Of a stretch of DNA of 33,351 nucleotides, positions 1 to 33,351 are shown one piece after another; position 1 is the stretch's first letter; every line of letters begins with the position of its first letter. A model generated the notes under the pieces. It was not told where the DNA came from. It ran no database searches and was given only the letters and a program-made list of their open reading frames with translations. Made by a program: the position numbers and the translations under genes. This stretch comes from Bacteroidales bacterium (GTDB lineage: Bacteria > Bacteroidota > Bacteroidia > Bacteroidales > P3), in assembly GCA_017530105.1 (NCBI GenBank), contig JAFXMW010000057.1, forward strand, positions 1-33,351, in the 5' to 3' direction.

Positions 1-1997
1 GGTTGGCCGTAGAGGTGGGTGTCGGCGGTGGTGTTGAGCGATAGCGAGAGGGTGGGAAGGGTGTAGTTGTCGACCGAGAAAGAGGCGGTTCCCATATTGT
101 TGCCATCGTGGTCGTAGGCTATAAGGTACAGATGGTTGTCGTAGTTTTTGTTGGCATTGAGCACTTGCGGCAGGATGAAGCTGCCTTCTGCCCAGCCCAT
201 GTTGTCGGTGGTGAGTTGCAGGGAGGTAATGCTGTCGGAGTAGTAGTCTGTCGACAAGGTGATTCTGACACGGTGGTTGGGAACCGGCTGGTTGGTTTTG
301 GGGGTGTTGCGTTGCACCATGGCGGTGAAGCGGACGGTGTCGGAGAAGCGGTAGACATGGGCGTTGAAGAAGAAAGAAACCAGCGTGTCGGAGTCATCGT
401 CTTCCCCCTCAGGGGCAATCTGCCCGCGACTGACAATGTTATACGTCTGGGCACCGAGTTTGACGGAGATGGGGTGGCCTTGATGGGTGATGCTGTAGAC
501 GGGGTAGGTGTACTCCCCAATGGGCATGAGGGGGCTGAAATTGAAGCGTCCGAGGGTGTCGGTGAGTGTGGTGAGGGTAAGGCTGTCGGTGTCGGGATTT
601 TTAGTGTAATAGTATTTCCCCTTCATCGTGACAGGGATGCCGGGAATGGGCTGACCTGTTTCAATATTCATCACAAGACCTTGGCCGTGGGACTGGAAGA
701 TGGGTACGATGGCGGCCGTTAGGCAGGAGAATGTGTAGTGGTAGACCGCAGGCAGGCAGCTGTCGGGGATGTCGAGAGCGGTAGGGAAGGGCATTTCGGA
801 GACAATCATGGAGTAGTCGCCTGCAGGGAGTGATGGAAAATAGTAGCGCTGTTTGTGTTGGCTGCCGGCCGTGGGCTTGTGCACTTGCACGGTGAGGCTG
901 TGCAAGGCGGGTTGCGAGAGGGCATAGCGTAGCTTTTTGTTGGAGGGCAAGGTGTCGAAAGTTTTGCTGATGGAGGGCAGTATGCGGAGATAGAGGGTGG
1001 TGTCGGTGTCGCCGGTATAGGTGAAGAAGCACCCGCTGCCCGGGGCCACAATGGGGCCGACATCCAGCCTGGCAGAGGGCAGTGAGCGGAATTTGATGGA
1101 GTTGCTTTGGCGGTAGGCGTTGGCGTAGTGGTCGATGAATGTGCTAAGCTCGCGGCAGAGGGTGTGCCATTGTGTGGAATTGGTGTCGGTGCCGGTGCCG
1201 TTATGGATAAGGTATGTCGCCACCTCTTGCAATATGGCGAGTTTGGTCAGGGTGGCATTGCCTTGGGGCTTGGGCATGGCGGCCAGCACAAAGGGGTTGC
1301 ACAGGGCGTGGTAGAGGCTGTCGCTGTAGACAAACGTGGAGCCGTTGAAAAGGAGATCGGAACCTACGATATTGTGGATGGCGTCGTAGGAGACGGCTTC
1401 GTAGAGCGTGAGGGCTGAGTAGTCGTTCAGGGTGTCGTGGGAGGCGAGGAAGTCGTAGTCTTTCATCTTTATGCTTTGCAGCAGTGTGGCAGGGGTGGAG
1501 AGGGCGGCTTGGCTATGGAACAGGATACGGGTGGCCAGTGCCTCGTGGCACCATTGGCTGTAAACGGTGTCGTCAAGGTTGTTGGGACACGGGGGGTCTT
1601 GATAGCTTAATCTGCTTTGGTTGCGGTTGCGCAAGACTTGGGCATAAGTGCCTGCCAGCAGGCTGTGGCAAAGCACCTTTTCGGCAGGGGCGAGGTGTGG
1701 AAGGGTGTGTCGAAGGAGGGCTTCGGCATTGGTGTTTACGGGCAGTTGCTTGCCCACAGTGGCCATGCCGCATGCTGCCCGCAGTAGATCGTAGGAGCGT
1801 CCTTGCTCTTTGGCACAGGTATATTCCTGTTGCAGGAGGGAGTAGGCATCGGCGTAGGCTTTTGCTTTGACGAGGCTGTCGATGACGGATGCCGTTGGTG
1901 CCTGCGAGGGGGTGCCGTCGGAGGTAGTGTCGCATGGGGTCTGCGCAACAAGGGTCTGTGTGCAGAGGAGGATAAGGAGGAGGATGTTTCGTTTCAT
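1..1997 (-). CDS. Alpha-2-macroglobulin family protein, N-terminal part (cut by window edge)
   Basis: The frame is open from an ATG at 1997 to the window edge, giving 665 residues with no stop; the C-terminus lies outside. It begins MKRNILLLILLCTQTLVAQ, a signal peptide probably cleaved after VAQ. There is no lipobox, so the product is likely periplasmic or secreted. Residues about 30-430 are a Cys-containing region of unknown fold. Residues about 440-535 look like a carboxypeptidase-regulatory-type beta-sandwich (GLVMNIETGQPIPGIPVTMKG-like start). Residues about 540-650 carry the MG2-type motif YRFSDTVRFTAMVQRN, characteristic of bacterial alpha-2-macroglobulins, which trap proteases or act in envelope defence. 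The thioester region cannot be assessed because it would lie in the missing part. Family call is fairly firm, biological role is not. A TATTTTTG box about 80 bp upstream supports the start. Confidence 0.75.
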   Translation of the reverse strand, partial: MKRNILLLILLCTQTLVAQTPCDTTSDGTPSQAPTASVIDSLVKAKAYADAYSLLQQEYTCAKEQGRSYDLLRAACGMATVGKQLPVNTNAEALLRHTLPHLAPAEKVLCHSLLAGTYAQVLRNRNQSRLSYQDPPCPNNLDDTVYSQWCHEALATRILFHSQAALSTPATLLQSIKMKDYDFLASHDTLNDYSALTLYEAVSYDAIHNIVGSDLLFNGSTFVYSDSLYHALCNPFVLAAMPKPQGNATLTKLAILQEVATYLIHNGTGTDTNSTQWHTLCRELSTFIDHYANAYRQSNSIKFRSLPSARLDVGPIVAPGSGCFFTYTGDTDTTLYLRILPSISKTFDTLPSNKKLRYALSQPALHSLTVQVHKPTAGSQHKQRYYFPSLPAGDYSMIVSEMPFPTALDIPDSCLPAVYHYTFSCLTAAIVPIFQSHGQGLVMNIETGQPIPGIPVTMKGKYYYTKNPDTDSLTLTTLTDTLGRFNFSPLMPIGEYTYPVYSITHQGHPISVKLGAQTYNIVSRGQIAPEGEDDDSDTLVSFFFNAHVYRFSDTVRFTAMVQRNTPKTNQPVPNHRVRITLSTDYYSDSITSLQLTTDNMGWAEGSFILPQVLNANKNYDNHLYLIAYDHDGNNMGTASFSVDNYTLPTLSLSLNTTADTHLYGQ

Positions 1998-2077
1998 TTG
2001 CCAGAGGTGTTTATGTTTATTGCCATTAGAGCCACTTTTGTGCCGAAAAGTGACATGGGGTGTTTCGTTTCGGGGTG

Positions 2078-2085
2078 CAAAAATA
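2078..2085 (-). promoter_or_regulatory. Bacteroidota -7 promoter box for the alpha-2-macroglobulin gene
   Basis: The minus strand reads TATTTTTG, matching the TAnnTTTG -7 consensus. It would give a leader of about 70-75 nt. A clean TTTG -33 element is not evident. The leader contains a small inverted repeat (CACTTTT/AAAAGTG near 2033-2052). Confidence 0.5.
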
Positions 2086-2128
2086 GACTTTTTTTGGGGA
2101 TTTTGAAGGTTTTGTGGGGGCTTTTAAC

Positions 2129-2157
2129 TTTTGTTTCGGAAAAATTTTGTATCTTTG
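2129..2157 (+). promoter_or_regulatory. Promoter for the PorD/DUF4835 gene
   Basis: A TTTTG (2129-2133) and a TATCTTTG (2150-2157) are separated by 16 bp, resembling the Bacteroidota -33/-7 pair. Only 8 nt lie between the box and the ATG at 2166, so the mRNA would have almost no leader. Confidence 0.65.
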
Positions 2158-2165
2158 CAGGCGTT

Positions 2166-3095
2166 ATGTTAAGAAGAGTTGTCTTTATTATACTGGCTGT
2201 GTTGCACTTGGGCGTGGTACGCGCCCAGGAGTTCCACTGCGCGGTGCAGGTGAATTACCAAAAACTGTTGTCTACCACCCAGTCGTTCGAGTCGAACGAC
2301 AAGGGGGTTTTCGAGAGTATGCGGCAGGCGTTGGAGGATTTTGTCAATTCGCGCCGCTGGACGAACCTGGAACTGCAGCAAGGGGAGAGGATTGAGTGTT
2401 CGCTGAGCCTGATTTTGAACGAGAGGAGTTCGCTGACGGATTTCAAGGGACAGATTTCGCTGCAGCTGCGCCGCCCGGTGTATAACTCGTCGTACACGTC
2501 GGGGTTGTTCAATTATATTGAGTCGGGCGATTTTGTGTTCTCTTATAACGAGAGCCAACCGCTGGACTATGACCCGAATACGTTTTACGGCAACCTGCAG
2601 TCGGCGGTGTCGTTTTATGTGTATGTGATGCTGGGGATGTATTTCGACAGTTTCGCGCCGAGTGGCGGGGAGGCATTCTACGAGGTGTCGCGGACTATCT
2701 GCCAGACGGCGGACGCTGTGCAGCAGTATAAGGGCTGGAGCGGCCGCGAGAGCCAGAAGGCACGTTATTGGTTTGCCGAGAACCACACGAATGCTGCTTA
2801 CGCCGCGCTGCACGCGGTTTATTACCAATATCACCGCTTGGGGCTTGACATGATGACGAAGGACCAGCCTCAGGCCAGGCAGAACATTATAGGGGCTTTG
2901 GAGCAGCTGCAGCAGGTGCACAAGGTGAAGCCCAATTTGTTGTCGGTTCAGCAGTTTGTGGATGTGAAGATTTCGGAGCTGGCGGGCATCTTCGGCCCCG
3001 CGCCGGCGGACGAGCAGAAGAGGGTTTACGACATTGTGAAGGAGGTGAGCCCCATCAACGCGGCGAAACTGAAATTCGACAAGATCAAGATTTGA
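2166..3095 (+). CDS. porD: DUF4835 / type IX secretion PorD-like protein
   Basis: 309 residues. It begins MLRRVVFIILAVLHLGVVRAQE, a signal peptide with likely cleavage after VRA. The mature part has the order of conserved segments I associate with DUF4835 (PorD): an N-terminal segment with paired NYQ/ESM motifs, then RRWTNLELQQGERIEC, a LQLRRPVYNSSY segment, FNYIESGDFVFSYNES, FYVYVMLGMYFDSF, YKGWSG, and a C-terminal LEQLQQVHKVKPN segment. Length matches the family's roughly 290-310 residues. The family is linked by annotation to the type IX secretion system; its biochemical role is unclear to me. The start was chosen because the promoter box lies 8 nt upstream and the signal peptide begins here; a longer frame extends upstream to 1803 but crosses the promoter. 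The aminotransferase follows after 43 bp. Confidence 0.85.
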   Translation: MLRRVVFIILAVLHLGVVRAQEFHCAVQVNYQKLLSTTQSFESNDKGVFESMRQALEDFVNSRRWTNLELQQGERIECSLSLILNERSSLTDFKGQISLQLRRPVYNSSYTSGLFNYIESGDFVFSYNESQPLDYDPNTFYGNLQSAVSFYVYVMLGMYFDSFAPSGGEAFYEVSRTICQTADAVQQYKGWSGRESQKARYWFAENHTNAAYAALHAVYYQYHRLGLDMMTKDQPQARQNIIGALEQLQQVHKVKPNLLSVQQFVDVKISELAGIFGPAPADEQKRVYDIVKEVSPINAAKLKFDKIKI

Positions 3096-3138
3096 TTCGA
3101 AAATAATTAGCTTATAAACTTTAAAATAAAAATACGTT

Positions 3139-4452
3139 ATGACACAAATTCCCATACAGAAAGAGGTAATCGACAGGATTGCCGGAAAGAACAAAATCGC
3201 CAACCCGGGCAGGGCTTCGATTCGCGAGATGCGTAAGATGATTCAGGATGTGGAGGAGGAGACGGGCGTCCGTTTCGTGAAGATGGAGATGGGTATTCCG
3301 GGTCTGCCAGCCCCGCAAGTGGGTGTGCAGGCGCAGATTGAAGCTTTGAAGAGCGGGGTGGCTTCGATTTACCCCGAGATTTACGGCACAGAGGAGTTCA
3401 AGCGCGAGGCTACTCGTTTTGTGAAGAATTTCCTCGATGTGGACGTTACGCCGGACTGCTGCGTGCCTACAGTGGGTTCGATGCAGGCGGGTTTTGCCAG
3501 TTTCCTCACCCTTACGCGCTACGATGCCAAGAAGACCAAGGTGCTGTTTATCGACCCTGGTTTCCCGGTGCAGAAGCAGCAGTGCCGTGTGCTGGGCATA
3601 GAGATGAAGTCGTTCGATGTGTATGAGTACCGTGGCGACAAGCTGCGCGCCAAGCTCGAAGAGGAGCTGAAGGACGGCGACGTGGCTTGCATGGTCTACA
3701 GCAGCCCCAACAACCCGGCTTGGTTCTGTTTCACCGACTATGAGCTGAAGATTATCGGCGAGGTGGCCAACCAGTACGGGGTGGTGGTGATGGAGGACGA
3801 CGCTTATTTCCTGATGGATTTCCGCAAGGACTACAGTGTGCCGGGACAGCCTCCTTTCCAGCCCACGGTGGCTAAATATACCGACAATTACGTGCTGATG
3901 ATTTCAGGTTCGAAATCTTTCAGCTATGCCGGCGAGCGTATCGCTCTGATGGTTTGCAGCCCGAAGCTGTTCAATATGGAGTGTCCCGATTTGGCCCGTT
4001 TCTATGGCCAGACCCAGTTGGGGCGTGCTCTGATTTTTGGCACCCTTTACTGTCTCAGCTCAGGTACCGCCCATTCGGTGCAGTATGCCATGGCGGCAAT
4101 GCTGAAGGGCGCCAACGACGGCACTTTCAATTTTGTGCATGACATCAGGGAGTATGGCGAGAAGGCTAAAGTGATGAAGAAGATGTTTACCGACAACGGC
4201 TTCTATATTGTCTACGACAAGGACATGGGAGAGGACGTAGGCGACGGCTTCTATTTCACTTTCTGCTATCCCGGCATGGGCAGCGTGGATTTGTTGAACG
4301 AACTGATTCGCTACGGCATCAGTGCCATCTCGCTCGATATCACAGGCAGCCTGCGCCAAGGCATCCGCGCATGCGTGGCTTTGGTTTTGCGCGAGCAGTT
4401 CCCCGACCTTAAGGAGCGTCTGGAGAAATTCCATGCCGACCATCCTTTTTAA
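3139..4452 (+). CDS. Pyridoxal-phosphate-dependent aminotransferase, class I/II
   Basis: 437 residues, cytoplasmic. The fold-type I layout is readable: an N-terminal substrate-binding arm, YPEIYGTEEFKREATRFV, PTVGSMQAGF at the cofactor phosphate site, SSPNNPAWF with the cofactor-contacting Asn (N191/N192), the VVVMEDDAYF aspartate that pairs with the pyridine nitrogen, and SGSKSFSYAGERI with the Schiff-base lysine K259. The C-terminal half contains GMGSVDLLNELIRYGISAISL. Substrate specificity cannot be read from sequence; related Bacteroidota proteins are usually annotated only as aminotransferase class I/II. It lies 43 bp downstream of porD in an AT-rich gap without a clear promoter, so cotranscription is possible. 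A strong terminator follows the stop. Confidence 0.88.
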   Translation: MTQIPIQKEVIDRIAGKNKIANPGRASIREMRKMIQDVEEETGVRFVKMEMGIPGLPAPQVGVQAQIEALKSGVASIYPEIYGTEEFKREATRFVKNFLDVDVTPDCCVPTVGSMQAGFASFLTLTRYDAKKTKVLFIDPGFPVQKQQCRVLGIEMKSFDVYEYRGDKLRAKLEEELKDGDVACMVYSSPNNPAWFCFTDYELKIIGEVANQYGVVVMEDDAYFLMDFRKDYSVPGQPPFQPTVAKYTDNYVLMISGSKSFSYAGERIALMVCSPKLFNMECPDLARFYGQTQLGRALIFGTLYCLSSGTAHSVQYAMAAMLKGANDGTFNFVHDIREYGEKAKVMKKMFTDNGFYIVYDKDMGEDVGDGFYFTFCYPGMGSVDLLNELIRYGISAISLDITGSLRQGIRACVALVLREQFPDLKERLEKFHADHPF

Positions 4453-4476
4453 TGGTTAAGTATAGAAATCAAATGC

Positions 4477-4512
4477 AACGGGAGTCATGAGGTATCGTGG
4501 CTCCCGTTTTTT
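4477..4512 (+). terminator. Rho-independent terminator after the aminotransferase
   Basis: An 11-bp stem with one G-U pair (AACGGGAGTCA at 4477-4487 against TGGCTCCCGTT at 4498-4508), a 10-nt loop, and a run of eight or more T on the plus strand. Confidence 0.9.
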
Positions 4513-4544
4513 TTCGATGCTTTGCTTTTGCGTTTGAAAAAATG

Positions 4545-4606
4545 TTGTTTCCCACTTGTTTTACACTTTTAAAGTGTAAAACAAGTGGGAAACAAGTGTA
4601 AAACAA
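4545..4606. repeat. Long perfect palindrome, copy 1 of 2 in the window
   Basis: Positions 4545-4595 form a perfect inverted repeat with 25-bp arms around a single central T at 4570. The inner arm is CACTTGTTTTACACTTT. A further partial copy of the right arm (GTGTAAAACAA) follows at 4596-4606. The inner 35 bp recur exactly at 26895-26929. It lies between convergent genes and downstream of an already complete terminator. The stretch 4607-4679 holds nothing else I recognise. Confidence 0.9.
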
Positions 4607-4679
4607 GAGTTGATATTAAGTATTTTGAAGGGTGAATGCTGTGTTTTGAATTCAATATTCTAATTAATTAGTTGATGTA

Positions 4680-5141
4680 TCACTCGCATACGGCTGCGGG
4701 GGCGATTGAGAGACGGCTTTTCTGTATTTCGATATAGTCGCCGGTGTTTTTGTTCCAGTCGGTGAAGGTGCCGGTGTAGCCGCGTACTGTGACGGTGTAG
4801 CTGTGGCCGTCGTTTTCGGAGACGATGTCGAAGACGGGTGCCACAAGGATGTCGCCGTTGTGTTTGACGAGGCTTTTGTTCGAGGCGGCTGTTTTGAGGC
4901 GTTGGGTGACGGTTTCGGCATTGATGCCCGGTGTTACAATCGACCGCAGTTCTCTGCCGTCGAAGACCCATACGTCGACGAAGCTTTCGGGGTTGACGCT
5001 GACTTTGGCAGTGGGCGGGATGACGAAGACGCTGGTGTTGGCTTCGGCTATCCGTGATTCGGAGTACTGGTACTTGAATGTGGAGCAAGAACTTAGTGCT
5101 GCAGCAAGTGCCACGGTGGCGATAATCAGTTTTGTTTTCAT
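4680..5141 (-). CDS. Small lipoprotein of unknown function
   Basis: 153 residues from the ATG at 5141. It begins MKTKLIIATVALAAALSSC, a typical lipoprotein signal with lipobox LSSC and acylated Cys19. A longer start at 5165 would add eight residues (MKHLKHIT) and spoil the short positive N-region, so the internal ATG is preferred. The mature part is a mixed, beta-rich domain with motifs VFVIPPTAKVSV, ADILVAP-like GDILVAPVFDI and YTVTVRGYTGTF. That pattern resembles small Bacteroidales lipoproteins that alternate 'dilvaP.f' and 'vtV.GyPa' strands, but I cannot name a family. It is a single gene facing left, with the palindromic repeat beyond its 3' end. Confidence 0.75.
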   Translation of the reverse strand: MKTKLIIATVALAAALSSCSTFKYQYSESRIAEANTSVFVIPPTAKVSVNPESFVDVWVFDGRELRSIVTPGINAETVTQRLKTAASNKSLVKHNGDILVAPVFDIVSENDGHSYTVTVRGYTGTFTDWNKNTGDYIEIQKSRLSIAPAAVCE

Positions 5142-5180
5142 TGTTATATGTTTTAAGTGTTTCATTTAATTCTGCATATA

Positions 5181-5320
5181 TGTCGCGTCTCTTAGAGACG
5201 CTGACGGTGGGCTTTTTCTGTCACCGCACTGCGCAAAATACGATGTTGCTCCCATCCGGTCGTGACACTGTATATTGCTTGTGCGGTGTTATTAATAGTC
5301 TCACCTCACCGAGGTTATTC
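5181..5320. repeat. Non-coding intergenic element, possible REP-like repeat remnant
   Basis: This gap between two leftward genes is GC-richer and more structured than the promoter gaps. It holds a perfect hairpin GCGTCTC-TTA-GAGACGC (5185-5201), an inverted repeat CACCGCAC (5222-5229) / GTGCGGTG (5281-5288), and an end reading CACCGAGGTTATTC directly abutting the stop codon of the C10 protease. The last motif resembles ends of interspersed Bacteroidota repeats, from memory only. No open frame of note. Confidence 0.4.
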
Positions 5321-5321
5321 T

Positions 5322-7712
5322 TTATTTTTTGATTAGTTTAGCGGTTTGTGTGCCGGCTTTGAGGAGGTAGATTCCTTGGGGCAGGGAGGAGATGTCGATG
5401 AGGGTTTCGCCGTGTCGGGACGGTTGGCTGAGGATTTGCCGTCCGGTCATGTCGAGGATTTGGATGGTCGTGCCGTCGGGGGTGCTGACGGTGATGTGGC
5501 TGGAAGCGGGGTTGGGGTGGACGGCGAGTATGTCGGCTGTGGGCTGGGATATGCCTACAGGGTAGTTGCTTTCGTAGCATCCGAGGTCGATTTTGCCGTT
5601 GCGGCAACGTACTTCTTGGTTCATGTCGCCGTCGCGGATACATTCCAGTACGCGTTCTCCGGCATCGATGCAGACGGAACCTTTTGCCAGTTGCCAGTTG
5701 TAGTCGGGGCTGTCGGAGGTGAGTGAGACGCCGCGGGTGGTGGCAGGGAGGATAAAGGCGGGGCCGTCGGGTGCATTGTTGTCGTGGCTGAGGAGGAGGC
5801 AGGTGGAGTCGCCGAGGGCGGTGTCGCTGTCGAAGGCGCAGTAGCGGACGGAGGTGTCGTTAAGGTCGGTGTTGAGCCGGAGGGTGGTGTCGTTGTTCCA
5901 GACTATGGTGTTGATGAGGCTTGAGCCACGGCTTTGGAACACTACGGCTGTGCCGGTGTTGGATACGATGTCGCAGTTGACAATGCGTCCATGGGAGAGG
6001 ATGGCGACATCGCCGTTATTGTTGTTGAGGAGGCTTTGGCGCATGATGGCTTCGTTGAGGAAGCAGATTTGCGGTGCGTTGTTGTTTTCGATGCGGAAGC
6101 ATCGGGCGAGGCCGTCGTTGATGTATAGCACCTGTCCGCTGTCGCTGGTGCAGTTGCGTATGGTGAGTTTCAGTGCTTTGATGCTGTTGGAGAGTTTGAT
6201 GCATGGGTCGTTGGTGGAATGGCCGTTTTGCAGGATGAGGTCGTTGAGGGAGAGGGTGCCGTTGTAGGTGTTGCAGGAAGCGTCGACGAGGCAGCGGACC
6301 CCTTTGCCGTCGATGATGGTGGGGTGCAGGTCGGGGTTGCGTTGCGAGACTTGTGTTTCGGTGCCTTCGAAACCTCCATAGATGGAGGCGTTGCCTGAGA
6401 GGGTGTAGGCATATTGTTGTGTGGTGTCGCCGTAGTAGAGGCCTTCTTTCATCCAGATGCTTTTGTTGGCGTATTTATTGAGTTTCACGGCAGCGTTGAG
6501 GTCGTTGTTGGCATTTTCCCATGAGGTGCCGTCGCCGTGGCCGTCGGGGGAGACGAGGAATTGCTGCAGGTGTCCGTCCCATCCCGAGGGTTTGATGTTG
6601 ATGACCATGTCTTGCGAGGCGGTGAAGCCTTGCATTGTGGTGAGGGTGTAGAAGCCGTCGCAGTAGCCGCCCCATCCCCAGTTGAAATGGTATTGGTCGT
6701 TGTTGTTGTAGCCGTCGAGGACAAAGGCATGGCCTCCTTCTTCGTTCACGCCGGAGTATTCGATGGGTCGGAGGTTATCGATTTCGGTTCGGATGAGGGC
6801 TTTCCAGGCGGAGTCGCTGATGTTGTTGTCGCGGACGTAGAGTATGGCGTCGGTGTAGCCGAAGTGCATCAGTCCTTCGGGTATGCGCGAGGTTTGGCTT
6901 CCGCTGCCCGAGGTGTGGGAGGGGTTTTGGTAGTTCATGTTTACCACAACACCGCAATGGTAGCAGAGTCGGGACACCATGTCTTTTTCTGCCGCGGAGG
7001 AGCTGCGGCGTATGCGGTCGGGCATGAGGGAGTAGTCGTATTCGGTGGTGTCGAAATCCACGGATTGTGTGCCGTAGGAGCTGTGGTTATAGGTCTTTTT
7101 GCCGAAGCCGCGCGAGGGGGATTGGTGGTAGCGTATTATCTGAGCCATGGCAGTGGCCACACATCCCACCACTACGTGCTGGCCGTTCATCACGGGGCAG
7201 TAGTTGTTGTAGCCGGAGCCTTGCTCCCATGTGGAGGTGAGGAGGTAGCTGTCGCGTTTGGGTTCGTCGTTCCCTTCGGGGGTCTGCAGCAGCCTTTTCC
7301 ATTGGACCAGGTGGTCGGGGTTTTCGGGGGCGTTGGCTTCGATGGCAAGACGTATCTCACGGGCGTAGCCGTCAAGCCACACTTGCATGTTGGCAGGCAG
7401 TTTGCCGAGGTTGAAGCTCCCGTTTGTCGAGTATCCGAGAATGGGGGTGCAGCGGTCGTCGGCTCCCACGATGACGAAACTTTCCTCACCGTTGTTGAAC
7501 ACGTAGAAACAACCCTCGTAAGGGTTGGTCTTTTCTGGAGAATAGAGGGTGAGGGTTTCGCCTTGTTTGAGCAGGCCTTTCTTCTGCAGGAAATGGGTGC
7601 CTGCGAGAAGGGCGGTGTGTTTTTCGACGGGCTTGGAGTGTGCTGGGATGCACGGGAGAATGAGCCCGGCAAGGATGACGAGGCTTGTTAAAATCTTGTT
7701 GCGGTGTTTCAT
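5322..7712 (-). CDS. C10 family (streptopain-like) cysteine protease with beta-helix region and T9SS type A sorting tail
   Basis: 796 residues from the ATG at 7712; a start at 7718 adds two. The longer frame to 7754 overlaps the promoter box and is rejected. A signal peptide (MKHRNKILTSLVILAGLILP..AHS) is followed by a Spi-like propeptide (about 20-150) and a C10 catalytic domain with Cys184 in VVGCVATAMAQI, His328 in EGGHAFVLDGY and the FNWGWGG motif. The 144-residue Cys-His spacing is close to streptopain's. Residues about 385-690 have a repetitive beta-helix-like pattern (SIWMKEGLYYG, ASIYGGFEGTE, CIDAGE). The last about 70 residues are a Por secretion tail (HPNPASSHITV, ILDMTGRQIL, LPQGIYLLKA), predicting export by T9SS and surface attachment or release. 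It is a secreted degradative enzyme; substrate unknown. All visible catalytic residues are intact. Confidence 0.88.
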   Translation of the reverse strand: MKHRNKILTSLVILAGLILPCIPAHSKPVEKHTALLAGTHFLQKKGLLKQGETLTLYSPEKTNPYEGCFYVFNNGEESFVIVGADDRCTPILGYSTNGSFNLGKLPANMQVWLDGYAREIRLAIEANAPENPDHLVQWKRLLQTPEGNDEPKRDSYLLTSTWEQGSGYNNYCPVMNGQHVVVGCVATAMAQIIRYHQSPSRGFGKKTYNHSSYGTQSVDFDTTEYDYSLMPDRIRRSSSAAEKDMVSRLCYHCGVVVNMNYQNPSHTSGSGSQTSRIPEGLMHFGYTDAILYVRDNNISDSAWKALIRTEIDNLRPIEYSGVNEEGGHAFVLDGYNNNDQYHFNWGWGGYCDGFYTLTTMQGFTASQDMVINIKPSGWDGHLQQFLVSPDGHGDGTSWENANNDLNAAVKLNKYANKSIWMKEGLYYGDTTQQYAYTLSGNASIYGGFEGTETQVSQRNPDLHPTIIDGKGVRCLVDASCNTYNGTLSLNDLILQNGHSTNDPCIKLSNSIKALKLTIRNCTSDSGQVLYINDGLARCFRIENNNAPQICFLNEAIMRQSLLNNNNGDVAILSHGRIVNCDIVSNTGTAVVFQSRGSSLINTIVWNNDTTLRLNTDLNDTSVRYCAFDSDTALGDSTCLLLSHDNNAPDGPAFILPATTRGVSLTSDSPDYNWQLAKGSVCIDAGERVLECIRDGDMNQEVRCRNGKIDLGCYESNYPVGISQPTADILAVHPNPASSHITVSTPDGTTIQILDMTGRQILSQPSRHGETLIDISSLPQGIYLLKAGTQTAKLIKK

Positions 7713-7743
7713 TTGCATTGAAAGGATATATTTTTTTAAACTG

Positions 7744-7751
7744 CAAAAATA
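7744..7751 (-). promoter_or_regulatory. -7 promoter box for the C10 protease
   Basis: The minus strand reads TATTTTTG, 25-31 nt before the two likely start codons. Its position inside the longer open frame rules out the upstream start at 7754. Confidence 0.6.
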
Positions 7752-7901
7752 CACAAAAAAAATGATTCATTGATTTTTTGTCCTAAAAATATATGGGACA
7801 AGTGGTATGTGGTTGGTGGCGGGGAGGTGGAGATGCCTTTCTATGGGGATGGAAATTGTCTTTTTTTTCGTAAGTTATGCGGTGGTCTCGTTTATTTTGT
7901 G

Positions 7902-7909
7902 TAAATTTG
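7902..7909 (+). promoter_or_regulatory. -7 promoter box for ybaK
   Basis: TAAATTTG matches TAnnTTTG and ends 28 nt before the ATG at 7938. The 190-bp gap from 7750 to 7937 holds this and the divergent protease promoter. Confidence 0.55.
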
Positions 7910-7937
7910 CATTCGATTATTGTAAAATAGTTTTGTT

Positions 7938-8414
7938 ATGGCTGAGTTTAAAACCAATGTGATGCGTATTCTCGACAAGGAGAAAATACCCTATCATGCA
8001 CATGAATATCCCCACGGCAAGGAGGCTGTGGATGGAATCACTGTGGCGTCGTTGCTGGGTCAGGACCCTTCCTGTGTTTTCAAGACTTTGGTGACCAAGG
8101 GCGAGAGCGGCGGTTTCTTTGTCTTTGTGGTTCCAGTGGAATGTGAGCTTGATTTGAAGAAGTGCGCCAAAAGTGTAGGGGAGAAGTGGGTGGAAATGAT
8201 TCATGTGAAGGATATTACCAAGGTGACAGGTTATGTGCGCGGCGGTTGTTCGCCGGTGGGTATGAAGAAGCTTTATCCCACAGTTTTTCATATCACTGCG
8301 CGCGACTTGGATCATATCATGGTTAGTGCAGGTAAGATAGGCTATCAGATAGAGTTGTCGCCTGCCGACTTGATTGCCGTCACGTCGGGCATCTGTGCCG
8401 ACATTGCGCGATAG
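7938..8414 (+). CDS. ybaK: Cys-tRNA(Pro)/Cys-tRNA(Cys) deacylase YbaK
   Basis: 158 residues, cytoplasmic, matching the length of the YbaK/EbsC trans-editing enzymes that hydrolyse Cys mischarged on tRNA-Pro. The conserved lysine essential in this family is K49 in SCVFKTLV. Other family motifs are the PVECELDLKKCAK segment, the GYVRGGCSPVGMKK glycine-rich stretch, and LSPADLIAVTSGICADI at the C-terminus. Start is the first ATG after a TAAATTTG box. It is a single gene with its own promoter, sharing a bidirectional terminator with the leftward sigma/anti-sigma operon. Confidence 0.93.
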   Translation: MAEFKTNVMRILDKEKIPYHAHEYPHGKEAVDGITVASLLGQDPSCVFKTLVTKGESGGFFVFVVPVECELDLKKCAKSVGEKWVEMIHVKDITKVTGYVRGGCSPVGMKKLYPTVFHITARDLDHIMVSAGKIGYQIELSPADLIAVTSGICADIAR

Positions 8415-8433
8415 TTGTATTGAGGGAAAAACG

Positions 8434-8469
8434 AGGGAGCGTCCCACAATTTGTTGCGGAACGCTCCCT
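8434..8469. terminator. Bidirectional terminator hairpin between ybaK and the anti-sigma-like gene
   Basis: AGGGAGCGT (8434-8442) pairs with ACGCTCCCT (8461-8469) around an 18-nt loop. On the minus strand the stem is followed by CGTTTTTCCC, so termination is stronger leftward. The convergent genes on both sides end here. Confidence 0.7.
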
Positions 8470-8491
8470 TAATATCATTCAATAGTGTACG

Positions 8492-9379
8492 TTATCGTAT
8501 CAGGGTGACGGTGCCTTTGCGTTGGTGGCGCACTTGGTCGCTGTCGGTGTAGTTGATGATGTAGATGTAAGCCGATTGGGGCAGGGGGCGACCTTTGAAC
8601 GAACCGTCCCAGTGTTGGTTGATGTTGTCGGAATAGAACACTTGTTGTCCGCCGCGGTTGAAGATGACTATGCGGTAGTTCGAGATGCTGTTGCTGGCAT
8701 GGTTGAGAACCACGTGGAAGGTTCTGATGTCAGGGTCGTCGGCGTTGGGGGCAAAGGCATTGGGTATCCACAGGATGGTGTCATCGAGGGGAGAATTGTA
8801 TGATGATTTCACCTCGTTGCGAGGGGTCTCGGCTGTTGCTATAGGCTCGATTGGCTTTAGGACGGTTTTTTCATTATTGTCGGCAGCCGTCGAAGTTGTT
8901 GGCGCCGGGGCTTTTATGGCTGTGGTGGTGTTTTCAGCTTTGGCTGTGGATGTTGGCTTTACCGCGGTGGCCTGTTGCGTGATTGGAAGCACGCTTGTTG
9001 TGGCTTTCATTGTGTCGGGAGCAGGGGTATTGGTGGCAGGCACGCTGATGCTCTTTTGCTGAGGGATGGGCTTGGGAGCAACGGCAGGTGCCGGGGCGGG
9101 GGCAGGCATGGCGTCAGGTTCGGCGACAGCGGGCTGAGCGGGGGTGGCAGCAGGAGTGGTCATGGCCACATCGGGAAGGGTTTGTGTCGGGGTTGATGCT
9201 GTTTCGGTTATCGTATTACGGTTGACGGCAATGACAACAATGACGGCTGCAACGGCCATGGCTCCGGTGGCAATAGCGGCTGTACGTCGCAGTAGTGAGC
9301 GGCGATGCAGGGTCTTTTCTATCTTTTCCCAAACTTTGGGGTCGGGTTGTGTCGAATAGTTTTTTAAATCGTTGTTCAT
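8492..9379 (-). CDS. Membrane protein with anti-sigma-like N-terminus and T9SS type B (gliding-type) C-terminal domain
   Basis: 295 residues. Residues 1-30 are a short soluble segment with DPKVWEKIEKTLHRRSLLRR, the 'W..i' pattern seen at the cytoplasmic N-terminus of Bacteroidota anti-sigma-like proteins. Residues 33-52 form one membrane helix, with no cleavable signal. Residues 53-195 are an Ala/Pro/Thr-rich linker. Residues about 199-295 match the type B CTD: IPNAFAPN, YRIVIFNRGGQQVFYS, HWDGSFKGRPLPQSAYIY and the terminal KGTVTLIR. The usual NRWG is NRGG here. It starts 2 nt after the sigma factor stop, so the two are cotranscribed. I infer an anti-sigma or sensor role, with a type B domain in the periplasm attached to the inner membrane; this has not been shown. 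Alternatively it may be a structural envelope protein. Confidence 0.75.
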   Translation of the reverse strand: MNNDLKNYSTQPDPKVWEKIEKTLHRRSLLRRTAAIATGAMAVAAVIVVIAVNRNTITETASTPTQTLPDVAMTTPAATPAQPAVAEPDAMPAPAPAPAVAPKPIPQQKSISVPATNTPAPDTMKATTSVLPITQQATAVKPTSTAKAENTTTAIKAPAPTTSTAADNNEKTVLKPIEPIATAETPRNEVKSSYNSPLDDTILWIPNAFAPNADDPDIRTFHVVLNHASNSISNYRIVIFNRGGQQVFYSDNINQHWDGSFKGRPLPQSAYIYIINYTDSDQVRHQRKGTVTLIR

Positions 9380-9381
9380 AA

Positions 9382-9936
9382 TTACTGTATTCTTTTTTCC
9401 AGTTTCTTTCTTAAATAGCGGCGTGCTCGCAAAAGGATGCTGCGTATCGTTGATTCCCGCATTTTCATTATACGGGCAATCTCAGGATAGTCAATTTCCT
9501 CTACATCGTGCATGTTGAATACCTTTTGGTATTGTTCGGGCATGCTTTGGATGGCGTTGACTATTTGTTCCATCGATATTCCTTTGGTCCTGTCATCCCA
9601 GCCGTTTTCCTCCTCTTCCTCCTGGGGGATAGTCTCCTCGATAAGGTTAAGGTCGGTGTAGATGATGGTGCGTCGGCGCGAGAGATAGTTGATAGACTGA
9701 CTTATCATCACTTGTCGCATCCATGTCTCCAGCGACTGGGGCTTTTTGAGCTTGCCTATGTTTTCAAAGATCTTGATGAAACCGTCGTGGAGCAGGTCCT
9801 GAGCCTCGTCGCGCGAGTGGGTGTATCTCATGCACAATCCCATCAGTGTCGGCGCATACTGGTCGTAAAGCTGTTTTTGTGCTTTCGGGTCTTTGCGCGC
9901 ACAAGCCTCCACTAATTGTTCCACTTCGGTGTTCAT
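9382..9936 (-). CDS. ECF-type RNA polymerase sigma factor
   Basis: 184 residues from the ATG at 9936 (MNTEVEQLVEACARKD). Region 2 is clear: QLYDQYAPTLMGLCMRYTHS, DEAQDLLHDGFIKIFENI and WMRQVMISQSINYLSRRR. After an acidic linker (PQEEEEENGW) comes region 4: MPEQYQKVFNMHDVEEIDYP, IARIMKMRESTIRSILLRARRYLRKKL, with the helix-turn-helix that reads the -35 element. A GTG at 9951 would add five residues, but it overlaps the -10 of an ECF-like promoter, so the ATG is preferred. It directs RNA polymerase to an unknown regulon. It forms a two-gene operon with the membrane protein 2 nt downstream, the normal sigma/anti-sigma arrangement. Confidence 0.92.
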   Translation of the reverse strand: MNTEVEQLVEACARKDPKAQKQLYDQYAPTLMGLCMRYTHSRDEAQDLLHDGFIKIFENIGKLKKPQSLETWMRQVMISQSINYLSRRRTIIYTDLNLIEETIPQEEEEENGWDDRTKGISMEQIVNAIQSMPEQYQKVFNMHDVEEIDYPEIARIMKMRESTIRSILLRARRYLRKKLEKRIQ

Positions 9937-9946
9937 ACGCTTTAAT

Positions 9947-9972
9947 GACACATACCCCTCTGTTTTGTTGCA
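9947..9972 (-). promoter_or_regulatory. Probable autoregulated ECF promoter
   Basis: On the minus strand, TGCAAC (9972-9967) and TGTC (9950-9947) are separated by exactly 16 nt. This fits the ECF pattern of a -35 with AAC and a -10 with GTC. It differs from the housekeeping TAnnTTTG form used elsewhere here. Transcription would begin a few nt before the ATG at 9936. Confidence 0.55.
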
Positions 9973-10059
9973 GTTATTTAACTTTTTTTATGAATTTTCT
10001 GTCGGGGTTTATTGATATTACTGTCTTTTCTTTGGTTTACAGTATTATTGTTCAATACC

Positions 10060-11853
10060 TTATCCGTTTATTATCTCATCAAGCTCAAGCCAGCGCAGTT
10101 CTTTCTCGTCCAGCAGTCCGATGATTTCCCCAATGCGTTCAGAGGCTTTGGTGAGACGGGCCACGTCGCTCACCAAGCCTTCCGACAGTTCTGCCTCCAA
10201 AAGTGCTTTCTCTTGGTTCAGGCTTTCTATCTCTAAAGTCAGGCTTTCGTATTCCTTTTGCTGTTTGTAGGTGGCACGGGGTTTGTCCTTGCGTTCGCGC
10301 ACATACAGCGGTTTCTCTTCGCGTTTCTGCAGTGTTTCGGTGCGTCGTTGGGCGTTGCGCGCGGCCATGTATTCGGTGTAGTTGCCGTGATAGTCTTTTA
10401 TTTTTCCCTCTCCCTCGAAAATAAGCAGGTGGTCGACAATGTGGTCCATGAAACTACGGTCGTGGCTAACTATTACAAGGCAACCCTTATAGTCGCGGAG
10501 GAATTGCTCCAGGATTTCCAGTGTGTAAATGTCCAAGTCGTTGGTGGGCTCGTCAAGTATAAGGAAGTTGGGGTTTGCCATCAGGACCTTCAACAGGTAG
10601 AGCCTGCGACGCTCGCCGCCGCTCAGGTTGCCGAAATAGTTGTACTGGGTCATGTCGTCGAAACCGAAGTGGCTCAGGAACTGGTGTGCCGACATCTCTT
10701 TGCCGTTGTCCAGCTCAATCCTTTCGGCTACGTCTTTCACTATGTCGATAACCCTGCGGTCGGGGCTGGCGGTCATTCCTCCTTGGGTGTAGAAACCGAA
10801 ACGGATGGTCTGTCCCACAATGATGCGGCCGCTGTCGGGTCGCAACTGCTCGGTAATCAAGTTGAGGAAGGTGGATTTCCCTATCCCGTTGGGTCCCACA
10901 ATGCCTATCTTCTCTCCCTTCTTGAAGGTGTAGCTGTAGTCATCTACCATCTTCACTCCGTCATAGCTCTTGCACACATTGTACATCTCCAGTATCTTGC
11001 CGCCTATGCGTTCGGTTTTCACAGTCAATTGGGGTCGGCTGTCATCGAAACGGGTGTGGGCTTTGGCCTCCAACTCGTAGAAGGCATCGATACGTGCCTG
11101 GGCTTTGGTTCCACGCGCCTGGGGCATACGGCGCATCCAGTCCAATTCTGTGCGGTAAAGGCTTTTGGCCTTCTCCACTTCCACGCGCTCGTTGTATTCG
11201 CGTTCGGCTTTCTTTCTCAGGTAGTAGTCGTAATTGCCGCGATAGTGATACAGGCGGCTGTTGTCCAGCTCTATTATCTCTTGGCATACATGGTCGAGAA
11301 AATACCTGTCGTGGGTCACCATCAATATGGCCAGCCGTTGGCGCGACAGAAACTCCTCCAGCCATTCAATCATTTGTATGTCCAGATGGTTGGTGGGCTC
11401 GTCAAGCAGCAGCAGGTTGGTGTGGTCTATCAGTATCCGGCTCAACGCCGCTTTCTTTTGCTCGCCTCCGCTCAGTGTCTCCATGGTCTGGTCCAGCTTG
11501 TCATCAAGACGCAAACGGCTCAGTATCTCCTCTATGCGTTGTTCAAAAGTCCACTCGTCCTCGTGTTCCGGCCGCTCGGCCGCATAGACGAAACTGCGAA
11601 CCGTTTGGTGCGGCAGCAGTTCGGGTTGCTGTGGCAGGTAGGCCATCTTCACATCGCCTCTGAAAGTAACCTTGCCGCTGTCCTGAAGGGTTTTCCCTGT
11701 CAGAATGTTGAGGAGCGTTGATTTTCCGTAACCATTACGGGCTATCAAGGTTGTCTTCTGCCCGGCATTGATGCCAAAGGAAATATCTTCGAACAGCAGT
11801 TTGTCGCCATACGATTTCGTCAAGTTCTCGACAGTAAGCAATGCCTCGGCCAT
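10060..11853 (-). CDS. ABC-F family ATPase (Uup-like)
   Basis: 597 residues, soluble, two ABC domains and no membrane helices. Domain 1 has a Walker A IARNGYGKST (about 37-46, with A/R where Gly is usual), signature LSGGEQKKAAL and Walker B LLLLDEPTNHLD. Domain 2 has GPNGIGKST (K326), LSGGERRRLYL and FLILDEPTNDLD. Between them is the charged interdomain linker that contacts tRNA in ABC-F proteins (YNERVEVEKAKSLYRTELDW). The C-terminus is a Lys/Glu-rich coiled coil (YKQQKEYESLTLEIESLNQE), as in Uup. ABC-F proteins act on the ribosome; Uup is linked to ribosome function and tolerance of DNA transposon excision in E. coli. It starts 44 bp after the acyltransferase stop and is probably the last gene of the queA run. 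A resistance-type ABC-F is less likely given the Uup-type tail. Confidence 0.9.
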   Translation of the reverse strand: MAEALLTVENLTKSYGDKLLFEDISFGINAGQKTTLIARNGYGKSTLLNILTGKTLQDSGKVTFRGDVKMAYLPQQPELLPHQTVRSFVYAAERPEHEDEWTFEQRIEEILSRLRLDDKLDQTMETLSGGEQKKAALSRILIDHTNLLLLDEPTNHLDIQMIEWLEEFLSRQRLAILMVTHDRYFLDHVCQEIIELDNSRLYHYRGNYDYYLRKKAEREYNERVEVEKAKSLYRTELDWMRRMPQARGTKAQARIDAFYELEAKAHTRFDDSRPQLTVKTERIGGKILEMYNVCKSYDGVKMVDDYSYTFKKGEKIGIVGPNGIGKSTFLNLITEQLRPDSGRIIVGQTIRFGFYTQGGMTASPDRRVIDIVKDVAERIELDNGKEMSAHQFLSHFGFDDMTQYNYFGNLSGGERRRLYLLKVLMANPNFLILDEPTNDLDIYTLEILEQFLRDYKGCLVIVSHDRSFMDHIVDHLLIFEGEGKIKDYHGNYTEYMAARNAQRRTETLQKREEKPLYVRERKDKPRATYKQQKEYESLTLEIESLNQEKALLEAELSEGLVSDVARLTKASERIGEIIGLLDEKELRWLELDEIING

Positions 11854-11897
11854 GATGTAAAAAGTATAAAAAATGGATAATAAGTGGTAGGAAAGAC

Positions 11898-12479
11898 TTA
11901 ACTCAGTTTGTGTAATTCATTATTTCCGAATACGCCCTGTTCCTTTGCACCCTGTTCAGCCACAATGCGGGCCGGCACTCCTGCCACGGTCACATTACTC
12001 CCGAACGACTGGTTCACCACTGCATTGGCTCCCACAGCCACGTTGTCACCAATCACCACGGCTCCGAAGATTTTGGCACCCGGCCCAATGTACACGTCGT
12101 CGCCCAGGCGGGGCACACCGTTGTAGTCGCCTATGCTGGTTGACGGGTGCAGTCGGCAGTGTCGGCCCACCCGTGCATCGGGATGCACCACAATGGTGCC
12201 GTAATGCACTATGCACAGCCCCGGCCCGAAGACGTTCTTGGGTATTGTAAACCCCAGCCGTGTGGCCAGCCGGTGGTTCACCACCTCAAGAACCAGAAGC
12301 CACAGCCTTTTCAGCACATTGTGGCCGGAGGTGTTGTGAAGGTACTCTATTTTTCGCAGCCTCAACTGGAACCGCAGGCAGTCCATCCACCAGTAGTTGT
12401 AAAAGCCCACATGCTCCAAGCCGTAGGCCTTCAAATCCTCTTTCACATATTGGCGGTATGTCTGCCTGTCTGTTATCAT
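11898..12479 (-). CDS. Serine acetyltransferase-like hexapeptide-repeat acyltransferase
   Basis: 193 residues. The N-terminal about 85 residues are helical (YVKEDLKAYGLEHVGFYNYW). The rest is a left-handed beta-helix of hexapeptide repeats: IVHYGTIVVHPDARVGRHC, GDDVYIGPGAKIFGAVVIG and NVAVGANAVVNQSF, ending in GVPARIV. The catalytic-type His lies in LCIVHYGTIVVHP. Short length and the missing long N-terminal bundle of CysE suggest a surface-polysaccharide or sugar O-acetyltransferase rather than true CysE, but acceptor identity cannot be read. It begins 12 nt after the rarA stop, so it is in the queA-rarA operon. No cysteine biosynthesis neighbour is present. Confidence 0.8.
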   Translation of the reverse strand: MITDRQTYRQYVKEDLKAYGLEHVGFYNYWWMDCLRFQLRLRKIEYLHNTSGHNVLKRLWLLVLEVVNHRLATRLGFTIPKNVFGPGLCIVHYGTIVVHPDARVGRHCRLHPSTSIGDYNGVPRLGDDVYIGPGAKIFGAVVIGDNVAVGANAVVNQSFGSNVTVAGVPARIVAEQGAKEQGVFGNNELHKLS

Positions 12480-12491
12480 GGTTCAAGGGTG

Positions 12492-13745
12492 TCAATAGTT
12501 GTACTTCTCCTTCCAGCGGGCGCGCAACTGGCGGCGGGTCTCCTCTTCGCGCGGGTTTTGGCCGGGCTCATAGAACTTTGTGCCGCGCAGGGCGTCGGGC
12601 AGAAACTCCTGCTCCACAAAGTTGCCCTCGTAGTCATGTGCATACTTGTAGCCTTCGTGGTAGCCCAGTTGTTTCATCAGCTTGGTGGGGGCGTTGCGTA
12701 TGTGCAGCGGCACAGGCAGGTCGCCCGTCTGGCGCACCACCTGCTGGGCATTGCCCAAGGCCACATAGGTGCTGTTGCTCTTCACCGACGAGGCCAGGTA
12801 CACCGCGCATTGCGACAGCGTAATCCTACATTCGGGATAACCTATCTTGGTCACCGCTTCGAAACAGGCGTTGGCCAAAAGCAAGGCGTTGGGATTGCTG
12901 TTGCCGATGTCTTCCGACGCAAAGATGAGCATCCTCCGGGCTATGAACACTGGGTCTTCGCCGCCCTCAATCATTCGGGCCAGCCAGTATACCGTTGCGT
13001 TGGGGTCGCTTCCGCGCATCGACTTGATAAAGGCACTGATAATGTCGTAGTGCATTTCCCCTTGCTTGTCGTAAAAGGCCAGGTTCTGCTGTACCACACT
13101 TGTTGCCCTTTCGTTGTCAATCACCACGGGGTCGGAGGTGCTGTTGTTCACCACCAGTTCGATGGCGTTAAGCAGCTTTCGGGCATCCCCGCCCGAAATG
13201 CGGAACAGGGCTTCCACCTCCTTCACCTCCACCGTGCGCCCTTGGCTGGCGTAATAAGCCACGGCGCTGGCGAGCAGCTGCCTCAGCTCTTCCTCGCCGA
13301 ACTCCTTCAGCACATATACTTGGCAGCGCGACAGCAATGCCGAGATGACTTCAAACGAAGGGTTCTCCGTTGTGGCTCCTATCAAGGTGACAATACCCTT
13401 CTCCACAGCTCCCAGCAAAGAGTCCTGCTGGCTCTTCGAAAAACGGTGTATCTCGTCGATAAACAGGATGGCATTCTCCTCCTCCTTGGCCTTCTCAATC
13501 ACCTCCCGGACCTCTTTCACACCGCTGCTGATGGCACTCAGAGTGTAGAAGGGGCGGTGCAGCATGTTGCTTATCACCATGGCCAAGGTGGTCTTGCCGA
13601 TGCCCGGAGGCCCCCAGAAAATCATCGACGGGATGCGTCCGCTCTCCACCAGTGTGCGCAACACCGCACCCGGACCCACAAGATGCTGCTGTCCGATGTA
13701 GCTATCGAGGTCGGTAGGCCTCAGTATTTCCGCCAACGGTCTCAC
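12492..13745 (-). CDS. rarA: Replication-associated recombination ATPase RarA (MgsA)
   Basis: 417 residues with a GTG start at 13745, reading MRPLAEILRPTDLDSYIGQQ, which aligns with the usual RarA N-terminus (PLAERmRP..l.d.iGQ.h). AAA+ motifs: Walker A GPPGIGKT (45-52), Walker B AILFIDEIH (92-100), sensor 1 IGATTENPSFEV and arginine finger region LLSRCQVY. The C-terminal clamp-loader-like and tetramerisation part includes GSDPNATVYWLARMIEGGEDP, RRMLIFASEDIG and GDLPVPLHIRNAPT. RarA acts at stalled replication forks and gaps. It starts 12 nt after the queA stop and is cotranscribed with it; an AGG lies just before the GTG in GCGAGGTGAG. Confidence 0.96.
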   Translation of the reverse strand: MRPLAEILRPTDLDSYIGQQHLVGPGAVLRTLVESGRIPSMIFWGPPGIGKTTLAMVISNMLHRPFYTLSAISSGVKEVREVIEKAKEEENAILFIDEIHRFSKSQQDSLLGAVEKGIVTLIGATTENPSFEVISALLSRCQVYVLKEFGEEELRQLLASAVAYYASQGRTVEVKEVEALFRISGGDARKLLNAIELVVNNSTSDPVVIDNERATSVVQQNLAFYDKQGEMHYDIISAFIKSMRGSDPNATVYWLARMIEGGEDPVFIARRMLIFASEDIGNSNPNALLLANACFEAVTKIGYPECRITLSQCAVYLASSVKSNSTYVALGNAQQVVRQTGDLPVPLHIRNAPTKLMKQLGYHEGYKYAHDYEGNFVEQEFLPDALRGTKFYEPGQNPREEETRRQLRARWKEKYNY

Positions 13746-13757
13746 CTCGCGGAGGCT

Positions 13758-14813
13758 TTAAAGGATAACCATGGCATCGCCGTAGGTGGAGAACTTATAT
13801 TTCTCGCGGACGGCTATTTCGTAAGCGTGCTGCACGAAATCCAAATCACCGAAAGTGCACACCATAATAAACTGCGACGACTTGGGATGATGGAAATTGG
13901 TAACCATCATGTCGGCAATGGTGAAGTTGTAAGGCGGGAAGATAAACTTGTTCGTCCAGCCGTCATACCCGCTCACCTTTCCCGCTATAGTGACGGCACT
14001 CTCGATGGCGCGCATTGTTGTGGTGCCCACCACGCACACTTTGTGGCCGTTGTTCTTGGCGGTCATGATGACGTCGCAGGTCTCCTGCGGCAGGTGCATC
14101 TCCTCGGCATCCATGCGGTGTTTCGACAAATCTTCCACCTCAATGTCCTTGAAGTTGCCAATTCCGCAATGCAAAGTCAATTCCGTCCACTTGACATCTT
14201 TAATCTCAAACCGTTTGAGCATCTCACGGCTGAAATGCAAACCTGCAATGGGGGCGGCCACTGCTCCCTCGCACTTGGCATAGATGGTCTGGTAGCGGTC
14301 GGCATCCCAGTTCTCGATGTTGCGCAGGCGTTGCAGCTCGTCAGGCAGCGGGGTGTGCCCCAGGCCGCGGATATGTTTGTTGAACTCCTCGTCGGTGCCG
14401 TCGAACAGGAAACGTACCGTACGACCGCGCGAAGTGGTGTTGTCGATCACCTCCGCCACCAACGACTCGTTAGGGCCGAAATAGAGCTTATTGCCAATGC
14501 GGATTTTTCGTGCCGGGTCCACAATCACATCCCACAAGCGCATCTCCTTGTTCAGCTCGCGCTGCAGGAACACCGTAATCTTGGCGCCGGTCTTCTCTTT
14601 CTCGCCATACAGCAGGGCGGGGAACACCTTGGTGTTGTTGGCCACCACCACGTCGCCCTCGTCCAGATAGTCCACCAGGTCCTTGAACAGACGGTGCTCT
14701 ATAGTCTGTGTGTCGCGGTGCAGCACCATCAGGCGTGCCTCGTCGCGTTGTTTCGAAGGCTTTTCGGCAATCAACTCCCGGGGGAGATTGAAATTAAAAT
14801 AGGAAAGTTTCAT
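13758..14813 (-). CDS. queA: tRNA preQ1(34) S-adenosylmethionine ribosyltransferase-isomerase QueA
   Basis: 351 residues, the normal QueA length. It begins [20 protein letters not shown]. Diagnostic motifs: [71 protein letters not shown], and [23 protein letters not shown]. The enzyme transfers the ribosyl part of SAM to 7-aminomethyl-7-deazaguanine at the tRNA wobble position, forming epoxyqueuosine. It is the promoter-proximal gene of a leftward operon with rarA, the acyltransferase and probably the ABC-F gene. In many Bacteroidota queA sits beside truB; here they are separated by about 3.4 kb of accessory genes. Confidence 0.96.
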
Positions 14814-14838
14814 AAATAATACGCGTATAAAAAACGTG

Positions 14839-14869
14839 CAAAGATACGAAATTCCACAGCCGTTGTCAA
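14839..14869 (-). promoter_or_regulatory. Promoter of the queA-rarA operon
   Basis: Minus strand TTGACA (14869-14864), 17-bp spacer, TATCTTTG (14846-14839). This is a strong Bacteroidota-type promoter with a leader of about 20 nt before the ATG at 14813. Confidence 0.75.
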
Positions 14870-15027
14870 GTTTTTTAACGTATTTAACTTTTTGTCACAT
14901 ATCAATTAGTTGTCTACTATTATGTTGTGCAAATACAAAAAATTAACAATTCAGCCCTTTTCAAGCCCTTTCCCGACCATCGTTTTTACGATTTTTCGCT
15001 TTCCTGCCCTCGCTCGTTCCCCCTCAG

Positions 15028-15050
15028 TTCTCCCATGCAGGATGGGAGAA
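15028..15050. other. Intergenic hairpin
   Basis: TTCTCCCAT and ATGGGAGAA form a perfect 9-bp stem around a 5-nt loop. ATGGGAGAAAT is then repeated directly after it. There is no T-run, so a terminator is unlikely. The rest of the 399-bp gap 14814-15212 holds the queA promoter, a tRNA-like fragment and the next gene's promoter. Confidence 0.5.
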
Positions 15051-15080
15051 ATATGGGAGAAATGACCTTGAAGTATGGCC

Positions 15081-15120
15081 GGACGATCGAACCTACGACC
15101 TCCCGAATTGGCAGATTATC
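15081..15120 (-). pseudogene. tRNA-like 3'-half fragment (degenerate)
   Basis: On the minus strand this reads like the anticodon arm, variable loop and T arm of a tRNA, with GGAGGTCGTAGGTTCGATC (the common GAGGTCGTAGGTTCGA segment). The T-stem does not pair (GTAGG against GTCCG), and no D arm or CCA-end acceptor stem can be built. I read it as a relic or a chance match, not a functional tRNA. Confidence 0.25.
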
Positions 15121-15175
15121 CGCGAAACATGATGCCTTTTCGATTGAAAAAAAGTGCTATTCTCTAAAAAAGATG

Positions 15176-15183
15176 TATTTTTG
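15176..15183 (+). promoter_or_regulatory. -7 promoter box for the lipoprotein at 15213
   Basis: TATTTTTG lies 29 nt before the ATG at 15213. No well-spaced -33 TTTG is visible. Confidence 0.5.
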
Positions 15184-15212
15184 CAATACCAAAGTATTAA
15201 CAAAACAGCGAT

Positions 15213-16013
15213 ATGAGATTGAATTATTGTTTGAAGACCATGGGGTTGGCTATTGTGCTAACGGGACTTTTTTCCGCTTGTGGCGAGAAGGAGAATTGGG
15301 ACGAGAAGGGGATTGGAGCCTTCTCGGTGGGTCCGGACAAACAGGTGGCCTTTGCGCATGGCAATGTGCAGTACAATGCCAGCTCCAACAGTTGGCGTTT
15401 TGCCGAGCAACAGTATGATATTATAGGGTCGGCTAACATGAATATCAGTTCAACCTATGACGGTTGGATTGACCTTTTCGGCTGGGGCACAGGCTGCAAT
15501 CCCACCCTTGTTTCGGAGGATGGAGACTATGATGTGTTTGTAGACTGGGGGAAGAATAATATAGGAAAGAGTGACAACCACCCCGACATGTGGCGTACAC
15601 TTTCGGAAGATGAGTGGATGTACCTGCTTTACGAGCGTGTCGATAGTTTTGATAAACTTGCATCGGGCAACGTGAATGGGAAAGGAGGAGTGATTATTCT
15701 GCCCGACAAATGGAAGTTGCCGGATGGATGTAAGTTCAATGCAGAATTTGCAAGCGACGGGACGCCCAACAACAGTTACACTACTGCGCAGTGGAAAAAG
15801 ATGGAGGAGGCGGGTGCTGTTTTCCTGCCAGCTGCCGGTTTCAGAATGGGGACGGAGGTGCGAGGCACCAAAATATATGGTTGCTACTGGACATCCACGT
15901 TGGATGAATCGGGTGATGCTTACTTTGTGGGCTTCGACAAGAACCATCTCAACGCTATGGGTCTCAATGTCTGCCATGTTGGGTGTTCGGTACGTCTTGT
16001 GCAGGACAGGTAG
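15213..16013 (+). CDS. Lipoprotein with FISUMP/C-type-lectin-like domain
   Basis: 266 residues. The signal MRLNYCLKTMGLAIVLTGLFSAC ends in a lipobox with Cys23, so the protein is lipidated. The mature part resembles the Bacteroidales proteins annotated as 'fibrobacter succinogenes major paralogous domain': FSVGPDKQVAFAHGNVQYN, WRFAEQQYDIIG, DGWIDLFGWGTG, WRTLSEDEWMYLLYERV, GAVFLPAAGFRMG, YGCYWTSTLDESGDAYFVGF and the terminal GCSVRLVQDR. These are probably ligand-binding surface domains related to the formylglycine-generating-enzyme/C-type-lectin fold; catalytic activity is not expected. It is a single transcript, with its own promoter box upstream and a terminator downstream. Confidence 0.8.
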   Translation: MRLNYCLKTMGLAIVLTGLFSACGEKENWDEKGIGAFSVGPDKQVAFAHGNVQYNASSNSWRFAEQQYDIIGSANMNISSTYDGWIDLFGWGTGCNPTLVSEDGDYDVFVDWGKNNIGKSDNHPDMWRTLSEDEWMYLLYERVDSFDKLASGNVNGKGGVIILPDKWKLPDGCKFNAEFASDGTPNNSYTTAQWKKMEEAGAVFLPAAGFRMGTEVRGTKIYGCYWTSTLDESGDAYFVGFDKNHLNAMGLNVCHVGCSVRLVQDR

Positions 16014-16037
16014 ACGTTTGAGATAATAATTATGAGC

Positions 16038-16067
16038 TGCGGGCGGAGGTTGCCGCCCGCAATTTTT
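16038..16067 (+). terminator. Rho-independent terminator
   Basis: TGCGGGCGG and CCGCCCGCA form a perfect 9-bp GC-rich stem with a 6-nt loop, followed by ATTTTT on the plus strand, 24 nt after the lipoprotein stop. Confidence 0.9.
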
Positions 16068-16116
16068 ATTGTTTATCTGGGCAATAATTGAGGGGGATTG
16101 GCGTTTGTCTGGTGTT

Positions 16117-16776
16117 ATGGATGACAACGTTCGGCAGCAGAAGTCCATCTTTAAACAGGTGGCGGGGTATAAGAATATGCACCTCTATCAGAAGAGCGAG
16201 GTGCTGGTGCTGCTGACGGATGTGTTCTGTCGGCGGTTCCTGCAGCAGTACGGCGACCGCACGGTGGACCAGATGACACAGGCTGCCCGCAGTGGTAAGC
16301 AGAATATTGTGGAGGGAAGCGAAGCCGCCATGACGAGCACGGAGACTGAGGTGAAGCTGGTGAATGTGGCAAGAGCGAGTCTGCAAGAGTTGCGGGAGGA
16401 TTATGAGGATTACTTGAAAAAACATGGCTTGCCGCTTTGGGATAAGGCTCATCCTCGGTTCGACAATATGTTGGCCTTCTGTCGAACACGAAACGAATAT
16501 GCCGACTACAGACATTTGGCGGAGACGTTATCGGCTGAAGAATTCTGCAATATGGCGGTGACCTTGTGCCATATTACGGACAAGATGATTTCCACTTATT
16601 TGAAGTATTTGGAGCAGGAGTTCATCACCAAAGGGGGAATAAAGGAAAGGATGCACGCTGCCCGCACAGGATACAGGGAAGAGGTGGACCGCCGTCTACG
16701 AGAACTGGAAGAGGAGAATAGAAGATTGCGGGCCGAGAATGAGGAACTGAGAAAAAGATTAGAAGAAAAAGAATAA
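16117..16776 (+). CDS. Four-helix-bundle (S23/Avd-like) protein with suffix domain and C-terminal leucine zipper
   Basis: 219 residues from the ATG at 16117 (MDDNVRQQKSIFKQVAGYKN). The upstream start at 16069 adds a poor hydrophobic stretch and directly abuts the terminator, so it is rejected. The core matches four-helix-bundle suffix proteins: LYQKSEVLVLLTDVFCRRFL, GDRTVDQMTQAARSGKQNIV, EGSEAA, KLVNVARASLQELREDYEDYL, LAETLSAEEFCNMAVTLCHI, and FITKGGIKERM. The S23/Avd group includes 23S intervening-sequence proteins and accessory subunits of diversity-generating retroelements; it binds nucleic acids. The last about 35 residues form a heptad coiled coil (LRELEEENRRLRAENEELRK), an extension I do not expect in the family. 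There is no reverse transcriptase or template repeat nearby, so a retroelement role is not supported here. Confidence 0.82.
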   Translation: MDDNVRQQKSIFKQVAGYKNMHLYQKSEVLVLLTDVFCRRFLQQYGDRTVDQMTQAARSGKQNIVEGSEAAMTSTETEVKLVNVARASLQELREDYEDYLKKHGLPLWDKAHPRFDNMLAFCRTRNEYADYRHLAETLSAEEFCNMAVTLCHITDKMISTYLKYLEQEFITKGGIKERMHAARTGYREEVDRRLRELEEENRRLRAENEELRKRLEEKE

Positions 16777-16811
16777 CTAGTAGGACTAGTGAAACTAGTA
16801 GAACTAGTGAA
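16776..16811. repeat. Four-copy 9-bp tandem repeat with ACTAGT core
   Basis: ACTAGT occurs at 16776, 16785, 16794 and 16803, exactly 9 bp apart (units ACTAGTAGG, ACTAGTGAA, ACTAGTAGA, ACTAGTGAA). The array starts inside the stop codon of the four-helix protein and ends 13 bp before the ATG of the barrel gene, filling most of the 48-bp spacer. Confidence 0.95.
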
Positions 16812-16824
16812 AACAGAAAAAAAT

Positions 16825-18216
16825 ATGAAGAAAACACTATTATCTATTATCTGTCTGGCAGCGGCCCTGGGGGCTGCTGCACAGGGTGAGGCCGGTAAGG
16901 ATGGCCTTGAGAACACCGAGAAACCCAAAAAGGTGAAGATTACCCCTTATGGTTTTGTGAGGAATTATCTGCTTTTCGACAGCCGCAAAACCTATACGGT
17001 GGTGGGCGACGAGTACAACATGATTCCCTACGACGAGAAATGGAACGGCTCCCCTGAGGAGTGCGCGGCGATGGGTGTGGAACGTGTGGATATGAACGCA
17101 GTGCCTCAGACGAGTTTTCAGGCATTAACCACACGCTTCGGTCTGAGTTTGGAAGGTCCCGAGGTGTTTGGTGCCTCCACCAGCGGCAAGGTGGAGGGTG
17201 ATTTCGGCGGCTTCGGCACCACGAACACGGTGCTGCGTCTGCGATTGGCTTTTGTTAAGTTGACTTGGAGCAACGACAATGGATTGCGACAGGAGTTGCT
17301 GGCTGGTCAGGACTGGCACCCCTTGAGTGGCGATATTATGCCGGAGGTGCTGGGTATGGCGGCAGGGGCTCCCTTCCGTGCCCACAGCCGCACGCCTCAG
17401 CTGCGTTACACCTTTATGTCGGGGAAATTAGGCTTCACCGCCGCCGCCCTTTATCAGTTGCAGTATATGTACAACGGCCCGTCGTATTCGGGCGGGGTGT
17501 GGAGCAGCACCGCCAGCTTGGATTATGCTAAACAAGGTCTGATACCCGAAATGTTTTTGGGTGTGCAGTACCGTGATGAACATTTTTATGCCCAGTTGGG
17601 AAGCACTTGCCAGTCGTTGAGACCCCGCACGGTGGGCTACAAGACAGTGAATGTGGACGGGGTGCCGACCACCGTCGCCATGCCTGTGAAGGAACGTTTG
17701 ACCTCGTTCACGCCGACATTCTATTTCCAGTATACCGACGGCCTGTTTGCCATCAAGTTCCGTTCTTTGCTGGCACAGAACACCAGCCATGTGAACCAGT
17801 TGAACGGCTATGGCGTTACCAATGTGCTGCCCGACGGCAGCTGGGAGTATGCACCGCTGCGGGCCGCTATCGGATACCTGAATGTCGCTTTGGGGAAGAC
17901 CTACCGTGGCAATCTCTTTTTGGGTTATATGAAGAATCTGGGAGCCGACAAGGACCTGTATAATTTCGGCACCGAGCAGGCTGTGAGACACCTTATCTTT
18001 ATGAAGGCTGGCGAGAGTTTCACACACATGAACAGCGTGTGGCGTGTGGCTCCGTCGGTAAGTTACAACCTAAAGCATTTCAATATCGGACTTGAATATG
18101 AATGGACGGTCTGTACCTTTGGGGACCAGGCTGCCAATGGTAGCATTGTGCTGAATGAGAAACTGCACCCGGTAACCAATCACCGTGTGTGTGCTTTGAT
18201 AAAATATAACTTTTAG
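16825..18216 (+). CDS. Outer-membrane beta-barrel protein, porin-like (DcaP-type resemblance)
   Basis: 463 residues from the ATG at 16825. MKKTLLSIICLAAALGAAAQ is a signal peptide; a GTG at 16789 would precede it with a repeat-encoded LVELVK stretch and is rejected. The mature chain alternates polar and aromatic residues in beta strands throughout and ends in phenylalanine (ALIKYNF), typical of outer-membrane barrels. The segment KVEGDFGGFGTTNTVLRLR, then LRQELLAGQDWHPLSGD, resembles the barrel-inserted loop and 'GQ.w' motif of DcaP-like porins. It probably transports a solute across the outer membrane; the substrate is unknown. No terminator separates it from the four-helix gene. Its stop overlaps the convergent truB stop by 4 bp. 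Confidence 0.7.
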   Translation: MKKTLLSIICLAAALGAAAQGEAGKDGLENTEKPKKVKITPYGFVRNYLLFDSRKTYTVVGDEYNMIPYDEKWNGSPEECAAMGVERVDMNAVPQTSFQALTTRFGLSLEGPEVFGASTSGKVEGDFGGFGTTNTVLRLRLAFVKLTWSNDNGLRQELLAGQDWHPLSGDIMPEVLGMAAGAPFRAHSRTPQLRYTFMSGKLGFTAAALYQLQYMYNGPSYSGGVWSSTASLDYAKQGLIPEMFLGVQYRDEHFYAQLGSTCQSLRPRTVGYKTVNVDGVPTTVAMPVKERLTSFTPTFYFQYTDGLFAIKFRSLLAQNTSHVNQLNGYGVTNVLPDGSWEYAPLRAAIGYLNVALGKTYRGNLFLGYMKNLGADKDLYNFGTEQAVRHLIFMKAGESFTHMNSVWRVAPSVSYNLKHFNIGLEYEWTVCTFGDQAANGSIVLNEKLHPVTNHRVCALIKYNF

Positions 18217-19013
18217 GAATTGAGGAATTCTTCCACCTTGTCGAGGCCAATGGTGTCGGCAAGGGAATAGGAGCCTATCTGTTCGCGTCGGAGTGCGGAA
18301 AGATAGGCTCCGCTGTCGAGAGCAAGACCGAGGTCGCGGGCTATGGAGCGGATATAGGTGCCTTTGCCACAGCGGATGCGGAAGTCGGCTTGAGGCAGAT
18401 GTGCCGGCACAGTGCCCAAAGGTCGGTCGTAGAGCCGGGTGGCGGGCATGTCGTCGGGTTGTGACAGGGGAGGGGGTTCGATGTCGGGGTTGCCGGGACG
18501 GAAGGCAGTGATGTCGAATTGGTAAATTTGCACTGGTTTGGGAGTGGGAGAGGGTACATCTTCTTCCGAGTCGGTTTGTCGGGCATATTGGTAGGCCCTT
18601 TGCCCGTTGATTTTAACGGCGCTGAAGATGGGCGGCACCTGCTGTATGGTGCCGAGAAACTGCGGCAGGACAGACTCAATCAGGGTGGGAGTGATGTGGG
18701 AGAAAGGATAGTAGCTGTCGATGGGGCGTTCCAGGTCATAGCATGGGGTGGTGGCTCCGAAGACCATGGTGCCGGAATAGACTTTGATGCCGCTTTGCAG
18801 CTCGTCGATGCGTTTGGTGGCTTTGCCTATGCACACAAGGAGCAATCCCGATGCAAGAGGGTCGAGCGTTCCGGCGTGGCCGATTTTGAATTTCTTGAGT
18901 CCAAAGGTGCGGCGGATGTCAGCTTTGATTTTGTTCACCGCCTGGAAGGAGGTCCACTGACGCGGTTTGTCAACAGGGAGGACGATGCCCTCGAGCAGTT
19001 CTTCCTGTGTCAT
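18213..19013 (-). CDS. truB: tRNA pseudouridine(55) synthase TruB
   Basis: 266 residues. The enzyme isomerises U55 in the T loop of tRNAs. The catalytic aspartate is D51 in GHAGTLDPLASGLL. Other motifs: LPVDKPRQWTSFQ, SGTMVFGATTPCYDLE, QQVPPIFSAVKINGQRAYQYAR, and CGKGTYIRSIARDLGLALDSGAYLSALRR. Two Pro-rich insertions interrupt the family pattern, at about 147-158 and 172-208 (PGNPDIEPPPLSQPDDMPAT..). The start codon overlaps the uppP stop by 1 nt (ATGA), so the two are translationally coupled. The 3' end overlaps the convergent barrel gene. It has no PUA-like tail of the longer E. coli type, as is common in this phylum. Confidence 0.95.
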   Translation of the reverse strand: MTQEELLEGIVLPVDKPRQWTSFQAVNKIKADIRRTFGLKKFKIGHAGTLDPLASGLLLVCIGKATKRIDELQSGIKVYSGTMVFGATTPCYDLERPIDSYYPFSHITPTLIESVLPQFLGTIQQVPPIFSAVKINGQRAYQYARQTDSEEDVPSPTPKPVQIYQFDITAFRPGNPDIEPPPLSQPDDMPATRLYDRPLGTVPAHLPQADFRIRCGKGTYIRSIARDLGLALDSGAYLSALRREQIGSYSLADTIGLDKVEEFLNS

Positions 19014-19816
19014 CAGAGCATGGGGAGAACAATGGCCAAGATACCGACAATGGCGCAGTAGAGGGCAAACCAGATGAGTTTGCCTTTCTTGACAATATTA
19101 ATCATCCAGTTGCAGGCGAGGCATCCGCTGATGAAGGCCGCCAAGAAACCGACTATGAGTGAGACGGTGGGCAGTCCGGCCATGGCGGTGCTTACGCCCA
19201 CCTCGGCCATGTCTTTGGCATCAAGCAGGGCTTCGCCCAGAATGGGAGGGATGACCATGAGGAAAGAGAACTGAGCCAGTTTCTCTTTTTTGTTGCCCAA
19301 CAGGAGACCCGTGGCAATGGTGCTGCCGGAACGGGAGAGACCGGGGAGGACGGCGATGGCTTGGGCTATGCCAATGACGAAAGCGTGCCAAGGTGAGATG
19401 TGCTCACGCTGGCGGGGTTTGGCCCAATAGGAGAAGGCCAGAAGTGTGGCGGTGATGAGGAGACAGATGCCCACCACGAGGAGCCCGCTGCCGAAGATGG
19501 CCTCGACTTTGTCTTTGAAAAAGAAGCCCACAATAGCCACAGGAATCATGGAGATGAGAATGTTGACCACATATTTGGTGCCTTCGTTCCATTTCCACTT
19601 GAAGAAGTCTTGGAAAATCCAAACGATTTCACGCCAAAGGATGACGCAGGTGCTGAGGACTGTGGCCACATGCACAGCGACGGTGAATGCGAGATTCTCC
19701 TCACCGTTGAGGCCGAAAAGGTAGGCCCCTATGGTGAGGTGGCCACTGCTGCTGACGGGCAAATACTCGGTTAGGCCTTGGACAAGACCCAGTATCAATG
19801 CTTCAAACCATTCCAT
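19013..19816 (-). CDS. uppP: Undecaprenyl-diphosphate phosphatase UppP (BacA)
   Basis: 267 residues, about eight membrane helices. Both active-site motifs are present: [15 protein letters not shown] (E17) and PGLSRSGST (158-166). The enzyme dephosphorylates undecaprenyl diphosphate to regenerate the lipid carrier of peptidoglycan and other surface glycans, and confers bacitracin tolerance when abundant. The gene starts 15 nt after the DUF3098 gene and overlaps truB by 1 nt, in the conserved Bacteroidota cluster ftsX-DUF3098-uppP-truB. Confidence 0.96.
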
Positions 19817-19831
19817 GATGCGAGGGTTATA

Positions 19832-20098
19832 TTATTCTTTACTTTTGGGTTTATAAAGGATGGCCACGATTTCGGCTAAGAAACCGAGGATGATGAAAAT
19901 GGGTGCCACGAAGAGCCTGCGGCTATTGAACATGGCAGGGTTGAAAACGTTGGGGTCGTCGCTGCCACCGCCCATGAGCATGATATAGCCGAAGGCCAGC
20001 AGTACGACGCCGACAATCATAATGATATAGTTTACTTTGTCAAAGATGAAAGTGAACTGGTTTTTGTTGTCTTCTGTTTTTTTGATTTCTTTTGCCAT
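19832..20098 (-). CDS. DUF3098 family small membrane protein
   Basis: 88 residues with two membrane helices (about 23-42 and 64-82). The conserved signature GYIMLMGGGSDDPNVFN then SRRLFVAPIFIILGF identifies DUF3098. The function is unknown. Its constant position between ftsX and uppP in Bacteroidota suggests a cell-envelope or division role, by inference only. It lies 39 nt after the ftsX stop and 15 nt before uppP. Confidence 0.9.
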   Translation of the reverse strand: MAKEIKKTEDNKNQFTFIFDKVNYIIMIVGVVLLAFGYIMLMGGGSDDPNVFNPAMFNSRRLFVAPIFIILGFLAEIVAILYKPKSKE

Positions 20099-20137
20099 AA
20101 TGGGTTATTTATTTTTATGGGATGAATAAAGCGAAAG

Positions 20138-21013
20138 TCATCGGTTGTTGCGTAGATAGCGCCGCACAGCGGAGAGGGTGGAGAGATAGGAGAGGGTGAT
20201 GCCGAGGATGATGATGACAACAGCGATGCCTGCGTACCATATCATGTGGATGTTGGCCAACAGGTCAAGGCCGCTGAGCGACTGGTTGAAGATGCCCGTG
20301 GCGATGGCCAGGACAAGGAGGGAGATGACAGCACCGAGGAGTCCGTACCAGATGCTGCGTGTGAGGAAGGGGTGGGCTATAAAGCCGCTCTTGGCTCCCA
20401 CAAGCTGCATGGTGCGTATGGTGTCGCGCTGGGCATAGAGGGCGATGCTTATGGTGCTGCGTATCATAAGGATGCTGATGAATACCAACAACCCCATGAA
20501 AATGATGAGAAACCAAGTGGCTTTGTAGAATACATCGTTCAGCTCGTTGACGATATTCTCTTGATAGGCCACGCCGATGACGTTTTCCAGACTGCTCACG
20601 TCGGCGGAGAAACGTGCTATGCTTTCGGCACGTGCTTCTTGGCGTGCATCGGGCATGTAGTCGGCACGGAGGTTCACCATCATGGATGGATAAAGGGGAT
20701 TGTAGCCGATAAAGCCCACGAAATCGTCATCGAGGTCTTCGGTAAAGATTTCCGCCGCCTGCTGGCGGGAGATATAGTCAACATGCTTTACGTAGGGGAT
20801 GGCCTCGATTTGTGCTTTCAGTGTTTTTGCATCCTCGTCGGAAATGTCGGAGGTGAGGTCTACCTTGAACGTGATGCGCTCTTGCATGTCGTGGGTGGCG
20901 CGGTAGATGTGGTATTCCACCATCAGACACAATCCCAAAAGGAACAGCACCAAAGTAATGCTGAGTATTGTAGAGGTGTGTGTCTCCCACAGGTTGACCT
21001 TGCTTTTGCTCAT
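20138..21013 (-). CDS. ftsX: Cell division protein FtsX
   Basis: 291 residues. One N-terminal membrane helix (about 15-35), a periplasmic domain of about 130 residues (KVDLTSDISDEDAKTLKAQI, IPYVKHVDYISRQQAAE, FVGFIGYNPLYPSMMVNL), and three C-terminal helices with ISIALYAQRDTIRTMQLVGA, the FtsX cytoplasmic motif. FtsX with its ATPase FtsE controls peptidoglycan hydrolases at the septum. ftsE is not adjacent, which is usual in Bacteroidota. It lies 67 nt downstream of dnaN and leads the DUF3098-uppP-truB genes. Confidence 0.94.
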   Translation of the reverse strand: MSKSKVNLWETHTSTILSITLVLFLLGLCLMVEYHIYRATHDMQERITFKVDLTSDISDEDAKTLKAQIEAIPYVKHVDYISRQQAAEIFTEDLDDDFVGFIGYNPLYPSMMVNLRADYMPDARQEARAESIARFSADVSSLENVIGVAYQENIVNELNDVFYKATWFLIIFMGLLVFISILMIRSTISIALYAQRDTIRTMQLVGAKSGFIAHPFLTRSIWYGLLGAVISLLVLAIATGIFNQSLSGLDLLANIHMIWYAGIAVVIIILGITLSYLSTLSAVRRYLRNNR

Positions 21014-21080
21014 CAGTTATGCTGTTTAAGATTTGTCGGTCGCTATCGTCTGTCAGTGTGAAGGAAAGTTAGTGCGGGTA

Positions 21081-22220
21081 TTAGTTGGCCAGCATCACAG
21101 GCATTACCAGCATGAGGATGTCTTCGTTGCTGTCCTGGTCGGGGTTGAGGGGGAAGATGATGCCGGCACGGCTGGGATGCGACATTTCGAGAAGGATTTG
21201 TTCGCTGTCGACATTGGAGACCATTTCGGTGAGGAACTTGGCGTTGAAGCCTATCTCCATCGGGTCGCCCTCATACTGGCATGGGAGTTTCTCGTCAGCA
21301 TCGTTGGAGAAATCGGCGTCCTCGGCACTGACCACCAGTTCGTGTTCGTGGATGGAGAGGCGAACTTGGTGCGAGGCCTGGTTGGCGAAGAGACCCACAC
21401 GGCGCAGGGTGTTGAGGAACGAGTTGCGGTCCACCGTCATCTTGTTGGGGTTGTCCTTGGGGATTGCGGCATCGTAGTTGGGGTAGCGGCCTTCAACCAA
21501 GCGGCAGATGATATAGAAGTTCTCAAATGTGAAGAAGGCGTTGGTGTTGTTGTATTCCACGCTCACCTCCATCTCCTCTTTGTTGGAAGAGAGGATGTTT
21601 TTCAAGGTTAAAACGGGTTTGCGGGGAAGGATGAACGACACGGGGGTGTCGCTCTTTATGTCGTTGCGACGGTAGCGGACCAGTTTGTGGGCATCGGTGG
21701 CCACAAAAGTGATGTTTTCGGAGTTGATTTCGCACAGGATGCCGCTCATCTGCTGGCGCAGTTCATCGTTGGCGGTGGCAAAGGCGGTCTTGCCGATGGC
21801 GTTCACTAACAGGCTGCTGGGGAGCATGATGCTGGCAGTGTCGCGGGGCTCGGGCATAGTGGGGAAGGTCTCGGCGTTTTTGCCTGCCAGACGGTATCTG
21901 CCTTCGCCAGAGGAGATGCTGATACTGAAAGTGGCATCGTCGACGCTGAATTGCAGAGGTACGTCATCGAGACTCTTGACAATGTCGAGCAGCAATTTCG
22001 AGGGCACGGCTATGTCGGTCAGCCCCTCAATGGCACCTGTCTCTACCTCGATTTTCGACACCAGAGTGGTCTCCAGGTCGGTGGCGCGGATGGTCAACAC
22101 TCCTTCGTCGAGGTGGAAAAGGAAACAATTGATGATGGGAACGGTGTTATTATTTGTAATCACACCGCTGAGCAACTGGATCTGCTTTGAGAAGAGCAGG
22201 CTGTTAATGATGAATTTCAT
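21081..22220 (-). CDS. dnaN: DNA polymerase III beta subunit (sliding clamp)
   Basis: 379 residues, the length expected for a three-domain clamp. It starts MKFIINSLLFSKQIQLLSGV. Family motifs: NTVPIINCFLFHL, LTIRATDLETTL, GEGRYRLAGKNAETFP, TFVATDAHKLVRYR, CRLVEGRYPNYDAAIP, and a C-terminal tail (NEDILMLVMPVMLAN) ending just after the VMPV motif that forms part of the partner-binding pocket. The ring tethers polymerases and other proteins to DNA. It is not next to dnaA or recF, so the position gives no evidence for an origin. It has a promoter box 50 nt upstream, and ftsX follows on the same strand. Confidence 0.97.
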   Translation of the reverse strand: MKFIINSLLFSKQIQLLSGVITNNNTVPIINCFLFHLDEGVLTIRATDLETTLVSKIEVETGAIEGLTDIAVPSKLLLDIVKSLDDVPLQFSVDDATFSISISSGEGRYRLAGKNAETFPTMPEPRDTASIMLPSSLLVNAIGKTAFATANDELRQQMSGILCEINSENITFVATDAHKLVRYRRNDIKSDTPVSFILPRKPVLTLKNILSSNKEEMEVSVEYNNTNAFFTFENFYIICRLVEGRYPNYDAAIPKDNPNKMTVDRNSFLNTLRRVGLFANQASHQVRLSIHEHELVVSAEDADFSNDADEKLPCQYEGDPMEIGFNAKFLTEMVSNVDSEQILLEMSHPSRAGIIFPLNPDQDSNEDILMLVMPVMLAN

Positions 22221-22270
22221 GACTTTAATTACTCTAATTAATGACTGCGGCCCGAGGCCAATTCAAAATG

Positions 22271-22278
22271 CAAAAATA
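22271..22278 (-). promoter_or_regulatory. -7 promoter box for dnaN
   Basis: The minus strand reads TATTTTTG, leaving 50 nt to the ATG at 22220. The leader has no recognised riboswitch or protein site. Confidence 0.6.
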
Positions 22279-22413
22279 CCACTTATTTTCCATATAACGG
22301 AAAAACAGCCGAATTTTTTTTCAACAACCTATGATGATAACCATTGGCTGGGGAGGAGTGACGTAATGTCGGCGATGGGGTTGTCTATCCGTAATAGTGG
22401 AAAGATGAGGTTG

Positions 22414-22788
22414 CTACTCCAACGAATAGCACACCCCTTCGGGGATGCCCAGCTGGTGGTGGTAGCTGCAATAGGCAGCCGAATACTTGTTGTCGAGGTA
22501 CATACGCCCTTTGATGGCATCGCCATCGTAAAACCGGGCGCGAGTGTGGTAAAGGATTACGCAGTTGTGATACAAGGTGTTTTTGTCTACCCGATAGTCG
22601 CCACCCACCGAGTCGGGCTCGGAGAGGTTTACAATATATCCTATGTCATACTCACTGATGCTGGTGGTCATCATTGTGCATTGCACCATCCCGACCACTT
22701 TCCCCTCAAAGGGAAAATCGCTCACTTTTTTCTTGCATCCGCACATCAACAACGGAACCATCAGGATGATAATGAGATACTTCTTCAT
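22414..22788 (-). CDS. Small lipoprotein of unknown function
   Basis: 124 residues. MKKYLIIILMVPLLMCGC is a lipoprotein signal with the acylated residue Cys18. The mature part has KKVSDFPFEGKVVGMVQCTM, ISEYDIGYIVNLSEPDSVGG, GRMYLDNKYSAAYCSYHH and LGIPEGVCYSLE, a beta-rich layout I associate with uncharacterised Bacteroidales lipoproteins. I cannot assign a family. It follows dapD by 39 nt on the same strand, with no promoter box between them, so cotranscription is likely. No metal or active site is evident. Confidence 0.75.
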   Translation of the reverse strand: MKKYLIIILMVPLLMCGCKKKVSDFPFEGKVVGMVQCTMMTTSISEYDIGYIVNLSEPDSVGGDYRVDKNTLYHNCVILYHTRARFYDGDAIKGRMYLDNKYSAAYCSYHHQLGIPEGVCYSLE

Positions 22789-22827
22789 AAAGGTTTTGTA
22801 TTGCTTGAATTGTTAACAAAATTATTG

Positions 22828-23646
22828 TCAGACGCTAACACCATACTCGCGAAGGGCGGCGTTGAGCGATGTTTTCTTGTCGGTCGACTCTGAACGGTGC
22901 CCAATAATGAGTGCGCAATTCACCTGATAGTCGCCTGCCGGGAAGTGCTTGGTGTAACTGCCCGGGATGACGATGCTCCGTGCCGGCACGCGCCCCTTTA
23001 TTGTCACAGGCTCGGGTCCGGTGACGTCAATGATATGGGTGCTGGCCGTGATGACGGTGTTGGCTCCCAACACGGCCTCTTCTTCCACAAGCACTCCTTC
23101 CACCACAATGCAGCGGCTGCCAATGAAACAGTGGTCCTCGATAATGACTGGTGCGGCCTGCACAGGCTCCAGCACCCCTCCTATACCCACGCCGCCGCTC
23201 AGGTGAACATTCTTGCCTATCTGGGCACAACTGCCCACCGTGGCCCACGTGTCGACCATGGTGCCGCTGTCCACGTATGCCCCGATGTTGACATACGATG
23301 GCATCATCACCACTCCGGGGGCGAGAAAAGCCCCGTAGCGCGCCACAGCATGTGGCACCACGCGTACTCCCTGCTCTTTATAACCTTTCTTCAGGGCAAT
23401 CTTGTCGTGAAACTCGAAGGGGTTGCACTCTATGGTCTCCATTTCATTGATGGGGAAATAAAGAATAACCGCTTTTTTCAGCCATTCGTTCACATGCCAG
23501 CCTGCCGAATCTTTTTCGGCTATGCGAAGGAGCCCCTTGTCCAGCAGCTCTATCGTTTGGCGTATCACGTTCTGCACTCCTTTGTCCTTCAGCAGTTCAC
23601 GGTTATCCCATGCCTGTTCTATTATCTGTTTGTTGTCTTCTTTCAT
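22828..23646 (-). CDS. dapD: Tetrahydrodipicolinate N-succinyltransferase DapD
   Basis: 272 residues, full length. The N-terminal helical domain (IIEQAWDNRELLKDKGVQNV) leads to FEFHDKIALKKGYKEQGVRVVP and a left-handed hexapeptide helix: GAFLAPGVVMMPSYVNIGAY, DSGTMVDTWATVGSCAQIGK, VHLSGGVGIGGVLEP, EDHCFIGSRCIVVEGV. The start is the ATG at 23646, as no other Met fits the family N-terminus. The enzyme succinylates tetrahydrodipicolinate in the lysine and diaminopimelate pathway. The promoter box lies only 5 nt before the start codon, which implies a leaderless or nearly leaderless mRNA. Confidence 0.96.
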   Translation of the reverse strand: MKEDNKQIIEQAWDNRELLKDKGVQNVIRQTIELLDKGLLRIAEKDSAGWHVNEWLKKAVILYFPINEMETIECNPFEFHDKIALKKGYKEQGVRVVPHAVARYGAFLAPGVVMMPSYVNIGAYVDSGTMVDTWATVGSCAQIGKNVHLSGGVGIGGVLEPVQAAPVIIEDHCFIGSRCIVVEGVLVEEEAVLGANTVITASTHIIDVTGPEPVTIKGRVPARSIVIPGSYTKHFPAGDYQVNCALIIGHRSESTDKKTSLNAALREYGVSV

Positions 23647-23651
23647 GACTG

Positions 23652-23659
23652 CAAAAATA
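23652..23659 (-). promoter_or_regulatory. -7 promoter box for dapD, 5 nt from the start codon
   Basis: The minus strand reads TATTTTTG followed by CAGTC and then the ATG. In Bacteroidota transcription starts roughly 5-8 nt downstream of this box, so the transcript would begin at or next to the start codon. Confidence 0.6.
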
Positions 23660-23734
23660 CGAAAAAAAAATCAAATGGCATCTTTTTTTCATTTCTGTAA
23701 AATAAATTAGTGATAGTTGCGTTAAATATGGATA

Positions 23735-24847
23735 ATGAAAATGGCGAATAAAAGCATACTCATCTGGTTTGTGTTTGTCCTGCTGTTCCATGCGGCCTCG
23801 GCACAGGACAAGGGTTTAATGGCTCAGTACCAGTCCGATTTGGTACAGCTGTTTGACCAAACCATTGCCGCTCCCACCGACAACGAGCGTTACCATGCCA
23901 ACGAAGCCGCTGTGCAGCTCCTTACCGAAGCCCTCGGTGCCGACAATTCGTTCCGTTGGGAATGGGATTTTGGCAACAAGGTCTCCGTGCTCACCTCTCC
24001 CGACAAAAAGTTCCGCATCTTCACATGGCCTATAGTCAACGATGCCGGCGAATATGAATGTTTCGGCATTGTGCAGGCTTTGAACGAACGCACTAAAGAA
24101 TATGATGTTTATCAACTCAACGACCGTTCGGAGGTAATCATCAACCGCCAGGAGGATATTCTCAGCCCAGACCGCTGGTATGGTGCCGTTTACCAGGAAC
24201 TCATCACCACCTCCTACGATGGTCGCACCTACTACACTCTGTTGGGATGGAACGGGGTCGACAACCTCACCCAGCGCAAAGTCATCGAACCCATCTGTTT
24301 CAAATCGGGCGGCAGCATGCCCCAGTTCGGACAGAACCTCTTCCGCAAAGAACCCAACCTGCGCCGTGTGGTGCTGGAATATTCCCACAACGCCATGGTC
24401 ACCCTCCGCTACGAGGAGCAATACCTGCGCTTCACCGAACGCATTCGTGCCAAACGCCGCAGCGGCCAATCGTTCTTTTCTTCGCTTTTCTCGCGCTCTT
24501 CCCGTCCGCGTGGTCGTGGCAGGGGACGTGGCCGTCCCAGCCGTCCGGTCTCCACGGCGGCACGCACCTCGGCGGCGGTTCAGAAAAACACAAGCAACCG
24601 TCCCGCCTACAAAACCACCGACAAAAAACTTCGTATGATAATCTTCGACCAAGTGGCGCCTCAAGTACCGGGCATGGAAGGCCTGTACCAGTATTATGTC
24701 CCCTCGGGTGTGGAAATGGCCTATGTCTTTTCCGACGGCAAATGGGAGCTGCACGACTCCGCCCAAGGACGCGCCACCGACAAGAAACTGAATAAAGACT
24801 TCGACAAACCTATTCAAAAGCAACCCCCAGCCTATCAAGTGGAGTAA
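23735..24847 (+). CDS. Secreted protein of unknown function with RG-rich insertion
   Basis: 370 residues. MKMANKSILIWFVFVLLFHAASAQ is a signal peptide cleaved after ASA; an alternative ATG two codons later is equally possible. The N-terminal part (RWEWDFGNKVSVLTSPDKKF, RIFTWPIVNDAGEYECFGIV, RWYGAVYQELITTSYDGR, YYTLLGWNGVDNLTQRKVIE) and the C-terminal part (RMIIFDQVAPQVPGMEGLYQ, GKWELHDSA) resemble a widespread uncharacterised Bacteroidota protein. Between LRYEEQYLRF and LRMIIFDQ lies a basic insertion of about 60 residues with RPRGRGRGRGRPSRP (about 257-272). Function unknown. dxs begins 19 nt after its stop, so the two probably share a transcript. No clear TAnnTTTG box precedes it. Confidence 0.78.
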   Translation: MKMANKSILIWFVFVLLFHAASAQDKGLMAQYQSDLVQLFDQTIAAPTDNERYHANEAAVQLLTEALGADNSFRWEWDFGNKVSVLTSPDKKFRIFTWPIVNDAGEYECFGIVQALNERTKEYDVYQLNDRSEVIINRQEDILSPDRWYGAVYQELITTSYDGRTYYTLLGWNGVDNLTQRKVIEPICFKSGGSMPQFGQNLFRKEPNLRRVVLEYSHNAMVTLRYEEQYLRFTERIRAKRRSGQSFFSSLFSRSSRPRGRGRGRGRPSRPVSTAARTSAAVQKNTSNRPAYKTTDKKLRMIIFDQVAPQVPGMEGLYQYYVPSGVEMAYVFSDGKWELHDSAQGRATDKKLNKDFDKPIQKQPPAYQVE

Positions 24848-24866
24848 TCCTTCCACCTTCATCCCA

Positions 24867-26858
24867 ATGAACAACATCACACACAATACTATCAACGCAC
24901 AACCTCAGGGTAGCAGACTCACCAGCCCTGCCGAAGGCAACCAGGCTACTGGTGTCATACTCGACAGCATCAACAATATTGATGATTTCCGTCGTCTGCC
25001 CCTGTCCGACCTCACCCAGCTGAGTGTCGAACTGCGCCACTATATCATCCAAACTCTCTCCAAACATCCAGGGCACCTCGCGTCAAGCCTTGGCACCGTT
25101 GAACTCACGCTTGCACTCCATTACGTCTTCAACACCCCCGACGACAAACTCATCTGGGACGTTGGACACCAAGCCTATGCCCACAAAATCATCACCGGAC
25201 GGCGCGACCTCTTTCCGACCATCCGCACTTACGGGGGCTTGAGCGGGTTCCCGCGCATGGATGAATCTCCTTTCGATGCCTTCGGCACTGGCCACAGCTC
25301 CACCTCCATCAGTGCGGCCCTTGGCATGGCCACGGCTTCCACCTTGCAGGGCAACACCCGCAGGCAGCACATCGCCGTCATCGGCGACGGCTCCATGACG
25401 GGTGGCGAAGCCTTCGAAGCCCTCAACAATGCGGGAGTGTCAAAAGCCAACATACTGGTAGTACTCAACGACAACGGCATCAGCATCGACAAGGCTGTGG
25501 GCGGTCTCAGCCGTCACCTCACCCGCATCACCGCCTCGCCCAAATACAACAGGTTGAAAGAAAAGGTGTGGCAGCGCCTGGGAGGCGACCATGCCGACCC
25601 CTCTTCCCGCCACGGCAAATCGCTCAACTTCTTCCAACGGGCCACCCGCATGGCCAAAACCGCCGCTTTGGGTGCCCCCAACCTGTTCGAGTCGCTGGGC
25701 TTCCGCTATTTCGGCCCCATCGATGGACATAATATCGAAGAATTGGTGGAGGTTCTCGCCCAGCTCAAAGCCATCAAAGGTCCCAAACTCCTCCATGTGG
25801 TAACCAAAAAAGGCAAGGGACTCCGCAATGCCGAGAAACACCCTATTGCCTATCATGCCCCGGGTCCCTTCAATGCCGAGACCGGCGCACAGATAAAGAA
25901 ACACGACGGAGGCAAACCCCTCAAATATCAGGATGTATTCGGCCACACCATTGTCGAGCTGGCCAAACGCAACCCCCATATCGTCGGCATCACCCCCGCC
26001 ATGCCCACAGGCTGCTCACTCAATTTCATGATGGAGCAAATGCCCTCGCGTGCTTTTGATGTGGGCATTGCCGAGCAGCACGCCGTCACCTTTGCCGCCG
26101 GACTTGCCGCCCAGGGTATGCAGCCCTTCTGCAATATTTATTCATCTTTCATGCAGCGGGCTTACGACCAGATTATTCACGATGTGGCCCTGCAGCGGCT
26201 GCCCGTCATCATGTGTCTCGACCGAGCCGGACTTGTGGGCGACGACGGCCCCACGCACCACGGCGCTTTCGATCTCGCCTGCCTCCGGCCCATACCCAAC
26301 CTCACCATCTGCGCCCCGATGGACGAGCATGAACTCCGCAACATGATGTACACCGCTCAGTTGCCCGGCCAGGGAGCCGTAGTGATTCGCTACCCCCGTG
26401 GCCTCAGTGTACACCCCGACTGGCGCAACGACTTCGAGCCGCTCACAGTGGGTCGGGGACGTTGTCTGCAAGAAGGCACCGATGTGGCCATTCTTGCCAT
26501 AGGACATGTGGGCAACGATGCACTCGAAGCCGCAACCATACTGCAGGGCGAAGGCATCAGCGCTGCCATGTACGACATGCGTTACCTCAAGCCTCTCGAC
26601 ACTGCAATCCTCGACAGTATTCTGTCTCGCGGCTTCCGGCGTGTGGTCACCGTGGAGGACGGTGTGAAAAAAGGCGGACTGGGCAGTGCCGTGCTTGAAT
26701 ACTTTGCCACCGTGAAATCTTCCAACCCTTCCGTCGCCCTTCCCTCTGTCACAGTCCTCGGCCTTCCCGACCATTTTGTCACTCACGGCTCCGTACCACA
26801 GTTGCACAAAGACTGTGGTATAGACCTCGACAGCATCATTGCCGCCGCCCGTGGGTAG
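24867..26858 (+). CDS. dxs: 1-deoxy-D-xylulose-5-phosphate synthase
   Basis: 663 residues, about 20-30 longer than usual because of a polar N-terminal extension (residues 1-30). The enzyme condenses pyruvate and glyceraldehyde 3-phosphate, the first step of the MEP isoprenoid pathway. Motifs: HPGHLASSLGTVELTLALHY, WDVGHQAYAHK (H101), thiamine-diphosphate motif GDGSMTGGEAFEALNNAG (173-190), LNDNGISIDKAVGGLS, FRYFGPIDGHNIEEL, GIAEQHAVTFAAG with catalytic E403, and DGPTHHGAFD. The internal ATG codons before residue 150 would remove the substrate domain, so the first ATG stands. The palindromic repeat, not a classical terminator, follows it. Confidence 0.96.
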   Translation: MNNITHNTINAQPQGSRLTSPAEGNQATGVILDSINNIDDFRRLPLSDLTQLSVELRHYIIQTLSKHPGHLASSLGTVELTLALHYVFNTPDDKLIWDVGHQAYAHKIITGRRDLFPTIRTYGGLSGFPRMDESPFDAFGTGHSSTSISAALGMATASTLQGNTRRQHIAVIGDGSMTGGEAFEALNNAGVSKANILVVLNDNGISIDKAVGGLSRHLTRITASPKYNRLKEKVWQRLGGDHADPSSRHGKSLNFFQRATRMAKTAALGAPNLFESLGFRYFGPIDGHNIEELVEVLAQLKAIKGPKLLHVVTKKGKGLRNAEKHPIAYHAPGPFNAETGAQIKKHDGGKPLKYQDVFGHTIVELAKRNPHIVGITPAMPTGCSLNFMMEQMPSRAFDVGIAEQHAVTFAAGLAAQGMQPFCNIYSSFMQRAYDQIIHDVALQRLPVIMCLDRAGLVGDDGPTHHGAFDLACLRPIPNLTICAPMDEHELRNMMYTAQLPGQGAVVIRYPRGLSVHPDWRNDFEPLTVGRGRCLQEGTDVAILAIGHVGNDALEAATILQGEGISAAMYDMRYLKPLDTAILDSILSRGFRRVVTVEDGVKKGGLGSAVLEYFATVKSSNPSVALPSVTVLGLPDHFVTHGSVPQLHKDCGIDLDSIIAAARG

Positions 26859-26891
26859 CCCCTCTTTTTTTATGCTTTTATCACGGCTGTA

Positions 26892-26948
26892 TTACACTTG
26901 TTTTACACTTTTAAAGTGTAAAACAAGTGGGAAAAAAGTGTAAAACAA
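26892..26948. repeat. Long palindrome, copy 2 of 2 in the window
   Basis: Positions 26895-26929 are a perfect 35-bp palindrome identical to the core of the element at 4545-4606, followed by GGGAAAAAAGTGTAAAACAA, the same partial third arm with small changes. It lies 36 bp after the dxs stop. The rest of 26859-27156 holds a short T-run, the operon promoter and the leader hairpin. Confidence 0.9.
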
Positions 26949-27030
26949 CTGTCCTCGAATCGGCAGGGTAGTTCAAAGGGCGGTTTGGGTGGTCTGAAAT
27001 GTTAAAAGGCAGCATTGTGAAGAATGTTTA

Positions 27031-27061
27031 TTTGCTATATCAATTTTTATTTGTATTTTTG
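27031..27061 (+). promoter_or_regulatory. Promoter of the methylmalonyl-CoA decarboxylase operon
   Basis: TTTG (27031-27034), a 19-bp spacer, and TATTTTTG (27054-27061): the best match to the Bacteroidota -33/-7 consensus in the window. The leader is about 90 nt, very AT-rich. Confidence 0.8.
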
Positions 27062-27096
27062 CATTTTCAGTGAAATATTGTTTCGTGCTGAAAATG
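27062..27096 (+). promoter_or_regulatory. 5' leader hairpin of the decarboxylase operon
   Basis: CATTTTCAG (27062-27070) is complementary to CTGAAAATG (27088-27096) across a 17-nt loop, starting directly after the -7 box. It could cap the mRNA 5' end or act in attenuation; no T-run follows. Confidence 0.45.
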
Positions 27097-27156
27097 TGTA
27101 CTATTGAATAAAAAATACTAAAATTAACAATAATAATTGATAAAAATATAAATAAT

Positions 27157-27564
27157 ATGACCCCTTCGCACATTGAACACATCGGCATTGCCGTGACTAA
27201 TCTTGATGAAGCTATCCGTTATTGGGAAGATGTCATGGGCTTGAAATGCTATGCTATTGAAGAAGTAACCGACCAGAAGGTGAAGACCGCTTTCTTTAAA
27301 ATCGGCGAAGTGAAAATCGAGCTCCTCGAGCCCACCTGCCCCGAAAGCACCATCGCTGCTTTCATCGAGAAGAACGGTGGCAAGGGCGGAATGCATCACA
27401 TTGCTTTCTGCATGGAGGACACCGACAAGGCTTTGAACGATGCCAAAGAGAAAGGCATCCGTTTGATTGACCAGCAAAGCCGTGGCGGCGCCGAAGGGCT
27501 GCACATCGGTTTCCTGCACCCCAAGAGCACTTTGGGCGTGTTGACCGAGTTCTGCTGCAAATAA
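27157..27564 (+). CDS. mce: Methylmalonyl-CoA epimerase
   Basis: 135 residues, a vicinal-oxygen-chelate fold protein of the usual length. The metal ligands of the family are visible: H8 in IEHIGIAV, His 80/81 in GGMHHIAF, and E131 in GVLTEFCCK, with the second-repeat motif in KIELLEP. It interconverts the (R) and (S) forms of methylmalonyl-CoA, linking methylmalonyl-CoA mutase to decarboxylation. It is the first gene of the operon, 79 bp before mmdA. The mutase genes are not in the window. Confidence 0.95.
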   Translation: MTPSHIEHIGIAVTNLDEAIRYWEDVMGLKCYAIEEVTDQKVKTAFFKIGEVKIELLEPTCPESTIAAFIEKNGGKGGMHHIAFCMEDTDKALNDAKEKGIRLIDQQSRGGAEGLHIGFLHPKSTLGVLTEFCCK

Positions 27565-27642
27565 GAGTTTTCCGGGTAGGGCGGACGGTCGCTAAGGCCG
27601 CGAGCTATGCCCATGTTCAATAACCTACAAAAAATTCAAATA

Positions 27643-29202
27643 ATGGCATTTGAAGAAAAGATAAAAGAGCTTCTCGATAAGAGAAGCGAGGCCAAAATGG
27701 GTGGTGGCCAGAAACGTATCGACAAGCAGCACGAGCAGGGTAAACTCACTGCCCGCGAGCGCATCTCCCTCCTTCTCGACGAAGGTTCGTTTGAGGAGTT
27801 CGACATGTTTGTCGCCCACCGCTGTGTTAATTTCGACATGCAAAAGCAGTCGTTCCTTGGCGACGGCGTGGTGACCGGCTACGGCACCATCGACGGCCGT
27901 CCAGTGTATGTCTTTGCACAGGACTTCACTGTTTTCGCAGGCAGTTTGAGCGAGACCATGTCGCTCAAGATTTGCAAGATTATGGACCAGGCCATGAAGA
28001 CTGGCGCCCCCGTCATCGGTTTGAACGATTCCGGCGGTGCCCGTATCCAGGAGGGCAGCAACTCGCTGGCCGGTTACGCTGAGATTTTCGAGCGCAACAT
28101 CCTTGCCAGCGGTGTGGTTCCCCAGATTAGCGCCATTTTCGGTCCTTGCGCCGGCGGTGCCGTTTACAGCCCTGCCTTGACCGACTTCATCCTTATGACC
28201 AAGCAGAACAGCTACATGTTCCTCACTGGCCCGAAGGTGGTGAAGACCGTCACCGGCGAGGATGTGACTGTCGACAAGCTGGGCGGTGCCATGGTGCACG
28301 CCACCAAGAGCGGTGTTGCCCATTTTGTGGGTGAGACCGAGGAGGAAACTATCAAGCTTATCCGCGATTTGATGAGCTATATCCCCTCCAACAACTTCGA
28401 AGAGGCTCCCTATGTCCCCACCGAAGACCCCATCGACCGTCTCGAGGACAGCCTCAACAGCATTATCCCCGAAAACCCCAACGAGCCCTACGACATGAAG
28501 GGTGTGATCGAGGCCATTGTCGACGACGGCAAGTTCCTCGAGGTACACGAAAAGTTCGCTCCCAACCTGCTGGTGGGCTTTGCCCGTTTTGGCGGAGTGA
28601 GCGTGGGTATTGTTGCCAATCAGCCCAAGGCCATGGCCGGTGTGCTCGACAGCAATGCTTCGCGTAAAGGCGGACGCTTTGTCAGATTCTGCGATGCTTT
28701 CAATATCCCCATCGTCACTTTGGTCGACGTTCCCGGCTTCCTGCCCGGCACTGGTCAGGAGTATAACGGCGTGATTGTGCACGGTGCCAAGATGCTGTTC
28801 GCCTATGGCGAGGCCACGGTGCCCAAGGTTACGGTCACCCTGCGCAAGAGCTATGGCGGCGCTCACATCGTGATGAGCTGCAAGCAGCTGCGTGGCGATT
28901 TCAACTATGCTTGGCCCACGGCTCAGATTGCCGTGATGGGTGCCAGCGGTGCCACCGAGGTGCTGTATGGCCGTCAGATTAAGGAAATCGAAGACCCCGA
29001 GGAACGCGCCCAGTTCATTGCCCAGCGTGAGATTGACTACAACGAACAGTTTGCCAATCCCTATTGCGCCGCCCGTTTCGGCTACATCGACGATATTATC
29101 GAGCCGCGTAACACCCGCTTCCGTGTCACCCGTGCCTTGCAGGTGCTGGCCACCAAGAAGGAGTCGCTGCCTTTGAAGAAACATAACAACATCCCGTTGT
29201 AA
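27643..29202 (+). CDS. mmdA: Methylmalonyl-CoA decarboxylase / propionyl-CoA carboxylase carboxyltransferase subunit
   Basis: 519 residues from the ATG at 27643 ([20 protein letters not shown]), which matches the family N-terminus; the upstream ATG at 27607 would add 12 non-conserved residues. The carboxyltransferase motifs are [64 protein letters not shown], and [19 protein letters not shown]. It transfers the carboxyl group from methylmalonyl-CoA to the biotin of the carrier subunit. The presence of oadG and oadB homologues downstream points to the decarboxylating, Na+-pumping enzyme rather than an ATP-dependent carboxylase; no biotin carboxylase gene lies in the operon. Confidence 0.95.
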
Positions 29203-29271
29203 TTATATTCAAGTAATAACATTTATTATTAACCAGGGGTTCTTCACCCCACAAAAAACACAAACAACAAA

Positions 29272-29619
29272 ATGAAGAAAGTTTTCTTAACTGCTTTTGT
29301 GGCTGCCGCTTTTGCTTTCGGTATGTCTGCTTGCAACAACAATGCTCCCGCCGAGGAGGTGGCCGACACCGCCGCTCAGACCGAAATGTGTGAGCACGAG
29401 TGCCACCATCAACACGAGTGCACCTGCGCCGACACCGCTTGCGCCGCCAACCACTGCGCCAACTGCACCGACACCAACTGCTGCAAGCCTTGCGATCACA
29501 AGTGCTGCAAGCACGAGGCCAAGGAAGGTTGCTGCGAGGGTAAGCACGAAGGCTGCGAAGGCAAGCACGAGGGCTGCAAACACCAGCACGAAGGCTGCGA
29601 AGGCAAAAAAGCCAACTAA
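29272..29619 (+). CDS. Cys/His-rich metallothionein-like lipoprotein
   Basis: 115 residues. MKKVFLTAFVAAAFAFGMSAC is a lipoprotein signal with acylated Cys21. After a short acidic spacer, residues from about 39 are dense in Cys and His: 17 Cys and 11 His, in CEHECHHQHECTC, CAANHCANC, CCKPCDHKCC and CCEGKHEGCEGKHEGC repeats. The composition predicts binding of soft or transition metals such as Zn or Cu at the periplasmic or outer surface, but no defined family is recognised. It lies between mmdA (69 bp upstream, no promoter box) and oadG on the same strand. A strong hairpin follows at 29638-29667, which may separate its mRNA from downstream genes. A role for the decarboxylase is not shown. Confidence 0.8.
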   Translation: MKKVFLTAFVAAAFAFGMSACNNNAPAEEVADTAAQTEMCEHECHHQHECTCADTACAANHCANCTDTNCCKPCDHKCCKHEAKEGCCEGKHEGCEGKHEGCKHQHEGCEGKKAN

Positions 29620-29637
29620 GCAGTGAGATTGAGTATT

Positions 29638-29667
29638 GTCATGGGGAGGGCACTCCCTCTCCATGAC
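29638..29667 (+). terminator. Strong intra-operon hairpin
   Basis: GTCATGGGGAGGG and CCCTCTCCATGAC form a 13-bp stem with one mismatch and a 4-nt loop. It lacks a following T-run, so it is more likely a partial terminator or an mRNA-stabilising structure than a full stop. Confidence 0.5.
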
Positions 29668-29717
29668 TGATGCTCGCAAGCGAAAACACTCATTTTGATT
29701 GTCTATTTTTGAACGAA

Positions 29718-30746
29718 ATGAATAAGATTATAAAACCAATTGTCGCAATCTTTGTTGGCTTGTTGCTCATGGCCGGCAGTGTTGTGGCACAGACTGGCCA
29801 GGGCGTTGAGAACCCTGTGGCCAATGATCCCGTGATGGAGTCATCGGTGCCGGTTTTGCCGTATCATGCCGATTTGAGTGCAATGAATTTTGAGCCCAAC
29901 ACTGTATGCTACGTCCCCGCGATGAAAGCCTTTGTGGTTGTCGACAGTATTGATTGTGCTGTCGATTTCCTGGTGCGCGAGGGCGGTGAGTTGCGCCGCG
30001 TCGGCCGTTTTACCACCGATGTATATCAAGGTCGCCATGACCTGGTGAATATCCTCCGTCCCAAGTCCGTTGCCGTTTGGGGCGACAAAATTCTAGTGCT
30101 GGCCTCTTCCAAGAAGGATTCTTCCTATCTGGCTGTCGTCAGCATGGAACCTGTAATCTGCAAGGACGAGATAGGTTTCGACACGCTCAAGGCAGTGGCA
30201 TGTATGGGATTGGAAAGCAGTGCTTTCGCCTTCCGGGTTGACCCTGTCGAGAATGAGATTATCGTTGTCGGTAAGAACCCCGTAGGCTATGACCTCCACT
30301 TCATCAATTGTGCCGAAGGTCTGGACAACCTCAAAAACGACTACACTTTCCACTATCATGTACCCAAACAATCGGAACGCATTAAGGCTTCTGACCCCTA
30401 CGGTGGCGGATTGGCATTGGTGGCCATCTCTGTGGTCTTCTTTGCCCTGGTGTGCGTCTGCTTCATCATGTCGGGTTACGGCAAGCTTATCCAGAGAATC
30501 CAGAACCGCAAGGCTCCCCTGGCTGCTGCTACCGGTGGTGCTGCTCCAGCTCATTCGAGCAGTGGCGAGGTCTATGCCGCCATTGCCGCGGCTATCTACG
30601 CCTACAGCCAGGATCTCCATGATGTGGAAGACACCGTCATCACCATCCAGAAAGCGGAGCGTGCTTGGACTCCGTGGAATGCTAAGTTCTACAACATGAA
30701 CAAGTACTTCTCCGAGCGCCCCAATATGCTCCACAAGAAAAAGTAG
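29718..30746 (+). CDS. OadG-family (gamma) subunit of the Na+-pumping decarboxylase with large periplasmic domain
   Basis: 342 residues from the ATG at 29718. MNKIIKPIVAIFVGLLLMAGSVVAQ is a signal peptide; the upstream start at 29670 crosses a possible promoter box. Residues about 26-225 form a periplasmic domain of repeated beta strands (AFVVVDSIDCAVDFLVREGG, SVAVWGDKILVLASSKK, DPVENEIIVVGKNP). One membrane helix at about 229-250 (ALVAISVVFFALVCVCFIMS) leads to a cytoplasmic tail with EVYAAIAAAIYAYSQDLHDV, EDTVITIQKAERAWTPWNAK, as in Bacteroidota OadG proteins. The gamma subunit anchors and assembles the complex. The N-terminal domain differs from the short gamma of Proteobacteria and is of unknown function. 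TATTTTTG at 29704-29711 lies 6 nt before the ATG. Confidence 0.85.
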   Translation: MNKIIKPIVAIFVGLLLMAGSVVAQTGQGVENPVANDPVMESSVPVLPYHADLSAMNFEPNTVCYVPAMKAFVVVDSIDCAVDFLVREGGELRRVGRFTTDVYQGRHDLVNILRPKSVAVWGDKILVLASSKKDSSYLAVVSMEPVICKDEIGFDTLKAVACMGLESSAFAFRVDPVENEIIVVGKNPVGYDLHFINCAEGLDNLKNDYTFHYHVPKQSERIKASDPYGGGLALVAISVVFFALVCVCFIMSGYGKLIQRIQNRKAPLAAATGGAAPAHSSSGEVYAAIAAAIYAYSQDLHDVEDTVITIQKAERAWTPWNAKFYNMNKYFSERPNMLHKKK

Positions 30747-30808
30747 GCGTTGCCTCTTGTCATTAAGCAAAAATAATTCGATTCATAACTTCACATTATT
30801 ACAAGAAG

Positions 30809-31261
30809 ATGAAAAATTACAAACTCAAAATAAACGGCAACGACTACAACGTTGAAATCAATGAAGTAGAAGGCCAGGAAATAAAACTCGAAGTCAATGG
30901 CACCCCTTACAATGTCACCATTGACCAGGAAATGCATCAGCATAGAACCCACACCACTGTCATCAGCGACCGTACCGCTCCCCGTGTTTCGGCAGCCAAC
31001 GGCGATGTGCAGCGTGCCTCGGCTCCCAAGCCCGGCAGTGCTGCTGGTGGCACCAAGATCACCACGCCGCTCCCCGGCACCATCCTCGACGTCTTTGTCA
31101 ATGTGGGTGACCAGGTCAAGGTCGGTCAGACCGTCGTGCTCCTCGAAGCCATGAAGATGGAGAACAACATCGAGTCCGACACCGAAGGCACGGTAATCTC
31201 CGTCAATGTCCGCAAAGGCGACAGCGTACTCGAAGGCGAAACCCTGGTTGTCATCAATTAG
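30809..31261 (+). CDS. mmdC: Biotin carboxyl carrier subunit of the decarboxylase
   Basis: 150 residues. The N-terminal segment (MKNYKLKINGNDYNVEINE) is followed by an Ala/Pro linker (about 60-80) and a C-terminal biotinyl domain: TTPLPGTILDVFVNVGDQVK, and VVLLEAMKMENNIES with the biotin-accepting K116. It shuttles the carboxyl group from the MmdA carboxyltransferase to the OadB-type membrane subunit. It lies 62 bp after oadG and 91 bp before oadB. Naming mmdC follows the role in the complex; the family is also called OadA-C-terminal/AccB-like. Confidence 0.93.
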   Translation: MKNYKLKINGNDYNVEINEVEGQEIKLEVNGTPYNVTIDQEMHQHRTHTTVISDRTAPRVSAANGDVQRASAPKPGSAAGGTKITTPLPGTILDVFVNVGDQVKVGQTVVLLEAMKMENNIESDTEGTVISVNVRKGDSVLEGETLVVIN

Positions 31262-31352
31262 TTTGTGAAAATGCGCGAGTATCCGACCCTGTCGATACTC
31301 CCCCATCAACACATTCATATTTATTCAAAAACAGAAATAAAATTAGAAGACA

Positions 31353-32525
31353 ATGTTTAGTTTATTAGCATCAGGTGGTTTCATGGACTTCTTGTCGACC
31401 CAGTTGGTACAGTTCCTTATGTACACTGGTTTCGCCAATGTCACTTGGGGCCACATCATCATGATACTCTTCGGACTGGTGTTCATCTTCCTGGGCATCA
31501 AGTTCGAGTTCGAGCCGCTGCTCCTTGTCCCTATCGGATTCGGTATGTTAGTGGGTAACATCCCCTTCTATCCGGGTTTGAAGATAGGTGTCTACGAAAC
31601 AGGGTCGGTGTTGAATATCTTGTATCACGGTGTCCAGAACGGTTGGTACCCGCCATTGATTTTCCTTGGCATCGGTGCCATGACCGACTTCTCGGCACTG
31701 CTGTCCAACCCCAAACTGTTCCTTATCGGTGCCGCTGCACAGGTGGGTATTTTCGCCGCCTATGCCGGAGCTTTAGCCTTGGGCTTTGCTCCTAACGAGG
31801 CAGGTGCTATCGGCATCATCGGTGGCGCCGACGGCCCCACGGCTATCTTCCTCTCTAGCCAGTTGGCCCCCGACCTCATGGGCGCCATCGCCGTTTCGGC
31901 CTACTCCTACATGGCTCTTGTCCCCGTCATCCAGCCGCCTATCATGCGACTCATGACCACCCCGAAAGAGCGCACCATCCGCATGAAACCTCCGCGTCAG
32001 GTCTCCAAGCTCGAGAAGATTACCTTCCCCATCGTTGGTTTCCTCTTCTGCACCTTCATCGTCCCGTCGGGTCTGCCCCTGTTGGGTATGCTCTTCTTCG
32101 GTAACCTGTTGAAGGAATGTGGTGTAACCAAGCGTCTCAGCGAGGTGGCAAGCAACGCCATCGTCAACGTCTGCACCCTCCTCATCGGTATCACCGTGGG
32201 AGCCTCCACTCAGGCCACCTCGTTCCTCACCGGTCGTTCGGTGTTGATTTTCTGCCTTGGTGCATTCTCCTTCATTGTGGCCACCTTCTGTGGTGTCCTC
32301 TTCGTGAAGATTTTCAACCTCTTCCTCAAGGATGGCAACAAGATCAATCCCCTCATCGGCAACTCTGGTGTCAGTGCCGTTCCCGATGCCGCCCGCGTGT
32401 CCAACAATGTGGGTCTCGAGTACGACCGCACCAACTACCTCCTCCAGCACGCCATGGGTCCCAATGTGGCCGGTGTTGTTGGTTCTGCTGTCGCCGCAGG
32501 TATCCTGCTGGCATTCCTTCACTAA
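31353..32525 (+). CDS. mmdB: Sodium-translocating decarboxylase beta subunit (OadB/MmdB)
   Basis: 390 residues, about nine to eleven membrane segments. Family motifs are intact: GIKFEFEPLLLVPIGFGMLV, FLGIGAMTDFSALLSNPK, and GIIGGADGPTAIFLSSQLAP with D160, the equivalent of the essential aspartate in OadB. The C-terminal half has SEVASNAIVNVCTLLIGITV and SGVSAVPDAARVSNN. It decarboxylates carboxybiotin and couples this to Na+ export across the cytoplasmic membrane. It is the last gene of the operon, followed by a strong terminator. Confidence 0.96.
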   Translation: MFSLLASGGFMDFLSTQLVQFLMYTGFANVTWGHIIMILFGLVFIFLGIKFEFEPLLLVPIGFGMLVGNIPFYPGLKIGVYETGSVLNILYHGVQNGWYPPLIFLGIGAMTDFSALLSNPKLFLIGAAAQVGIFAAYAGALALGFAPNEAGAIGIIGGADGPTAIFLSSQLAPDLMGAIAVSAYSYMALVPVIQPPIMRLMTTPKERTIRMKPPRQVSKLEKITFPIVGFLFCTFIVPSGLPLLGMLFFGNLLKECGVTKRLSEVASNAIVNVCTLLIGITVGASTQATSFLTGRSVLIFCLGAFSFIVATFCGVLFVKIFNLFLKDGNKINPLIGNSGVSAVPDAARVSNNVGLEYDRTNYLLQHAMGPNVAGVVGSAVAAGILLAFLH

Positions 32526-32551
32526 GAAAAGTATTAAGTTTTCATAGATGG

Positions 32552-32583
32552 GCAGTCCCCCCTCGTGGGGGCTGCTTTTTTTT
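32552..32583 (+). terminator. Rho-independent terminator of the decarboxylase operon
   Basis: GCAG-T-CCCCC pairs with GGGGG-CTGC across a short CTCGT loop, directly followed by eight T on the plus strand, 27 nt after the mmdB stop. Confidence 0.92.
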
Positions 32584-32613
32584 ATCCCTTATCAAATACC
32601 AGTCTTCTTTTTA

Positions 32614-33351
32614 CTATGCTGTGATGGCATCATGTAGTCTTTCGATGTACTTTTTCACATATTGCATATTCTCCCCCCAAATGTCTATTACATCATAGTC
32701 GCTGAAGGGACTGTCATTGATTAGTGTGTTTACCTTTATGTCGCCGTTTTCACTCACGTAGTTGATGATGGCTTTGAGGTATTCTTCCTGTTGCGAGTTC
32801 AGGTCGTTGTTGCTGATAAATTCAGTAAACATCTGCAGCGCAACGGCTCGGTCTATGCCGATAATTGAACGGATGAACGCGGCAACAAAGTCGCCACAAA
32901 TCATATTCTGCGTGAGGTGGTGGTACTCGTCCTTGGTGCCAAGTTCATTCCACATTATACGCTCCAACTCGCGTATGTCGGCATCTGTCAGCGGCTCGAT
33001 ATTGATTATCTTTTGCAGTACAGGCAGGTTTCGGTTCTCGGCAAGGTACTCCAATACCCGCTGGCGATAGGTGGTGAACGAGGCCATCTCCTCGGCCACA
33101 CCATAGTCTGTCACCTCGTCTTCGATATCCACTTCAAACGAGTGGCGTTGCTGTCCGAAGATGAACTTCACAAGCTCCCTCAGCTCTATACGCACACGCT
33201 CCAGTCCGTCCATCGTCATGTTCTCCCAAAACACCTCACTCAGAACCATATCTATCGTTTCCATTTTTTCCTGTATCTGTGGTATGACAGACTTCTCTTT
33301 CAGGGCTTGTGCAATGGCGATGATGTTGCGGATACTGCGTTTCCCTTTAAC
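32614..33351 (-). CDS. Type I restriction enzyme R subunit, C-terminal part (cut by window edge)
   Basis: The frame is open from the right window edge to the stop at 32614, giving 245 residues with the N-terminus outside. An internal ATG at 33264 is not the start, as the frame continues through 29 more codons (VKGKRSIRNIIAIAQALKEK..). The sequence matches the EcoEI-type R subunit C-terminal domain: LRELVKFIFGQQRHSFEVDI, ADIRELERIMWNELGTKDEY, AAFIRSIIGIDRAVALQMFT, LNSQQEEYLKAIINYVSENG. This region docks the motor-nuclease subunit on the specificity/methylase core. The nuclease and helicase domains, and hsdM/hsdS, would lie to the right. It converges with the decarboxylase operon. Confidence 0.8.
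   Translation of the reverse strand, partial: VKGKRSIRNIIAIAQALKEKSVIPQIQEKMETIDMVLSEVFWENMTMDGLERVRIELRELVKFIFGQQRHSFEVDIEDEVTDYGVAEEMASFTTYRQRVLEYLAENRNLPVLQKIINIEPLTDADIRELERIMWNELGTKDEYHHLTQNMICGDFVAAFIRSIIGIDRAVALQMFTEFISNNDLNSQQEEYLKAIINYVSENGDIKVNTLINDSPFSDYDVIDIWGENMQYVKKYIERLHDAITA

Follow-up and report, generated by a model that had tools for sequence, protein, structure and literature searches.

The window analysed here is a stretch of 33,351 nucleotides from a Bacteroidales bacterium, which carries on its minus strand a gene for an ECF sigma factor and, directly downstream, a gene for a membrane protein that is its putative anti-sigma factor (Table 1). The two are 2 nt apart (9380-9381), as the original prediction had it, and the sigma protein has regions 2 and 4 only, which is the ECF layout (Pfam scan; Sigma70_r2 50.9 bits, r4_2 52.6 bits), a broad ECF model being the sole NCBIfam model that it passes among the matches listed (25 of 91). 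Its open reading frame (9382-9951, minus strand) begins at an in-frame GTG at 9951, but this start seems less likely than the ATG at 9936, because the starts of relatives align at the latter and the GTG sits within a promoter-like motif. The motif stops 10 nt upstream of the ATG (9936-9982, minus strand), so that the sigma transcript may be nearly leaderless, and the spacing is likewise 10-11 nt in several genomes (L196, L201, L203, L252). Beyond the partner gene, the terminator region (8415-8500) folds at -34.7 kcal/mol (z -8.9). The neighbours, an ABC-F ATPase gene and YbaK on the opposite strand, look unrelated to the operon. Further along the window, 5322-7754 (minus strand) encodes a C10-family cysteine peptidase (Peptidase_C10, 204.5 bits) to which an inhibitor I69 domain and a T9SS domain of type A are joined, and neither of the two motif versions searched has a match before it.

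Table 1. Features of the sigma factor operon (positions in the window).
Feature	Position	Strand	Details
ECF sigma factor	9382..9936	-	184 aa from ATG 9936; Sigma70_r2 and r4_2 over cut-off
Putative anti-sigma factor	8492..9379	-	295 aa; tether and T9SS type B C-terminal domain
Cytoplasmic segment, presumed sigma-binding	9281..9379	-	Residues 1-33; NYxxQPDPxVWExI; matches barrel-partner profile
Single transmembrane helix	9224..9280	-	Residues 34-52; hydropathy, helix in model
Disordered Pro/Ala/Thr-rich linker	8771..9223	-	Residues 53-203; composition, model
T9SS type B C-terminal (CHU_C) domain	8495..8770	-	Residues 204-295; ends KGTVTLIR
Promoter-like motif before sigma gene	9947..9982	-	GTTAA-N5-TGCAACAA-N15-GTC
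Intrinsic terminator after the operon	8434..8469	-	16-pair stem

Architecture of the partner protein

The partner was originally described as a short cytoplasmic N-terminus, one helix, a linker of ~140 residues and a type B domain, a layout that holds except that the linker is closer to 150 residues. Hydropathy gives one helix (mean KD hydropathy 2.62), the segment before it (33 residues) is basic with a net charge of +4, and the linker is of low complexity (83% P/A/T/S/Q/N/E/K/D/G), with scant sequence conservation in the alignment of relatives. The AlphaFold2 model (22 sequences) has a helix at residues 14-53, a linker whose pLDDT is near 50 for the most part and reaches 71 in one block, and a confident beta-sandwich at residues 201-295 (pLDDT 94-98). 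This C-terminal domain passes the curated cut-offs of both PF13585 CHU_C (52.2 bits, cut-off 27) and TIGR04131 for T9SS type B (47.6 bits, cut-off 35), and the type B assignment made from the letters alone was therefore correct. CHU_C is the sole Pfam match on the protein; the scan found no C-terminal outer-membrane beta-barrel and no FecR domain, and the partner is in this unlike the FecR-type anti-sigma factors.

The basic 33-residue N-terminus, the hydropathy layout and the N-terminal homology to barrel-type partners (see below) together suggest that the protein has no cleavable signal peptide. A type B (CHU_C / TIGR04131) domain at the extreme C-terminus is also found in PG1035 and SprB, as described in the available part of PMC9143113, but the window partner, without a clear cleavable signal peptide, differs from both in its cytoplasmic segment, its sigma partner and its inner-membrane anchor.

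Conservation of the pair

Profile and single-sequence searches over genomes of the family and order gave, in the examined loci of the window's order, 39 T9SS-domain ORFs with a sigma gene directly upstream, or 38 distinct loci, L035 and L141 being one; some loci were chosen for a short ORF or a full-length match, and these pair counts are not frequencies. A confirmed pair occurs in at least 32 of 61 family genomes and at least 6 of 12 genera. Because the pair is conserved across loci, the adjacency of sigma and partner is not chance.

The N-termini of these proteins are akin to those of partners with an outer-membrane barrel at the C-terminus. A profile of the N-termini of such barrel-type partners matches 36 of the 39 sigma-linked T9SS-domain ORFs, and residues 1-33 of the window partner score 29.8 bits with it, vs. 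11.5 for the top shuffled decoy and 4.0 for the top unrelated protein. The same profile matches 0 of the 23 T9SS-domain ORFs that have their N-terminus in view and no sigma gene upstream (own-genome cargo included; 19 of them with at least 300 nt of upstream sequence), a set from which 28 further T9SS-domain ORFs whose N-terminus lies out of view at locus ends were kept apart.

With the C-terminal domain of cargo and a V-I-A at residues 49-51 that could be a cleavage site, the partner might also be ordinary T9SS cargo with a long cleaved signal peptide, lying beside a sigma gene by coincidence. The 38 distinct conserved pairs, the homology of the N-terminus to that of barrel-type partners and the lack of the anti-sigma segment in 23/23 sigma-less cargo-type ORFs make this highly improbable, and plain cargo was rejected on pair conservation and N-terminal homology. 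The sigma/anti-sigma pairing of the original prediction instead appears well supported by the conserved adjacency and by that homology.

Barrel and T9SS-domain partners in the wider family

When named genomes were scanned with 14 pair sigmas, at least 514 relatives were confirmed, the best 80 of which were taken as a panel; it spans the Bacteroidota (two genome titles say Chlorobiota), and two of its loci (L066, L101) share their contigs with family loci L017 and L032. A next ORF downstream is present at 79 of the 80 loci, the exception being L083. At L129 this ORF encodes an ordinary secreted protein, which was rejected as an anti-sigma partner and dropped from the tree, and 77 of the remaining 78 partners have a hydrophobic stretch over the set threshold (all but L137). 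When sought across the Bacteroidota, as the original prediction had proposed, the pair recurs, and a local profile detects the type B domain in 21 of the 79 partners of this panel (the best 80 of at least 514). Among the carriers of such a pair is a cultured bacterium, Fluviicola chungangensis MAH-3 (L128).

Pfam matches on 80 proteins (these 79 and the window partner) comprised CHU_C in 22, OMP_b-brl_2 in 33, OMP_b-brl in 23, PKD_4 in nine and Por_Secre_tail in two. Judged from these sequences, partners with a similar front part end in one of two ways, in an outer-membrane barrel or in a T9SS sorting domain. The N-terminal segments of the two types score as homologues in both directions: with the barrel-built profile, 35/35 segments of the T9SS type exceed the 99th percentile of both shuffled and unrelated sequences, and with the reverse, T9SS-type profile 51/57 exceed that of shuffles and 54/57 that of unrelated sequences. 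On the sigma tree (92 rows) at least six changes between partner types are needed, two of them forced by starred branches; the tree was made by a quick method, and its “other” group takes in the short, truncated partners L071 and L098 as well as the type A-like L134. Linkers measure 117-171 residues in the 23 members with clear boundaries and without PKD domains, a range that leaves aside L014, L016, L033 and L137 (spurious extra domain matches) and L140 (21 residues).

Several panel members vary this layout. In L068, L095, L097, L103, L120, L131 and L133, PKD-like sequence lies between helix and T9SS domain, with a spacing of 250-281 residues, and the anti-sigma-like partner at L134 (4527-6158) combines a PKD domain with a type A-like T9SS end (26.4 bits, cut-off 27), which suggests that either sorting type may serve as outer end. 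Three Flavobacteriales partners (L064, L116, L123) carry two to three tandem copies of the cytoplasmic anti-sigma motif (like FxGHExxVDPxxWxxI).

Probable link to the type IX secretion system

The link to the T9SS drawn in the original prediction is supported by SprA, weakly, by the fold of the domain and by a predicted cargo regulon (next section). SprA was detected in 22/22 tested genomes with a T9SS-domain partner, and the proposed co-occurrence with sprA is seen, but it discriminates little: of the 50 panel genomes tested (out of 80), most of the others are SprA-positive too. Across the order, 187 of 198 genomes have SprA; of the 11 without it, 10 are absent from the partner-profile matches and one is present (G236, 82% complete), the profile behind that match being one that also picks up ordinary cargo.

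In structure comparison, the C-terminal domain has a fold like that of solved T9SS substrate domains in SprA complexes, and the matches also take in many non-T9SS Ig domains. A PDB sequence search (alignment A4) returned mainly PKD, FlgD and C5a-peptidase chains, with 9lrk_A scoring best through the PKD part (E 2.9e-6); 8glk_D, the NucA domain of a T9SS substrate, came in at E 0.11. A PHROGs search gave no match. The closest own-genome relative of the domain (45% identity) is on an ORF with a missing start, and identity to the type B target C53 is 33%.

Ig-like folds being common, such matches would also suit a domain borrowed from cargo as a periplasmic scaffold or ligand-binding module, with the T9SS having no role, and the PKD domains in nine of the 80 scanned panel proteins fit that picture. 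We nonetheless think it improbable, as the extreme C-terminal position and the KGTVTLIR-like end are conserved among close relatives, L134 ends in a type A-like domain instead, and every tested genome with a T9SS-domain partner has SprA.

A predicted regulon of T9SS cargo genes

Upstream of the pair sigmas a motif TGYARC...GTGTC recurs, which was first searched in strict form (TGYARCAAN{13,14}GTGTC). In the window's genome this gave five matches (the window site, two before secreted-protein genes and two chance-looking ones) vs. 0 for the reversed control. A version extended by GTTAA was written after the first matches had been seen, so it is non-independent in the window's genome and independent in relatives. 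It also has five matches there vs. 0 in the reversed control, one before the sigma operon and four before secreted-protein genes, two of which are complete and have sorting domains and two of which are cut by contig ends, the latter being 65% identical to the type B targets L261 and L209.

Among 26 genomes of the genus, the extended motif has 16 matches vs. 4 for the reversed control: five before a pair sigma, eight before signal-peptide proteins (by inspection) and three before neither (one falls where an oxidoreductase-like gene begins, one lacks any ORF of at least 100 aa within 400 nt, and one lies 350 nt before another sigma gene). G035, from the family search, adds two sites, before its own sigma gene and before a gene for a 934-aa cargo protein. 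With these included, 9 of 12 non-self matches in the genus precede secreted-protein genes. On contig C3 of G035, the cargo gene (L261) is one of two tandem 934-aa type B cargo genes, and only the downstream one has the motif before it.

In all seven complete secreted targets, a sorting domain of type A or type B passes the cut-off in one library or more; such domains occur here in about one gene in twenty (111 matches in ~2,300 genes, the gene number being estimated). The type A targets L207, L208, L211 and L262 score 29.9, 31.8, 27.5 and 35.6 bits with NCBIfam (cut-off 23), and of these L207 alone passes in Pfam (cut-off 27), where L211 goes unmatched; the type B targets L209, L188 and L261 score 57.5, 34.5 and 53.5 bits with Pfam (cut-off 27), and L188 and L261 fall below the NCBIfam type B cut-off of 35. 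Since L208 and L262 look like orthologues, the seven count as six kinds of target. Sites of one genome agree in the -35 half, which changes in step (AACAA at 5/5 G000 sites, AGCAA at 4/4 G325 sites; Fisher p 0.008). In the window's genome, 15 other type B ORFs were found, 13 of them with upstream sequence, and one of these 13 bears the motif.

A second genus, g5, has its own version of the motif, with 16 matches in four genomes vs. 2 in the control. Of these, two each belong to sigma genes and to anti-sigma genes, one to a gene for type B cargo (L229; CHU_C 48.2 bits, NCBIfam 23.7, below cut-off), two to copies of an outer-membrane barrel gene (L219 when scanned: PF13568, 65.7 bits) and two to copies of a gene for a secreted repeat protein (L232); seven sites have no clear target. 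The 1238-aa L232 protein has no C-terminal sorting domain and was rejected as cargo, its sole type A match being weak (21.3 bits vs. 27) and close to the N-terminus. The motif version of the window's genus is unevenly kept: 19 of the 26 genus genomes have no match, and across the 61 family genomes it has 19 matches (eight in the window's genus) vs. 25 for the reversed control, so that it is informative only where strongly kept, in G000, G325, G322 and G035.

Many ECF sigma factors serve envelope stress, and the domain could accordingly be an alarm that reports a blocked T9SS, the sigma being released when export fails. Such an alarm appears a poor fit: the complete targets predicted in the genus code for cargo, neither a chaperone nor a protease gene was noticed among the motif matches, and extra cargo would worsen a jam. 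The predicted cargo regulon argues for supply control instead.

Proposed mechanism

The sequences show the architecture, its conservation, the exchange with barrels, SprA in the tested genomes and a motif that cargo genes share with the sigma operon. We therefore propose, with a probability of roughly two in three, an autoregulated ECF sigma factor and a tether-like anti-sigma factor that carries a T9SS signal at its outer end and couples cargo transcription to the state of the T9SS or the outer membrane. The cytoplasmic segment would hold the sigma factor, and the anti-sigma protein would cross the inner membrane once and extend outward on its disordered tether, with the type B substrate domain as outer end where relatives have an outer-membrane beta-barrel. 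This domain is presumably recognised at the outer membrane by the T9SS or by a PorP-like protein, and the tether most likely reports whether the export route there is present and free. Engagement of the domain may then release the sigma factor, by pulling or by proteolysis, and the freed sigma, which we infer to read the promoter-like motif, would transcribe the sigma operon itself along with a few T9SS cargo genes, type A and type B alike, so that cargo would be made when it can be exported. It is tempting to go further and see the anti-sigma factor as a tethered T9SS substrate, whose type B domain the T9SS captures and may pull on when the route is free, thus releasing the sigma and turning on cargo genes, in several Bacteroidota lineages and with an origin in the swap of a barrel and a sorting signal at the outer end; this fuller account is tentative.

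The main rival to a tether that reports T9SS availability is a surface sensor, in which the type B domain is exported via SprA and anchored on a PorP-like protein, the anti-sigma factor spans both membranes, as is described for Dma proteins, and the signal is an outside ligand or the spacing of the envelope, with the T9SS serving only to place the sensor. The window's genome has three PorP-like genes, linker lengths are similar among members (117-171 residues in 23), and many related partners end in an outer-membrane barrel, which is the Dma layout (PMC13088901, as far as its available text goes); PG1035 and SprB, both with type B domains, bind PorP-like proteins, and PG1035 appears at the surface with its domain uncleaved (available part of PMC9143113). 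Yet an inner-membrane-anchored chain would have to stay threaded through the translocon or some other pore, for which the literature covered, partial as the texts were, offered no precedent, and a pure ligand sensor alone leaves the T9SS-cargo nature of the predicted targets unexplained. A surface sensor is thus possible but, in our estimate, rather unlikely, and the availability tether remains the reading that we prefer.

Relation to known systems

To our knowledge, little has been settled on how the synthesis of T9SS cargo is brought into line with its export. In flagella, an anti-sigma factor that is recognised as an export substrate (FlgM, with the sigma factor FliA) couples late gene expression to export competence. 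The logic proposed here is alike in that a substrate-type anti-sigma factor ties expression to export competence, with no sequence relation claimed, and differs in the membrane anchor of the window protein and in having the T9SS as export system; if the proposal is true, the pair would be a T9SS counterpart of the flagellar export checkpoint.

The nearest known systems in the literature covered, parts of papers in each case, are Dma and the PorA-PorXY-SigP pathway. Dma anti-sigma factors have an N-terminal anti-sigma segment, a helix, a disordered tether and a C-terminal beta-barrel, according to the available part of PMC13088901. The window pair shares with them an adjacent ECF sigma gene, a (here presumed) sigma-binding N-terminal segment, one transmembrane helix, a long disordered tether and an outer-membrane-directed C-terminal module, but it ends in a T9SS type B domain where Dma ends in a barrel, and its predicted targets are T9SS cargo, unlike those reported for Dma1 and Dma2 (NigD1, PUL and other genes). 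A further trait of the Dma family is a partner sigma of group ECF21. Without a barrel, the window partner was rejected as a Dma member and kept as Dma-like, the comparison being one of described layouts.

In the PorA-PorXY-SigP pathway of Porphyromonas gingivalis, too, the sigma factor in control of T9SS genes takes its input from a protein with a T9SS domain, but there three separate proteins serve as domain protein, sensor kinase and sigma factor, and the route concerns T9SS components in that one organism (available part of PMC7712824); here the domain sits within the anti-sigma protein, and the predicted targets are cargo. The other Bacteroidales sigma/anti-sigma pairs in the available part of PMC13114119 are of a different kind. 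An anti-sigma factor with a T9SS sorting domain was found nowhere in the literature covered, as far as the available texts go; the founding Dma paper (PNAS 2024) lies outside that literature and may mention such variants.

With one protein joining a substrate signal to a transcription switch with predicted cargo targets, the coupling is directly testable, and cargo production may be matched to the working state of the T9SS. The exchange further hints that the Dma layout is modular, a platform on which outer ends can be swapped, and the Bacteroidota may accordingly have several classes of envelope-spanning anti-sigma factors. Overall, the interpretation in the original prediction is partly supported; neither the Dma relationship nor the regulon was part of it.

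Other sigma loci

The window's genome also has repeated cassettes of a sigma gene, mostly a membrane protein gene and a gene for a similar small secreted protein (L048, L053, L056, L057, L042, L049, L055); five of these small secreted proteins had no Pfam match. On contig C70 of the same genome (L046, 1162-2838), no Pfam barrel family matched a 559-aa protein in which an ECF sigma is fused to a helix and a barrel-like C-terminal part, a fusion that resembles the description of Dma3. Two metagenome-assembled genomes titled Chlorobiota (L103, L140) have the pair as well as SprA; their sigmas are placed among Bacteroidota rows on the tree, and the titles or the binning may thus be wrong.
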